A DNA stretch of 54,596 nt. It comes from Roseburia sp. Lineage in GTDB: Bacteria; Bacillota; Clostridia; Lachnospirales; Lachnospiraceae. Location: the NCBI GenBank assembly GCA_023662875.1, contig JAMPIG010000002.1, positions 1 to 54,596 of the forward strand, written 5' to 3'. The notes beneath the pieces are model-generated. The model was not told the DNA's origin and did not search any database. It saw only the letters and a program-made list of their open reading frames with translations. The position numbers and the translations under genes were made by a program. Shown here in pieces: positions 1 through 54,596 of the stretch (within the stretch, counting starts at the first letter, position 1; every line of letters begins with the position of its first letter).

Positions 1-251
1 CTCATAAGAGTCCCTGGTTACCATACCCTATTTTCTCACCCCGTGAAAAGTAACGTGAAATCGCAAATTTAGGTCTAAAAGTTATAAATTCCAGTTTCCT
101 TAAACAGATATTTAAGGTAAAATAAATTACAGGAAAGTTATAGTACGATTTTATTGCGGCGGCTTTCTTTCGCATCGAAAGAAAGAAGTCTCCTATATTT
201 GGTATTTTCACAGTACCCCACCCTATCACACCAACAAGGAGGCCCTGAAAA
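1..251. other. AT-rich leader region with one perfect hairpin
   Basis: I see no convincing gene here; an AT-rich open frame on the minus strand lacks a ribosome-binding site and any recognisable protein pattern. A perfect 10-bp stem with a 3-base loop (CTTTCTTTCG/CGAAAGAAAG) sits at 163-185. AAGGAGG at 236-242 serves the next gene. Confidence 0.5.
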
Positions 252-767
252 ATGAACGGTAACCTCAGAAATATGACAAGCCTGTACCTTCGGTCAGGGA
301 ACGAGATGCTGCTTTTGTACCGGATCGGTTCAAAGGTTATCGCCGATTCTTATACCGCGTCAGCCGGAGGACATTTTGAGAAAGAAGAACTGAATGATGC
401 CAGGGCCTGCGTCCTGCGGGAATTGCGGGAGGAAACAGGGCTTTGCGAGGAAAATATCCGCAATTTGTCCTTGCGCTATGTTACGCTTCGGCTGAAGAAC
501 GGGGAAATACGTCAAAATTATTATTTTTTTGCGGATGTGGCGGATCGCAGCAAAGCTATGACGAGCAGCGAGGGCAGGCTGAAATGGTTTCGGATGGAAG
601 AGCTGCCGGACGTCATGTCTGAGATGCCCTTTACGGCGCGCTATGTCGTTGAGCATTATCTGGAGATCGGAAAAAATACGGATGTGTTGTATGCCGGAGC
701 CGCAACAGAGTCAGGCGTAGTATTTACGGAGATGAAGGAGTTTTGTAATTGTAATGCTGATATGTGA
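252..767 (+). CDS. Nudix family hydrolase
   Basis: Predicted cytoplasmic pyrophosphohydrolase acting on nucleoside-diphosphate-linked substrates; the substrate cannot be read from sequence. The Nudix box lies at about residues 39-67, with GGHFEKEE followed by LRELREETGL, so the metal-binding REXXEE core is intact. The spacing between the GG and the RE core is two residues longer than in textbook MutT. The ATG at 252 has AAGGAGG nine bases upstream, which fixes the start. At 171 aa it is slightly long for the family, and the last 30 residues are not recognisable. It lies 49 bp upstream of the M48 protease on the same strand, so the two may be co-transcribed. Confidence 0.85.
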   Translation: MNGNLRNMTSLYLRSGNEMLLLYRIGSKVIADSYTASAGGHFEKEELNDARACVLRELREETGLCEENIRNLSLRYVTLRLKNGEIRQNYYFFADVADRSKAMTSSEGRLKWFRMEELPDVMSEMPFTARYVVEHYLEIGKNTDVLYAGAATESGVVFTEMKEFCNCNADM

Positions 768-816
768 CTTGTAAAGAGGAAAATATTGTTTCAAAGAAAG
801 AGAAAGGACGGTACAT

Positions 817-2046
817 ATGACTTATAAAGTGATTGTAATGATTATTTTGGCTGTGGTATATCTTTACGGAATGCTGTTAAAGGCGATTCAGTGGCGTTCC
901 GCGCGCAACCCGATTCCTGCGAATGTGGCGGATGTCTATGACCGGGAGTCCTATCAGAAATGGCGGTCTTATCATGCGGAAAAAAGCCGTCTGGGCCTGA
1001 TGCAAAGCACGGTCAGCTTTGTAATAGAGTTTTTGCTGATTTTGTTTAATGTCTATGCGGCCTTTGCCGGGTTGTTTCCGGAAGCGTTGTTTTTGCAGAT
1101 GTTTGCTGTGTTGCTGCTCTCTGCCGTAAGCTCAGTGGTTATGCTGCCCTTTACTTATTACGACACGATGGTTATTGAGGAAAAGTACGGCTTTAACCGC
1201 TCCACGAAGAAAACATTCTGGCTGGATCAGCTGAAGAATTTTTTGATTGAGCTGAGCCTGTTGACAGTGATCGGTGCCCTGCTGATGGGGATTCATCGAA
1301 CATTGGGCGACTGGTTCATCCCGGTGTTTGCGATCGTTATGACGCTTCTGGTGCTGGCGGTTGCTTTTCTTTATCCCATCTTCAGCAAGGTCTTCAACAA
1401 GTTTACGCCTCTTGAAGACGGGGAGCTGAAGGATAAGCTGACCGGTCTGCTGGAAAAATACGGTTACCATGTCCGCGCGATTCAGGTCATGGATGCCTCC
1501 AGGCGCTCCACAAAATCGAACGCTTATTTCTCCGGCTTCGGCAAAATGAAAACCATTGTCCTCTATGACACGTTGATTCAGGCCATGACGCCGGAGGAAA
1601 TCTGCGCCGTCTTTGCGCACGAGATGGGACACGGTCTGCACAGGGACACCCTGAAAAATCAGGTACTGTCCTTTTTGCAGATGATTATCTTAGGGCTGCT
1701 TGCCTGGTTTACCCTGCAGTCGGCGGATATTTTTAAACCATTCGGATTTTCCGCGGTTAATTACGGGTTTGCGCTTCTTCTGATCATGGGCGTAGAATTC
1801 GCGCTGGTTGCGCCGCTCTTCGGCCTGCTTGTAAACGCGGTTTCCCGCCGCGCGGAGTACCGGGCGGATGCGCAGGCTGTACAGGAAGGGTACGGCGAGG
1901 CGCTGGTATCCGCGCTGAAAAAGCTGGCGAAAGAGAATTTTGCGGATCTGGCACCGGATCCGCTGTTAGTAAAGCTGGAATATTCGCATCCAACGCTCAG
2001 CCAGCGGATTGAGGCGATTGAGAAGCAGGCAGGGATAAACGGTTGA
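817..2046 (+). CDS. M48 family membrane zinc metallopeptidase (Ste24/CAAX-protease-like)
   Basis: Integral membrane zinc protease of the M48 family, related to Ste24 CAAX proteases, which cleave prenylated or membrane substrates; bacterial members are usually linked to membrane protein quality control. The HEXXH site reads AHEMGHG, with the first His at about residue 268. A downstream RRAEYRADAQA segment near residue 347 supplies the third zinc-ligand Glu. Several hydrophobic helices occur at residues 1-25, 65-110, 145-190 and around the active site. The length of 409 aa is normal. AAAGGA lies upstream of the ATG. It follows the Nudix gene and precedes the TIR protein by 76 bp. Confidence 0.9.
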   Translation: MTYKVIVMIILAVVYLYGMLLKAIQWRSARNPIPANVADVYDRESYQKWRSYHAEKSRLGLMQSTVSFVIEFLLILFNVYAAFAGLFPEALFLQMFAVLLLSAVSSVVMLPFTYYDTMVIEEKYGFNRSTKKTFWLDQLKNFLIELSLLTVIGALLMGIHRTLGDWFIPVFAIVMTLLVLAVAFLYPIFSKVFNKFTPLEDGELKDKLTGLLEKYGYHVRAIQVMDASRRSTKSNAYFSGFGKMKTIVLYDTLIQAMTPEEICAVFAHEMGHGLHRDTLKNQVLSFLQMIILGLLAWFTLQSADIFKPFGFSAVNYGFALLLIMGVEFALVAPLFGLLVNAVSRRAEYRADAQAVQEGYGEALVSALKKLAKENFADLAPDPLLVKLEYSHPTLSQRIEAIEKQAGING

Positions 2047-2122
2047 CGAGCATAAAATAATATTGTCGTTTTGACAGACGGGAGGAGAAAGACGCAGCTT
2101 TTCACTGTGTCCGAAAAGGTAT

Positions 2123-4495
2123 ATGGTACGTTGTTCGCTGGAGCCTTACGAAGGTAAGGAAAAATACATTTTCATCAGCTATGCCCACAAAGACAATGAC
2201 CGTGTGTATCCGATCATTGAAAAACTCGCCGGGATGGGCTATCGGATCTGGTATGACGAGGGGATAGATCCCGGCTCGGAATGGCCGGAAACCATTGCGG
2301 AGCATTTGAACAACTGCGAGGTGTGCATCGCTTTTTTGTCGGAGAATTATCTTAATTCTCATAATTGTCGGAGGGAAATTAATTTCGCCCTGAGAAAAAA
2401 GAAGTCCTTTATTACGATTGTTCTCGAGCCGGTGGAGCTGTCGCTGGGGATGGAGATGCAGCTGTCAGCCACGCAGTCCGTTTCAAAATACACGTTTCCC
2501 GACGACGAGGCGTTTTATGCAAAGGTCTGCACGGCGAAGTTTTTGAGCGTGTGTATGGCGCAGCCCGGGGAGAGGGCGGAGGAAAGTCGTGGGCTGTCAG
2601 GAGAGGAAGCGAAGTCCGCGGAGAAGGAATCGGAGAGAGGCGGACAGAATTCTGAGCCGACGGTCGAGGAAGAGCAGGCTTCAGAAAGGGAACCGAAAAA
2701 AACCGAAGAGAGCTTTGAGGCATCCGGAGCGGAACCCAAAGAAGCGGCAAAGGAGACGCAGGGGACAGAAGTAAAAGATGACACATCTGTCACACTCTCC
2801 AAAAGGCTCTCCCCGCCAAATTTCGTCAAAAAGAAAAGAACCGAAAACTCGACGAAAAATAAAAAGCAGGATACGCAGGAAGGAAACAGCAAAAAGAAAA
2901 AGATGCTGCTGATGGCGGGAGGCGCGGCGCTGTTGGTTCTCCTTATTATTGTCGTTTCCGCCGTATCGGGAGGAGGAAAAGTGACAGTAGCCGGGAAGGA
3001 GATCAAACGTTCAGAGACCAGCGTGACATTTTCCGATGTGACGATTACAGAGGAAGATGTTCGGAATCTGGCGTCCTTGGAGGAGCTGTACTCTTTAAGC
3101 TTTAGAAGATGCCGTTTTGAGGAAGGCGCGGCGGATCAGCTGGGTTCTCTTTCTCCTGCGTTGACGGATCTGGGGTTTACCGAATGCACGGGAATAAAGA
3201 ACTACGGCGGGCTTTCGGAGTTGAAGACCCTTACATTTCTGGAGATACAGAGCTGCGGTCTTACTGACCAGGAGTTGGGCGATGTCACCTTCAGCGATGA
3301 GATAGCGCAAATAACCTTGGACGGAAACGCAGAGCTGTCGGATCTTACTCCTTTAAAAACGGCATCCGCATTGTGGCGTTTGCAGGTGAACAATACTTCC
3401 GTCACAGACTTTACGGCTTTGTCGTCCTGTACCGCTCTTCGGACGTTATCGGCGGACGGCTGCGGGATTCGGGATCTTTCTTCCCTGAAGGGTCAGGGAA
3501 TCAGTTATTTAAGCCTTGCAGATAACGAGATTGAGAGCCTGTCTCCGCTTGCCGGAAATGAAACGATCCGTAATCTGTTTCTGAGCGGAAATCGTATTGA
3601 GGATATTTCGCCGCTTGCGGGCATGACGCAGCTTACGGTTCTTGAGCTGAATGATAACGCGGTTGCAAGCCTTGCTCCCCTGTCGGGCTGCGCGAAGCTG
3701 AGCACTGTGCGGGTGAGCCGGAACTGCCTGACCAGCCTGAACGGGCTGGAGCAGGCGCTGGAGTTAAAGAGGATTGAGGCGGCGGGAAACGAGATTACGG
3801 AGATCGACGGCCTGCAGAATTGTACGATTTTGACGCATGTCGATTTGACGGACAATGAGATTTCAGACATTTCAATTCTTGCAAAGAGCGCGGCGACGCT
3901 GGAGCAGGTGTATCTGGGCGGCAATCAGCTTGACCGCATTGACGCCCTGAAGGGAACCGCGGCGTTAACGAACCTGAATCTGGACGGGAACAGGATTGTT
4001 TCCCTGGAGTCTTTGGCGGATTCCATCGAGTTATACGGGCTGTCCGCCGAGCATAACCTGATTACCTCTACGGACGGTCTGGAAAACGCGGTTCAGCTTC
4101 GGTATCTGTATCTGGCGCACAACCGGATTGAAGATGTGGAAGCGCTGGAAGCCCTGACGGCAAAAGCGGAGGACTCTTATTATGTATTAGATATAAGCAA
4201 CAATGCCATTTCTTCCCTGCAGCTCGGAGGAAGCATAAATTACAATCGGCTGGCAGTGTACGGAAATCCGCTGACGTCGCTGGATTTCCTCCGGGAAATA
4301 AAAGGAACGCGTCTGTACTTTACCTATCTTGACGAAGCGGGAACGGAGGGCTTTGGCGATACATTTACCTGGTTCGGAATCCTGGACTGCCCGGCGGACA
4401 AGCAGGTTGCGACAAAAAATAATATTCGGGGAACCGTTAATTTTCTAACAGAGGAGGAAGCCGAGGCGGATATCGCACAGGCAGGGACGCGCTGA
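2123..4495 (+). CDS. TIR domain - transmembrane - leucine-rich repeat receptor-like protein
   Basis: Three parts are visible. Residues about 12-130 form a TIR domain: it starts IFISYAHKDND, has a BB-loop-like DEGIDPGSEW, and the helix SENYLNSHNCRREI keeps the Glu at the position used by NAD-cleaving TIR domains. Residues 150-258 are a charged, low-complexity linker rich in Glu and Lys. One membrane helix (about 259-281, LLVLLIIVVSAV) follows a Lys-rich stretch, so the TIR side should be cytoplasmic. Residues about 300-730 are some twelve internalin-like leucine-rich repeats of 20-24 residues (pattern LxxLxLxxNxIxxI) that should lie outside. This is Toll-like receptor content in reversed order. 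The function is unknown; a self- or wall-sensing NADase is one possibility. The 3' end merges with a 37-bp tandem repeat. Confidence 0.85.
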   Translation: MVRCSLEPYEGKEKYIFISYAHKDNDRVYPIIEKLAGMGYRIWYDEGIDPGSEWPETIAEHLNNCEVCIAFLSENYLNSHNCRREINFALRKKKSFITIVLEPVELSLGMEMQLSATQSVSKYTFPDDEAFYAKVCTAKFLSVCMAQPGERAEESRGLSGEEAKSAEKESERGGQNSEPTVEEEQASEREPKKTEESFEASGAEPKEAAKETQGTEVKDDTSVTLSKRLSPPNFVKKKRTENSTKNKKQDTQEGNSKKKKMLLMAGGAALLVLLIIVVSAVSGGGKVTVAGKEIKRSETSVTFSDVTITEEDVRNLASLEELYSLSFRRCRFEEGAADQLGSLSPALTDLGFTECTGIKNYGGLSELKTLTFLEIQSCGLTDQELGDVTFSDEIAQITLDGNAELSDLTPLKTASALWRLQVNNTSVTDFTALSSCTALRTLSADGCGIRDLSSLKGQGISYLSLADNEIESLSPLAGNETIRNLFLSGNRIEDISPLAGMTQLTVLELNDNAVASLAPLSGCAKLSTVRVSRNCLTSLNGLEQALELKRIEAAGNEITEIDGLQNCTILTHVDLTDNEISDISILAKSAATLEQVYLGGNQLDRIDALKGTAALTNLNLDGNRIVSLESLADSIELYGLSAEHNLITSTDGLENAVQLRYLYLAHNRIEDVEALEALTAKAEDSYYVLDISNNAISSLQLGGSINYNRLAVYGNPLTSLDFLREIKGTRLYFTYLDEAGTEGFGDTFTWFGILDCPADKQVATKNNIRGTVNFLTEEEAEADIAQAGTR

Positions 4496-4582
4496 TCGCG
4501 GGGCGGATATCGCACAGGCAGGGGCGCGCTGATCGCGGGGCGGATATCGCGCAGGCAGGGACGCGCTGATAACGGGGGCGGA
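4465..4582. repeat. 37-bp tandem repeat spanning a stop codon
   Basis: About three copies of a GC-rich unit beginning GGCGGATATCGC start at 4465, 4502 and 4539, with a partial fourth near 4577. The first copy encodes the last residues and the TGA stop (4493-4495) of the TIR-LRR gene; the others lie downstream. The copies are almost identical, which suggests recent expansion. Confidence 0.9.
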
Positions 4583-4643
4583 GAGCGAGGAATGAAGGCG
4601 GGTATCATCCGTCGCGGAGGTGTTTCAGGCTTTATGCTCCGCT

Positions 4644-7328
4644 TCAGCGCTTTCCGCGAAGAATTCTCTCCAGCCGCTCTCCCAGGCGGCTCAGGATCTC
4701 GTTGCTGATCGTATCACAGCGCAGGGCGAGTTCTCCTGCGGTAATTTCTTCTTCGTCGGAGCGGCCGATGAGGACGGCAATGTCTCCTTGGGCAATTCTG
4801 GGAATCCCGCTGACGTCCGCCAGGGTCTGATCCATACAGACGCGTCCCAGAATCGGGGCGCTATATCCGTTGATCAGGACGCGCCCGTTTCCGCGGGAAA
4901 GGCTTCTGGGCAGTCCGTCTCCGTAGCCGATAGAGAGAACGGCTACCTTCATCCTCCGGTCGGCGGTAAAGGTAATTCCATAGCCTGCGGATTCGCCGGG
5001 CTGTAATGTACGGACAGAGGCGACACGGGCATACAGGGAGAGCACAGGCCGGAGGGCGGGAACGCAGCGGGAATCCTCATCCGTGCTCAGCAGGCCGTAC
5101 AGGGCAATGCCCGGCCTGACGTAGTCCGCCGCCACGTCAGGGTAGTTGATGATTCCGTAGCTGGAGAGAAGATGAAGTCCGCTGCAGGAGCAGCCCGCCT
5201 CTTCCAGGGAATCGACCGTCTGATAAAAAGCGTCGATCTGGCTCTCGGTAAAAGCGCGGCAGGGAGGCTCGGAGGAGTCGCAGGCCGCGAGATGGGTAAA
5301 GATTCCGTCCACAACAAGATTCTGCATCCGGTATACGGAAAGAATATCCCTCCAGTCTTCACAGCGGATCCCCAAGCGGTGCATACCCGTATCTACAGCG
5401 ATATGGACGTGGAGCCTTTGACCAAAGGACTGCAGCCGCTTTGCATAATCGAAATCCAGTACCGTCTGGGTAAGGCGATAGCGGTTGAGAAGAGGAAACT
5501 GCGAGGGGTGGGTATAGCCCAGGATCAAAATCTGACCGCTGATACCGGCCTCCCGCAGTTCGATTCCCTCCGACAGACTGGCCACGCAGAAGTCGTGTAC
5601 GCCGAGACGGTTCAGCTCTTCGGCGATCAGCCGGGCACCATGGCCGTAGGCGTTGGCCTTTACCGTCGGCATCAGGCGGCAGCCCTCGGGGAGCAGCGAC
5701 TGCAGATAGCGGACATTTTGCGCCAGCGCTTCCCGATCCAGTTCAATCCAGGCCCGCTCCGTACCCGGGAGAGTTTTTGTCTCGCGGAGCATCCCGTCGA
5801 AGGTTCCGGCATCTGTCAAAGAGTTCTCCGTCCCATCGAAATTTCTGGCATCCATCAAGGAACTTTCTGTTCCGTCGAAAGCCTCGGCATCTGTCGGAGA
5901 GAAACGGCTCCCGCTAACCGCCGTCCCAAAATCCGAGCCATTCTTCGGCGAAAGCATATCTTTGCTTGAAGACAGGGAATCGAGCTTCCTTGAGCTTCGT
6001 CTAAGCGTTCGGCGCAATACGCTTCCCAGCCAGGTAAGGAACAGTCCGGCTCCAACGGACAGGATTGAGACGGCCAGATAATGAATCAGGCTGTTGTCGA
6101 TCAGAAGCTCCGTAAGCCGCAGCAGCTTTGCAACGCCGCGCACGACGACGATAAAAGCGGGATGCAGGACATAAATCCAGGCGGAGACGGTGCGCAGAGA
6201 CCTCCGGGAGGCGGCGGGAACGGCAAGCAGGCAGTGGTAAAGGAAAAATGACACAGGTATCAGAAAGAAATACATGCTGTCATGCCTCCGTATTTCAAAA
6301 TGGCGCAGCAGAAAAGCCTCCGCCGTCATGGCGCAGAAGGAGAGAGCCAGGAGGGCAGCGAGGAGCGGAAGTCTGGGTTCCTTTTTGGCGGTATCTGTCT
6401 TGCTTTGGATGGTGAGACGCAGGGCTTTTGCCCGCCTCGGTTTACAGGCTGCTACCGGGTTTTCGAGATTCTTATGCGGGGTTACGGAATGCCTGGCGCT
6501 TTCCGGGCTGCCGGAGGGTTGGCGCGCTCTGCCGGAGGATTGGTATGTCCCGCCGGGGAGTTTTCCCGCGAAAATCCCCAATATCAAAAACGCGGGCGCA
6601 AGAAACAGACCGTTTCTCGTATAGGAGAAAATCCGGAACATGCCTTCATACGCAGCGTTCAGAAAAGGAACCCTTTGAACCAGGCCGAAGTAGCTGTCGC
6701 CGAACAGCCCGACCAGATAGAGCAGGCCGGAGAGCACAGCCGCTGCCCGCAGCGTCAGGAAGCGGCTCATCAGCAGTAAGAGCAGCACGCCCAGGGTACA
6801 GGCAGGGAAGTACCAGAGATGGTAAAAGGTTCCGTCGAAAAACAGCATCCGGAGAGCTCCGGAAAAGGTCAGCCCCTTATAGTGCCCGGCATAGATCCCC
6901 AGAGGGAGATAGAGGACAATGGAGCCTGCGTAAAGGAGACTGATTCGCAGGAGATATTTTTTTATTCTATGAGGAAATTTTATCGTGACCGAAGCGTCCG
7001 CAGGATGCTTTTTGATCTTATGGGAAACTACGTCATGGCTGGGGGAGAGTGCTTCGCATTCTTCTAAGCGTCCAACAGGACGCTTTTTACCCTTGGTGAC
7101 ATGCATGTCATATTCTTGCGGGTTCTCCGAAAAGAGTCCGGACAGCATAAAATGGCCCGTCACCATAAAGAAAAAGGGGACGGCGACTCTTGCCAGAACC
7201 CGGGTAAAAAAGAAATCCGCGCCGTCGCTGAAGGAGGCGAGGGGAGAAGTATGGATTGCGACGACCAGAAGCGCCGCGGCAAGGCGGAAGCCGTCGAGTC
7301 CGCCGTAGGTTTTTCTTTGTGTCTGCAT
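4644..7328 (-). CDS. vanT: VanT-type membrane serine/alanine racemase
   Basis: Supplies D-Ser (and D-Ala) for modified peptidoglycan precursors. The N-terminal half is an acyltransferase-3-like membrane domain (starts GLDGFRLAAALLVVAIHTSP; about ten hydrophobic segments). From about residue 525 there is a fold-type III PLP alanine racemase. The PLP lysine is in TVKANAYGHG (about residue 557) and the catalytic Tyr region is ESAGYGITFTA (about 782). This fusion is the hallmark of VanT. At 894 aa it is longer than the roughly 700 aa usual for VanT. Charged, low-complexity insertions occur after the second membrane segment and near residues 260-330, and a linker at about 475-515 holds three 13-residue repeats (FDGTESSL type). 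The start is ATG 7328 with a modest AAAGG upstream. It is last in the cluster, 186 bp after the D,D-peptidase. Confidence 0.9.
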   Translation of the reverse strand: MQTQRKTYGGLDGFRLAAALLVVAIHTSPLASFSDGADFFFTRVLARVAVPFFFMVTGHFMLSGLFSENPQEYDMHVTKGKKRPVGRLEECEALSPSHDVVSHKIKKHPADASVTIKFPHRIKKYLLRISLLYAGSIVLYLPLGIYAGHYKGLTFSGALRMLFFDGTFYHLWYFPACTLGVLLLLLMSRFLTLRAAAVLSGLLYLVGLFGDSYFGLVQRVPFLNAAYEGMFRIFSYTRNGLFLAPAFLILGIFAGKLPGGTYQSSGRARQPSGSPESARHSVTPHKNLENPVAACKPRRAKALRLTIQSKTDTAKKEPRLPLLAALLALSFCAMTAEAFLLRHFEIRRHDSMYFFLIPVSFFLYHCLLAVPAASRRSLRTVSAWIYVLHPAFIVVVRGVAKLLRLTELLIDNSLIHYLAVSILSVGAGLFLTWLGSVLRRTLRRSSRKLDSLSSSKDMLSPKNGSDFGTAVSGSRFSPTDAEAFDGTESSLMDARNFDGTENSLTDAGTFDGMLRETKTLPGTERAWIELDREALAQNVRYLQSLLPEGCRLMPTVKANAYGHGARLIAEELNRLGVHDFCVASLSEGIELREAGISGQILILGYTHPSQFPLLNRYRLTQTVLDFDYAKRLQSFGQRLHVHIAVDTGMHRLGIRCEDWRDILSVYRMQNLVVDGIFTHLAACDSSEPPCRAFTESQIDAFYQTVDSLEEAGCSCSGLHLLSSYGIINYPDVAADYVRPGIALYGLLSTDEDSRCVPALRPVLSLYARVASVRTLQPGESAGYGITFTADRRMKVAVLSIGYGDGLPRSLSRGNGRVLINGYSAPILGRVCMDQTLADVSGIPRIAQGDIAVLIGRSDEEEITAGELALRCDTISNEILSRLGERLERILRGKR
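5790..5890 (-). repeat. 39-bp in-frame tandem repeat in the racemase linker
   Basis: Three copies with a 39-bp period (CGTCGA marks at 5795, 5834 and 5873 on the plus strand) encode 13-residue units FDGTE/NSL-DA. They lie between the membrane domain and the racemase domain, where extra sequence is tolerated. Confidence 0.8.
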
Positions 7329-7514
7329 GAATCTTTGTACCTTTCTTTGTTATGTTTTGTCGGAGGCGTTCGCTTGCCGAATTTCCACGGAGCCGGTTTC
7401 CTTTCGTAAGACAGAGGCGTCGGTTCCCTTATTCCATCAAAACCACGCCGCAACCCAAGCGCCACAAAGGAATGTCTGCCTATTCTGCAGGAAACTTTAC
7501 TGCAGTAAAGCCAT
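7329..7514. other. Spacer between D,D-peptidase and racemase genes
   Basis: No gene is seen in these 186 bases. A perfect 16-bp palindrome CTTTACTGCAGTAAAG lies at 7495-7510, just past the peptidase stop codon. No T-run follows, so it is not a clear terminator. Confidence 0.5.
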
Positions 7515-8096
7515 TTACTGGCTCCACTCCGCCAATATAAACCCGTCCACATTGTTGCCGGAGAGGGTATAAGGGTGGGCCGCGGGGATTTCCATTACGG
7601 TTTGTTCCCCGTCGCATTTCCGCCAGGAAACCGCGATCCGCCGTTGCCCGGTCTGATAGCGCAGCGGGTGGCTGTAAGGATACCGACGGATGAACGCGAT
7701 GTATTCCTCCAGGGTCAGACCGTTCTCCGCCATAATCCCGGCATGAGGGACGCCCACATATCGGAAATGCCATGGTTCGTGGCTGATGCCGGTAATACTC
7801 TCCTTCCCGGCAGGATAGCGTAGAATAAAGCCGTATTTTGCCGCTTTTTCCCGGAACAGCCGACAGACGCCGGAGTCGGGAAAGGCAGGGCGAATAAAGT
7901 CGATCTGGTCGCTCTTCAGGCCAAGATCGATGGCCAGGCCGGTATGATGCTCACTGTGTCCCGGCTGGGCAACATATTTTCTCGTAAATTCCGGCCCGTT
8001 ATCCCGGAGGGAGTCGTCCCAGATCCGCTGCTGCTCGGCCAGGGAGCGCCATCCGCTGACCGGGACGATATCGTTCCAGCCATGAATCTCCAGCAT
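7515..8096 (-). CDS. vanXY: VanXY-type D,D-peptidase, catalytic part downstream of an in-frame TAG
   Basis: Zinc D,D-dipeptidase/carboxypeptidase that would remove D-Ala-D-Ala and terminal D-Ala so that D-Ser-ended precursors prevail. The open frame from ATG 8096 (193 aa) holds the whole metallopeptidase core: VPVSGWRSLAEQ, the zinc-binding SEHHTGLAIDLG, and EPWHFRYVG with catalytic Glu and third zinc-ligand His. The same frame continues upstream to a TTG at 8264 and encodes the normal N-terminal segment of VanXY, but a TAG at 8102-8100 (codon 55) interrupts it. GGAG six bases before ATG 8096 could allow re-initiation, so a catalytic fragment may still be made. The known VanXY-G enzyme is about 254 aa; the restored frame here is 249. 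Confidence 0.8.
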   Translation of the reverse strand: MLEIHGWNDIVPVSGWRSLAEQQRIWDDSLRDNGPEFTRKYVAQPGHSEHHTGLAIDLGLKSDQIDFIRPAFPDSGVCRLFREKAAKYGFILRYPAGKESITGISHEPWHFRYVGVPHAGIMAENGLTLEEYIAFIRRYPYSHPLRYQTGQRRIAVSWRKCDGEQTVMEIPAAHPYTLSGNNVDGFILAEWSQ

Positions 8097-8099
8097 CAG

Positions 8100-8264
8100 C
8101 TACTCCAGCAGGGTGACGGCCCGGCGCTGCAGCAGGATATCCGGGGCGGATTCCAGGACGGGAATTCGGAAGTCGTCCGTATTTTCAAAAAACCGATATT
8201 GACCGTTTACCAGGATCAGGCTTCCCGTGTGAACCTGCTCCCGCTTTAAAATAATTCTGTGCAA
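8100..8264 (-). pseudogene. vanXY: N-terminal fragment of vanXY ended by an amber codon
   Basis: From TTG 8264, with GGGAGG six bases upstream, the frame reads LHRIILKREQVHTGSLILVN and continues to AVTLLE before TAG. This matches the start of VanXY-G-type enzymes in length and spacing (including a G-LLLVN-like stretch), and the frame is shared with the downstream catalytic part. Replacing TAG by CAG (Gln) would restore a continuous reading frame, so one C-to-T transition explains the break. A sequencing error is also possible. Confidence 0.75.
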
Positions 8265-8345
8265 CGTAAGCCTCCCGCCTGCTTAGCAGACTCTGTGAAC
8301 CGCTTTTTTGTCCCGCCATCCCTTGCCCGCGACACGAGTCTGCCC

Positions 8346-9401
8346 TCAACGCATCGCTGATTCAAGAATCCTCGTCAGAACCTCCCGGAAGGGGATTCCG
8401 GCGGCCTTCATCATGCCGGGGTAGCGGCTGTGCTCCGTAAAGCCGGGAATCGTGTTGACCTCGTTGAAGATGATGCGGCCCTCCGGCGTCAGAAAGAGAT
8501 CTACCCGGGCAAAGCCGCTGCAGTCCAGGACGCGGTAGATCTGCTTTGCCGTCTCCTTGATCTCGGCAGCCTTTGCGGGGGAAATTCTGGCGGGGACGTG
8601 GATCGCTGAGGTCTTCAAGGTATATTTTTCCGTGAAGTCAAAGAAGCCTCCCGACAGCTCGATCTCGTCTACCTCGCCTGTAATCAGCTCAGTACTGCCC
8701 AGGACGGCGCAGCCGACCTCGAAGCCCTCGACCGCCTCCTCCAGAATGACCCGGCTGTCATAGCGCAGGGCCAGGCGGACGGCCGCCTCCAGCTCGCTCA
8801 CGCTGCCTACCCGGGAGACGCCGTAGGAGGATCCGGACTTTACCGGCTTAGCAAAAATGGGAAAGCCCATATCCCGGGCGAAAAGCTGCGCCCGGGAGAG
8901 CATATCGTCCATGTCCGAAAGCCGCGCGTCCAGGGCGAGAGACCTTGGTACGGCGACGCCGGCGGCTTCTACCAGCCGGTGGGCTCGATCCTTATCCATA
9001 CAGAGGGCGGAGGAAAGGGTTCCGCAGCCCGCAAGAGGGATGCCCGCCAGCTCGATCAGTCCCTGGAGAGTGCCGTCCTCCCCGTTTCTTCCGTGCAGAA
9101 CCGGCAGCGCAGCGTCGATGGAAATTCTTTCGACCCCGCTGTCCCGCAATACCAGCAGGCAGCCTTCCCCGCGGTTGGGGGAGAGAACGGCGGGAACGCA
9201 GTCCTCCAGGTTCCGCCAGCTGTTATCCAAAAGCTTTTCCGGTGAGCCGGTATAGTAAAACCACTGTCCTTCCTCGGTAATTCCGACCGCCACGGGCTGA
9301 TATCTGGTTTTATCCAGATGCATGAGTACCCCGGCCGCGGAGGAAAGAGACACGCTGTATTCGGAGGAGCAGCCCCCGAAGAAAATCAAAATATTTTTCA
9401 A
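8346..9401 (-). CDS. vanG: VanG-like D-alanine-D-serine ligase
   Basis: ATP-grasp ligase joining D-Ala to a second D-residue, here most likely D-Ser. The 351 aa follow the Ddl/Van family: an N-terminal FFGGCSSEYSVSL, then PVLHGRNGEDGTLQGLIELAG, the ATP-binding KPVKSGSSYG, and the metal-binding FNEVNTIPGFTEHSRYP. The omega-loop region reads FFDFTEKYTLKTSA, the form I associate with VanG/VanC/VanE D-Ser ligases rather than D-Lac ligases or housekeeping Ddl. The start is TTG 9401 with GGGAGG seven bases upstream. It leads the structural genes and is followed 81 bp later by the D,D-peptidase. The D-Ser assignment is inference from this loop and from the neighbouring racemase. Confidence 0.9.
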   Translation of the reverse strand: MKNILIFFGGCSSEYSVSLSSAAGVLMHLDKTRYQPVAVGITEEGQWFYYTGSPEKLLDNSWRNLEDCVPAVLSPNRGEGCLLVLRDSGVERISIDAALPVLHGRNGEDGTLQGLIELAGIPLAGCGTLSSALCMDKDRAHRLVEAAGVAVPRSLALDARLSDMDDMLSRAQLFARDMGFPIFAKPVKSGSSYGVSRVGSVSELEAAVRLALRYDSRVILEEAVEGFEVGCAVLGSTELITGEVDEIELSGGFFDFTEKYTLKTSAIHVPARISPAKAAEIKETAKQIYRVLDCSGFARVDLFLTPEGRIIFNEVNTIPGFTEHSRYPGMMKAAGIPFREVLTRILESAMR

Positions 9402-9500
9402 GTTGATACCTCCCTATATGAAAGACGTTTTCGGACAGTCTGCTTTACGAGCCTTTGCCATAAAGGTTGCGTTGAAAACATGCGCTGCAGAGGGCATCTG

Positions 9501-9545
9501 AAAAACGCCCTGTCCGACAGCTAAAGCATATCAGAACAGGGCGTT
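9501..9545 (-). terminator. Probable intrinsic terminator between vanS and the ligase gene
   Basis: Perfect 10-bp arms AACGCCCTGT (9504-9513) and ACAGGGCGTT (9536-9545) are followed on the minus strand by TTTTTC. It would end vanRS transcription, or act as an attenuator in a leader if the ligase promoter lies upstream of it. Confidence 0.65.
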
Positions 9546-9579
9546 CGATCTATTCAGGTTTTCTGTTGGAATGCATAAG

Positions 9580-9612
9580 AAATCCTAAGGAAAATCCTAC
9601 GAATTTCTTACG
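9580..9612 (-). promoter_or_regulatory. Candidate VanR binding site: three 11-bp direct repeats
   Basis: Read on the minus strand, CGTAAGAAATT, CGTAGGATTTT and CCTTAGGATTT follow one another with an 11-bp period. They overlap the last codons and stop of vanS, upstream of the ligase gene. OmpR-family regulators typically bind such tandem half-sites. A related pair lies near vanR at 11645-11666. Confidence 0.45.
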
Positions 9613-10859
9613 GGAAGAGATACGGTAAAGAGGATGCTTTCGTTTTCACTGTCCGCGGTAATCGTGCCGCCGTGCAGCTCGACGATCTCCTTCGCGATAG
9701 CCAACCCCAGGCCCGCGCCGCCGGTGGAGGAGGAGCGGGAGGAATCCAGCCGGAAGAACTGCTCGAAGATTCGATCCAGCTTGTCCGGCGGGATAGTTTT
9801 TCCGCGGTTGCTGACGGCGATTAAAACGCTGTCCTTTTCGTCGCTGCCCCCGGACATGCTCCGGGCGGGACGCATGGTCAGGCGGATTTTCGTCTGGGGG
9901 TAGCTGTAATTGACCGCGTTCCGGATCAGGTTGTCGAATACCCGCTCCAGCTTGTCCGGGTCGCAGAGAAGCTCCACTCCGGGCGTAATATCCGTCTTCC
10001 AGGCCAGATCCTTTTCCGCCAGCACAGGCAGGAATTCGCTGACGATCTGTTCCAGCATCCGGCTTAAGCTTACGCGCTCTGGCTCTAAAGTAAGAGTCGT
10101 CAGGTTAAAGCGTGTGATATCGAAAAACTCATTGATCAGATCCTCCAGCCGGAGGGCCTTTTCCAGGGCGACGCCGGTATAATGCGCCCGCAGCTCGGGC
10201 GAGATCTCCGGCTCGTCCCGCAGGAGAGAGAGATAACCGATGACGCTGGTGAGGGGCGTTTTCAGGTCGTGAGCCAGATAGATAATCAGGTCATTCTTGC
10301 GCTGCTCCGCCTCCTTCGCCAGCAGGGCGTTGCGAAGGGCCCGCTCCCGTACAAGGTTCAGACTGTCCTGTACCTCCCGCAGATCCGGCGAAAGGCTGAT
10401 GGGAACATCCGCCGGTGTGGAAAGCAGCTCCGCCGCCTCGATCAGTTCATCCAGATAACGCAAAGGCTTGCCGATAAAAAAGCGGGTCAGAAAAATCCAG
10501 CCCAGCACGCCGAAGAGAAACGGCCAGATCATAAGAGTTTCCCGGACGACCTGGGCGAACGCGAAAATCAGACTGCTTTCGTCGTGTGTGATCTTCCGGT
10601 AGACGTGGTATCCGTTGAACGCCAGGGTGATAAGAAGACAGCATATAACGATGTAGGCGATTATGGAAAAAGCGTATTGGAGCAGAATCTGTCTTCTGGC
10701 GCGTCTGCCGTAGCTGCTGAGAGGACTCCTGTCCGACAAAAGCTGCAGGAGCCGCGGCTTTGTCTTCGGCAAGTCGATATTTTCGGAGGTTTTTCGCAGG
10801 GAAAGCTTCCGGTGCGCGGCCCCTGTGTTTGTTTTTTCGGTTTCCTGTAATTTATTCAA
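9597..10859 (-). CDS. vanS: VanS-type sensor histidine kinase
   Basis: Membrane sensor kinase partnered with the VanR regulator. Two hydrophobic helices (about residues 65-85 and 115-135) flank a short outside loop of roughly 30 residues. The dimerisation/phospho-acceptor helix reads YLAHDLKTPLTSVIGYLSLL. The ATP-binding N-box (VFDNLIRNAVNYS) and the G-boxes (GLGLAIAKEIVELHGG) are intact. The 420-aa length and the short sensor loop fit VanS proteins of the B/G type. The start overlaps the end of vanR by 8 bp, so translation is coupled. It is followed by a terminator-like hairpin. Its ligand (drug or wall damage) cannot be read from sequence. Confidence 0.88.
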   Translation of the reverse strand: MNKLQETEKTNTGAAHRKLSLRKTSENIDLPKTKPRLLQLLSDRSPLSSYGRRARRQILLQYAFSIIAYIVICCLLITLAFNGYHVYRKITHDESSLIFAFAQVVRETLMIWPFLFGVLGWIFLTRFFIGKPLRYLDELIEAAELLSTPADVPISLSPDLREVQDSLNLVRERALRNALLAKEAEQRKNDLIIYLAHDLKTPLTSVIGYLSLLRDEPEISPELRAHYTGVALEKALRLEDLINEFFDITRFNLTTLTLEPERVSLSRMLEQIVSEFLPVLAEKDLAWKTDITPGVELLCDPDKLERVFDNLIRNAVNYSYPQTKIRLTMRPARSMSGGSDEKDSVLIAVSNRGKTIPPDKLDRIFEQFFRLDSSRSSSTGGAGLGLAIAKEIVELHGGTITADSENESILFTVSLPVRNS

Positions 10860-11541
10860 TGGTGTATCCCACCCCCCAGACGGTTTTTACATATTTCGGC
10901 TTCCGCGCCGGTTCCTGCATCTTTTCCCGGAGTCTCGCGATATGGGTCATGACGGTGTTGTTGCTGTCTAAGTAGGCCTCGCCCCAGATTGCGGCGAACA
11001 GCTCCTCGGAGGAAACCACCTTGCCCCTGTGCTCGCAGAGATACCAGAGGATATTGAACTCGATGGGCGTCAGGGTCAGCTCCCGCTCATTCAGAAAACA
11101 TTTATGGCTGTCCCTGCAGATTTGCAGCCCTCGGATTGAGATTTCGTCCGTGGCGGGGGCCTCGCTCACATTATAGCGGGTGTAGCGCCGCAGCTGCGTC
11201 TTTACCCGCGCTACCAGCTCCAGGGGATTGAAGGGCTTGGTCACATAATCGTCGGCACCCAGGGTCAGACCGGTAATCTTGTCCGTATCCTCGACCTTGG
11301 CGCTGAGCATGACGATCGGGAACAGATGCTTTTCCCGAATCCGGCGGCATAAGGTAAAGCCGTCCATATCCGGCAGCATGATATCGATAACCGCCAGAGC
11401 CATCTCCTCCTTCTCCAGGCAGGAGAGAGCCTCCGTCGCGTTGTAAAATTTATAGACCTCGTAGCCCTCGTTCCGCAGATAGACCTCGACCAGATCCGCG
11501 ATGGACGCCTCGTCGTCCACAACCAATATATTTTTGTTCAT
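10852..11541 (-). CDS. vanR: VanR-type OmpR-family response regulator
   Basis: A 229-aa transcription activator with a receiver domain (acidic DDE at 9-11, phospho-acceptor Asp53 in VIDIMLPDMDG, Lys in VTKPFNPLE) and a C-terminal winged helix (LTPIEFNILWYLCEHRGKVV, ending VWGVGYTIE). It heads the vanRS pair and should drive the ligase, peptidase and racemase genes. The ATG is at 11541. A candidate promoter with tandem operator repeats lies about 60-120 bp upstream. The order R, S, ligase, XY, T matches vanG-type clusters but lacks vanU, vanW and vanY. Confidence 0.9.
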   Translation of the reverse strand: MNKNILVVDDEASIADLVEVYLRNEGYEVYKFYNATEALSCLEKEEMALAVIDIMLPDMDGFTLCRRIREKHLFPIVMLSAKVEDTDKITGLTLGADDYVTKPFNPLELVARVKTQLRRYTRYNVSEAPATDEISIRGLQICRDSHKCFLNERELTLTPIEFNILWYLCEHRGKVVSSEELFAAIWGEAYLDSNNTVMTHIARLREKMQEPARKPKYVKTVWGVGYTIE

Positions 11542-11564
11542 GCTTATACCCAGATTTTTCCTCC

Positions 11565-11592
11565 CATGAAATTTCGGCCATGAAATTTCGGC
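11565..11592. repeat. Tandem 14-bp repeat upstream of vanR
   Basis: CATGAAATTTCGGC occurs twice head to tail between the vanR promoter candidate and its start codon, inside the presumed 5' untranslated leader. Confidence 0.7.
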
Positions 11593-11600
11593 ACTTTTTT

Positions 11601-11629
11601 ATCCTAACTTTTCTTGAGAAAAAAGTAAA
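11601..11629 (-). promoter_or_regulatory. Candidate vanR promoter
   Basis: On the minus strand TTTACT (11629-11624) and TAGGAT (11606-11601) are separated by 17 bases, resembling sigma-A -35 and -10 boxes. The 11-bp repeats at 11645-11666 lie directly upstream, where an OmpR-type activator would bind. Confidence 0.45.
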
Positions 11630-11644
11630 GATGAACCGCAAAAT

Positions 11645-11666
11645 CGTAAGAAAATCGTAAGTTTAT
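11645..11666 (+). promoter_or_regulatory. Candidate VanR operator: two 11-bp direct repeats
   Basis: CGTAAGAAAAT and CGTAAGTTTAT lie in tandem with an 11-bp period. They resemble the repeats at the end of vanS (CGTAAGAAATT, CGTAGGATTTT). They sit between divergent vanR and the second sensor kinase, so they could serve either. Confidence 0.45.
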
Positions 11667-11716
11667 ATTTTTTTTAGGATTATATCTTTTCGAGTTTACA
11701 CATTTACTCGGAAAAG

Positions 11717-11881
11717 ATGGTATAATGTCCGCAGGGGGCAGAGTCAAGTGTCTGAAGAAACAGCTGCCGTGCTTGCACGAGCAGATGCTTCTTCGGACAT
11801 TTGACGAGCGAAGCGAACCCGAAAAATCAATGATTTTTCGGGTCTCTGCCCGGATAAACATGGCATAATGTCCGCAGGGGG
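11717..11881. repeat. Small palindromic (MITE-like) element with flanking direct repeats
   Basis: Two 22-bp direct repeats with one mismatch (11717-11738 and 11860-11881, sharing ATAATGTCCGCAGGGGG) bracket a nested palindrome. Outer arms GGGCAGAG (11736-11743) and CTCTGCCC (11844-11851) enclose a 17-bp imperfect inverted repeat (11743-11759 with 11789-11805) and a perfect 12-bp hairpin CCCGAAAAATCA/TGATTTTTCGGG (11818-11842). The first direct repeat contains a TATAAT at 11721-11726. No coding potential is seen in 11542-11890. Confidence 0.65.
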
Positions 11882-11890
11882 GGCGGCAGG

Positions 11891-13366
11891 ATGAAATTTA
11901 AGACAAGACTTCAGGTCACATTTATCATGATTATCGTACTGCCTCTGGTTCTGACGGCTCTGGCGTTCTGCGGAATCGGCCTGTACTTGCTGGGAGTCCA
12001 GAAGGGACTGCCGGCGGACGAGTTCGACTATTCCGAGGTCTCCGAGAATATGCAGGAGATCGTAGAGCGGACAGACCGGGTCTTTCTGGTGCTGCAGAAG
12101 CAGGCGGAGGAAGACCCTTACCGGCTGGCGGACAGGGAATATCTGGAGCAGATAAATTCCGGGATTGCCAGAAGGTCTACCTATATTATTGTGCGAAAGG
12201 GAGAGGAGCTTTATTACGCCGGAAACGAGGAAGCGGCGAAAATGATTTTTTCCAAGCTGCCGCCTTACCGGGAAGGGGAGCTGTCGGAGGAGTCCGGGTT
12301 TTATTATGAGGAGTATGAAAAGTTTGTAAAGCAGGTGGATTTTCGGTTCCCGGACGGGGACGAGGGAAGCGTTTTTGTCGTCACGAAATCCAACGCCCTG
12401 ATTTCCAGGCATCTGCTGATCGATATGTTTATTGCGATCCTTCTGATATTAATCTTTACCAGCATTATGCTGACGAGATGGATCCGCAACGGCGTATTTA
12501 ATCCGATTAACGAGCTGAACACAGCCATGCGCAAGATCAAGGAGGGAAATTTTGAATATGCGCTGGAGACGGGAGTCAAGGGAGAGATCGGAGATCTCTA
12601 CCGCAATTACGAGGATATGCGCCTGCGCCTGAAGGAGTCCATGGAGGAAAGCCAGGAGAGCGAGACGCAGAACCGCGAGTTGATCAGCAATATCTCCCAT
12701 GACCTGAAGACGCCAATCACGGCGATCAAGGGTTACGTCGAGGGAATTATGGACGGCGTGGCCGACACGCCGGAGAAGATGGATAAGTATATTAAAACCA
12801 TCTACAACAAGGCTAACGACATGGAGCGGCTGATCAATGAGCTGACCTACTATTCCCGAATTGACAACAACCGAATCCCCTATAATTTCCACAGAATCAA
12901 TGTGGCGGATTACTTCGGCGACTGCGTGGAGGAGGTAGGGATCGATCTGGAACAGCGTAATATTCAGCTGAATTACTCCAACCTGGCGGCACCTGACACG
13001 GTTGTCATAGCGGATCCGGAGCAGATGAAGAAGGTCATCAACAATATTATCAGCAACAGTATCAAATATATGGATAAGTCCCGGGGAGTGATCGATATCC
13101 GGATTCTGGACGAGGCGGATTCCATCCGTATCGAGATCGAGGATAACGGAAAGGGAATCGCCCAGAAGGATCTGGGCCGGATCTTCGAGCGGTTTTACCG
13201 GACGGACGCTTCCCGGAATTCCGCCCAGGGCGGAAGCGGGATCGGGCTGTCGATTGTGAAAAAAATCATAGAAGACCACGGCGGTTATATCTGGGCGACC
13301 GCGAAGGAAGGGGAAGGAACCTGTATGCATTTCGTGCTGCGGAAGTATATCGAGCTGAGTGTGTAG
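11891..13366 (+). CDS. Membrane sensor histidine kinase with HAMP domain
   Basis: Sensor kinase of 491 aa. Membrane helices at about residues 11-35 and 178-200 flank an extracytoplasmic sensor region rich in acidic residues, about 145 residues long. A HAMP linker (about 200-250, FNPINELNTAMRKIKEGNFE) leads to the phospho-acceptor helix NISHDLKTPITAIKGYVEG (His about 268) and an ATPase domain with VINNIISNSIKYM and GSGIGLSIVKKIIEDHGG. It is divergent from vanR and is followed 191 bp later by its probable partner regulator. The kinase-before-regulator order is less common than the reverse. The signal is unknown; a role in envelope stress is only suggested by the neighbours. Confidence 0.88.
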   Translation: MKFKTRLQVTFIMIIVLPLVLTALAFCGIGLYLLGVQKGLPADEFDYSEVSENMQEIVERTDRVFLVLQKQAEEDPYRLADREYLEQINSGIARRSTYIIVRKGEELYYAGNEEAAKMIFSKLPPYREGELSEESGFYYEEYEKFVKQVDFRFPDGDEGSVFVVTKSNALISRHLLIDMFIAILLILIFTSIMLTRWIRNGVFNPINELNTAMRKIKEGNFEYALETGVKGEIGDLYRNYEDMRLRLKESMEESQESETQNRELISNISHDLKTPITAIKGYVEGIMDGVADTPEKMDKYIKTIYNKANDMERLINELTYYSRIDNNRIPYNFHRINVADYFGDCVEEVGIDLEQRNIQLNYSNLAAPDTVVIADPEQMKKVINNIISNSIKYMDKSRGVIDIRILDEADSIRIEIEDNGKGIAQKDLGRIFERFYRTDASRNSAQGGSGIGLSIVKKIIEDHGGYIWATAKEGEGTCMHFVLRKYIELSV

Positions 13367-13484
13367 TGTGCAAAGATTTTCTAAGCCAGTAAAGTACACT
13401 GGCTAAGAAAATCTAAGTTGCACACAGAAGAACGCCAAATGCAGGCGTTCTTCGCACGGATTGTTTGTGCCGCCGCAGGCGGCA
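13366..13484. other. Array of three hairpins between kinase and regulator genes
   Basis: In order: a 17-bp arm at 13374-13390 pairs with 13398-13414 (one mismatch), extended by GTGTGCAA/TTGCACAC (13366-13373 with 13418-13425); a perfect 10-bp stem GAAGAACGCC/GGCGTTCTTC (13427-13453); and TGCCGCC/GGCGGCA (13468-13484). No T-run follows any of them, so these are not simple terminators. Confidence 0.75.
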
Positions 13485-13557
13485 TGCCAGGAAGAAGAGT
13501 GAACGGTTTTGCAGCAGTTTATATAAGTGTGCCGGGGACGGCGGAACGGAGGACAGG

Positions 13558-14250
13558 ATGAGCAGAATTTTAATCATTGAGGATGAGGTTGCTATCGCGG
13601 ATCTGGAAAAGGATTACCTGGAGCTTTCGGATTTTCAGGTAGATATCTGCAACAATGGTACGGAAGGGTTAGCGGCGGCGCTGGAAGGGGAGTACAATCT
13701 GGTAATCCTGGATCTGATGCTGCCGGGGATAGATGGCTTCGAGGTTTGCCGGAAGATCCGGGAGGAGAAAAACATTCCGATTCTGATGGTGTCGGCGAAG
13801 AAGGACGATATTGACAAGATCCGGGGGCTTGGCCTTGGGGCGGACGATTATATGACGAAGCCCTTCAGCCCCAGCGAGCTGGTGGCCCGGGTAAAGGCGC
13901 ATATGGCGCGGTACGAGAGGCTGGTGGGGACGAACCAGAGGCCGCAGAACGATATTGTAGAGATTCGCGGAATCCGCATCGATAAGACGGCGCGGCGGGT
14001 CTATGTGGAGGGGGAGGAAAAGACCTTTACCACAAAGGAATTCGACCTGCTGACGTTCCTGGCGGAAAACCCCAATCATGTCTATACAAAGGAAGAGCTG
14101 TTCCGCGAGATCTGGGATATGGATTCCATCGGGGATATCGCCACCGTCACGGTACACATCAAGAAGATCCGGGAAAAGATCGAGGCGGACACGGCGAAGC
14201 CGCAGTATATCGAGACGATCTGGGGAGTGGGGTATCGGTTTAAGGTTTGA
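13558..14250 (+). CDS. OmpR-family response regulator
   Basis: A 230-aa DNA-binding regulator. The receiver domain shows acidic EDE at 8-10, phospho-acceptor Asp52 in VILDLMLPGIDG, and Lys in MTKPFSPSE. The winged helix (FTTKEFDLLTFLAENPNHV, ending TIWGVGYRFKV) is complete. The ATG at 13558 is preferred over upstream in-frame codons because GGAGG lies just before it and the protein then begins at the usual SRILIIEDE. It is the likely partner of the kinase 191 bp upstream. Targets are unknown; the glycolipid genes that follow are candidates by position only. Confidence 0.88.
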   Translation: MSRILIIEDEVAIADLEKDYLELSDFQVDICNNGTEGLAAALEGEYNLVILDLMLPGIDGFEVCRKIREEKNIPILMVSAKKDDIDKIRGLGLGADDYMTKPFSPSELVARVKAHMARYERLVGTNQRPQNDIVEIRGIRIDKTARRVYVEGEEKTFTTKEFDLLTFLAENPNHVYTKEELFREIWDMDSIGDIATVTVHIKKIREKIEADTAKPQYIETIWGVGYRFKV

Positions 14251-14321
14251 TTGGTTCAGGCGCGTCGCTTGTACGGAGAGAGTTTGTTAAAGGTTTCTTT
14301 CAAAAGTCTTTGGTTTTTTCT

Positions 14322-14352
14322 TTGCATGAATTTTAGAATATGCCGCTATACT
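14322..14352 (+). promoter_or_regulatory. Weak candidate promoter for the glycosyltransferase operon
   Basis: TTGCAT and TATACT are separated by 19 bases, longer than ideal. The 14251-14484 gap otherwise shows no gene. Confidence 0.3.
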
Positions 14353-14484
14353 TGACCAAAAGTGCGCAGGAAATGAAAAGCGAAATCATTCCGGGAGAAT
14401 CGCCGAGCGGGCGGATTTGATTCAGACAGCGATTTTCGGGATCTGAATGATACGCGTAAACTGCGGAAAGGCGTGGTCATCGGT

Positions 14485-15732
14485 ATGAACATTTTGATCC
14501 TGACAGGAAAATTCGGTATGGGTCATTGGGCGGCTTCCCAATCCCTGAGGCAGCAGCTGCTTCAGGGATTTCCTGATGCCAAAATTGCGATAGAGGATTT
14601 TCCGGCTTACGCGCTGCCGGGAGCTTCCGGAGCTTTGTATAAAGGCTTTCAGCTGTTGGTCACCCGGGGAAGCGGACTTTTTAATATGTATTACGAATTT
14701 ACTTCCCTTGGCCGGACGGACGCAAGACCGCCGTTGGAGGGGATTTTCCTGGATAAACTGGCGGAGCTCTTACAGCAATACAGGCCAGACGCTGTAATCG
14801 CGACCCATCCCCTGTGTGCGCAGATGGTGTCCCGGCTGAAGGAGCAGGCGGCCAGACAGGAGCGACATGGTTTGGATCTGCCGCTGATCACCTGTATTAC
14901 GGACATCTCCTCCCATCCGGAGTGGATTAACCGGAATACGGATTGTTACCTGGCTCCCAGCGAGGAAGTGAAAGAGAGCCTTGTGCGGAAGGGAGTGGAG
15001 CGGGCGCGGATCTGTGTCACGGGAATCCCGGTGCGGCAGGAGTTCCGCCGCCTGAGGAAGGACGGACGGAGTTCGGGCGGAGAGCATCCGGCGAAGGAAA
15101 GCAGGAGTTTTGACGGAGGGTCGATGGGGGAGGCCAACCGGGATTCAGGCGGAGAGCTTCCGGCGAAGGATAGCAGGAGCCTTGACGGAGGGACGATGAG
15201 AGAGAATAGCCGGGTTGCCTGCCGTGAGCTCCTGATCATGGGAGGCGGTCTGGGGCTTCTGCCGTCTTCGGAGGATTTCTATGATCGGCTGAGCGGAATA
15301 CCGAATACGCACGTTACGATTATAACCGGCTGCAACAGAAGGCTTTACCGGCATCTTGTGGGGCGGTGGGAAAATATCGAGGTAATCGGCTATACCGACC
15401 AGGTCTGGGAGTATATGAAAAAAGCTGACATGATTGTCACAAAACCAGGCGGAATCACTCTCTTTGAGAGCATTTATGCGCAGACGCCGATCTTTACCTG
15501 GCCGCCTGCCCTTTGTCAGGAGAAGCGCAACGCCCGCTGGCTGCAGGAGAAGGGGATCGGCTGGGTAGCCGGGCGGGAGAATTGCGCGGAGGAAATCCGG
15601 GAGATACTGACAGATCAGCAGCGGCTTGCGCGGGCGGCGGCGCTCATGGGACGTCTTCGGGGGCAGTTGGAGACAGAGCGACTAAACTGCCTGATGGCGG
15701 CGATTGCCTGTTCAGGAGGAGCGGCGGCATGA
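14485..15732 (+). CDS. UgtP/MGDG-synthase-like diacylglycerol glycosyltransferase
   Basis: GT28-type (GT-B fold) glycosyltransferase, likely adding glucose or galactose to diacylglycerol to make membrane glycolipids. The N-terminal acceptor-side motif reads LTGKFGMGHWAASQSLRQQL, and the donor-binding loop is VTKPGGITLFES, as in the MurG/MGDG synthase group. Start choice: ATG 14485 gives the conserved MNILILTGKFG; a GTG at 14473 is closer to GGAAAGG. Near residues 196-245, between the two Rossmann lobes, there is a repeat insertion of two 24-residue units (SGGExPAKxSRS). The stop overlaps the next start (ATGA), so the flippase-like protein is translationally coupled. Confidence 0.82.
   Translation: MNILILTGKFGMGHWAASQSLRQQLLQGFPDAKIAIEDFPAYALPGASGALYKGFQLLVTRGSGLFNMYYEFTSLGRTDARPPLEGIFLDKLAELLQQYRPDAVIATHPLCAQMVSRLKEQAARQERHGLDLPLITCITDISSHPEWINRNTDCYLAPSEEVKESLVRKGVERARICVTGIPVRQEFRRLRKDGRSSGGEHPAKESRSFDGGSMGEANRDSGGELPAKDSRSLDGGTMRENSRVACRELLIMGGGLGLLPSSEDFYDRLSGIPNTHVTIITGCNRRLYRHLVGRWENIEVIGYTDQVWEYMKKADMIVTKPGGITLFESIYAQTPIFTWPPALCQEKRNARWLQEKGIGWVAGRENCAEEIREILTDQQRLARAAALMGRLRGQLETERLNCLMAAIACSGGAAA
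15072..15215 (+). repeat. 72-bp in-frame tandem repeat in the glycosyltransferase
   Basis: Two copies start at 15072 and 15144, encoding SGGEHPAKESRSFDGGSM and SGGELPAKDSRSLDGGTM with short tails. The repeat sits at the interdomain linker of the GT-B fold. Confidence 0.8.
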
Positions 15733-16859
15733 TCAAGGGAAGGAAGGCGTTTTTGGGCTTATTATCTCTGGTTCTTCTGATGGCGCTGACCGGCGCGATC
15801 CTGCTGCGGGGACAGCCGCTCAGTCTGCTTTGGGCGAATTTGAAGCATATGGATCCCTGGATGCTGCTTCCGGGGCTGGGGATGATGTTCGGATATGTTG
15901 GCTGCGAGGCTCTCTGTACCCGGCGGATTCTGGGCCGCCTGGGGCATCCGGTTCCCTACCGCTATTGTCTGGGTTATTCGATGATTGGGTTTTATGTCAG
16001 CTCGATTACCCCTTCCGCGACGGGCGGACAACCGGCCCAGATCTATTATATGAGCCGGGACGGCATTCCGGCGGCGCATGGCGCGCTGAATATGATGCTG
16101 ATCGCCTCCTGCTACCAGACGGCGTCCCTGATCTGGAGCGTGGGTGTCTGGCTGACGGTTCCTTCCATTCGGCGGATGACGAAGGGTGGTCTGGGGCTTC
16201 TGCTATTGTACGGAGCCTGCATGATGATCCTGCTGACGGCAGGTATGGTTCTTTGTATGTTTTTGCCGGGGCCGGCGCGGAGAGTCTGCGGCTTTATCCT
16301 GAAGCTGCTGACGCTGATTCATATTGTGCGCAGGCCGGAGGAAGCTCAGGCCAGGCTGGAGAGGACGCTGAACGAGTATCGGGAAGGAGCGGAGTGCATT
16401 CGAGGCAATCCGGGCCTGGCGGCGCAGATCCTGGTTTTATGCCTGATTCAGCAGGGAATGCTCTTCTCGGTTCCCTGGACTGTTTACCGCGCCTTCGGGT
16501 TGAGCGGCGCGGAATGGCTTCAGGTAGCGGGACTTCAGGCGCTGCTGACGCTGGCGGTATGTAATATCCCCCTCCCGGGGGCGGTAGGCCCTGCGGAGGG
16601 CGGCTTTGTAGCGGCCTTTGCCGCGATATTCGGGGAGGAGCTGGTAACGCCCGCTATGCTGGTCTCCCGGGGAATCAGCTTTTACGCCTTTCTGGCGGTC
16701 AGTTTTGCAGCCGCTATAGCGGTGCAGATCCGCGTCAGCCGTCAGGTCCGCAGACGGATTCTGAAGGAGCTTTCGGAGGAGCGAGGCGGCGAACGGGTGG
16801 AGGCCGTCCGGGAATATCTGGAGAGGACGGATGAAACAGGAGCATTTTACAAGCCATAA
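15729..16859 (+). CDS. Lysylphosphatidylglycerol-synthase-type TM protein (UPF0104 flippase-like)
   Basis: A polytopic membrane protein of 376 aa with about eight hydrophobic helices, belonging to the family of the MprF flippase domain. The two family signatures are present: SSITPSATGGQPAQIYYM (about residues 95-112) and NIPLPGAVGPAEGGF (about 280-293). It lacks the soluble aminoacyl-transferase domain of MprF. The ATG at 15729 overlaps the previous TGA, so it is coupled to the glycosyltransferase and may move the product glycolipid across the membrane; that role is inference from the pairing. Confidence 0.82.
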   Translation: MIKGRKAFLGLLSLVLLMALTGAILLRGQPLSLLWANLKHMDPWMLLPGLGMMFGYVGCEALCTRRILGRLGHPVPYRYCLGYSMIGFYVSSITPSATGGQPAQIYYMSRDGIPAAHGALNMMLIASCYQTASLIWSVGVWLTVPSIRRMTKGGLGLLLLYGACMMILLTAGMVLCMFLPGPARRVCGFILKLLTLIHIVRRPEEAQARLERTLNEYREGAECIRGNPGLAAQILVLCLIQQGMLFSVPWTVYRAFGLSGAEWLQVAGLQALLTLAVCNIPLPGAVGPAEGGFVAAFAAIFGEELVTPAMLVSRGISFYAFLAVSFAAAIAVQIRVSRQVRRRILKELSEERGGERVEAVREYLERTDETGAFYKP

Positions 16860-17013
16860 ATTGCGCTCTCTGCGAGGTTATCTATCGCTAATTTCCAAGA
16901 ACTCTGAAAATCAGAGAGGAGGCTCTGCATACTTGCAATTTTGACGAAATTATGGTACATATAAGGGGTAGTACCGCGTTGAAAATTTGTCAAACAGAGG
17001 GGAGCAGAAAGCG

Positions 17014-19038
17014 ATGGGGCTGAATGAAGCACAAAAGAAGGAGCGTTCCGAATATCTGGAGAAGTATCTGGAAATTACGGAGTGTTCGCAAAGAAAACCT
17101 TACGTTTTTATCAGCTATGCCAGTGATAATTGGGAAACCGTGTTTAAGACCGCCGTTGTGCCGATGCAGAGGCAATACGGGCTGCGTGTATATGCGGACA
17201 AAGCGTTCGATAAAGTGAACGATAAGTGGATTGTGCCGATGCTGAGGAATATCCGGGGCGCGGATGTGGTGGTCGCTTTTGTCAGTCAGAGCTATATCGA
17301 GAGCTACGCCTGCTTTCTGGAGCTTCTGACCGCAGTCAACAATAGAAAGCAGGTAGTATTCGTCTCCCTTGAGGAGAATCTGCATCTGGGAGATACGACG
17401 GATCAGCCGAATGTGGAGCGGGGCGTGAAGAAGGAAATTCTCAACCAGGGTGCAAATATCGCTACTAATACCAACAATACCTCGAACGATATCATGCGCG
17501 CGATGAAGTCGGCGTATACGAGCCTTTCAACCCTGTTAGAGCAGGACGCGCTCTCAAAGTATGATATTTCGGACGCGTTTATCAATTTCTTTCGGGATGC
17601 CGCCATAAATCGAAAGACCATAAATGATCTGAATGCGGTAAAGGGTACGATATCTTATGTCAGCGGGAGGGTCTTCGACCCGGCTATGGCAGAGGAAGGA
17701 AGGCGGCCGACTCCTGCGGAGGAGGTCAAGGCGGCAGGGCAGCCGCAGCCTGTACCGACTCTTGCGGAGGAGGAAAAGGAGGAGGAGAAAGCCGCGCCGG
17801 TACATCAGTTGTTCGCGCAGGCTTCTGCGGAGGAGGAAAAAGCCGCGCCGGTGTATCAGTCGTCCGCGACGGCTCCTGCGGCGGAGGAAAAAGTTGCGCT
17901 GGTACATCAGTCGTCCGCGCAGGCTCCGATGGAAGGAAAAGCCGCGCCGGTGTATCAGCTGTCCGCGCAGGCTTCTGCGGAGGCGATAAAAGCCGCGCCG
18001 GTACATCAGCCGTCCGCGCAGGCTCCGACGGAAGGAAAAGCCGCGCCGGTATATCAGTCGTCCGCGACGGCTCCGGCAGCAGGGATAGATATTGCGTCGG
18101 CCCACCGACAGGCGGAGCAGCCTGCGGAGGCCGCTGCAAGTACAACTTCCGAGCAGACGGCGCAGCCTTCCGCGCCTCAGGCGGATACAGCATCCGCAGG
18201 CTCGGCGGGCGTCGCCGGAAGCGTTAAAGCGCCGGACGGGAAGAAGAAAAAGGGGATTATTGCCGGAGCCATCGGAGCCGTAGCCTTGTTGGCGTTGATT
18301 TTGATTCTGGTCGGAGTAAATTCACCAAAAAAAGTGACGGACATGGCTTGCACAGCCTACGACGGATACGCGGCAACCTATACCGGCGAATGGAAGGACG
18401 ACCAGCCCAACGGTCAGGGCGTTATGACATGGGATAACGGACTTGTTCACGAGGGAGAGTGGAAGGACGGTATTCCAAACGGATACGGCACCAGAAAATA
18501 TGCTGGCAGCGGTGTTTGGGAGGGAGAATGGAACGGCAATGAGCTTCATGGTTCGGCGAAGCTCGAATCCGGAGACATCTTTGAAGGAGATTGGAACTCG
18601 GCAGGGAGATTTGTTTACGGTAAGATCAGCTATGCGAACGGCTCTGTTTTTGACGGAGACTGGGACGAAGGGAACGGGAATTTTTCCAGGGGAACCGCTA
18701 TCTATCAAAACGGCGATAAATATGAGGGCGAGTGGGATGTGAATGCCGGATATTTCACCTATGGAACGATAACCTATGCAAACGGGGACGTTTACAAGGG
18801 ACAGTTTGCAAACGGATATCGCAATGGGCAGGGAACCATGACCTATGCGGACGGAAGCGTTTACGCAGGCGAATGGAAGGACGGTCTGGCAAACGGATAT
18901 GGAAGAAGAACGACTGCGGACGGCTCCTACTATGAAGGCGACTGGGTAAACGATAAGGCAGAGGGTCAGGGTACCCTTAGGTATGCGGACGGTACAGAGT
19001 ATACAGGTACATGGGTAGACGGAAACTTTGTAGAGTAG
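17014..19038 (+). CDS. TIR domain - transmembrane - MORN repeat protein
   Basis: Residues about 27-150 form a TIR domain: it begins PYVFISYASDNWE, and the helix SQSYIESYACFLELL keeps the Glu at the NADase position. Residues 225-360 are an Ala/Pro/Glu-rich linker with six 15-18-residue repeats (KAAPVHQ/KAAPVYQ). KKKK precedes one membrane helix (about 412-432, IGAVALLALILILVGV), which suggests N-inside topology. Residues about 452-672 are nine or ten MORN repeats (YxGEWKDGxxNGxG) that should lie outside. The ATG at 17014 has AGGGGAG upstream; an earlier TTG lacks this. It shares the plan of the TIR-LRR protein at 2.1-4.5 kb. Function unknown. Confidence 0.85.
   Translation: MGLNEAQKKERSEYLEKYLEITECSQRKPYVFISYASDNWETVFKTAVVPMQRQYGLRVYADKAFDKVNDKWIVPMLRNIRGADVVVAFVSQSYIESYACFLELLTAVNNRKQVVFVSLEENLHLGDTTDQPNVERGVKKEILNQGANIATNTNNTSNDIMRAMKSAYTSLSTLLEQDALSKYDISDAFINFFRDAAINRKTINDLNAVKGTISYVSGRVFDPAMAEEGRRPTPAEEVKAAGQPQPVPTLAEEEKEEEKAAPVHQLFAQASAEEEKAAPVYQSSATAPAAEEKVALVHQSSAQAPMEGKAAPVYQLSAQASAEAIKAAPVHQPSAQAPTEGKAAPVYQSSATAPAAGIDIASAHRQAEQPAEAAASTTSEQTAQPSAPQADTASAGSAGVAGSVKAPDGKKKKGIIAGAIGAVALLALILILVGVNSPKKVTDMACTAYDGYAATYTGEWKDDQPNGQGVMTWDNGLVHEGEWKDGIPNGYGTRKYAGSGVWEGEWNGNELHGSAKLESGDIFEGDWNSAGRFVYGKISYANGSVFDGDWDEGNGNFSRGTAIYQNGDKYEGEWDVNAGYFTYGTITYANGDVYKGQFANGYRNGQGTMTYADGSVYAGEWKDGLANGYGRRTTADGSYYEGDWVNDKAEGQGTLRYADGTEYTGTWVDGNFVE
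17790..18090 (+). repeat. Six-copy in-frame repeat in the TIR-MORN linker
   Basis: Degenerate 48-57-bp units each encode K-A-A-P-V-(H/Y)-Q-x-x-A-(Q/T)-A followed by a short acidic or glycine tail (one unit reads KVALV). This is a flexible, probably cytoplasmic spacer just before the membrane helix. Confidence 0.8.
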
Positions 19039-19099
19039 GCTGTGGCGATGGTTTACAGGTTTTTACGGGACGATTGACGGAGACTTATTTTGTAGTATT

Positions 19100-19130
19100 A
19101 AATGCGGTCGCTTTGTCGGCCGCATTTTTT
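19100..19130 (+). terminator. Intrinsic terminator after the TIR-MORN gene
   Basis: AAATGCGG (19100-19107) pairs with CCGCATTT (19120-19127), and a run of T residues ends at 19130. Confidence 0.75.
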
Positions 19131-19262
19131 AACATAAAGGCAGTTCGTGAAGTGTGAATTCTATCGTTTGAAGTTACGGCGAAAATGGCGGTTATGCGCG
19201 GGAAGCCTGCGATTTGAAAGCAAGAGAAAACAGGACGACAAAACGGAAAGGAAAGGGCGAAG

Positions 19263-20954
19263 ATGCTTCCGGAGGCTTTTTTAGAGAGAATGAGACAGAT
19301 GCTGGGCGATGAATACGACGCGTTTCGGAAGGCTCTTGAGGAGGAACCGTACCAGGCGTTACGGCTGAATGCGTTAAAGAAAAATGATTTGGGAAGAAGC
19401 GCCGCGGAGATATATGGAATGCGAAATGATGCGGGAAAAGGCGTTACGGAAGCGCGCGGCGCACGAAACAATGGAGAAAAAAACGCTGCGGCGAGGTACG
19501 GCGGAGAGAGCGGTTCGGCGGCTCAAACCTGCTTTGGCAGCCTGACGTCCGTACCCTGGGCGGAAGACGGGTATTATTACGGGGCGGAAGATCGGCCGGG
19601 CAGGCATCCCTGTCACGAAGCTGGAATTTATTATATCCAGGAGCCAAGCGCCATGCTTCCGGCAAGTCTGCTTCAGGTGCAGCCCGGGGAGAGAGTATTG
19701 GATCTCTGCGCCGCGCCCGGAGGTAAGAGCACGCAGCTGGCCGCAAAGATGGATGGAAAGGGCTTTCTGCTGTGCAACGAAATTCATCCCGGAAGGGCGC
19801 GGATTTTGTCGGAAAATGTCGAACGGATGGGGATTCGGAACGCCTGCGTTACCAATGAGACGCCGGAACGGCTGGCGGAATATCTGCCGGGATTTTTTCA
19901 GAAGGTATTGGTGGACGCGCCCTGCTCCGGGGAAGGAATGTTCCGGAAGAACGAGGCGGCCTGCGGGGAGTGGAGTCCGGAAAACGTCCGGCTTTGCGCA
20001 AAACGACAGGACGGGATCCTGGATCAGGCAGCTAAGCTGCTGGCACCGGGGGGAAGGCTGGTGTACTCTACCTGTACCTTTTCGGAGGAAGAAAACGAGC
20101 GATGCATCGATCGATTCCTGGCGCGGCATCCGGAATTTCATGCGGCGGAGCTGCCCTTGACGGAGCTGGGGCTTTCGGGCTGTCAGGGAGGGCGGGAAGG
20201 CACGATCCGCCTTTGGCCCCACAAGATAAAGGGGGAGGGACACTTTGCCGCGGCGCTGGAGAAGGAGGGGAGGCTGCCTGGGAGCGGAGGAAGGGAGATG
20301 GCACACGCTTCCGGAAGCGGCGGAACAGGGGCGACGCATGGCCCTGGAAGCGGAGGAAGGGAGATGGCACACGCTTCCGGAAGCGGCGGAACAGGGGCGA
20401 CGCATGGCCCTAGGAGCGGAGGAAGAGAGATGGCGCATGATTTCGACCGCGACAGAACAGGTATGACGTGTGTCTCCGGGAACGGCCGAAAGGGTTTGCA
20501 GCGCACTCACATTCCGGGAGAAAAGGAAGTTCCCCGGAGCGAGCTGGGCGAGTATCTGCGGTTTTGCAGGGAAAATCTGCGGAAGGAACCAGGGGCCAGC
20601 TGGGGAGGATATTATATCCGCTTCGGCGATCATCTCTATTTGGCTCCCGAGGAAATGCCGGGGCTGAAGGGACTGAAGGTATTGCGGCCCGGACTGCATC
20701 TCGGAGAATTAAAAAAGAATCGGTTCGAGCCGTCCCATGCGCTGGCGCTGGCGTTTTCGCCGCGTGAGGCGGCGCATGTCTGGAATCTGCGCCCAGAGGA
20801 CGCTACGACAGCGTTGTACTTAAACGGAGGAACTTTTCCGGCGCTGGGCGAAAAGGGCTGGTATCTGATCTGCGTCGACAGTTTTTCGCTGGGCTGGGGG
20901 AAGCTGGCGGGAGGTGTGATGAAGAATCACTATCCCAGGGGTTTGCGAGTGTAG
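19263..20954 (+). CDS. RsmF/NSUN-family rRNA m5C methyltransferase
   Basis: SAM-dependent cytosine-C5 RNA methyltransferase; RsmF relatives modify 16S rRNA. After an N-terminal PUA-like/recruiting segment, the SAM site reads VLDLCAAPGGKSTQLA (about residues 146-161). The two catalytic cysteines are in DAPCSGEGMF (about 220) and YSTCTFSEEENE (about 268). The C-terminal domain of RsmF type is present (residues about 415-563). A 66-bp repeat (three copies) inserts about 57 residues of Gly/Ser-rich sequence between the catalytic and C-terminal domains, and a smaller low-complexity insert lies near residues 50-85. The ATG at 19263 has GGAAAGGG upstream. It is followed by the RluA-type gene, which suggests a small rRNA/tRNA modification operon. 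Confidence 0.85.
   Translation: MLPEAFLERMRQMLGDEYDAFRKALEEEPYQALRLNALKKNDLGRSAAEIYGMRNDAGKGVTEARGARNNGEKNAAARYGGESGSAAQTCFGSLTSVPWAEDGYYYGAEDRPGRHPCHEAGIYYIQEPSAMLPASLLQVQPGERVLDLCAAPGGKSTQLAAKMDGKGFLLCNEIHPGRARILSENVERMGIRNACVTNETPERLAEYLPGFFQKVLVDAPCSGEGMFRKNEAACGEWSPENVRLCAKRQDGILDQAAKLLAPGGRLVYSTCTFSEEENERCIDRFLARHPEFHAAELPLTELGLSGCQGGREGTIRLWPHKIKGEGHFAAALEKEGRLPGSGGREMAHASGSGGTGATHGPGSGGREMAHASGSGGTGATHGPRSGGREMAHDFDRDRTGMTCVSGNGRKGLQRTHIPGEKEVPRSELGEYLRFCRENLRKEPGASWGGYYIRFGDHLYLAPEEMPGLKGLKVLRPGLHLGELKKNRFEPSHALALAFSPREAAHVWNLRPEDATTALYLNGGTFPALGEKGWYLICVDSFSLGWGKLAGGVMKNHYPRGLRV
20280..20450 (+). repeat. 66-bp in-frame tandem repeat in the rRNA methyltransferase
   Basis: Near-identical units with the AGCGGAGG mark at 20283, 20349 and 20415 (third copy diverging) encode SGGREMAHASGSGGTGATHG-type peptides. 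The copies are contiguous, without spacers, and translate in frame. Confidence 0.9.
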
Positions 20955-20984
20955 GAGAGCCCGGGCGGGCAGGGGGGTATAACT

Positions 20985-21707
20985 GTGAAAACGGAGATTG
21001 TATACGAGGACAGGGATCTTCTGGTCATATGGAAACCGGCCGGCCTTGCGACACAGACGGCAAAAATAGGGCAGGCGGATGTAGTCAGCGAACTGAAAAA
21101 ATACCTGGCGACAGCCGGATCACGGGAAAGCAGCCCCTACCTGGGAGTGGTTCACCGCCTGGATCAGCCGGTGGAGGGGCTGTTGGTTTTTGCGAAAAAT
21201 CGGAAGACAGCGGCTGCCCTGACGAGACAGCTGGGCGGCGAAGAAGGGGCGCTAAACAAACAGTATTACGCTGTAATTTGCGGAAAACCTTCCCAGCCGG
21301 AGGGGCGGCTTGTGGATTTCCTGCGGAAGGGAGCCGACGGGAGGGCGGAAGCGGCGACTAGGGGAGAGAATATTCCAAACGGCTATCGGCGGGCGGCGCT
21401 GCGCTATAAGCTGCTTCAGACGGTAGAAGCTTTTCCGGGTCAGGAGATATCCCTGGTTGAGATCGAGCTTGAGACCGGCAGGTTTCACCAGATTCGGGCG
21501 CAGATGGCAAATGCGGGGACGCCGCTTTTGGGCGATATGAAATATGGCAGCGAAGCGTCCAGGAGCTGCGGAGGGAGGCTGGGAATCCGGGAAGCAGCGC
21601 TCTGTGCCTGGCGGATTGTCCTGACGCATCCGGCTACAGGGAAAGACCTGTGCTTTGAACGGAGGCCGACGGGAAGGGCGTTTACCTATTTTGAAGGGAG
21701 ATGTTGA
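20985..21707 (+). CDS. RluA-family pseudouridine synthase
   Basis: Isomerises uridine to pseudouridine in rRNA or tRNA. The catalytic Asp60 sits in GVVHRLDQPVEGLLVFAKN, the RluA signature. The N-terminal VYEDRDLLVIWKPAGL and the C-terminal ETGRFHQIRAQMA motifs are also typical. At 240 aa it lacks an S4 domain, as in short RluA-type proteins. The start is GTG 20985 with AGGGGGG upstream. It lies 30 bp after the rRNA methyltransferase. Confidence 0.88.
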   Translation: MKTEIVYEDRDLLVIWKPAGLATQTAKIGQADVVSELKKYLATAGSRESSPYLGVVHRLDQPVEGLLVFAKNRKTAAALTRQLGGEEGALNKQYYAVICGKPSQPEGRLVDFLRKGADGRAEAATRGENIPNGYRRAALRYKLLQTVEAFPGQEISLVEIELETGRFHQIRAQMANAGTPLLGDMKYGSEASRSCGGRLGIREAALCAWRIVLTHPATGKDLCFERRPTGRAFTYFEGRC

Positions 21708-21835
21708 CTATGGCGCGGCATATTGGGAAAAGCTTTTTCGTGGAAAGCTTAAAATCTATTCGCATATTTTCCCTCAAACAAACCATACTAAAACAGGAAC
21801 AAATACGTTTCAAAATGCTCGGGAGGATTCCTGGT

Positions 21836-22894
21836 ATGGTAGAAAAACTGCGAGAAAACAGACTTGTGATACTGCTCCTTTTGACGGGGGCAGTATATTT
21901 TTTCCTGAAATATCTTGTCCCGGTGACCGCGCCGATTTTGGCGGCCCTGCTTTTCGTTACGATTTCCGGCCCGCTGCTGCAGAAGCTGCAAAAAAAATGG
22001 AAGCTTCACCGACAGGTGGGAGCTGTGCTGCTGCTTTTGACGGCCTGCGCTATCGTCGCTTTGATCGCCTGGGTCTTGTTTTCCTGGATTGTGGGCAGCC
22101 TGCCGGGGTGGTTGACGGGACTGGACTCCCTGGAGAAGGAAATGTTCCGTATCATTCACCAGATCTGCGATGTGGTGGGAAGGACGATAAAAATCGACAG
22201 CGAATATCTGGAGAGCACGATTTTTTCAGGAATTAGCGATGGGCTGGACTGGTTCCGGATGCAGTTTGTGCCGGGGATGCTGTCCCAATCGCTGGAGTTT
22301 GTAAAGGCGCTGGCGGCCTTCGGCGGGTTTCTGATCAGCTTTCTCATCGCGACGGTACTGCTGGCGAAGGATTACGACCGGATCATGAACCTGCTGCTGG
22401 ATCGGGAGGACTGTCATATGCTGCTGGAGATCATCTGCGGGATTACACGCTATATCGCTACCTTTGTAAAGGCGCAGATCATTATCATGTCGGTGATCGG
22501 GAGCCTGGCGGCGGCTGTGCTGGGGCTTGGCGGGATAAAGCAGGGGGTGCTCTGGGGGCTGCTGGCCGGTGTGTTGGACGCGCTGCCCTTTATCGGGACG
22601 GGAATCGTACTTCTGCCGTTAGGAATTCAGCAGCTCTTCCTGGGGCGGTATGGCAGGGCGGTCTGTTGTCTGCTGCTTTATCTTGCCTGTATTTTTATCC
22701 GGGAGCTGCTGGAGCCCAGGCTGATCGGGAAACGGGTCGGGGTGTCGCCGATAGCGATTCTCCTTGCAATTTACGCCGGAATTAAATTGTTTGGGCTCTG
22801 GGGTATCATCGAAGGCCCGCTGGGTTTTATCATGATTTATCAGAGTTACCTGAGCGTGGAGCGGAGGAGAAGTATGAAAGTAAATAACACTTGA
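21836..22894 (+). CDS. AI-2E family transporter (PerM-like permease)
   Basis: Membrane protein of 352 aa with about seven or eight helices and the family's long central soluble loop. The ending includes LEPRLIGKRVGVSPIAILLAIYAG, a strong AI-2E/PerM signature. Members export signals or act as ion-coupled antiporters; the substrate is unknown. I chose ATG 21836 because GGGAGG lies nine bases upstream and the protein then starts just before helix 1; an in-frame ATG at 21701, overlapping the previous gene, would add 45 residues without family likeness. Confidence 0.85.
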   Translation: MVEKLRENRLVILLLLTGAVYFFLKYLVPVTAPILAALLFVTISGPLLQKLQKKWKLHRQVGAVLLLLTACAIVALIAWVLFSWIVGSLPGWLTGLDSLEKEMFRIIHQICDVVGRTIKIDSEYLESTIFSGISDGLDWFRMQFVPGMLSQSLEFVKALAAFGGFLISFLIATVLLAKDYDRIMNLLLDREDCHMLLEIICGITRYIATFVKAQIIIMSVIGSLAAAVLGLGGIKQGVLWGLLAGVLDALPFIGTGIVLLPLGIQQLFLGRYGRAVCCLLLYLACIFIRELLEPRLIGKRVGVSPIAILLAIYAGIKLFGLWGIIEGPLGFIMIYQSYLSVERRRSMKVNNT

Positions 22895-23225
22895 CGGCAC
22901 CGCGAGAGATTTTGGCGTCCTCTGCCAAAATCCGAGACAGCGTGCGCCAAAACGCCGCCCTATGGCGTTTTGTGTGCATCAACTTGTTGCCATGCCGTGG
23001 CTTTCATGGCCATTTGTGCCGCTTGTAAGCGGCATGGTAACAAGTGAGAAAGAAAGTTATCATGTAAATTCCTAGTGTAATTTAGGAATATACTTGTTAT
23101 AATAGAATCAAAGGACTGATTCTATTATCCAAGGGCTATAATGAAATTAAAAATGCGGACTTTATTAACCAAAGGAATAGAGAAGCCGATATCTGTGTAA
23201 TGATTCAGGAAAAACGAGGCGTTCA
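22895..23225. other. Intergenic multi-hairpin region
   Basis: No gene is seen. Nested palindromes fill 22908-23044: GATTTTGGC/GCCAAAATC (22908-22932), CAAAACGCC/GGCGTTTTG (22948-22972), and 15-bp arms CTTGTTGCCATGCCG with CGGCATGGTAACAAG (22983-22997, 23030-23044) enclosing GCCGCTT/AAGCGGC. The AT-rich remainder holds the operator-like palindrome described separately. Confidence 0.7.
23099..23128 (+). promoter_or_regulatory. Operator-like palindrome upstream of the O-antigen-ligase-like gene
   Basis: ATAATAGAATC and GATTCTATTAT are separated by eight bases and are followed by CCAAGGGCTATAAT. A 22-bp stretch (23118-23139) recurs inverted near 27044-27065, upstream of the GH43 gene and oriented the same way relative to that gene. 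Confidence 0.55.
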
Positions 23226-24908
23226 ATGAGGACAGACGCACAAAAGACAATCGGTCTGCAGAAAATGCGGGCTTTTACAAATACAGGGGCGGATTATCTG
23301 ATCTGCGTTTATCTCTTCCTGATGCTGGCGGTTTTTCCGCTGTACAGTCAGGAGGGGTATGCGCATATTGGGACGGATAAGGCCTACTTTTTTTGCCGAG
23401 TCAGCCTTTGCGCCGGAGCGATTCTGGCGGTCTTGCTGGTTATCCGGGGCGCGGCGGAGGGGGCCGCTATCCTGAAAGGAATCTCGATCCACAGGAAGGA
23501 ACTTTCTGCGGAGAAAGGAAGAACGAGGAGAAGAGAGAAAGCGAGGGAACCGGAGAGAGAACTGGAGAAAATTTTCTCTTCTGCGGATTCCTTTGCACTG
23601 TTGTACGGCGGGGCAGTTCTGCTTTCTTACGTTTGTTCCGATTATCAAGAGAATGCGTTTTGGGGCGCGAGAGGCTGGTACATGGGGCTTGTGCCGCAGC
23701 TGACGCTGGTCATGATCTATTTTCTGGTCTCCCGGCTCTGGAAGCCCAGGAGCCGGATGTTTCTATTGATGCTCGCGGCCTCGGCGGCGGTATTTCTGCT
23801 GGGATGTCTGAACCGTTTCGATCTATATCCGATCAAGATGGCGTACAGCTCTCCGGAGTATATTTCCACGATCGGAAATATCAACTGGTTTTGCGGTTAT
23901 GCCGTTACCACAGCGTTTTTCGGGGTCGCTCTTCTCTGGCTGAGGCAGGATTGGAAACCGCTGCAGAAAGTGATTCTGATGTTACATGCGGCAGCAGGAT
24001 TTACGGCGCTGGTGCTGCAGGGAAGCGAGAGCGGACTGGCGGCGCTGGGGGTCATCCTTCTGGCGCTGTTCTGGAAGTCCGCGGAGGACGAGAGGAGAAT
24101 GTCGGCATTCTGGCAGGAGGTGCTGCTGCTGGGAGGGTGCTGTCTCCTGATTTTCGCAGTTCGCCTGTTAGCGCCTGGCCGAATGAATTATGTCGACGGC
24201 CTGGGCGACCTGTTGACCCGCGGTTGGCTATCAGCAATTATTGTGATTATGTCGGGCGTTATGCTGTGGCTGACGGAGAGAAGCAGGAGAAGGGGAAGCT
24301 ACCCGAAGAAAGGATTTCGGATAGCGGCTGTCCTGGTGGTGTGCGGGTGTATTGTGACAGTTGTGTCAGTGATTATTCTGGCGGCTGTGAATACGGCGCA
24401 TCCGGGCAGTATCGGCGTCCTGTCGAAATACAGTCTGTTTACCTTTGACGAAGAATGGGGAAGCTCCAGAGGGGTTACCTGGTTGGCGGGATGGAAGTGC
24501 TTTGCGGAGCAGGATTTTCTGCATAAGCTGACAGGAGTGGGACCGGACTGTATGGCGGAGTATCTTTATAACGACGCGGGATCCGGGCTGCAGGTCATGG
24601 TAAGGGAGAGGTTCGGTTATGCCAGGTTGACCAACGCGCATAACGAATGGTTGACGGTGCTCGTGAACACAGGGCTTCTGGGGGCAATCAGCTTTGCCGG
24701 AATGATAGTCAGCGGAATAAAGAGACTGCTGCAGGGGGGCAGGAAAAACCCCCTTGCGGCAGCCTGCGGTTTCAGTCTGCTGGGTTATACGATAAACAAC
24801 ATTTTCAGCTTTCAGCAGGCCATAAGCGCAGGCACTGTCTTCGTGATCTTCGGGATGGGAATCGCGTTCCTACGGGCGGAGGAGACCGAAGAGAGTGATA
24901 ATCGGTAG
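23226..24908 (+). CDS. O-antigen ligase/polymerase-like membrane protein
   Basis: Polytopic membrane protein of 560 aa with about ten to twelve hydrophobic helices. Near residues 435-485 the pattern TGVGPDC...RLTNAHNEWLTVLVNTG matches the large periplasmic loop of the Wzy/WaaL (O-antigen ligase) family, which joins or polymerises glycans on lipid carriers. In a Gram-positive the substrate may be a surface polysaccharide or teichoic acid, but no glycan-synthesis cluster is adjacent. A charged loop at residues 85-115 (EKGRTRRREK-type) interrupts the early helices. The start at 23226 has no strong ribosome-binding site; the later Met14 is an alternative. Confidence 0.75.
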   Translation: MRTDAQKTIGLQKMRAFTNTGADYLICVYLFLMLAVFPLYSQEGYAHIGTDKAYFFCRVSLCAGAILAVLLVIRGAAEGAAILKGISIHRKELSAEKGRTRRREKAREPERELEKIFSSADSFALLYGGAVLLSYVCSDYQENAFWGARGWYMGLVPQLTLVMIYFLVSRLWKPRSRMFLLMLAASAAVFLLGCLNRFDLYPIKMAYSSPEYISTIGNINWFCGYAVTTAFFGVALLWLRQDWKPLQKVILMLHAAAGFTALVLQGSESGLAALGVILLALFWKSAEDERRMSAFWQEVLLLGGCCLLIFAVRLLAPGRMNYVDGLGDLLTRGWLSAIIVIMSGVMLWLTERSRRRGSYPKKGFRIAAVLVVCGCIVTVVSVIILAAVNTAHPGSIGVLSKYSLFTFDEEWGSSRGVTWLAGWKCFAEQDFLHKLTGVGPDCMAEYLYNDAGSGLQVMVRERFGYARLTNAHNEWLTVLVNTGLLGAISFAGMIVSGIKRLLQGGRKNPLAAACGFSLLGYTINNIFSFQQAISAGTVFVIFGMGIAFLRAEETEESDNR

Positions 24909-24992
24909 GAAACCGTCCCGGCCGAGGAGAGCGGCAGTCGGCGCTGCTCCGGGCGGAGATTATCGACGGTCGGCAGGAATCCACCGGCGGAA

Positions 24993-27008
24993 TTATCTTA
25001 CTTCAGAGAGATACTCCGCCTGGAACCCGGCAAACCGGGCCGTGACCCTTCCGCATACATAAACGCCGGTCATAGCGCCGGTAAAGCGTTTCCCTTTTTT
25101 CAGCCCGCTGCTGCAGAGATAAACCGTATTCTCAAGGACAGCGGCCTGCTCCCAGTCTCCTTCCGCTCGGAAGAAAAGAGTTCTACGCAGGTGATCCGTA
25201 ACGATCCGGAATTTCGCCCTGGAGGTTTGGGAAGCCAGGGGGAGAAAAGTCTCGGTGACATAACGGTCGTCAACGTATTCCGCCGCCAGGATTCCGAGCC
25301 GACCGTCCCTTTGCGCCAGGGCCAACTTTAAATAACTGTTTTCATCGTAGTAGCAGGTCATGCCCGCGTCCCAGTCTGTTTCGGCGTTCTCCGCGTTTTC
25401 AACAGAAACCGTGACGGAAGCCGTAAAGCGGAATTCCTGCTGGGGCTTTACCAGAATCGTCCCGTAGTCCAGGGTATTCAGGTCTGATCCGTTCCCGCGG
25501 ACGAGAATGTCTTCTCCCTGTTTTTCGAAGAATTCGTCTTTTGCGCCGCGGACAGTATACCAGTCTGCCCAGAGGGAGTTGTCGAAAGCGGAGGCGCGAT
25601 CTTTATTTTTTTCGGGGTTCACGGAATCGTCCTGAGAAGGCAAGTGCATCGTGAAATTTTCTTCGGAGAAACGATTCCGGGAGGATGGAGTTACTGCAGG
25701 AGCTTTTCCGCTGTCACCTGCGCCGCCCAGCCGGGGCCTCCGCTGCAATTCGGAGGGTCCTTTCAGGGAATTGACCAAAGGCCAGCCGTCCGCCGTCCAG
25801 ACGATAGGGTCGAGACAGGTTTCGCGCCCCAGGATTCCCTGGCCGGAGGTTCCGATCCGGTTGCAGAGATAGACCATATACCAGTCGCCGTCCGGCGTAT
25901 CGACAGGCATCCCGTGGCCGCTGCACTGGATCAGCCGTTTTTCGTCCCACTGCCGCAGAATCGGATTATAGGGACAGGATTCGTAGACGCCCCTCAGCTC
26001 CCGGGAACGGGCCACGGTGATGCGGTGTCCCATGCCGGTGCCGCCCTCCGCCATAAACAGATAGTAATAGCCGTCCTTATATAACAGATGCGGGCCCTCG
26101 GCGGCCTTTTTATTTTGACCGTACCAGAGCAGCATAGGCTCGGAGAGAATCTGTGTTCCATCTTTGCTGATTTCAAAAATTCTTGCGCCCCGGTTTAAGA
26201 GCATATACCTGCGTCCGTCCACATCCGAAAAGATCGACGGGTCGATACCGTCCTCCTCCAGAAAGACCGGTTCGCAGTACGGCCCTTCAGGCTGATCTGA
26301 GGAGGTAACCATCTGCAGTCTCTGGGGAAGTCCGCCCTCGTTCAACCGATAGGTCGCGGTAATATAAAAGCGCCCCTCATAGTAAGAAATATCGGGAGCC
26401 CAATAGCCCCGGCCGCCCTCCAGACCCTTTAGCCGCGCCCAGTCCGGGTTGGTAATAGCGTAACCGATGGTTTTCCAGTGGATCAGATCCCGGGAATGGG
26501 AGATCGGGATACAGGGAAAGAACACAAAGGAGGAATTGACCATATAATAATCTTCCCCGACCCTGACAACGGAAGGATCCGGATGCATTCCCCTGCAGAC
26601 GGGATTATGGTAGAGCTCCGCCGCGGAGGCCCCCAGCCGCTCCTCAAAATAAGCCTGTATTTCGCGCCGCCCCAGGCGGATCGCGCGATCCAGAGGCGTC
26701 TCCCCGTGAAGGTTGGCCTGGTCGACCGGGGAACCCACACGCTCCGTCAGATACCGCACCAACTCCAGGTTTCCGGAGTCCACGCCGTAATGCAGGACGG
26801 TATTTCCCTCCCGATCCAGGAGGTTCAGGTCGACGATAACATACTCGGTAACATATTTTGCCATCTCGAGATTTCCGAGAGCCATTACCTTATGAAGCGC
26901 CCAGACGCCGGACTCGGTCTGTACGCTCATCCCCCGGGGATACTCTATCAGAAACTCCTTCAGAGCCTCCAGATCCTGCGCTTCGATGATCTCAAATAAG
27001 TTTTGCAT
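24993..27008 (-). CDS. Ankyrin-repeat / GH43 glycoside hydrolase fusion
   Basis: Residues 1-130 are three or four ankyrin repeats (GNTVLHYGVDSGNLELVRYL, GETPLDRAIRLGRREIQAYF). From about 135 a GH43 five-blade propeller follows, with the base Asp in MHPDPSVVRV (about 143), the Asp of EEDGIDPSIF, and the acid Glu in KKAAEGPHLLYKDGYYYLF. A C-terminal concanavalin-like beta-sandwich, as in GH43 beta-xylosidases, fills about 480-670. Expected activity is beta-xylosidase or alpha-L-arabinofuranosidase on short oligosaccharides. There is no signal peptide, so it is cytoplasmic. The ATG at 27008 has GAGGAGG upstream. Ankyrin repeats normally bind proteins, so their presence on a sugar hydrolase is odd. 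Confidence 0.88.
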   Translation of the reverse strand: MQNLFEIIEAQDLEALKEFLIEYPRGMSVQTESGVWALHKVMALGNLEMAKYVTEYVIVDLNLLDREGNTVLHYGVDSGNLELVRYLTERVGSPVDQANLHGETPLDRAIRLGRREIQAYFEERLGASAAELYHNPVCRGMHPDPSVVRVGEDYYMVNSSFVFFPCIPISHSRDLIHWKTIGYAITNPDWARLKGLEGGRGYWAPDISYYEGRFYITATYRLNEGGLPQRLQMVTSSDQPEGPYCEPVFLEEDGIDPSIFSDVDGRRYMLLNRGARIFEISKDGTQILSEPMLLWYGQNKKAAEGPHLLYKDGYYYLFMAEGGTGMGHRITVARSRELRGVYESCPYNPILRQWDEKRLIQCSGHGMPVDTPDGDWYMVYLCNRIGTSGQGILGRETCLDPIVWTADGWPLVNSLKGPSELQRRPRLGGAGDSGKAPAVTPSSRNRFSEENFTMHLPSQDDSVNPEKNKDRASAFDNSLWADWYTVRGAKDEFFEKQGEDILVRGNGSDLNTLDYGTILVKPQQEFRFTASVTVSVENAENAETDWDAGMTCYYDENSYLKLALAQRDGRLGILAAEYVDDRYVTETFLPLASQTSRAKFRIVTDHLRRTLFFRAEGDWEQAAVLENTVYLCSSGLKKGKRFTGAMTGVYVCGRVTARFAGFQAEYLSEVR

Positions 27009-27033
27009 ACGGATACCTCCTCATCTGCCCTTT

Positions 27034-27110
27034 AGATTCTATCATAGCCCTTGGATAATAGAATCTGCCTTTTAGATTCTATCATAAAATCAAAAAGATG
27101 ATTTTATGAT
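27034..27110 (-). promoter_or_regulatory. Overlapping operator-like palindromes upstream of GH43
   Basis: ATAATAGAATC at 27055-27065 can pair with GATTCTATCAT on either side (27035-27045 or 27075-27085). A third palindrome, ATCATAAAATC with GATTTTATGAT, spans 27081-27110 with an eight-base centre. All resemble the palindrome at 23099-23128. Confidence 0.5.
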
Positions 27111-27216
27111 CTAAGTTCTATTATATACGCTCAATGCATGGAGAGACAAGGGTATTATTTTAAATTTTCAGGGTATGCTGGGAATAACGGCGGCCGGAAA
27201 ATGTGTGCATGGCGGC

Positions 27217-27270
27217 AAATTTCGTTCTAAAAATGTGAATGTTTGATAAAATTTCATTCTAAAAATGTGA
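27217..27270. repeat. Two 22-bp direct repeats upstream of the ATPase gene
   Basis: Two copies of a 22-bp unit containing TTCTAAAAATGTGA start at about 27217 and 27249 (32-bp period) with one mismatch. They lie 38-90 bp upstream of a good promoter and could be regulator sites. Confidence 0.6.
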
Positions 27271-27307
27271 GAATCAATAGAAAACTCGTTCATTTTTTGT
27301 GAAACAG

Positions 27308-27336
27308 TTGATTTTTACGCAGTCGGAAGGTATAAT
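27308..27336 (+). promoter_or_regulatory. Promoter of the DUF4143-type ATPase gene
   Basis: TTGATT (27308-27313) and TATAAT (27331-27336) are separated by 17 bases, 66 bp before the start codon. The 27009-27401 gap otherwise carries only the repeats described. Confidence 0.7.
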
Positions 27337-27401
27337 AACCTTATTCTCGGCAGGAAACGACCGAATGGCCAATAGTTATAGTAATAGCGGAGGGAGCAGA
27401 T

Positions 27402-28754
27402 ATGTTCTATCTGAGGCGAAAAATTGACGCTTATCTGGCGGAGTGGAAGGAAAACCCGGAGAGAAAGCCCCTGATTGTCAAGGGGCCGCGGCAGGTTGGC
27501 AAAACGGAGTCGATTAAGCGGTTCGGGGAACGGAGCTACAAGAGCGTGATCTATATTAACTTTGTGGAAGAGCCAAAGTACAGGATGATAACGGCGGACG
27601 GATATGGGGCAGAGGATATTATTAAAAATATTTCCCGAATCGATCCGTTCAAGCGTTTTATCGAGGGCGAAACCCTGATCTTTTTTGACGAGCTGCAGGA
27701 GTTTCCGGATATAGCGACGGCGCTGAAATTTTTTAAAATCGACGGCCGGTTCGATGTGATCTGCAGCGGTTCCATGCTGGGAATTAACTATCGGAGAATC
27801 GAGAGCAACAGCGTCGGGTATAAGTCGGATTACGAGATGTATTCCCTGGACTTTGAGGAATTTCTGTGGGCGAAGGGCTATGACGGTCAGCTTGTGGAAA
27901 ATATGCTGGAGCACATGCGAAGCCTTACGCCGTTCAATGCAGTAGAGATGTCGGCTTTCGGCGGGCTTTTTCTGGATTTTTGCACCTTGGGAGGGATGCC
28001 TGCGGTGGTTCGCGAATTTATCGTAAGAGGCACCTTTGAAGGCTCCCTTGAGGTGCAAAGGCAGTTGGTCTCCGATTATAAAGAGGATATTCGGAAATAT
28101 GCGGAGGGAATGGATCAGACCAGAATCCTGAACGTATTCAATCATATTCCGATACAGCTGGCGAAGGACAATAAGAAGTTTCAAATCTCGAAGGTTGCCT
28201 CCGGCGCGCGCTTTCGGGACTACCGGGGCTGTATTGAATGGCTGGATGACGCAGGGATGATCAACCTCTGCTATTGCCTGAAATTTCCCGAGCTGCCGCT
28301 CAGGGGAAACTATGACGATACCAGATATAAGATTTACTTTGCGGACAGCGGGATGCTTGTGGCGATGCTGGACGAGGAGGCTCAGGAGGATCTGCGCACA
28401 AATAAAAATCTCGGCGTCTATAAGGGCGCGCTCTACGAGAACGTAGTCGGCGAGGCGCTGGTGAAGGCCGGATATCGGCTCTATTATTACAAGCGGGAGG
28501 ATTCTCCGCTGGAACAGGATTTTTTTGTCAGAACAACAGACGCCCTGATTCCGATCGAGGTCAAGGCAAAAAACGGAACGGCGAAATCTATGAGAACCCT
28601 GATCGGCAGTGAGAAGTATCCCGATATCTGCTGCGGGATTAAGTTTACCGGCGGGAACGTGGGGTACAGCGAGGGTATTTATACTTTCCCCTATTTCTGC
28701 GCTTTCCTGTTAAAGCGCTATTTGAGCGGATTTCGGCATAAATCGGATGGTTAA
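27402..28754 (+). CDS. AAA ATPase with DUF4143 domain
   Basis: A 450-aa member of the widespread bacterial ATPase family joining an AAA domain to DUF4143. Walker A is VKGPRQVGKTESI (about residues 25-37) and Walker B is TLIFFDELQEF (about 87-97). The C-terminal part has EQDFFVRTTDALIPIEVKAKNG-like spacing (E..DF, then IEVK), resembling a PD-(D/E)XK nuclease fold. The biological role of the family is not established; members are often mobile or accessory and act alone. GGAGGGAG precedes the ATG. No partner gene is apparent. Confidence 0.88.
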   Translation: MFYLRRKIDAYLAEWKENPERKPLIVKGPRQVGKTESIKRFGERSYKSVIYINFVEEPKYRMITADGYGAEDIIKNISRIDPFKRFIEGETLIFFDELQEFPDIATALKFFKIDGRFDVICSGSMLGINYRRIESNSVGYKSDYEMYSLDFEEFLWAKGYDGQLVENMLEHMRSLTPFNAVEMSAFGGLFLDFCTLGGMPAVVREFIVRGTFEGSLEVQRQLVSDYKEDIRKYAEGMDQTRILNVFNHIPIQLAKDNKKFQISKVASGARFRDYRGCIEWLDDAGMINLCYCLKFPELPLRGNYDDTRYKIYFADSGMLVAMLDEEAQEDLRTNKNLGVYKGALYENVVGEALVKAGYRLYYYKREDSPLEQDFFVRTTDALIPIEVKAKNGTAKSMRTLIGSEKYPDICCGIKFTGGNVGYSEGIYTFPYFCAFLLKRYLSGFRHKSDG

Positions 28755-28896
28755 ACGCAGTAAAAGGCGGTGTTTTGGTGGTACTGCGGCGGAAAATGTG
28801 GTATGCTTGGAAAAGATAATCTGCCGGTTAAGGCGTTCCGGTCTAAAGAGGAGTGCCGGGGTGCTGTAATATGCTGTGTCAAATGGAGGACAGGGT

Positions 28897-31212
28897 ATGA
28901 AAGGATCTGAAATTGTCGGGAATCATAGGGCTCGGAAAAAAGGAATGGCTGCCTTTGCGCTCCTTGCGGCGGCCGTCCTGCTTCTGTCCTCCTGCGGGAA
29001 AAGGGATGAGAGCAACGTCCCGGATACGGAATATTCCTACATAGCAGAGTATACGGAATTGGCGCAGGGCCGGTATACCGGTTATCAGGACGTTCGGTAT
29101 GTGGGACAATGCGTGTATTATAACCAGAACTTTTTCGACGTGGTAAATCAGGTCAACATTCCGGTTTTGAAGGAATACTCTCTGACGGCGGGGAAGGTAC
29201 TGCGGGAGATGAATCTGTCGGACAGCACAGAAGACGGCTGCAGGCGGATAATAGAAAATTACCTTGTGCGGGGGGATGGGAGCCTGTACACGGAAGAAGC
29301 CGTCTATTCGGGTTCCGACAAGGATATCCTTTTGTGTACCTATGATGTGGAATGGAATCTGCGCCGGGAACAGAATATCACGGCTGTCATAGACGACGTG
29401 AGGAGGTACAGCAGCCCTGCACAGATGGCATTGGACGGAGAGGGGAGAATCTGCCTTGTGGTGGAAGACATCCTCTGCCTGTTTGACGCGGACGGAATGC
29501 ATCTTGGAGATGTGGAGTTGACGGATGCCTGGATCGGCGCTTTGGGGACAGGCAGGGACGGCAAGGTATATGTCGCCTATTTGGAACAGGGGAATGCGGC
29601 GGGAAACGGGTATTGTCTGGCGGAGATTGATTTTGAGAAAAGAGAGCTGGGAAGCGTATTCCTCAATTTCCCCGAGGTGCTTCCCGGCAGGACATTTGTG
29701 GCAGGACAGGAAGCGGACTTTTTGGTCTTTGATGCGGAGGGCGTGTATGAATATGACCTTGCGGCGCAGAGCGCGGAAAAGCTGCTGGCGTGGGTGGACT
29801 GCGGCATGAACGGCAGCGGTGTGCAGGCTGTGAGCGGGAGAGAAGACGGAGGACTGTCGGTATTCTGGAAGGACGGGAACGAGAGTTTTCTCGTCTCTCT
29901 GGATAAGGTGGAGGCGGCTCTGCTTCCGGAAAAAACGGAGATTGTCATCGGCTGCTTGGGTGACAGCTATGAGCTGCAGCAGGAGGCTGCAGCGTTTAAC
30001 AGACAGAGCGGAAGCTGCCATGTGACCGTCAGAAATTATGCCGAAGGGGACGGCGATGCGCAGGATTTTACAGCGGCGCTCAGCACGGCGCTGGCAGCCG
30101 GGACAGACAGCCCTGACATATTGGACTTGGGGCAGATGGAGGCGTACTGTATGGATTTGGAAGCCATTGCCGGAAACGGAACTTTCGCGGATCTGGGCCC
30201 CTTTTTGGAAAGGAGCGGTCTGCTGAAAAAAGAGGATTACCTGGAAAATGCTCTGGAATGTTATCAGTTTGACGGAGTCCTTGTGGGGATTCCCTGTTAT
30301 ATTTCCCTTAACACGGTGGTGGGGGAGACCTCCGATGTGGGGGAGGCGCCGGGCTGGACGCCGGACGAAATGATTGCATACGCCGCCGCACATCCGGAAC
30401 AGATGCTTTTTGACGGGGCAGACCGGGAAAGTATCCTGCGCGACTGTCTGGTGTTTGGCCAGGATATATTTATTGATTCCGAATCCGGGGAATGTCGTTT
30501 TGATTCCGAAGCGTTTAAAGAACTGCTTGCCTTTGCGGCGGCGTTCCCTGAGGAATATAATCCACTGGCCGACAGCCGTTCCACACAGAGGAAGATTCAG
30601 GAGGGGGACGTTCTCCTGTACAAAACGCAGATATTTGATTTTTATACCATACAGGAGCATCAGGCCATGTTCGGATCCTCCTTGACATATATCGGCTATC
30701 CGGCGGCGGACGGAAGCGGCTGTATCGCGGAATGCGGCGGCGCGCTGGCGATTTGGGCCGGATCCGGGCATCCGGAAGCCGCCTGGGAATTTATCGAATA
30801 TCACTTGGACAGGCAGTCGGACAGGAGCCGCCTGGGCGGTTTTTCCACCAGAAAAAGCGTATTGGATCAGCAGATGGAAGACGCGACTGCCGTCTCCTAT
30901 TATCTGGATGACGACGGGAATCCTCTTTTAGATGAAGAGGGCAGGCCCGTCCCGCAGGATCTGGGAGGGGTGCAGTGGTCTTTTGAAGATTCCCCGGTGG
31001 AGTACCGTACCGCCACAGAGGAGGAAGTGCGTTGCGTGAGGGATCTGATCGAATCCGCGTACCCGGTGCGGGCGGCGGATGAAAATGTGATGGAGATTAT
31101 CCGGGAGGAAGCACAACCTTTCTTCCTGGGGCAGAAATCCGTGGAGGAGTCGGCCCGATTTATACAGAACCGTATACAGCTGTATATGGATGAGAGGGCG
31201 CGGCAGGAATAG
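28897..31212 (+). CDS. Lipoprotein: propeller-like region fused to an extracellular solute-binding domain
   Basis: A secreted lipoprotein of 771 aa. The signal peptide ends in a lipobox LLLSSC (Cys about residue 35). Residues about 45-340 contain repeated short strands with D-G-x-(L/I)-Y-like turns, suggesting a beta-propeller. From about 345 a family 1 solute-binding fold begins (TEIVIGCLGDS...LQQEAAAFNRQSG; later LVGIPCYISLNT and SGHPEAAWEFIEYHL), as in sugar ABC-transporter binding proteins. No permease or ATPase genes are nearby. I chose ATG 28897 because GGAGG lies seven bases upstream; an in-frame GTG at 28876 is less likely. The ligand is unknown. Confidence 0.8.
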   Translation: MKGSEIVGNHRARKKGMAAFALLAAAVLLLSSCGKRDESNVPDTEYSYIAEYTELAQGRYTGYQDVRYVGQCVYYNQNFFDVVNQVNIPVLKEYSLTAGKVLREMNLSDSTEDGCRRIIENYLVRGDGSLYTEEAVYSGSDKDILLCTYDVEWNLRREQNITAVIDDVRRYSSPAQMALDGEGRICLVVEDILCLFDADGMHLGDVELTDAWIGALGTGRDGKVYVAYLEQGNAAGNGYCLAEIDFEKRELGSVFLNFPEVLPGRTFVAGQEADFLVFDAEGVYEYDLAAQSAEKLLAWVDCGMNGSGVQAVSGREDGGLSVFWKDGNESFLVSLDKVEAALLPEKTEIVIGCLGDSYELQQEAAAFNRQSGSCHVTVRNYAEGDGDAQDFTAALSTALAAGTDSPDILDLGQMEAYCMDLEAIAGNGTFADLGPFLERSGLLKKEDYLENALECYQFDGVLVGIPCYISLNTVVGETSDVGEAPGWTPDEMIAYAAAHPEQMLFDGADRESILRDCLVFGQDIFIDSESGECRFDSEAFKELLAFAAAFPEEYNPLADSRSTQRKIQEGDVLLYKTQIFDFYTIQEHQAMFGSSLTYIGYPAADGSGCIAECGGALAIWAGSGHPEAAWEFIEYHLDRQSDRSRLGGFSTRKSVLDQQMEDATAVSYYLDDDGNPLLDEEGRPVPQDLGGVQWSFEDSPVEYRTATEEEVRCVRDLIESAYPVRAADENVMEIIREEAQPFFLGQKSVEESARFIQNRIQLYMDERARQE

Positions 31213-31231
31213 AAGACAGAGAGGACGGCCC

Positions 31232-31338
31232 GAATAAAACAAAAGCCCGAACCCCTTGAAAACAGTAAGGCTTCGAGCTTCTTTACCATAATCGGCGCGA
31301 CAAGATTTGAACTTGCGACCTCTGCGTCCCGAACGCAG
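31232..31338. repeat. Attachment-site copy: duplicate of the tRNA-Pro 3' part and its terminator
   Basis: A 107-bp stretch repeats 32557-32664 in direct orientation. The last 53 bases (31286-31338) are identical, including the tRNA from its anticodon stem to its 3' end. The tRNA 5' half is missing, so this copy is the distal attachment site left by an integrated element. Its hairpin may also end transcription of the lipoprotein gene. Confidence 0.85.
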
Positions 31339-31529
31339 AAGAAAGGGTAAATTTTATTGTTAAATAAATGTACTCTGTACTGAAAAATCCGCTGTTTTCA
31401 AGGTTTTCAGGAGTATATAGAAGATTTTCCCATGATGGGAAGTTTAGGTTGATTGTGTGTTTTTGTAGAACTTTTGTAGAACAGGCGCCAATAAAGACAA
31501 TTGAAATATAGACAAAGGAGCGTTTGCAT

Positions 31530-31841
31530 ATGGATGATTACATAGATTATCGTCAGGCGGAGGTATTGACAGCCCAGGAGGTACAGGAGATCTTAAAGGT
31601 TGGGAATAAAGCTGTTTACCGACTGTTCGTCGGCGACTGTCCGTTTCGTGTTGTCAAGATACCTGGAGGATATCGGATTCATACTAAGTCATTCTTTGAG
31701 TGGCTGGATGGGAAAGAGGTTCGTCAAACTCCGAGGAATGACAAGAAAGTAAATATCAGGTCAATTTCTTCCAGTAATTTTCTAATTGATGAAATATTCC
31801 CACAATATTTACGACATCCTCTTCAATGCCAAATACAATGA
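31530..31841 (+). CDS. Excisionase-like helix-turn-helix protein
   Basis: A small DNA-binding protein of the MerR/Xis-like excisionase type: LTAQEVQEILKVGNKAVYRLF (helix-turn-helix, residues about 11-31) followed by a wing region VVKIPGGYRIHTKSFFEWL. Such proteins direct excision of tRNA-integrated elements. ATG 31530 has AAAGGAG nine bases upstream. The last 30-35 residues run over the 3' end of the convergent toxin gene (86 bp overlap) and look unlike the family, so the original 3' end may have been lost. No integrase is present. Confidence 0.7.
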   Translation: MDDYIDYRQAEVLTAQEVQEILKVGNKAVYRLFVGDCPFRVVKIPGGYRIHTKSFFEWLDGKEVRQTPRNDKKVNIRSISSSNFLIDEIFPQYLRHPLQCQIQ

Positions 31842-32070
31842 TATAATTCATTTGCCCGACAACAGCTTCATGATATCCTTTGTTTGCCAGATATGTATCC
31901 CTGCTGATTGGAAATTGCAGGGGGCATTCTTCCAGACGGTCATATATGTCCTTCAGTTCATCTAATAAATGTGCAGCGGCCTGTTCATTTTTCAACTGAT
32001 AAATTAAGTAACGCAAAATATTATCAAGCAATTCATCAGCGTGTTCCGTAATAACCAGTTTATAAGTCAT
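31756..32070 (-). CDS. RelE/ParE-family toxin
   Basis: A 104-aa protein with the RelE/ParE fold pattern: YKLVITEHADELLDNILRYL at the N-terminus, a central helix of DELKDIYDRLEECP, and strands ending YIIVFGIEEDVVNIVGIFHQ. Members cleave ribosome-bound mRNA (RelE) or poison gyrase (ParE); which applies cannot be told here. The start overlaps the end of the upstream antitoxin by 11 bp, the usual coupled arrangement. It lies inside the tRNA-Pro element. Confidence 0.85.
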   Translation of the reverse strand: MTYKLVITEHADELLDNILRYLIYQLKNEQAAAHLLDELKDIYDRLEECPLQFPISRDTYLANKGYHEAVVGQMNYIIVFGIEEDVVNIVGIFHQLENYWKKLT

Positions 32071-32320
32071 ATTTTGCCCTCATTTCCGTCAATGCTGCTC
32101 TGGCATTTTTGACCTGTCCGCTTTTTATTTGCTGTTCTGACAGTTCGATATCTCTATATACGGAAAGCTGGCGCAGGACACTTTCATAAATTTCCATACT
32201 CATAATAACCATATCTCCATATCCGTTTTTGGTGATATAAATTGGTTCTTCTGATTTATGGCACATATCAGAAATTTCTGAAGTATTTTTTAAATCTTTA
32301 ATAGGAATAATTTGCGGCAT
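32060..32320 (-). CDS. Phd/YefM-family antitoxin
   Basis: An 86-aa antitoxin beginning MPQIIPIKDLKNTSEISDMC, with EEPIYITKNGYGDMVIMSMEIYE typical of the Phd/YefM DNA-binding domain. The C-terminal helix would wrap the toxin. I chose ATG 32320, with GGGAGG eight bases upstream; an in-frame ATG at 32341 would add seven residues. Antitoxins of this type repress their own promoter together with the toxin. Confidence 0.85.
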   Translation of the reverse strand: MPQIIPIKDLKNTSEISDMCHKSEEPIYITKNGYGDMVIMSMEIYESVLRQLSVYRDIELSEQQIKSGQVKNARAALTEMRAKYDL

Positions 32321-32556
32321 TTCATGCACCTCCCTTTTCATATGGTTAAATTATACCATAATTATCCCTTTTAGCAACGTGCAATTTATAAAAATATTTT
32401 GCCAATTTCATGTTATTATGCTGTGCCAATTATATTTCATTTATTTACTGCCGCCGCGGACGCGTAAAAAATGTTTTAAAATCCTCCGTAAGGTGCTACA
32501 ATAAAGAAGCCCTTATTCCCGTGAGCAATGATGGTTATTTTCCTCATTGTTTGCAG

Positions 32557-32664
32557 GAATAAAACAAAAAGCCCGAACCCCCTGAAAACAGGAAGGATCC
32601 GAGCTTCTTCGCCATAATCGGCGCGACAAGATTTGAACTTGCGACCTCTGCGTCCCGAACGCAG
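32557..32664. repeat. Attachment-site copy at the intact tRNA-Pro gene
   Basis: Direct repeat of 31232-31338. It covers the 3' part of tRNA-Pro and its downstream hairpin; bases 32612-32664 are identical to 31286-31338. The two copies delimit about 1.27 kb of AT-richer DNA. Confidence 0.85.
32570..32608 (-). terminator. Intrinsic terminator of tRNA-Pro
   Basis: On the minus strand AGCTCGGATCC...CAGG/CCTG folds back on GGTTCGGGCT and is followed by TTTTTG. Confidence 0.65.
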
Positions 32665-32691
32665 CGCTCTACCAAGCTGAGCCACGCGCCG
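32618..32691 (-). tRNA. tRNA-Pro (anticodon CGG)
   Basis: The minus strand folds as a complete cloverleaf: acceptor CGGCGCG/CGCGCCG with discriminator A, D-arm GCTC/GAGC, anticodon arm CTGCG-TTCGGGA-CGCAG giving CGG, and T-arm GCAAG-TTCAAAT-CTTGT. CCA is not encoded. Its 3' half is the attachment core of the adjacent element. Confidence 0.93.
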
Positions 32692-32750
32692 CCGGAGCAG
32701 GACAACGGTTCGAATAGCTAAACCGTCGTGTGCAACCAGTTAACATTACA

Positions 32751-32779
32751 ATCATAATTAAAATGAAGACGATTGTCAA
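32751..32779 (-). promoter_or_regulatory. Promoter of tRNA-Pro
   Basis: On the minus strand TTGACA (32779-32774) and TATGAT (32756-32751) are separated by 17 bases, about 60 bp upstream of the tRNA. I see no gene in 32692-32986. Confidence 0.85.
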
Positions 32780-32986
32780 GTGGAAAAATTAAATTGCAGT
32801 ACGAAATTGCATTATAATTGCTCGTAGCTTATATGCGCTGGCAGCAGGCCGAAAATACAGGCATGAACGAACTTAAACTTCCTACGACAGGTCTGTTGGT
32901 CTGTCATCAAAGGACAAATATGGATTGATATGCGAAAAGAGGGGCGTTTACACGCCCTCGTATGAAGCGTGCAAAGGAGTGCAAAA

Positions 32987-35900
32987 ATGGGGAGTTGTCT
33001 GGAATTATTTGACCGGGAAACGGCGGAGTGGTTTCAAAATACATTAGGCAGTCCCACGGCGGTACAGGAGGCCTCCTGGCCTGCGATCGCGGCGGGAGGC
33101 CATGTGCTGGTTTCCGCTCCTACGGGAACCGGTAAAACCCTGTCCGCCTTTCTGGTCTTCCTGGATCAGTTAAAAAGGATGGCGCTGGCCGGAGATTTGA
33201 AACGGGAGCTGCAGCTGATCTATGTGTCGCCCCTGAAATCCCTGGCTTCGGATATTCGGGAAAACCTGAGGCGTCCCCTGGAGGGAATCGGCGGGGAGGA
33301 GTTAATTTCCGTAGCGGTTCGAACCGGGGACACTACCCAGCGGGAGCGGCAGCAGATGCTCCGAAAGCCGCCGCATATCCTGATTATTACGCCGGAATCT
33401 CTGTACCTGATGCTGACCGCGAAGACGGGACAAAATCTGCTCTGTACGGCGAGGGCGGTGATTGTGGACGAGCTGCACGCGCTGATCGATACGAAGCGCG
33501 GCGCGCATCTGATGCTTTCGCTGGCGCGGCTGGACGGACTGTGCGGGAAGCCGCTTCAGAGGATCGGGCTTTCCGCTACGATTGCCCCTCTGGAGAAGGC
33601 GGCGGAATACCTGGCACCGGAGGCGGTGACGATCGCCGCGCCGTCTATGGAAAAGAGGGTTGAGCTGCAGATCTTAAGTCCATACGCGGACGCGGGGAAG
33701 CGGAAAAAGGATCCGGTCTGGGAGGAGTTGTCCGCCCTGGTTTACCAGTATTGTCAGGGAAGCCGCAGCGTGATCGCCTTTGTGGAGGGAAGGCGGTATG
33801 CGGAAAAGCTGGCCTATTACGTGAATCTTCTGGGAGGAGAGGGCTTTGCCAGGGTGCATCACGGCAGCCTTTCCGGGGAACAGCGCCAGGAGACAGAGGA
33901 AGCGCTGCGGGCGGGGCGGCTGCGGCTTTTGTGCGCAACGTCCTCCATGGAGCTGGGAATCGACGTGGGCGAGATTGACCAGGTGCTGCAGGTGGGCTGC
34001 CCTCACACGATCTCAGGAACCATGCAGCGGCTGGGCCGGGCGGGGCATAATCCGGCCCGCACCAGCGTGATGTACCTGTTTCCCAGAACGGCGGCGGAGT
34101 GCGTGCAGTGCGGGATGACGGCGCAGCTGGCGTGGGAAGGGAAAATAGAGCGGCTGAATCCGCCGGAGGGCTGTCTGGATGTGCTGGCGCAGCATCTGGT
34201 ATCCATGGCGGCGTTTCGGGGCTATGAGATCGACGAAGTGATGAAAGTCCTGCCCAGAGCTTGGCCCTTCCGGAATGTGACCAGGGAGGATGTAGAATCT
34301 GTTCTGGGAATGCTGGCGGGAGATTATGAGCATAAAAGGGACATTCCCGCGAGACCCCGGATTCTGTACGACAGGATTCACGGGCGGGTAGAGGGGGACG
34401 CTTACAGCAGGATGCTGGCGGTCTCCGCCGGGGGAACGATTCCGGATAAGGGCCTGTATACCGTGCGCACGGAGGAGGGCGTAAAGGTGGGGGAGGCGGA
34501 CGAGGAATTCGTCTATGAGACCAGAAAGGGAGATCGCTTCCTTCTGGGAGCCTTTGCCTGGAGGGTGACAAGCATCGGCCGGGACACGCTGACCGTAGTT
34601 CCGGCGGCGGCAGAGGGCGCGCGGCTTCCCTTCTGGAAGGGGGAGCTGAAGGGCAGAAGCAAGGAGACCGGAGCGGCCTTTGGCAGGATCCTGCGTGGGC
34701 TCCAGGAAGCGGAGGACGACGGAAGGCTGCCGGAAGCCCTGGAGAAGCTGGGACTGGATCCGCCGGCGGTAAGGCAGGCCGCGGATTACCTGAGACGGCA
34801 GATTAAGGCGACGGGGGGACTGCCGGATGACCGGACAATCCTGGCGGAGCATTTTCGGGATTCGTCCGGCAACAGCCAGCTGATGATACACTCCGTCTTC
34901 GGACGGCAGATCAACAGTCCTCTGGCGCTACTGGCCGCCGGAGCCGCGAAGCGTGAGATGGGGGTCAATGTGGGAAGCGTGGACGAGGAGGACGGTTTCC
35001 TGCTCTACTCCTATGGAGATAAGACCGTGCCGGAGGGGCTGCTCTATCGGATTGACGCCGAAAGGACGGAGGAGGTGCTTTCCGCGATTCTTCCGGAGAC
35101 GCCCGTTTTCAACATGGCCTTTCGCTATAACTGCGGCCGGGCGCTGATGATGGGCGTCCGGGGAAATGGCAGAACCCCGCTCTGGCTGCAGCGGCTTCGC
35201 AGCGCGGAGATGCTGGATCAGGTTGTGAGGGAGGCGGGGCATCCTCTGATCCGGGAGACACGGCAGGAGTGCATGAGGCAGCTCTGGGACGCAGAGGGCG
35301 TCCGGGAAATTCTGGAGAAAATCCGGGCAGGCGAGATCCGGGTTCGGGAGGTTTATACGGAGACCGCGTCCCCTATGTCTCTGCCGCTGCAGTGGAGCCA
35401 GGAGGTGGCGGTCATGTACGATTACGCGCCTACGCCCCGGGGAATCCACGCGGCGGTGGAGGAGGCGCTGAGCCGGGAGCAGGAGCTGATACGGCCGGGG
35501 AGCGAGGAGCTTGCCCGGCTGCAGGAGCGGGAAAAGCTTCCGGAGGATGAAAAGCAGCTGCATTCGCTTCTGATGACGGAGGGGGATCTGACAGCAGGGG
35601 ATTTGGATATTCCCGTGGAATGGCTGGAGAAGCTTGCAGCGGAGGAGCGGGCTCTATATCTGGAGCAGGGTCTTTGGATCGCCGCGGAGCAGCGGGAGGA
35701 GTATGAGGAGGCGCTGGAGGATGCCGGGAGCGAAAGCGCATCGGCGATTGTCCGCCGGATGCTTCGCTACCGGGGAGGGGCTTCGGCTGCCCAGACGGCT
35801 GCGCGGTATGGCTGGACGGAGGAAGAGGCCAGGGAGGTATTGGAGAAGCTCTGCAGGCGGAGCGAGGCGGTCAGGCAGGAGATGGAGGCCGTCGGGCGAG

Positions 35901-37156
35901 ACGGTGTAGAATGGGAGGCTGTAAAGCGGGAATCCCCCGCGCATTCCATATATTATCATGCTGGACTTTACAGGCGCGCCAGAACCAGAACCCTGCGAAA
36001 CCGCAGGGAGGAGGTTAAGACCTGTCCGCCGGAGAATTACGCGGCGCTGCTTCTCTCCCAGGTTCGTCGTTTCGGATCGCCGGAGGAGGATTTAAGGGAG
36101 GCGGTGGCGGCCCTGTCAGGGATAGCCCTGCCTGCAGCCCTCTGGGAAGACCTGATCTTTCCGGCAAGGGTGAAAAATTACAGGGAGGGTCTGTTGGATA
36201 CGCTGCTGGCCCGGGGAGAATATTTCTGGCATATGGAAGAGGGCGGGAAGCTGCGGTTCGACCCGGCGGAGGAGATCGACTGGGACGGAGAGAGAAAGAT
36301 TTCCCGGGAAGAGCTGTCGGACAAGGAGCGTATTCTGGCGGAAACGCTGGAAAAGCGGGGTGCCAGCTTTTTGCAGGCGCTGAATGGGGCGCTGGGCGGC
36401 GAGTCCCCATACGAGACGCTGTTGTCCCTGACGGAAAAGGGCCTGGTATACGCGGACAGCTTTGTCCCGGTGCGGCAGTGGATGAATCGGGAGAAGCTTA
36501 AGAAGGCGGCGGTACGGCAGAGGGTCGGAGCCCGCGTGAAAGCCCTGCAGGCCGGGAGGTATGATCTGGTGCGGCCTCTTCGGACTCTGACGATACAGGA
36601 GAGGATGGATCGCTGCTTTGACCGCTGGCGGATTCTTTGCAGGGAGACGGCGGCAGCCTGCGGACTTCCCTGGCAGGAGGCGCTGCAGCTGCTGCGGGTA
36701 CAGGAGTACACCGGACAGGTGAGGCGGGGATATTTTGTAAAAGGACTTTCCGGGGCGCAATTTATCCGCAGGGATGATTTTGCGGGGGTGACGGCGGCGC
36801 TTCTGCATCCCCGGGAGGATATTATCTGGCTGAACGCGGCGGATCCCATACAGCCTTGGGGGAAGGTGCTGCCCCACGGCGAGGGAAGGGGATTTCTCAA
36901 TGTCCCGGGAACGCTGGCCGCCTTCCGCGGCGGCTGTCCCGAGGCGATCTTCGAGCGGCAGGGAAGCGTTTTAAGGGTTTTGGAGCAGGAGAAGGCGGAG
37001 GAAAATTTATGCCTCTTTGCGGAGGAATTTCACAGGGGAAGAATCCTGCCCGGAAAGAAGCGCGTCGTCGTAAAGGAATACCCGTCGGAGGCCGCGGCGG
37101 CGCTGGAGGCGGCTGGGTTCCTGCGGGAGATGCAGGATTATACCCTGTACAGGTAG
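32987..37156 (+). CDS. lhr: Lhr-like large ATP-dependent DEAD/DEAH helicase
   Basis: Superfamily 2 helicase of 1389 aa. Motif I is SAPTGTGKT (about residue 44), motif Ia YVSPLKSLA, motif II VDELHALIDTKRG (about 160), motif III LSATI, and motif VI LGRAGHNPARTSV. A winged-helix region follows, then the long C-terminal part of Lhr family proteins, which bind and unwind nucleic acids in a 3'-5' direction and are linked to DNA repair. ATG 32987 has AAGGAG seven bases upstream. It starts just after the tRNA-Pro integration site and is not part of the element. Confidence 0.9.
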   Translation: MGSCLELFDRETAEWFQNTLGSPTAVQEASWPAIAAGGHVLVSAPTGTGKTLSAFLVFLDQLKRMALAGDLKRELQLIYVSPLKSLASDIRENLRRPLEGIGGEELISVAVRTGDTTQRERQQMLRKPPHILIITPESLYLMLTAKTGQNLLCTARAVIVDELHALIDTKRGAHLMLSLARLDGLCGKPLQRIGLSATIAPLEKAAEYLAPEAVTIAAPSMEKRVELQILSPYADAGKRKKDPVWEELSALVYQYCQGSRSVIAFVEGRRYAEKLAYYVNLLGGEGFARVHHGSLSGEQRQETEEALRAGRLRLLCATSSMELGIDVGEIDQVLQVGCPHTISGTMQRLGRAGHNPARTSVMYLFPRTAAECVQCGMTAQLAWEGKIERLNPPEGCLDVLAQHLVSMAAFRGYEIDEVMKVLPRAWPFRNVTREDVESVLGMLAGDYEHKRDIPARPRILYDRIHGRVEGDAYSRMLAVSAGGTIPDKGLYTVRTEEGVKVGEADEEFVYETRKGDRFLLGAFAWRVTSIGRDTLTVVPAAAEGARLPFWKGELKGRSKETGAAFGRILRGLQEAEDDGRLPEALEKLGLDPPAVRQAADYLRRQIKATGGLPDDRTILAEHFRDSSGNSQLMIHSVFGRQINSPLALLAAGAAKREMGVNVGSVDEEDGFLLYSYGDKTVPEGLLYRIDAERTEEVLSAILPETPVFNMAFRYNCGRALMMGVRGNGRTPLWLQRLRSAEMLDQVVREAGHPLIRETRQECMRQLWDAEGVREILEKIRAGEIRVREVYTETASPMSLPLQWSQEVAVMYDYAPTPRGIHAAVEEALSREQELIRPGSEELARLQEREKLPEDEKQLHSLLMTEGDLTAGDLDIPVEWLEKLAAEERALYLEQGLWIAAEQREEYEEALEDAGSESASAIVRRMLRYRGGASAAQTAARYGWTEEEAREVLEKLCRRSEAVRQEMEAVGRDGVEWEAVKRESPAHSIYYHAGLYRRARTRTLRNRREEVKTCPPENYAALLLSQVRRFGSPEEDLREAVAALSGIALPAALWEDLIFPARVKNYREGLLDTLLARGEYFWHMEEGGKLRFDPAEEIDWDGERKISREELSDKERILAETLEKRGASFLQALNGALGGESPYETLLSLTEKGLVYADSFVPVRQWMNREKLKKAAVRQRVGARVKALQAGRYDLVRPLRTLTIQERMDRCFDRWRILCRETAAACGLPWQEALQLLRVQEYTGQVRRGYFVKGLSGAQFIRRDDFAGVTAALLHPREDIIWLNAADPIQPWGKVLPHGEGRGFLNVPGTLAAFRGGCPEAIFERQGSVLRVLEQEKAEENLCLFAEEFHRGRILPGKKRVVVKEYPSEAAAALEAAGFLREMQDYTLYR

Positions 37157-37226
37157 GCCAAGTAGGGAAGCGCAAAAACTGCCGCAGAAGAAATACCGAC
37201 AAACGCGAAAAGCGAGGTGAAAAAGG

Positions 37227-38741
37227 ATGAGCTGCCGACCGATAGAAAAAGAGGACAGACAACCGAATAGTGACAGGACGGCTCCGCGCAGGATCGGCTG
37301 GGAGAAGCTCGTCGCAGGAATCATTATGTTCCTGGTAACGGTCGTAATGGCGGTTCGGATCAGCGATTTATGGAGAGACGACTGGCAGGAAAAATCGAAG
37401 AGCGACTGGACTCAGATGAGAGGAAACGACGGAAAATTTTGGCAGGGGACGCCGGATAATGGGGTTTACGCGGATAAAGAGGGCGTAGAGCTGCGGATCT
37501 ACTATCAATATTTTTATGATGGAGACGGCAGGCTCTCCAGGATCAATACGTTTCATCCTCATACAAATTATGAGGATGTATGGGTTTTGTCGAATGAGGA
37601 GACCTGTCAGTATGACAGCCGGGGAAGGGTAAGCGTGCGGCAGGAGACGCAGGGAGATACGAAAAAGGTTTATGAGTATACCGCGGAAGGATATACGGAG
37701 ACTGAATCCAGCTCCTACGCCTCCGCCGGGAGAGTCGCAAAATATGACCAGGCGGGGAACCAGATTTATTTCCGAAACGCCGTCAACTATCGATATCCCC
37801 ATGTCACCCGCTCCGAATATGACGAGAAGAATCGCCTGGTGAGAAAAACGCTGGAGGTAGAGGGGAAAGAACCCTACGGCGTGCCGGAGTATGTGACCTA
37901 TACAGCGGAGTACGATGAAGAGAATTACAGGTCAGTGGAAACGGAATATGACAGTCAGGGAAACATCGTATACATATGGCACAGTACCTATGACGCAAAC
38001 TGGAGCAAGACAGGGAGCGTGTGGTACGTGCCGGAGGGATACCATCAGGACGAAGAGTTAGAAGGCTATACACAGGGGAAAGAATCGGGGGAATATGCCC
38101 CGGATCGGGGATCGGAAGACCATACACAGGGAAAGGAATCGGAGAGTTATGACCCGGACGGAGGAATCCAAGCGCATACCTCGGAAAAGGAATCGGAGAG
38201 TTATGACCCGGACGGGGGAATCGAAGCGCATGCCCCGGAAAAGGAATCGGGAAGCCATGCCCAGGATGGATGGGAGGAGTACGGTACGATGGGCTACTGG
38301 AGGTATGTATCCGACGGAAAGCTCCTGGAGGAGATGGAGAACTCCCCCGGGCAGAACGGCGGAAACGACAGCGAGTATACAGCCTACGATTACGACGGCA
38401 ACGGGAACTGTATCCTGGAGCTGAAGGTATACTCGAAGAGTTACGCTTATTTATACCGATATGTTTACGACGGCGAGAACCGGCTGACGGAACGATACGA
38501 CTATAATCTGGATGAGGTAAGATCCTGGGAGGTGCTGCAGTGCGACGGCAGCAGGCTTACGATTCAGGTCACCGATGACGAGATCTTACGTATCACGCGA
38601 ACCTCGCCGGACGGCGCGCTGATCAACCGATTTGTCTACGGTGAGCGGGAGCTGGAAATACAGCAGACCCCGGAGGAAATTGTAAGCTGGAAACGGGAAC
38701 CCTCTTCGCAGGAGAAGGAATCTTATCTGGAAACTTTGTAG
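37227..38741 (+). CDS. Membrane-anchored YD-repeat-like protein with tandem repeats
   Basis: I do not recognise a named family. One membrane helix (about residues 27-45) follows a basic N-terminus, so most of the 504 residues should be outside. The rest has many Y-D-x-x-G-x-(L/I/V) strands (YDSRGRVSV, YDEKNRLVR, YDSQGNIVY, YDGENRLTE), the YD pattern seen in RHS-type surface proteins, but in too few copies for a full shell. Four copies of an 18-residue acidic repeat (KESESYDPDGG-type) lie near residues 285-350. GAGGTG precedes the ATG. It may share a transcript with the helicase, 70 bp upstream. Confidence 0.65.
   Translation: MSCRPIEKEDRQPNSDRTAPRRIGWEKLVAGIIMFLVTVVMAVRISDLWRDDWQEKSKSDWTQMRGNDGKFWQGTPDNGVYADKEGVELRIYYQYFYDGDGRLSRINTFHPHTNYEDVWVLSNEETCQYDSRGRVSVRQETQGDTKKVYEYTAEGYTETESSSYASAGRVAKYDQAGNQIYFRNAVNYRYPHVTRSEYDEKNRLVRKTLEVEGKEPYGVPEYVTYTAEYDEENYRSVETEYDSQGNIVYIWHSTYDANWSKTGSVWYVPEGYHQDEELEGYTQGKESGEYAPDRGSEDHTQGKESESYDPDGGIQAHTSEKESESYDPDGGIEAHAPEKESGSHAQDGWEEYGTMGYWRYVSDGKLLEEMENSPGQNGGNDSEYTAYDYDGNGNCILELKVYSKSYAYLYRYVYDGENRLTERYDYNLDEVRSWEVLQCDGSRLTIQVTDDEILRITRTSPDGALINRFVYGERELEIQQTPEEIVSWKREPSSQEKESYLETL
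38065..38280 (+). repeat. 54-bp in-frame tandem repeat
   Basis: Four copies with a 54-bp period (GGAATC marks at 38081, 38135, 38189 and 38243) encode 18-residue acidic units such as KESESYDPDGGIEAHAPE. The middle copies are almost identical. Confidence 0.9.
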
Positions 38742-38864
38742 GATGAAAAGGATTTTGAATTACGAGCAGTAATTTTTACGGTCGGCATATTTTGCTCATA
38801 GCGCAGACATTTCACAGAGCGGAATCAAGGTGATTTAAGTGAAAAACAGACGAGGAGGCAAACG

Positions 38865-40067
38865 ATGGATCAGGCGATTGTAACGCTGAAAAAAGGAGAG
38901 GGGCGCACGCTGAAGGCGGGCGGTATGTGGGTATACGACAACGAGATCGAGTCCGTTCTGGGCAGCTTCGAGAACGGCGATATCGTAGAGGTACGGGACT
39001 TTGACGGCTACTGCATGGGCAGGGGATTTATCAACACGAAATCAAAAATCACGGTGAGAATGCTGTCCCGCAGGAAGGATGCCGTCATCGACGCCGCTTT
39101 TTTTGAGCGGCGGGTCAGGGACGCCTGGAATTACCGCAAGGAGACGATTGATACCTCCAGCTGCCGTGTGATCTTCGGGGAGGCGGACTTTCTGCCGGGA
39201 ATCGTTGTGGATAAATTTGCCGACATACTGGTGGTGGAATCCCTGGCGCTGGGCATCGATCGATGGAAGCTGACGATCGTAGAGGCGATCAAAAAGGTCA
39301 TGGCGGAGGACGGTGTCAGAATCCGAGGCGTTTATGAGCGCAGCGACGCCAAGGTGCGACTGCAGGAAGGGATGGAGCGCAGCAAGGGATTTATCGGAGA
39401 ACCCTTTGACACAAAGATAGAGATTATCGAGAACGGCGTGCGATTCATTGTTGACGTAGAGGACGGACAGAAGACGGGCTTTTTCCTGGATCAGAAAAAC
39501 AACCGGGCGGCGATTCAACGTCTCTGCAAGGGAAAGCGGGTTCTGGACTGCTTTACCCATACCGGCTCCTTTGCCCTGAACGCCGGAATCGCGGGCGCGG
39601 ACAGCGTTTTGGGGGTAGACGCGTCCCAGCTTGCCATCGACCAGGCGGAGGAGAACGCAAGGCGCAACGGCCTGGAAGACAGGGTAAAATTTCGCTGTGC
39701 GGACGTCTTTGAACTTCTTCCCAAGCTGGAAGCGGAGGGAGAACGGTATGACGTTGTAATCCTGGATCCGCCCGCCTTTACCAAGTCACGAAATTCCGTG
39801 AAAAACGCGGTAAAGGGGTATCGGGAAATCAACCTCCGGGGAATGAAGCTGGTAAGGGACGGCGGCTTTCTGGCTACCTGCTCCTGCTCGCATTTCATGG
39901 AGCCGGAGCTTTTCGCAAAAACCGTGCGGGAGGCGGCAGCAGGGGCGCACAGACGCCTGCGCCAGGTGGAATTTCGCACCCAGGCGCCGGATCACCCGAT
40001 CCTTTGGGCGGCGGATCAGTCGTATTATTTGAAGTTCTATATTTTTCAGGTGTGCGGCGAACGCTGA
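38865..40067 (+). CDS. rlmI: RlmI-type 23S rRNA m5C methyltransferase
   Basis: A 400-aa class I SAM methyltransferase with an N-terminal PUA domain (LKKGEGRTLKAGGMWVYDNE, residues about 5-25). The SAM site is RVLDCFTHTGSFALNAG and the active-site strand is VVILDPPAFTKSRNSV. The Cys motif LATCSCSHFM is in the place used by RlmI. The start has GAGGAGG upstream. A perfect 9-bp hairpin (GGCGAACGC/GCGTTCGCC, 40056-40077) overlaps the stop codon and may limit readthrough. Confidence 0.9.
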   Translation: MDQAIVTLKKGEGRTLKAGGMWVYDNEIESVLGSFENGDIVEVRDFDGYCMGRGFINTKSKITVRMLSRRKDAVIDAAFFERRVRDAWNYRKETIDTSSCRVIFGEADFLPGIVVDKFADILVVESLALGIDRWKLTIVEAIKKVMAEDGVRIRGVYERSDAKVRLQEGMERSKGFIGEPFDTKIEIIENGVRFIVDVEDGQKTGFFLDQKNNRAAIQRLCKGKRVLDCFTHTGSFALNAGIAGADSVLGVDASQLAIDQAEENARRNGLEDRVKFRCADVFELLPKLEAEGERYDVVILDPPAFTKSRNSVKNAVKGYREINLRGMKLVRDGGFLATCSCSHFMEPELFAKTVREAAAGAHRRLRQVEFRTQAPDHPILWAADQSYYLKFYIFQVCGER

Positions 40068-40077
40068 GGCGTTCGCC
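40056..40077 (+). terminator. Hairpin across the rlmI stop codon
   Basis: A nine-pair perfect stem with a TGAG loop containing the TGA stop. No T-run follows, so termination is uncertain. Confidence 0.4.
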
Positions 40078-40164
40078 GGAACGGTAGAACCGAATAGTGC
40101 GGGAAATGCCGGATTTATGCGGAACGGGGGGATTTTGTCAAAGGCGGGGATTGACAGGCATTTT

Positions 40165-40353
40165 CTATTGCCTGGAGTTTGCTTCATGGGTATCCATATT
40201 TTCAAGAGCATATTCACAAGCCTGCAAGACGAAGCTTGAAAATGTTACCTCTTGGTTTTTAATGGCGTTTTCGATTTTATCAATCAAAAATACGGGGAAA
40301 CGGATTGTCTTATTTTCCGTTTCCTTTTTGTTTGGTTTTAACTGGAAAGACAT
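40165..40353 (-). CDS. Small ribbon-helix-helix-like DNA-binding protein
   Basis: A 62-aa protein starting MSFQLKPNKKETENKTIRFP. The pattern of a charged N-terminus, a short strand (TIRFPVFL) and two helices (IDKIENAIKNQ and TFSSFVLQACEYALENM) resembles CopG/Arc-type repressors. The ATG at 40353 has a perfect AAGGAGG nine bases upstream; the frame extends further upstream but that part is not protein-like. It is divergent from the small membrane peptide and zinc-ribbon genes, across an interval rich in TGCA motifs, so it may regulate them. This regulatory role is inference. Confidence 0.7.
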   Translation of the reverse strand: MSFQLKPNKKETENKTIRFPVFLIDKIENAIKNQEVTFSSFVLQACEYALENMDTHEANSRQ

Positions 40354-40383
40354 TTTGCAATACCTCCTTATAAACCCATAATA

Positions 40384-40438
40384 GTGCAAAATGGACTTGA
40401 AATATGCATTGCAAAGTGCAGTGCAAAAAGCATTGCAG
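40384..40438. promoter_or_regulatory. TGCA-rich operator-like cluster
   Basis: TGCAAA or TTGCA occurs about six times in 55 bases (GTGCAAAA, TGCATTGCAAAGTGCAGTGC, GCATTGCAG), reaching into the -35 box of the rightward promoter. Repeated short half-sites of this kind suit a ribbon-helix-helix regulator. Confidence 0.45.
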
Positions 40439-40461
40439 AAAAGAAAACTCTGTGATATAAT
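40433..40461 (+). promoter_or_regulatory. Promoter of the small peptide/zinc-ribbon genes
   Basis: TTGCAG (40433-40438) and TATAAT (40456-40461) are separated by 17 bases, 32 bp before the ATG at 40493. Confidence 0.7.
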
Positions 40462-40492
40462 GCAATTATTCAAAAAAGAGGGGGGAATGGGA

Positions 40493-40609
40493 ATGGATCT
40501 GATAAACATATTGGACATGATGGGAACGCGGGCAGCGGCAGCAGTGCGGTGTCTGATAATTATTGCCGTCCTTGCAGCGGGTGTATTATTGCACATATTA
40601 TCCGGTTAA
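40493..40609 (+). CDS. Small single-span membrane peptide
   Basis: A 38-aa peptide: a short amphipathic start (MDLINILDMMGTR), then a strong helix (CLIIIAVLAAGVLLHIL). GAGGGGGG lies seven bases before the ATG, and a good promoter sits just upstream, which supports expression. The sequence resembles no family I know; small membrane regulator and type I toxin-like peptide are both possible. A longer frame opening at 40391 would start before the promoter and is unlikely. Confidence 0.55.
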   Translation: MDLINILDMMGTRAAAAVRCLIIIAVLAAGVLLHILSG

Positions 40610-40620
40610 AGGAAAACCGT

Positions 40621-40740
40621 GTAAACAGGGAGGGGGAAATTTGCCCTGTATGCAGAAGCTATGTACCGGAAAAGTTGAAGTTTTGTACGAATAGTGGAAC
40701 GCCGATAGAAAAATACGGAGGAATAAGAAATGTTTTGTGA
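40621..40740 (+). pseudogene. Degenerate zinc-ribbon fragment
   Basis: The frame reads EICPVCRSYVPEKLKFCTNS, then GTPIEKYGG. This is a typical zinc-ribbon head except that the fourth Cys is Ser. No credible start codon lies in frame, although GGGAGGGGG is present upstream. It ends at 40740, overlapping the next ATG. Probably a broken relative of the two zinc-ribbon genes that follow. Confidence 0.45.
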
Positions 40741-41356
40741 GAATTGTGGAGCGAAATTAGAGGATGACGCGGTAGTTTGCCCTCAGTGCGGACAGGCTGT
40801 TGCAAAAAAAGGTAAAAAAAGTAAAAGTACCGATAGCAGGGGAGTAAGCAACAATTTATTTATATCCCCGGATGAAACGTTAATTGCGACGCTGGGTAAT
40901 GGATTTGCGGAAAATTTATTGTATGAAAAAATAAAAAGCTGTAAAGCGTTATTGACGGATAAACGGGTATATTTCCAGGGGATTTTCTATAGTGTGTCCG
41001 GAAAGAATCTTTCGACCCAAAAAGAGGAAATGATTGTGGATCTGGAGGATATTACCGGGACAAAATTTCGTTATGGCGCTTCCGTGATGATGAAGATTAT
41101 TATCAGCCTATTGATACCGATTGTTTTATCGCTCTTATTCATACCAATAGGCGGAGTGGTAGGTGCGTTTATGTGTTTGGAAATATTTTCCATTATATAC
41201 TCGGTCTTAACATATCTGAAGGGCCGCACTACCTATTTTGCAATAGAATACGCCGGGGGAAGCATTTGTTTTGATGCAACCATAGTTGGTCTTGCAGAGG
41301 TAAGGGATTTTCAAAAACAAATACGACGGGCAAAGGATGCTTTAAAAGGGAAATAG
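40730..41356 (+). CDS. Zinc-ribbon membrane protein
   Basis: A 208-aa protein opening with a four-Cys zinc ribbon MFCENCGAKL...VVCPQCGQ, a Lys-rich linker, and a region with alternating strands (LLTDKRVYFQGIFYSVSG, VDLEDITGTKF) like the PH-like fold of similar small proteins. Two adjacent membrane helices (about 123-140 and 143-165) follow, then a second strand-rich segment. GGAGGAATAAG precedes the ATG. The function is unknown. Its base composition is AT-rich compared with the flanking rlmI and kinase genes. Confidence 0.75.
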   Translation: MFCENCGAKLEDDAVVCPQCGQAVAKKGKKSKSTDSRGVSNNLFISPDETLIATLGNGFAENLLYEKIKSCKALLTDKRVYFQGIFYSVSGKNLSTQKEEMIVDLEDITGTKFRYGASVMMKIIISLLIPIVLSLLFIPIGGVVGAFMCLEIFSIIYSVLTYLKGRTTYFAIEYAGGSICFDATIVGLAEVRDFQKQIRRAKDALKGK

Positions 41357-41360
41357 AATA

Positions 41361-41996
41361 ATGTTTTGTAGTACTTGCGGAAAACAGTTGAGCGAGGGCA
41401 GCCGGTTCTGCCCTCATTGCGGAAATCAGAAAGAAAACACCGAAAACCAGGATAGGAAAAAAGATATTGACACACCTGGTTTTAAGCTGGGAAAAAGCGA
41501 TAAGCGCGCCTATGAAATAGAGATAAAGGGGGCGCAGATTATTTTCCGAGGGGAATTTTGGTATTTGGAAAACAAGGAATTTAAGAAATGCCGTAGCGGG
41601 CAGGAAACAGCGCTTGCGCAAAAATTTATCGGTATGGGCTATCTTGCGAAACGCTCTTATAGAAAGTGCCTTCAGTTCGTTTTTCTGGGGTCTGCTTTGG
41701 AAATATTAAAAGCGATTGTTGATACCGTTTCCGGCTGGATAGATAAGGCGAATAATTATTTACAGTGGATAGACAGGGAAATCAGTCTGCCGGACGGGGT
41801 AAATATAGCAATGAATACACTTGCTGTAATATGCCTTTTGCTGGCGGTTATGTATCTGTTTTCCAAGAAAAAGGTGATTGAAATATCTTTTGTGGATAAA
41901 AGAATCTGCGTTCCTGAAAAGAGTATGTCGCAGCAGGAATACAGTATGCTGTATCATAATATAGTCAACGCAAAGAAGGTGCAGCAGGGCTGTTAA
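41361..41996 (+). CDS. Zinc-ribbon membrane protein
   Basis: A 211-aa protein with an N-terminal ribbon MFCSTCGKQLSEGSRFCPHCG (one C-x2-C pair on each side), a charged linker, two hydrophobic segments (about 110-125 and 152-172), and a strand-rich C-terminal segment (KVIEISFVDKRICVPEKS). It starts 4 bp after the preceding zinc-ribbon gene and is probably co-translated with it. The two ribbons are similar, but the bodies differ. No partner or enzyme can be named. Confidence 0.72.
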   Translation: MFCSTCGKQLSEGSRFCPHCGNQKENTENQDRKKDIDTPGFKLGKSDKRAYEIEIKGAQIIFRGEFWYLENKEFKKCRSGQETALAQKFIGMGYLAKRSYRKCLQFVFLGSALEILKAIVDTVSGWIDKANNYLQWIDREISLPDGVNIAMNTLAVICLLLAVMYLFSKKKVIEISFVDKRICVPEKSMSQQEYSMLYHNIVNAKKVQQGC

Positions 41997-42088
41997 TGCG
42001 CCCGCGCAGACGGTATTTCCAGAAATTCGGAAAGAGTAAGCCTGGAGTCTTCTCTTTTCAACTGTTTCCGGTTATTGTATCAGCTTAG

Positions 42089-45055
42089 TCAGGTTTGTCC
42101 AATTTGCATCATATCCCATTTTTCCATTACCTGCTGAATAGTAGCTTTTAGCTTGTCAATCTGAACCGGCTTTGCGATGTGGGCGTCCATGCCGGAGACG
42201 ATCGCTTCCCGCACATCGTCCACAAAGGCGTTGGCGGTCATTGCGATAATTGCGATTTCCTTCGCCTGGGGATGGCTGCTGCTGCGAATCGTTCTCGTGG
42301 CTTCGTATCCGTCCATAACGGGCATCTGTACATCCATCAAAATCAGGTCAAACCGGCCGGGCTCGGAGGTGGTAAAGAGATCGACGGCCTCCTGACCGTT
42401 GGAGGCGGTGTCGCAGTCCGCACCGAGCGAGCTGAGTATCTTGACCAGAATAATCCGATTGACCTCGATATCGTCCACGACGAGAATATGCCTGCCCGTA
42501 AAAACGGCTGACTGTGTATCTGCCGCCTTTTTCGAGCCGCCCATAACCCGGCGGATCGCATCCTTGAAAGTACTCATAAAGAAGGGCTTCGGCATAAAGT
42601 GGTTCACGCCGATTTCCTTCGCCTCGGCTTCAATGTCGCTCCAGTCGTAAGCGGTCAGGAGCAGGATAGGGATCCTGTCCGAGTAATTCTTGCGGATCAG
42701 GCGGGCGGTTTCCAGCCCGTCCAGATCGGGCATCTGCCAGTCGAGCAGAATCAGGTCGTAGGGATGGCCTGCCTCCCGGTTGGAGCGCATCATGTCAACG
42801 GCGGTCTTTCCGTCGGTGGCGTAGTCGGTGGCGACTCCCGTTTTTGCCATGGTCTTGACAATGTTTTTACAGATATCCTCGTCGTCGTCCACCGCGATCA
42901 TTCTGGTTACCTTGAATTCATCCCAGAACCTGGGGTCGTCGTCCTGCTCCTGAATACGCAGCTCCAGCTCCACCGTAAAGGTGCTGCCGCGGCCCGGTTT
43001 GCTCTCCACATGAATCACGCCGCCCATCAAATCGACGAGGCTCTTTGTGATAGCCATACCAAGTCCGGTGCCTTGGATCTCGTTGGTAATCTTCGTCTCC
43101 TCCCGGGTAAAGGGCTCGAAGATAACCTTCAGGTAATCCTCGCTCATGCCGAGGCCGTTGTCGCTGACGGTAAAGCGGATGCGGCTGTAGCTGCTGACGG
43201 CCTGGGGAAGCTCCTCCACCCGCATCTGGATGGTTCCGTTTTCCGGAGTGTACTTCACGGCGTTTGAAAGCAGATTGATCAGAATCTGGTTGATCCGCAT
43301 CTTGTCGCCCAGCAGATGCTCATGGTTCAGGCGGGAGACAAAAATGTCGAAGGTCTGTTTTTTCGCGTTGGCCTGGGGCCGGGTGATGGTATTGATCTCA
43401 TCGATGATAGCGGGCAGCTTTATCTCAGCGATGTTTAAGGTAGCTCCGCCGCTCTCGATTTTATTCATGTCCAGCACATCGTTGATGAGGCCCAGCAGGT
43501 GCTGGCTGGCGGCGTCAATCCGCTCGACGTATTCCTGTACCATCCGGGGATTCTCCGTTTCGTTTCGCAGCAGGGAGAGGAATCCGATGATAGCGTTCAT
43601 AGGGGTACGGATATCATGGCTGACGCTGCTCAGGAAGGCGCTCTTCGATTTGCTGGCCGCCCGCGCCATGTGAAGCGCCTCGGTCAGCTGATCCTGAGAC
43701 TTTCTTTCCTTCGTCCGGTCGGAAAGGTACGCCACGCATTTGACGCTGTCCTGGAGATCGGTACAGTATGCGTTTTCCAGGAAATAGCGGTATTCGCCGG
43801 TTTTCGGGTTGATCCGCTCGGTGGATCGGGGCGTTGTCGATTCCCCGGGCGTCAATGCCCGTATCTGCCTGAAAAAGGCCTCCGCAGCTTCGGCGTCCGT
43901 GCGCCGGTCGGAGTCCCGAAGATAACCGACCAGTTCTTCCGGCGGAACGCCGAGCACTCTCTCCGCGTTGGGGCTGACATACTCCAACTGCTCCGTCTCG
44001 TGGTCAAACATCATGTACACATCGTCTGTATTATGGGAAAGATAGGTGGTAAAGATATCAAACATCTTAGCCTGGTAGTCGATCGTCTGATCCTTGGCCT
44101 GTATCTCCCGCTGAGTACGCATTACCAGGAGAACGAACACTCCGCAGACAACCAGAATCAGACCGAGCAGCCAAAGAGTCGCCTGCGTGTTCTGCAGAAT
44201 ATGATCCGTTTCGCTGCGGATTGCAGTTACCGGAACGATAGAGACCAGCGTCCACTCCGCCTCGCTTTCGATCGGGACATAGGTATAGAGATAGGCACCT
44301 CTGTCCCCGTCGAATACGGTGCTGCCCGACTTCCGCGTGAGAAGCGCTTCCTGAAAGTTGTCGATGTACGCCTGCTCGCCGTAGATATCGGCTATGATAT
44401 CAAAAATATTTTCGTGAATATCGTTGCGGATAACATCGACGGAACGCAGCAGGATCTCCCCTTCCCGATTGACAAGATAGGACAGACCCTGATCCCCGTA
44501 GAAAGAAAGCGAGAAGGCCTCGGAAACCTTGCTTCGGTCGTAGCTCTTTGTGATTACGCCCTTATGCCCGTTGGCAAAGGTAAAGGTTTCGTAGTAGCCG
44601 AACCGCGGGATACCGGAGAAGAAGCCGATATAGGTGTCCCGGACGCCGCTGCCGCTGAGGGAGCTGTAGACCTCCAGCTGTTCCTCGGTCAACTGGCGGG
44701 AGCCCTCAAAGTAGGTGCAGCACACCCAGGCCTCGTCGAGGCAGGTTACCAGATAAGTCGCGTCTATCTCGTTGAACAGTCCTAAAAGCCGATCGACATC
44801 CTCCGGAGTCTCAGGCGTAAACTGGCTGAAATAGCTTGCATAGCTGTGCAGGCGCTCCTTGTCCGCGGAAATAAAGGTATCGAGCGCCTGTCGCTGCTGC
44901 AGAGTTACGTTCATAACATCCTGAACCGCGTTGGCCTGCAGATTTCTCCGCAGCTGTTGAACATAACCGATTCCGACCGCTAAAATGGTTCCCATACAGA
45001 CTATAATTAAAGTAATCAGCAGTAGGCGCTGTTTTTTCCTGAGCTTTTCCAGCAT
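42089..45055 (-). CDS. Hybrid sensor histidine kinase with PAS and two receiver domains
   Basis: A 988-aa signalling protein. Helix 1 (about residues 10-32) and helix 2 (about 295-315) flank a dCache-like extracytoplasmic sensor. Next come a PAS domain (MFDHETEQLEYVSPNAERVLG), the phospho-acceptor helix SSVSHDIRTPMNAIIGFLSLL, an ATPase domain (LLSNAVKYTPENG; GTGLGMAITKSLVDLMGG), and two receiver domains (LILLDWQMPDLDG and LILMDVQMPVMDG). No Hpt domain follows. ATG 45055 has GGAGGG eight bases upstream and puts helix 1 at the N-terminus; an in-frame ATG at 45118 lies at the -35 box. The target is unknown. Confidence 0.88.
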   Translation of the reverse strand: MLEKLRKKQRLLLITLIIVCMGTILAVGIGYVQQLRRNLQANAVQDVMNVTLQQRQALDTFISADKERLHSYASYFSQFTPETPEDVDRLLGLFNEIDATYLVTCLDEAWVCCTYFEGSRQLTEEQLEVYSSLSGSGVRDTYIGFFSGIPRFGYYETFTFANGHKGVITKSYDRSKVSEAFSLSFYGDQGLSYLVNREGEILLRSVDVIRNDIHENIFDIIADIYGEQAYIDNFQEALLTRKSGSTVFDGDRGAYLYTYVPIESEAEWTLVSIVPVTAIRSETDHILQNTQATLWLLGLILVVCGVFVLLVMRTQREIQAKDQTIDYQAKMFDIFTTYLSHNTDDVYMMFDHETEQLEYVSPNAERVLGVPPEELVGYLRDSDRRTDAEAAEAFFRQIRALTPGESTTPRSTERINPKTGEYRYFLENAYCTDLQDSVKCVAYLSDRTKERKSQDQLTEALHMARAASKSKSAFLSSVSHDIRTPMNAIIGFLSLLRNETENPRMVQEYVERIDAASQHLLGLINDVLDMNKIESGGATLNIAEIKLPAIIDEINTITRPQANAKKQTFDIFVSRLNHEHLLGDKMRINQILINLLSNAVKYTPENGTIQMRVEELPQAVSSYSRIRFTVSDNGLGMSEDYLKVIFEPFTREETKITNEIQGTGLGMAITKSLVDLMGGVIHVESKPGRGSTFTVELELRIQEQDDDPRFWDEFKVTRMIAVDDDEDICKNIVKTMAKTGVATDYATDGKTAVDMMRSNREAGHPYDLILLDWQMPDLDGLETARLIRKNYSDRIPILLLTAYDWSDIEAEAKEIGVNHFMPKPFFMSTFKDAIRRVMGGSKKAADTQSAVFTGRHILVVDDIEVNRIILVKILSSLGADCDTASNGQEAVDLFTTSEPGRFDLILMDVQMPVMDGYEATRTIRSSSHPQAKEIAIIAMTANAFVDDVREAIVSGMDAHIAKPVQIDKLKATIQQVMEKWDMMQIGQT

Positions 45056-45090
45056 ACCGGATCCCTCCGTAGTTCTTTTTACCAAATACC

Positions 45091-45118
45091 AGTATAGCTT
45101 ATTGGCCGAAAATTGCAA
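45091..45118 (-). promoter_or_regulatory. Promoter of the hybrid sensor kinase
   Basis: On the minus strand TTGCAA (45118-45113) and TATACT (45096-45091) are separated by 16 bases, 36 bp before the start codon. Confidence 0.65.
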
Positions 45119-45142
45119 GTTTCGGAGGAAAAATTGTGCCGC

Positions 45143-45171
45143 TTGTAATTTTATGGCCTATCCGGTATAAT
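45143..45171 (+). promoter_or_regulatory. Promoter of the small Nif11-leader-like gene
   Basis: TTGTAA (45143-45148) and TATAAT (45166-45171) are separated by 17 bases. It is divergent from the kinase promoter. Confidence 0.65.
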
Positions 45172-45285
45172 GAATTTTGTGAGGTGCCCGACGAAGTGGG
45201 CGGCCCTATTAAGCGGGAGTTGTGGCTGCGCGCTGTCTGCCATAAACTGATAATATACAAAAAGCGGCGCAGAAATGAGGGAAAA

Positions 45286-45504
45286 ATGGATATCAAAGAG
45301 CAGATCAACAAGATGGTGGAAAAGATCACAAAGGACGAGAGTCTGAAGGAGCAGTTTCAAAAGGAGCCTGTAAAGGCGGTAGAGAAGGTTCTTGGCGTAG
45401 ACCTGCCGGATGAGCTGGTAGAAAAGATTGTTGCCGGAGTAAAGGGTAAGATTACGGTTGACAAGCTTTCCGATGCGGCCGGATTTCTGAAAAAGATGTT
45501 CTAA
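45286..45504 (+). CDS. Small helical protein resembling a Nif11/NHLP leader region
   Basis: A 72-aa charged, helical protein. The segment LKEQFQKEPVKAVEKVLGVD followed by LPDELVEKIVAGVKGKI resembles the leader part of Nif11/nitrile-hydratase-like RiPP precursors (F-x-x-D/E-P...V...GVDLPDE). It lacks a Gly-Gly cleavage site with a variable core, and no RiPP enzymes are near, so it may simply be a stand-alone conserved clostridial protein. ATG 45286 has GAGGG upstream; a clear promoter and a strong terminator bracket it as a single-gene unit. The length and composition also allow a small nucleic-acid or stress-associated protein. Confidence 0.6.
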   Translation: MDIKEQINKMVEKITKDESLKEQFQKEPVKAVEKVLGVDLPDELVEKIVAGVKGKITVDKLSDAAGFLKKMF

Positions 45505-45505
45505 G

Positions 45506-45569
45506 AAACGACGCCCGCCTTGAGGAACCTGCCTCAGGGGAATTAAGGCGGGCGATCGTTCTATTTTTT
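45506..45569 (+). terminator. Intrinsic terminator after the small gene
   Basis: CGCCCGCCTT (near 45515) pairs with AAGGCGGGCG (near 45545-45554), an inner GAGG/CCTC adds pairs, and a seven-T run ends at 45569. The same hairpin faces the end of the convergent hemerythrin gene. Confidence 0.8.
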
Positions 45570-46451
45570 TACGCAAAAAGCGAAATACTCGTTTTTATCC
45601 GTGTTGAACAGCAGGCTGTAGGGCGGATATTGCTTATCGGTGATAAACAGCTTTGAAACCTGCGCGAAGGTCAGTAAATCCGTCTTTACAAGCTTATGAT
45701 TTTCTGTCAGCGCAAAATGTACAGAAATGCAATTTATAAAGCGCTGGGAAAGCAGGGCCATAGCCTCGGCTACCGTTTTATCGATTCTTGGAAGCTGATG
45801 GCCCAGCATCTCGCCGAGCATATTCAGGATCATCTTTTCCTCGTAGATCAGGTAAGCCTGCATTGTCTTTTGCTCCGCGGAACGGAAGGTCAGGCGGTAA
45901 CAGAGAGATTTACCGGATGCGAAATCTTCCCCGCTGTAGTATTTGGTAATAATATGAGCCTTTACTCCGAACAGGTCGAACAGCGCCTGAATAATTGCCT
46001 TTTCCAGGTAAGGCAATTCGTCCTCGGCGGGATTATACATCCATTTATTCATAGTGTGGCCGGTGATCGCATGATCCTCAATCATAACATGACCGTTCAG
46101 CCAGCCCACGCAGATCCCCAGAAAGTGCTGGACGGATTCCACGGAATAGTTGTGCTCCTCCATCTCCGCCTCAAGAGCGGGAAGCGTAACGTCCCGAAGA
46201 GTGTCGTGCAGGCGTTTGTGGATGGCGTAATTACTGTAGCCGATGGACTGCATATAGGCTTCCTCATCGGCGAAATGCTTCAGGGTATAATTTTTAAAAT
46301 ATTTGATTCCCTCCCGGCAGGCGTGCTGCTGCTTTGCGGGATCCTCGTTCAGACTGATAAGCTTGCTGACAATAGAAAAAAGGCGGCGGTGCGCGTTATC
46401 GATGCTTTCTACGCCGATGTTAAAGCGGTCGTTCCATTTTATCTCATTCAC
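45561..46451 (-). CDS. Bacteriohemerythrin fused to a CheX-like domain
   Basis: The N-terminal 140 residues are a hemerythrin domain. The di-iron ligands are visible in the patterns IGVESIDNAHRRLF, HFADEEAYMQSIGY, and IHKRLHDTL plus a later GHVMIEDH. Such domains bind oxygen or store iron. The C-terminal 150 residues (LEKAIIQALFDLFGVKAHII; MILNMLGEMLGHQ; VAEAMALLSQRFINCISVHF) resemble CheX/CheC-type phosphatases. No other chemotaxis genes are in view. I start at GTG 46451 (VNEIKWNDRFN), with GGGAGG upstream, because the longer frame adds residues unlike the family; this choice is uncertain. Confidence 0.75.
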   Translation of the reverse strand: MNEIKWNDRFNIGVESIDNAHRRLFSIVSKLISLNEDPAKQQHACREGIKYFKNYTLKHFADEEAYMQSIGYSNYAIHKRLHDTLRDVTLPALEAEMEEHNYSVESVQHFLGICVGWLNGHVMIEDHAITGHTMNKWMYNPAEDELPYLEKAIIQALFDLFGVKAHIITKYYSGEDFASGKSLCYRLTFRSAEQKTMQAYLIYEEKMILNMLGEMLGHQLPRIDKTVAEAMALLSQRFINCISVHFALTENHKLVKTDLLTFAQVSKLFITDKQYPPYSLLFNTDKNEYFAFCVKK

Positions 46452-46786
46452 AGGAAAAAATTCCTCCCTTCGCTCCCCTTCCTGACGGTAGAATTCTCGC
46501 GGAGCATGAATTTTGTTATTCTTTTGTCTGAGGAAAAGCAGTATAATCAGTTTAGCACACTTTAACGAAGGAGACAATCAGGGATTTCTGAAAAACGACA
46601 GGCCCACGGGAGAAGGGGATTATGCGCCGCCTGTAACGCCGGAGACGGCGCGGATGCCGGAAGGCCTGAAAAGGTTACAGGTATGCCGAATTTGAAGGAA
46701 TGATTGAATCCGGCGGGGAAATACTTATCGAGGGGACAGGATGTAGAGAGCCGGAAATATAAAGCAGGAGACAGAGTCGGGACGGA

Positions 46787-48208
46787 ATGAAAAGGACAAG
46801 GAAGAAAGCGAAGAGTAATGTAATAGCGACGTTGACAGCGGCAGCGGCGGTGATTTTGGTCTTTGCGGCGGTCGGCATGAGCTGGCAGGCGCTGCGGGGA
46901 GAAGACGGCGGCGGGGAAACTGCAGCCCCGGGGACGGAAGCAGGGATAGAAAGCAAAGGAGGCGCGGTTCCGGGGGCGGACGGCAGCGACAGTGCACAGG
47001 AAAGCGGTGACGCAGAGACGGGAATTGAAACCGGCAGCAGTAGCGCACAGGGAGGCGGTGACGCGGCATCGGGGACGGGAAGCGGGGACGGCGGCGATCC
47101 GGGAGCAGAGCCCGGGGCAGGGAGCGAGAGCAGTAACACTCAGGAGAGCGTCGGCAGTAACGTCGGCGGCAGCCCGGAGGCGGAAGCCGTCGAAGCCCTT
47201 CTGGCGGAAATGACCCTGGAGGAGAAGGTTTATCAGCTGTTTGTCGTATATCCTTCCGCGATCACCGGAGTCCGGAAGGTAACCGCCGCAGGCGAAAAGA
47301 CAAGGCAGGGACTGGAAAAGTACCCTGTGGGAGGTCTGATCTACGATAAGTCGAATATGGTCAGCAAGGAACAGGTACGGGAGATGCTGGAGAAGGTGCA
47401 GACCTATACGAGAATTCCGCTGATTCTGACCTGCGACGAGGAGGGCGGACGGGTGAGCCGCCTGATGAGTACGGTGGGAACGACGCAGGTCGGGCCGATG
47501 TTCGAGTATCGGGAGGAGGGAACATCGGTAGCCAGGGAGAACGCGGGGATTATCGCCGGGGATTTAGTGAGTCTCGGCTTTAACATGGATCTTGCGCCGG
47601 TGGCGGACGTCTGGTCGAACCCGGAGAATAAGGTGATCGGCGACAGGGCCTACAGCGATGATTTCGGGCAGGCGGCGGAGCTGGTAGCTGCGGCGGTAGA
47701 GGGCTTTCGGGAGGGCGGGGTCGCCTGTACCCTGAAGCATTTTCCGGGACACGGGGATACCTCAGCGGACAGCCACTACGGTTCGGTTTATGTCTACAAG
47801 ACGCTGGATGAACTGCGGGCTCAGGAGCTGCTGTCCTTTCAGGCGGGGATTGACGCGGGGGCGGACGCTGTGATGATGGGACATTTAATCATTGTGGACG
47901 TGGAGGAGGAACCGGCGCTCTTTTCTTACCGCCTTGTGACAGAGCTGCTGCGGGAGGAGATGGGCTTTCAGGGAGTTGTGATTACGGACGGCCTGCAGAT
48001 GGAGGCTATGACGGACTATTACAGCAGCGGCGAGATCGCCGTAAAGGCGGTTCAGGCGGGGGTGGATATGCTGCTTTGCCCCAGGGATCTGGAGGAGGCG
48101 GCGGAGGCGCTGCTCCAGGCCGTAGAGACCGGCGAAATATCGGAAGAGCGCCTGGACGAGAGCGTCAGAAGGATTCTGACGTTAAAAAAGGAGAGAGGGA
48201 TTTTATGA
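46787..48208 (+). CDS. Membrane-anchored GH3 beta-N-acetylhexosaminidase (NagZ-like)
   Basis: GH3 enzyme likely removing N-acetylglucosamine from wall fragments. One N-terminal helix (about residues 12-30) anchors it or is a signal peptide. Residues about 40-125 are a Gly/Ser/Glu-rich, repeat-like linker. The catalytic barrel starts near 132 (LLAEMTLEEKVYQLF), with the NagZ-type His motif KHFPGHGDTSADSH (about 316-329) and nucleophile Asp in VVITDGLQMEAM (about 400). It lacks the second GH3 domain, as NagZ does. The stop overlaps the start of the next gene (ATGA). Confidence 0.87.
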   Translation: MKRTRKKAKSNVIATLTAAAAVILVFAAVGMSWQALRGEDGGGETAAPGTEAGIESKGGAVPGADGSDSAQESGDAETGIETGSSSAQGGGDAASGTGSGDGGDPGAEPGAGSESSNTQESVGSNVGGSPEAEAVEALLAEMTLEEKVYQLFVVYPSAITGVRKVTAAGEKTRQGLEKYPVGGLIYDKSNMVSKEQVREMLEKVQTYTRIPLILTCDEEGGRVSRLMSTVGTTQVGPMFEYREEGTSVARENAGIIAGDLVSLGFNMDLAPVADVWSNPENKVIGDRAYSDDFGQAAELVAAAVEGFREGGVACTLKHFPGHGDTSADSHYGSVYVYKTLDELRAQELLSFQAGIDAGADAVMMGHLIIVDVEEEPALFSYRLVTELLREEMGFQGVVITDGLQMEAMTDYYSSGEIAVKAVQAGVDMLLCPRDLEEAAEALLQAVETGEISEERLDESVRRILTLKKERGIL

Positions 48209-48891
48209 TTACGGAAGAGATAAGGGCGGAGTTGTTTCGGCAGCAGGATGTGAAATACCGGGATTTCCAGAAAAAGCTGATTCCCACGGTGGATCCGGAT
48301 ATCGTGATCGGGGTGCGCACGCCCCAGCTGCGGGAGATGGCGAAACGGATGATAAAGCGGGAGGACATCGGGGAATTTCTGGGAGCTCTTCCCCATCGCT
48401 ATTTCGACGAAAACCAGCTTCACGGGTTCCTGATTTCGGAGATGAAGGACTTTGATGATTGCATGGCGGAGGTCGAGCGCTTCCTCCCCTTTGTGGATAA
48501 CTGGGCGACCTGCGACCAGATGTCGCCCAAGGTATTTAAAAAGCATCGCCCCGAGCTGCTCTTGCGGATTCGGGAGTGGATTGCTTCCGGCGAGACTTAT
48601 ACGGTGCGCTTTGCCATCGGTATGCTGATGCAGCACTTTCTGGATCAGGACTTCGAGCCGGAATACCCGGAGCTGGTCGCCGGAGTCCGGTCGGAGGAGT
48701 ATTATGTCAATATGATGGTCGCCTGGTATTTTGCGACGGCCCTGGCGAAGCAGTACGACAGGATAACGCCGTACCTGGAGGAGAGGCGGCTGGAGCCCTG
48801 GACGCACAATAAGGCGATCCAGAAGGCGGCGGAGAGCTATCGGATTACAGAGGAACAGAAGGAATACCTGAGGACATTAAAGGTGCGGTAG
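48205..48891 (+). CDS. AlkD-like DNA alkylation repair protein
   Basis: A 228-aa HEAT-repeat DNA glycosylase of the AlkC/AlkD family, which removes alkylated purines. Typical sequence: IVIGVRTPQLREMAKRMIK near residue 32, VDNWATCDQMSPKVF near 98, then VRFAIGMLMQHFLD and YYVNMMVAWYFATALA. The start ATG overlaps the GH3 stop by 4 bp, so translation is coupled, although the functions look unrelated. AAGGAGAG precedes it. Confidence 0.87.
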   Translation: MITEEIRAELFRQQDVKYRDFQKKLIPTVDPDIVIGVRTPQLREMAKRMIKREDIGEFLGALPHRYFDENQLHGFLISEMKDFDDCMAEVERFLPFVDNWATCDQMSPKVFKKHRPELLLRIREWIASGETYTVRFAIGMLMQHFLDQDFEPEYPELVAGVRSEEYYVNMMVAWYFATALAKQYDRITPYLEERRLEPWTHNKAIQKAAESYRITEEQKEYLRTLKVR

Positions 48892-48932
48892 GAGAATGCG
48901 CTTCGCCATACCGCAAAACACTTTCACAGGTT

Positions 48933-49067
48933 GCTTTAGAGACGGGCTTCGGCGGCGTCGGGGAAAGCGGGATGGGAGCTTACCACGGCAAGGTCGGCTT
49001 TGACACGTTTTCCCACGCGAAGAGTATTGTAGACAAGAAAACCTGGCTGGATCTGCCGATGCGGTAA
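48933..49067 (+). pseudogene. Aldehyde dehydrogenase C-terminal remnant
   Basis: The frame reads TGFGGVGESGMGAYHGKVGF, then DTFSHAKSIVDKK and TWLDLPMR before TAA. This is the conserved C-terminus of class 3-type aldehyde dehydrogenases. The remaining 400 or so residues, including the catalytic Cys and Glu, are absent, and no start codon is in place. Confidence 0.8.
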
Positions 49068-49133
49068 GCCCTATCAGCGCGGCCTGTATGGCAGGCTGCT
49101 GAGAATGTTTTTGAAATGAATTGCGGTTGTCTA

Positions 49134-49163
49134 TTGTCAAGGGCGGAGCATCTCTGATAGAAT
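49134..49163 (+). promoter_or_regulatory. Promoter of the alpha-xylosidase gene
   Basis: TTGTCA (49134-49139) and TAGAAT (49158-49163) are separated by 18 bases, about 105 bp upstream of the ATG. Confidence 0.6.
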
Positions 49164-49269
49164 AGAGAAGATAAATCAGAGCGATTTCTGTTGCCAATGC
49201 GACACACGGAAGGCGCCCGATATGTATACCTGCCGGAAACGGGTATGACGTAAGACAAGGAGGACAAGC

Positions 49270-51606
49270 ATGAAATTTCACAATGGCTGCTGGCTGTTAA
49301 AGGAGGGCTTCGGAGGTTTTTCCCCCAAGCAGGTATATGAGAGGAGGATCGGAGACAGGGAAGTAGTGCTGTGCGCGCCGACCTTTTATGTCAGAAGCAA
49401 GGGAGACACTCTGGGAGGCATCGTCCTGACGATCCGGATTACATCCCCCGCGGAGGACATCCTGCGGATGCAGGTCTGGCATCACAGGGGAGTGCGGAAG
49501 CAGGAGCCGGAATTTGAGCTGGAGCTGACGGAGGAGCTGCCGCTTGAGACGGAGGAGACCGCGGAGGAGATTATCGTAAGAAGCGGTCACTTAAGCCTTA
49601 CCGTGAATAAAAATAACTGTGCCATGCGGTATGAACGGGACGGGAAGCTGTTGACGTCCCTGAATCCCGGGGATCTCGTTTATGTGAAGGAGAACTGGCG
49701 TGGGGAGGCCTACGATAAGGGAACCGGCGCGCATATGTGCGCCCAGCTGGGGCTGTCGGTGAAGGAGCTGATTTACGGTCTGGGCGAGCGCTTCAACGCC
49801 TTTGTGAAAAACGGGCAGTCCGTCTCGATCTGGAACGAGGACGGCGGAACCAGCACAGAGCAGTCCTACAAGAATATCCCCTTCTTCCTGTCGAACAGGG
49901 GCTACGGCGTGTTCGTGAACCATCCGGAGCGCGTGGAATTTGAGGCGGGGACGGAGCAGGTCAGCAAGACGGCGTTTTCCGTAGAGGGGGAGAGTCTGGA
50001 CTTTTTCCTGATGGACGGAAAAGACGGGAAGGAAGTACTGGAGCGTTATACGGATCTCACGGGAAAGCCCGCCCTGCCGGCTCCCTGGACCTTCGGGCTC
50101 TGGCTGTCTACCTCCTTTACGACGGACTACGACGAGAAGACGGTGATGAGCTTTATCGACGGAATGGAGGAGCGGGGGATTCCGCTGTCCGTGTTCCACT
50201 TTGACTGCTGCTGGATGAAGGAGTTTCACTGGTCGGACTTTCTTTGGGACGACAGGGTATTCCCGGATCCGGAGGGTATGCTGCGGCGGATTAAGGCAAG
50301 GGGGATCAGGATCTGCGTCTGGATCAATTCCTACATCGGCCAGGAGTCCGCGCTCTTCGAGGAAGGAGCCGAAAAAGGTTATTTCCTGAAGCGGCTAAGC
50401 GGCGACGTCTGGCAGTGGGATATGTGGCAGCCGGGCATGGCGCTGGTAGACTTTACCAACCCGGAGGCGACGCGATGGTTCCAGGATAAGCTGGAGAAGC
50501 TGCTGGATATGGGAGTGGACTGTTTTAAGACGGATTTCGGCGAGAGGATTCCTACGGACGCGGTCTATTATAACGGGGCGGATCCGGTGAAGATGCATAA
50601 TTTTTATACTTATCTGTACAACAAGGCGGTGTATGAGCTGCTGGCAAGAAAGAAGGGGAAGGAGGAGGCCATCCTCTTTGCCCGCTCCGCTACGGCGGGC
50701 GGCCAGAAGTTTCCAGTGCATTGGGGCGGGGACTGCTGGTCGGATTATGAGTCGATGGAGGAGAGCCTGCGTGGCGGGCTGTCCCTGACGACCTCCGGGT
50801 TTGGCTTCTGGAGTCATGATATCGGGGGCTTTGAGAGTAAATCCACGCCGGATGTCTATAAGCGCTGGTGCGCTTTCGGGCTGCTCTCCACTCACTCCCG
50901 GCTTCACGGCTCTACCTCTTACCGCGTACCCTGGCTGTACGACGAGGAGAGCGTGGATGTGGTACGCTTCTTTACCCGGTTAAAGGCTTCTCTGATGCCG
51001 TATCTTTACCGCAACGCGGTCGAGACCGCCCGGACAGGGGTTCCCATGATGCGGAGCATGATGCTGGAATTCCCGAAGGACAGAAACTGTGATTACCTGG
51101 CCAGTCAGTATATGCTGGGAGATTCCCTGCTGGTCGCCCCTGTTTTCAACGAGGAGGGGATAGCGGAATATTATCTCCCGGAAGGAGTCTGGACGAACTT
51201 CCTGACCGGAGAGGCGCGGAAGGGCGGCAGATGGCATCGGGAGAAGCAGGATTACCTCAGTATCCCTCTGTATGTAAAGCAGGGAAGTATTTTAGCGGTA
51301 GGCGCCTGCGAGGACGGGCCGGTCTACGATTACGCCCGGGACGTGACCTTCCGGGTATATGAGCTCCCGGAGGGCTCGGAGGCGGAGACCGTTGTCTACA
51401 GCGGTGACGCTCATCCGGAGACGAGGATCCGGGTACGGCGGACAGAGGAAGGGTATCAGATCTGCGTGACAGGAGAAAAGCCCTGCGGGGTAGAGCTGAT
51501 GAATCTGGGAGACGAGGCTTCTGTGGTCGGGGCTGACAGTCTGACGCGGGGCGAAGATCTTGTGCTTTCCTTCGAGAAGGGCGGAGAAGCGGAGATCAGG
51601 GTTTAG
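49270..51606 (+). CDS. yicI: GH31 alpha-xylosidase (YicI-like)
   Basis: A 778-aa retaining GH31 enzyme that releases alpha-linked xylose, for example from xyloglucan fragments such as isoprimeverose. The nucleophile Asp422 lies in VDCFKTDFGERIPTDAVY, the form typical of YicI alpha-xylosidases. Other marks: YGLGERFNAFVKNGQ, FHFDCCWMKEFHWSDF, and SGFGFWSHDIGGFES. There is no signal peptide, so it is cytoplasmic. AAGGAGG precedes the ATG. Length and domains (N-terminal beta-sandwich, barrel, C-terminal sandwiches) match YicI. It sits beside a GH3 enzyme, suggesting a xylo-oligosaccharide or xyloglucan-breakdown operon. Confidence 0.9.
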   Translation: MKFHNGCWLLKEGFGGFSPKQVYERRIGDREVVLCAPTFYVRSKGDTLGGIVLTIRITSPAEDILRMQVWHHRGVRKQEPEFELELTEELPLETEETAEEIIVRSGHLSLTVNKNNCAMRYERDGKLLTSLNPGDLVYVKENWRGEAYDKGTGAHMCAQLGLSVKELIYGLGERFNAFVKNGQSVSIWNEDGGTSTEQSYKNIPFFLSNRGYGVFVNHPERVEFEAGTEQVSKTAFSVEGESLDFFLMDGKDGKEVLERYTDLTGKPALPAPWTFGLWLSTSFTTDYDEKTVMSFIDGMEERGIPLSVFHFDCCWMKEFHWSDFLWDDRVFPDPEGMLRRIKARGIRICVWINSYIGQESALFEEGAEKGYFLKRLSGDVWQWDMWQPGMALVDFTNPEATRWFQDKLEKLLDMGVDCFKTDFGERIPTDAVYYNGADPVKMHNFYTYLYNKAVYELLARKKGKEEAILFARSATAGGQKFPVHWGGDCWSDYESMEESLRGGLSLTTSGFGFWSHDIGGFESKSTPDVYKRWCAFGLLSTHSRLHGSTSYRVPWLYDEESVDVVRFFTRLKASLMPYLYRNAVETARTGVPMMRSMMLEFPKDRNCDYLASQYMLGDSLLVAPVFNEEGIAEYYLPEGVWTNFLTGEARKGGRWHREKQDYLSIPLYVKQGSILAVGACEDGPVYDYARDVTFRVYELPEGSEAETVVYSGDAHPETRIRVRRTEEGYQICVTGEKPCGVELMNLGDEASVVGADSLTRGEDLVLSFEKGGEAEIRV

Positions 51607-51727
51607 CGGCAGGAGCGGCCAGGCAGAGAGGAAGCGGAAGGCTCTGAGGCAAAGAAGCTGTAGGTGTAAAATCGTTTAGATAAAGAAGGAAGGAAAGCCG
51701 GACGGAAAAGAGAAATCCGTAGGAGTT

Positions 51728-51830
51728 GGTCGGCGGTATTGAAGAAGAAAAACGGCAGGAGCCAGACGGCGGCAGGGGAAGGGAAACCGCAGAGGTCGGC
51801 GGTATTGAAGAAGGGAAACGGCAGGGGCCG
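51728..51830 (+). repeat. 66-bp spaced direct repeat in the GH3 leader
   Basis: Two copies of a 36-bp stretch starting GGTCGGCGGTATTGAAGAAG lie at 51728 and 51794 (66-bp period). They fall between the GH31 and GH3 genes. An open frame runs through them, but it enters the GH3 gene out of frame. I see no other gene in 51607-51897. Confidence 0.8.
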
Positions 51831-51897
51831 AGCTGCGATACGAGAGAAGAGAAAGAGGAAGCCGCGGGAAAGCAGACGCGGCGGTCGAGGAGGAAAA

Positions 51898-54596
51898 ATG
51901 GCCAGGAAATATTTCGATATGGATCGGTATCAGGCGCTGGCGCGTCAGGCGGCGGCGGAAGGAGCGGTGCTTCTGAAAAACGACAGGGAGGCGCTGCCGC
52001 TGGCGGAGGGCAGCAGGATTGCCCTGTTCGGGCGCTCTCATTTTAATTATTATAAGAGCGGCACCGGATCGGGAGGACTGGTAAATACAAGGTATGTGGT
52101 AAGTATTGCGGAGGGGCTGAAAAAGGGGTATCAGATTGACAAGACCTTGGAGGGCTGCTATGCGGAATGGTTGAAGGAGCATCCCTTTGACGCCGGTCAG
52201 GGCTGGGCGCAGGAGCCTTGGTTCCAGGAGGAGATGCCGCTGGAGCCGGAGACGGTCGGGCAGGCGGCTCGGGAAAACGAGGCGGCGATAATTATCCTTG
52301 GCAGAACGGCGGGGGAGGATAAGGATAACAGCGCCATGCCCGGCAGCTATCTTCTGGATCCGCTGGAGGAGCGGATGCTGGAGCTGGTATGTAAGGCTTT
52401 CCGGCGGACGATTGTACTGTTGAACGTAGGAAATATTATCGACATGAAATGGGTGGAGCGGTATGATCCCGCGGCGGTATTGTATCTCTGGCAGGGAGGC
52501 CAGGAGGGCGGCAACGCGGCGCTGGATGTACTGACGGGAAGAGTCAATCCCAGCGGGCGTCTGACGGATACGGCGGCCCGGGATATTCAGGATTATCCGG
52601 CGGCGGAGCACTACGGGGACGACCTGAAAAATATCTATGCCGAGGATATTTATGTGGGGTATCGCTATTTTGAAACCTTTGCCAGGGATAAGGTACTCTA
52701 TCCTTTCGGATACGGCCTTTCCTATACGACCTTTCGGAGGGAGGTTCTGGGGCTGAGGGAGACTGCGGCCGACGGAAAATCCGGCAGCGGAAGCGTCGCC
52801 CTGGAGGTGAAGGTAACCAATACCGGCAGCCTGACCGGCCGGGAGGTCGTACAGGTTTACTGCGGCGCGCCCTCCGGCAGGCTGGGGAGACCGGCGAGGG
52901 CGCTGGCAGGATTTGCAAAGACGGCTCTTCTGGAGCCGGGTCAGGAGGAGATCCTGACGCTGGAGATTCCCTGGAGGGAGCTGGCGGGCTATGATGACGC
53001 GGGAGTAACCGGAGCGAAGTCGGCCTGGGTATTGGAGGCCGGGGAGTATCGGTTTTATCTGGGCGGGGATGTGCGCAGCGCGGAGTACTGCGGCAGCCTG
53101 TGGGTCGAGGAGCTGACCGTAGCGGAGCAGCTGCGGGAGGCGATGGCACCTGCGGAGAGCTTTGAGAGGATGAAGGCGGGCCGGGAGGCTTCGGAAGAGT
53201 CCGCGGCAGGCAGCAAAAAGATCGGAATGGAGCCTACAGAGGGGCAGGCAACAGGCATCAACCCCGGTCAGCGCGCGCTCCTCTGGGAGCAGGCTCCCGT
53301 CCGCAGCGTCTCTCCCATGGAGCACCGGAACCAGGCGCTGCCGAAGGAAGTCCCTTACGCGGGAGAGCAGGGCTATCGCCTGCAGGACGTGGCGGAGGGC
53401 CGCGTTTCCATGGAGGGATTTCTCTCCCAGCTTACGGACGAGGATCTCTGCTGTCTGGTAAGGGGCGAGGGGATGTGCAGCCCCAAGGTAACGCCGGGTA
53501 CGGCTTCTGCCTTCGGCGGGATCACGGAGCGTCTGAAGGGCTTCGGGATTCCGGTTGCCTGCTGTGCGGACGGCCCCAGCGGAATCAGGATGGATTCCGG
53601 CAACATCGCCTTCGCCATGCCGAACGGAACCTGTCTCGCCTGTACCTGGGATGTAGACCTGGTCAGGGAGCTGTATTGCTACGAGGGAATGGAGCTGCGG
53701 AAGAACCGTGTCGATACGCTTCTGGGCCCCGGCATGAATATCCACAGGCATCCCTTAAACGGACGAAATTTCGAGTATTTTTCCGAGGATCCGCTGCTGA
53801 CCGGAAAAATCGCCGCGGCGCAGCTGCAGGGGATGAACCGGTATGGCGTCACCGGTACGATCAAGCACTTTGCCTGCAACAATCAGGAGCGCAAGCGGAA
53901 TATGGCGGAGGCGGTGGTCTCCGAGCGGGCGCTGCGGGAAATTTATCTGCGCGGCTATGAGATCGCCGTAAAGGAGGGCAGCGCCCGGTCGATTATGACC
54001 TCCTACAACCCGGTCAACCGACTGTGGTCGGCCAGCAACTATGACCTGCTGACCAGGATCCTCCGGGAAGACTGGGGTTATCGGGGGATTGTTATGACAG
54101 ACTGGTGGGCAAAGGGGAACGACGAGGGCCAGGAGGCGACGGTTGGCAATCTGACCGCCATGGTGCGGGCGCAGAACGACCTGTTTATGGTAGTGCCGGA
54201 CGCGGTTATGAGTATGCAGATGGATTGTCCTCTGGAGGCGCTGGAAAAAGGGGAGATCACCCGGGGCGAGTATCTGCGCAGCGCAGACAATATCTGCCGG
54301 TTCCTGCTGAGCGTACCGGCCTGGAGCAGGCAGCAGGGCGTCCGAACCGAGCTGGACGAGGAGCTGGAGAGCTGTCTGGAGGAAGACGGGGACGTGATCC
54401 TGGATATGGAGAACTGGGAGCTGGAGGAGGAGCTGATTTTTACCGGAGAGAGCTTCGATACCGGGAAGGGCAGCACAACCCGCCTGCAGATTACCGTAAG
54501 GGACAGAGGATGGTATCAGATGGAGCTGACCTGCCGGGTAATCGAGGGGCTCAGCGCTCTGGCGCAGGTATCGGCGAGCGTTATTGTGAATCATTT
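51898..54596 (+). CDS. GH3 beta-glucosidase/xylosidase with reversed domain order, 3' end cut by window edge
   Basis: The open frame continues past the right edge (899 codons visible). The order is reversed: residues 1-280 are the usual GH3 C-terminal domain (EGAVLLKNDREALPL, GQEGGNAALDVLTG, PFGYGLSYTTF), about 280-400 is a fibronectin-III-like sandwich, and about 490-810 is the catalytic (beta/alpha)8 barrel (CCADGPSGIRMD, KHFACNNQE, SYNPVN, nucleophile Asp in GIVMTDWW near 734). Permuted GH3 enzymes of this sort are known from Butyrivibrio. No signal peptide is seen. GGAGG lies four bases before ATG 51898. It likely acts with the GH31 enzyme on plant oligosaccharides. Confidence 0.88.
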   Translation, partial: MARKYFDMDRYQALARQAAAEGAVLLKNDREALPLAEGSRIALFGRSHFNYYKSGTGSGGLVNTRYVVSIAEGLKKGYQIDKTLEGCYAEWLKEHPFDAGQGWAQEPWFQEEMPLEPETVGQAARENEAAIIILGRTAGEDKDNSAMPGSYLLDPLEERMLELVCKAFRRTIVLLNVGNIIDMKWVERYDPAAVLYLWQGGQEGGNAALDVLTGRVNPSGRLTDTAARDIQDYPAAEHYGDDLKNIYAEDIYVGYRYFETFARDKVLYPFGYGLSYTTFRREVLGLRETAADGKSGSGSVALEVKVTNTGSLTGREVVQVYCGAPSGRLGRPARALAGFAKTALLEPGQEEILTLEIPWRELAGYDDAGVTGAKSAWVLEAGEYRFYLGGDVRSAEYCGSLWVEELTVAEQLREAMAPAESFERMKAGREASEESAAGSKKIGMEPTEGQATGINPGQRALLWEQAPVRSVSPMEHRNQALPKEVPYAGEQGYRLQDVAEGRVSMEGFLSQLTDEDLCCLVRGEGMCSPKVTPGTASAFGGITERLKGFGIPVACCADGPSGIRMDSGNIAFAMPNGTCLACTWDVDLVRELYCYEGMELRKNRVDTLLGPGMNIHRHPLNGRNFEYFSEDPLLTGKIAAAQLQGMNRYGVTGTIKHFACNNQERKRNMAEAVVSERALREIYLRGYEIAVKEGSARSIMTSYNPVNRLWSASNYDLLTRILREDWGYRGIVMTDWWAKGNDEGQEATVGNLTAMVRAQNDLFMVVPDAVMSMQMDCPLEALEKGEITRGEYLRSADNICRFLLSVPAWSRQQGVRTELDEELESCLEEDGDVILDMENWELEEELIFTGESFDTGKGSTTRLQITVRDRGWYQMELTCRVIEGLSALAQVSASVIVNH

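Follow-up and report, generated by a model that had tools for sequence, protein, structure and literature searches.

Animal Toll-like receptors combine a TIR domain, one membrane helix and an ectodomain made of leucine-rich repeats (LRR). The same three parts are found in a protein encoded in the stretch of DNA analysed here, 54,596 nucleotides from Roseburia sp., hereafter called the window, but they follow each other in the order TIR, helix, LRR, which is not the architecture of a Toll-like receptor. The bacterial protein also differs by its 22-residue repeats of the internalin type and by a Glu at the catalytic position of its TIR domain. The first-pass annotation of this DNA had presented it as a mirror of Toll receptors; the reversed order is correct, and the likeness is to be taken as an analogy between parts. 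Listeria internalins and Roco LRR proteins share with it the LRR type and the fold. Internalins have a signal peptide and a wall anchor, whereas the window protein has an N-terminal TIR domain and an internal helix. PASTA Ser/Thr kinases of the PrkC/StkP type join a cytoplasmic enzyme, through a single helix, to an outer sensing domain, and a relative of the window protein with a TIR-TM-PASTA arrangement (TM, membrane helix) shares this plan, TIR taking the place of the kinase.

Thoeris resembles the present case by its TIR with a Glu at the catalytic position, by weak matches to ThsB profiles, and by the ADPR-type messenger that is proposed here to reach a second protein. It differs in that our TIR would belong to a membrane-anchored receptor, and in that an RCK-RyR K+ channel is put forward as its effector. 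The combination of ThsB beside ThsA, which characterises Thoeris, was not found among the scanned neighbouring genes of the window.

A connection between RyR domains and TIR products is made in a May 2026 preprint (PMC13232231). According to its passages on this subject, 2'cADPR and 3'cADPR, both made by TIRs, are bound or cleaved by phage proteins that contain a RyR domain, these RyR domains are likened to the animal one, and the ligand residues of RyDEP are H75, W78, H100 and D117, of which the first three bind cADPR. These phage proteins, RyDEP and RyR R12, are evasion enzymes or sponges, whereas in the bacterial membrane proteins described below, in which the H, W and H are also present, the RyR domain is fused to membrane and Rossmann-like parts.

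Among the literature matches listed, we found neither a bacterial TIR-TM-LRR receptor nor RyR channels acting as TIR effectors, and RyR and Thoeris occurred together only in PMC13232231; subscription papers lie mostly outside these matches, and an earlier mention of either is possible. Diverse domain architectures within bacterial TIR groups have been described (PMC7075850), the passages of that paper on TIR groups not naming the TIR-TM-LRR one. Gut TIR NADases were studied in PMC9092222, the searched text of which contains none of the terms transmembrane, leucine-rich and LRR, and a term search for a RyR-TIR link gave nothing in PMC7016017, PMC9503650 and PMC8195603.

Architecture and predicted topology of the TIR-TM-LRR protein

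The gene lies at positions 2123..4495 of the forward strand, which are the exact coordinates of its open reading frame, and encodes 790 residues. As annotated, the protein begins with a TIR domain (aa 16–106, 2168..2440): the Pfam family TIR_2 (PF13676) matched with an E value of 1.9e-22 and 80.5 bits, for a curated cut-off of 28, and a TIR fold was obtained in the model and found again in PDB matches. It is followed by a charged linker with a K-rich end (aa 148–262, 2564..2908), predicted to be disordered by AlphaFold2. The lysine-rich flank and single membrane helix noted earlier were both recovered, a KKKK motif adjoining the sole hydrophobic segment found, which is a predicted helix (aa 263–281, 2909..2965) of mean hydropathy 2.75. 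The C-terminal half is an LRR domain of the internalin/Roco type (about aa 291–740, 2993..4342; all features on the + strand), detected by Pfam (LRR_4, 7.4e-39; LRR_8, 4.3e-16), by the model and by a motif scan. From aa 286 on, 16 LRR motif matches were counted, whereas 2000 shuffled sequences gave 2.9 on average and never more than 10. Fourteen of the 16 are in register (aa 322–659), with a spacing that fits two more degenerate units. The repeats are thus real, and they number about 15, mostly of 22 residues, as judged from the spacing of the in-register motifs, and not about twelve as first stated. The TIR-TM-LRR architecture is not due to chance, and its initial observation is confirmed.

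Both domains were obtained by structure prediction. The full-length AlphaFold2 model, built with 7 sequences, consisted of the TIR domain and a continuous LRR solenoid, with a mean pLDDT of 78.6; values were mostly above 90 in the solenoid and below 50 in the linker and helix (aa 148–283). When this model was compared to the PDB with Foldseek, the top matches were a Roco LRR domain and internalin A. The LRR sequence also matched the internalin A profile (6e-29), at a score far below that model's own cut-off.

Comparison with the relatives supports a topology in which, as previously proposed, the TIR domain would be inside and the repeats outside. In 81 relatives, a count outside which the window protein itself stands, the TIR domain is followed by a single helix. 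The 15-residue stretch preceding this helix has more lysines and arginines than the one following it in 64 of them, as many in 12 and fewer in 5, with means of 4.65 before and 2.12 after. All eight relatives bearing FHA, an intracellular domain that reads phosphopeptides, were devoid of a helix, whereas 40 of the 41 LRR-bearing ones had exactly one. In the PASTA member (L052), PASTA lies behind the only helix, and PASTA in known kinases faces outward. Against a simple topology rule, repeats that look intracellular also occur behind helices, as in SEL1 members (e.g. L049, L051 and L057) and in the MORN protein of the window described at the end, and L133, which carries TPR, is devoid of a helix.

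A constant TIR domain joined to exchangeable C-terminal parts

The TIR domain alone, modelled by AlphaFold2 with 101 sequences, reached a pLDDT of 93.6, and its first three Foldseek matches in the PDB were TLR15, SARM1 and a SPARTA TIR. With a profile made of 101 TIRs, the best PDB match was Cat1 (1.5e-9), followed by TLR15, another bacterial TIR, TLR1 and MyD88. Lower matches included AbTIR (3.5e-5), ThsB (0.003) and TIR-1/SARM1 chains, and the TIRs of TLR1, 2, 6, 10 and 15 were all represented. In the alignment of the window TIR with all 107 relatives described below, E85 (codon at 2375..2377, + strand) was identical in 108 of 108 rows, and F17, S19, Y20, W43 and D45 in 107. E85 aligns with a Glu of Cat1 and with one of the bacterial TIR chain 7uxr, at what we take to be the position of the catalytic Glu of TIRs, in agreement with the NADase-type Glu of the initial description. 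The residue before the Cys of the Glu motif is N81 in 104 of 108 rows, and a W in many TIRs, including Cat1 and TLR15. With this Glu in place, the domain is a candidate catalytic TIR, either NADase or cyclase.

A search for the TIR-TM-LRR arrangement and its neighbours had been suggested, and it showed that the arrangement recurs: TIR-LRR proteins were present in 42 genomes, the window's included, and had a helix in 41. At E ≤ 1e-20, and counting the window's genome each time, a search with the TIR domain alone was positive for 17 of 397 genomes of the family; 9 of 391 were positive in the class sample, and in the phylum sample 2 of 299. Six of the 20 TIR matches in the family sample, window included, were full TIR-TM-LRR proteins; L053 and L054, from the same sample, are short and have 3 to 4 LRR motif matches each. 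Of 101 genomes of the genus, 6 gave a match to the full protein (E ≤ 1e-30), and in two of these, the window's and G052, it was a TIR-LRR protein. GTDB contigs were scanned with an alignment of seven TIR-LRR proteins, and the best 80 of 414 confirmed stretches came mostly from Clostridia-type draft genomes, many of them from animal guts, with few Coriobacteriaceae and one Zoogloeaceae; as the query contains LRRs, this list favours LRR members, and its shares are not natural frequencies. No relative was found in the viral contigs scanned with the window protein.

The pooled TIR frames (E ≤ 1e-12) amounted to 116, or 107 once identical or contained ones had been dropped. By simple rules for assigning helix and LRR, and with five of the 107 rows ending at contig ends, 40 had one helix and LRR, one had LRR without a helix (L073), 41 had one helix and a different C-terminal part, 22 had no helix and three had several. 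Among the 25 commonest Pfam families in 105 members (two L075 fragments being excluded), LRR_8 was found in 46, BspA-type LRR_5 in 10, FHA in 8, Sel1 in at least 5 and PASTA in at least one. TIR-LRR proteins are part of a set in which the TIR domain is kept and the remainder is swapped (LRR, SEL1 or PASTA, and FHA without a helix).

On the tree of the 107 TIRs, the LRR label changed at least 17 times, at least 7 of these changes being forced by the starred branches; support is weak for 44 of the 104 inner branches of this tree, and five rows that are cut (L014, L080, L097, L100 and L156) were scored as lacking LRR. After the ortholog, the TIRs nearest to that of the window have other C-terminal parts. 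The ortholog itself, in G052, is 82% identical over the whole protein. Identity is 97% in the TIR domain (dN/dS 0.04), 88% in the LRR core (dN/dS 0.29) and about 53% in the linker, for which dS reaches a high value of 1.2. An exchangeable sensor joined to a fixed output would fit the constraint on the TIR domain, the changes of the LRR label and the different C-terminal parts of the nearest TIRs.

RCK-RyR membrane proteins beside TIR genes

Clustering of the genes next to 41 TIR-LRR loci revealed a recurrent membrane protein, in which the middle is Rossmann-like and the C-terminus is a RyR domain, and which in some cases has a K+-channel filter. At E ≤ 1e-10, 12 of 104 TIR loci had at least one such RCK-RyR neighbour. 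Six of the 12 belong to the 41 TIR-LRR loci (L084, L087, L104, L121, L126 and L149), the match at L087 being the weakest (3.5e-11). In five of the 12 the two genes are on the same strand and close together, with gaps, taken between frames running from stop to stop, of 45 bp at L051, 49 at L104, −55 at L121, 4 at L126 and 14 at L149, the RCK-RyR gene being upstream of the TIR gene at L051. At the remaining seven loci it is on the opposite strand. A second member with a TVGYGD-type K+ filter was found at L084, L122, L142 and L144.

Of 15 members compared with Pfam, 6 matched RyR (PF02026; E ≤ 1, best 1e-7) and 4 matched Ion_trans_2 (best 1.3e-14), and matches to Rossmann/TrkA_N families were weak. 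Taken individually, the long members of L104, L126, L149 and L084 had no Pfam match at E ≤ 0.01. With the family profile, the PDB search gave a ryanodine receptor 1 chimera (1.6e-11) and putative ryanodine receptor chains including 3nrt (5e-5), these ryanodine-receptor matches spanning about 30 residues, as well as KcsA (6e-4) and MthK (0.01). The four RCK-RyR members scanned had no PADLOC match. All 30 members inspected had an EHxRW...H motif, recognised by pattern in 26 and by eye in 4 (the members of L207–L214, L220 and L221 lie outside this set). RCK-RyR members thus have the three cADPR-binding residues, H, W and H, as a candidate ligand site, and one protein of the pair, with its TVGYGD-type filter in an ion-channel domain, is a putative K+ channel.

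Such a pair lies side by side in the window's own genome (G000:C119:2367-3914 and 4152-6014), one member having a TAGYGD filter. Its contig is different from that of the TIR-TM-LRR gene, and no TIR was found on it. G157 and G306 are the two family genomes that have a strong RyR match and lack this TIR. In G157, the pair is directly followed by a TIR gene of a different type, whose sub-threshold Pfam matches are propeller-like, and in G127 a TIR gene is 2 kb from the RCK-RyR gene (RyR match 1.5e-66). No TIR was found beside the RCK-RyR gene in G306, at the five genus loci inspected (G004, G011, G018, G020 and G061), or in the six genomes of family f10 that have RCK-RyR genes. The f10 and genus loci indicate that the RyR family also lives without these TIRs. 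At the three f10 RCK-RyR loci listed, genes nearby resemble SecD/SecF by eye.

Co-occurrence was also seen at the genome level. In the family sample (397 genomes), an RCK-RyR match at E < 1e-100, a cut picked after the matches were seen, was present in 5 of the 17 TIR genomes and in 2 of the 380 others (P = 1.5e-6, by a Fisher test that, like all those below, ignores shared ancestry). The figures were 4/16 versus 2/380 without the window's genome (P = 2.6e-5), and 3/15 when the linked G289 was removed as well (P = 4e-4). The association was modest at E ≤ 1e-20 (5/17 versus 32/380, P = 0.014). Within the genus (76 genomes), 3 of 5 TIR genomes and 7 of 71 others had a match at E ≤ 1e-20 (P = 0.015), 2/5 and 3/71 at E < 1e-100 alone (P = 0.032), and 3/5 and 3/71 if the broken gene of G004 was scored as strong (P = 0.0027). 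The RCK-RyR profile used (A6) was derived from TIR neighbours.

Sixteen of the 42 TIR-LRR genomes had a strong RyR match (13 of 39, plus G000, G314 and G337); the other 26, many of which are drafts, had none at E < 1e-100, and two of them had weak ones. When the five adjacent cases were dropped, 8 of 34 TIR-LRR genomes remained positive, compared with 2 of the 380 family genomes negative for the TIR (P = 4e-8) and 8 of 290 class genomes, the window's excluded (P = 5e-5). TIR and RCK-RyR genes were on separate contigs in G000, G314, G337 and G328. Six RyR-positive genomes in which the TIR subfamily was not hit (G011, G018, G020, G306, G538 and G703) all had another TIR_2 protein, a 6/6 count with no base rate. 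Between NAD depletion and nucleotide signalling, the two outputs considered at the outset, the association with RyR appears to tilt the balance toward nucleotide signalling.

A proposed circuit, its rivals and the surroundings of the gene

The explanation that we prefer, with a probability of about 0.45, is a single-pass receptor with its N-terminus inside the cell. The outward LRR domain would read a surface cue, and clustering or release of the cytoplasmic TIR domain would then switch on NAD+ cleavage. The product would be a messenger of the ADP-ribose type, cyclic ADPR or a relative. This messenger, possibly together with the fall in NAD, would be read by membrane proteins carrying Rossmann (RCK/TrkA_N-like) and C-terminal RyR domains, one of the pair being a K+ channel whose K+ flux would lead to growth arrest or death. 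A wider proposal is that Clostridia possess a Toll-like circuit of single-pass receptors with swappable exteriors, in which cyclic ADP-ribose made by the TIR domain gates the RCK-RyR potassium channel; we put it forward as tentative, and would not be surprised if it failed.

The receptor might also cluster at a surface trigger and have its TIR domain drain NAD+ as a suicide NADase, the RCK-RyR pair not being a partner. The invariance of E85 agrees with this, as do the 26 of 42 TIR-LRR genomes without a strong RyR match and the scanned neighbours in the window, where RyR gave no match; that no RyR gene adjoins the TIR gene in the window is also a point against the preferred circuit. Under a pure NADase, however, another reason is needed for the tight same-strand adjacency at five loci and for the co-occurrence on separate contigs in four genomes, as well as for the RyR genes adjoining two TIR types; we consider it a live rival, though less likely than the preferred circuit. 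The same holds, in our opinion, for an envelope or osmotic sensor with no role in defence, which would work by the mechanism of the preferred circuit for another purpose, reading the cell's own wall or turgor and tuning K+ channels through the TIR product. That a K+-channel output suits turgor control speaks for such a sensor, and so does the existence of a PASTA form of the TIR-TM plan (L052), PASTA kinases being readers of the wall. Moreover, the NUDIX and M48 genes kept upstream in G052 make the gene look settled and not mobile. Its patchy distribution, TIR-LRR being in 2 of 101 genus genomes, and the frequent swaps of the outer part are nevertheless more like those of conflict or niche genes.

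Finally, the protein could be an adhesin or scaffold, its LRR binding a surface like an internalin and its TIR domain self-associating without catalysis. The LRR domain is indeed internalin-like in fold and, through the sub-cut-off profile match, in sequence, and the N that stands where many TIRs have a W, just ahead of the Cys in the TIR motif, would be compatible with such a role and counts against the preferred circuit. However, an E85 kept in 108 of 108 rows and a TIR dN/dS of 0.04 are unexpected for a mere anchor, and the LRR, which would be the working part, is less constrained than the TIR domain. We therefore hold this possibility to be very unlikely.

To our knowledge, known bacterial TIR systems sense phage inside the cell. 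If the LRR faces outward in the preferred receptor, it would be, as far as we know, the first clear case of Toll-type surface sensing in bacteria. With the RCK-RyR partners it could be tested directly whether cyclic ADP-ribose made by TIRs has its receptors in RyR domains; a link of this kind has been discussed for the ryanodine receptors of animals. If the circuit is true, it would unite in one pathway a bacterial counterpart of the animal step from cADPR to ryanodine receptor and an LRR-to-TIR surface immunity. Small soluble domains would be enough to test either half.

In the window, the scanned neighbours comprised NUDIX, M48, a VanT-like racemase, VanY, a VanG-like ligase and two-component genes, among which SIR2, SLOG and Macro gave no match. 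Around the gene, 4 promoter-like sites were counted for 1.3 expected and 3 terminator-like sites for 3.0 expected, none of them usefully placed. That the G052 ortholog might be in a wholly different place was ruled out, NUDIX and M48 being upstream in both genomes (92.7% identity over 1.8 kb). In G052 a gene that is RecQ-like by eye lies in between, and the downstream genes differ from those of the window. A cyclic-di-GMP partner was considered, EAL/GGDEF or LacI-like clusters being present at six TIR-LRR loci. It was rejected as a general partner, because the same gene was directly downstream only in the near-identical L096 and L157; at four of the six loci, scanned separately, the domains differ. 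ABC-transporter-like neighbours, mixed by eye, were also noted at six TIR-LRR loci. Lastly, the window encodes a second TIR membrane protein (16987..19038, + strand), with a TIR_2 domain, a K-rich flank, a single predicted helix (aa 424–442) and MORN repeats, which has the same general plan as the TIR-TM-LRR protein.

Surroundings of the TIR-LRR gene

A 37-bp unit is tandemly repeated 3.2 times at the 3' end of the TIR-LRR gene (window 4465-4582), starting within its last codons and extending beyond its stop. Directly downstream, on the opposite strand, lies a vanG-type gene set (4644-11541, minus strand). It includes a D-Ala-D-Ser ligase, which scored 519 bits with the NCBIfam VanG model against a cut-off of 495, and a VanR-like regulator (390, cut-off 350), together with a VanS-like kinase (383, under its own cut-off of 400), a VanXY/VanY-like peptidase, also scoring below cut-off, and a VanT-like racemase that includes an acyltransferase part.

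TIR proteins in the same genome and elsewhere

Three TIR_2 matches were found in the genome holding the window, and each of these proteins has one predicted helix behind the TIR domain. The second, a TIR-TM-MORN protein, is encoded in the window itself (16987-19038, plus strand), about 12.5 kb downstream of the TIR-LRR gene; the third, of 1096 aa, is on contig C113.

A TIR-TM-LRR gene was also present in a Zoogloeaceae MAG contig (locus L162, 5644-7527), and its occurrence under a Pseudomonadota label may reflect transfer or a binning error. Other relatives carry different C-terminal parts. At locus L045, two adjacent TIR proteins (4404-5804 and 6058-7599, minus strand) lack a membrane helix and have tails that by eye resemble BspA-type LRRs; they are probably cytoplasmic, with TIR joined to another kind of LRR. 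Two related TIR-TM proteins (L056, 4974-7457; L047, 5655-8249) have long outer parts in which a likeness to SecDF-type repeats was seen by eye.

Lone RCK-RyR genes

Single membrane RCK-RyR genes were observed at five loci (L205, L207, L208, L209 and L212); a second gene of the family carrying a K+ filter was not found next to any of them. They lie near lipoprotein-like or SecD/SecF-like genes (the latter recognized by eye) and may form a housekeeping branch of the RyR family.
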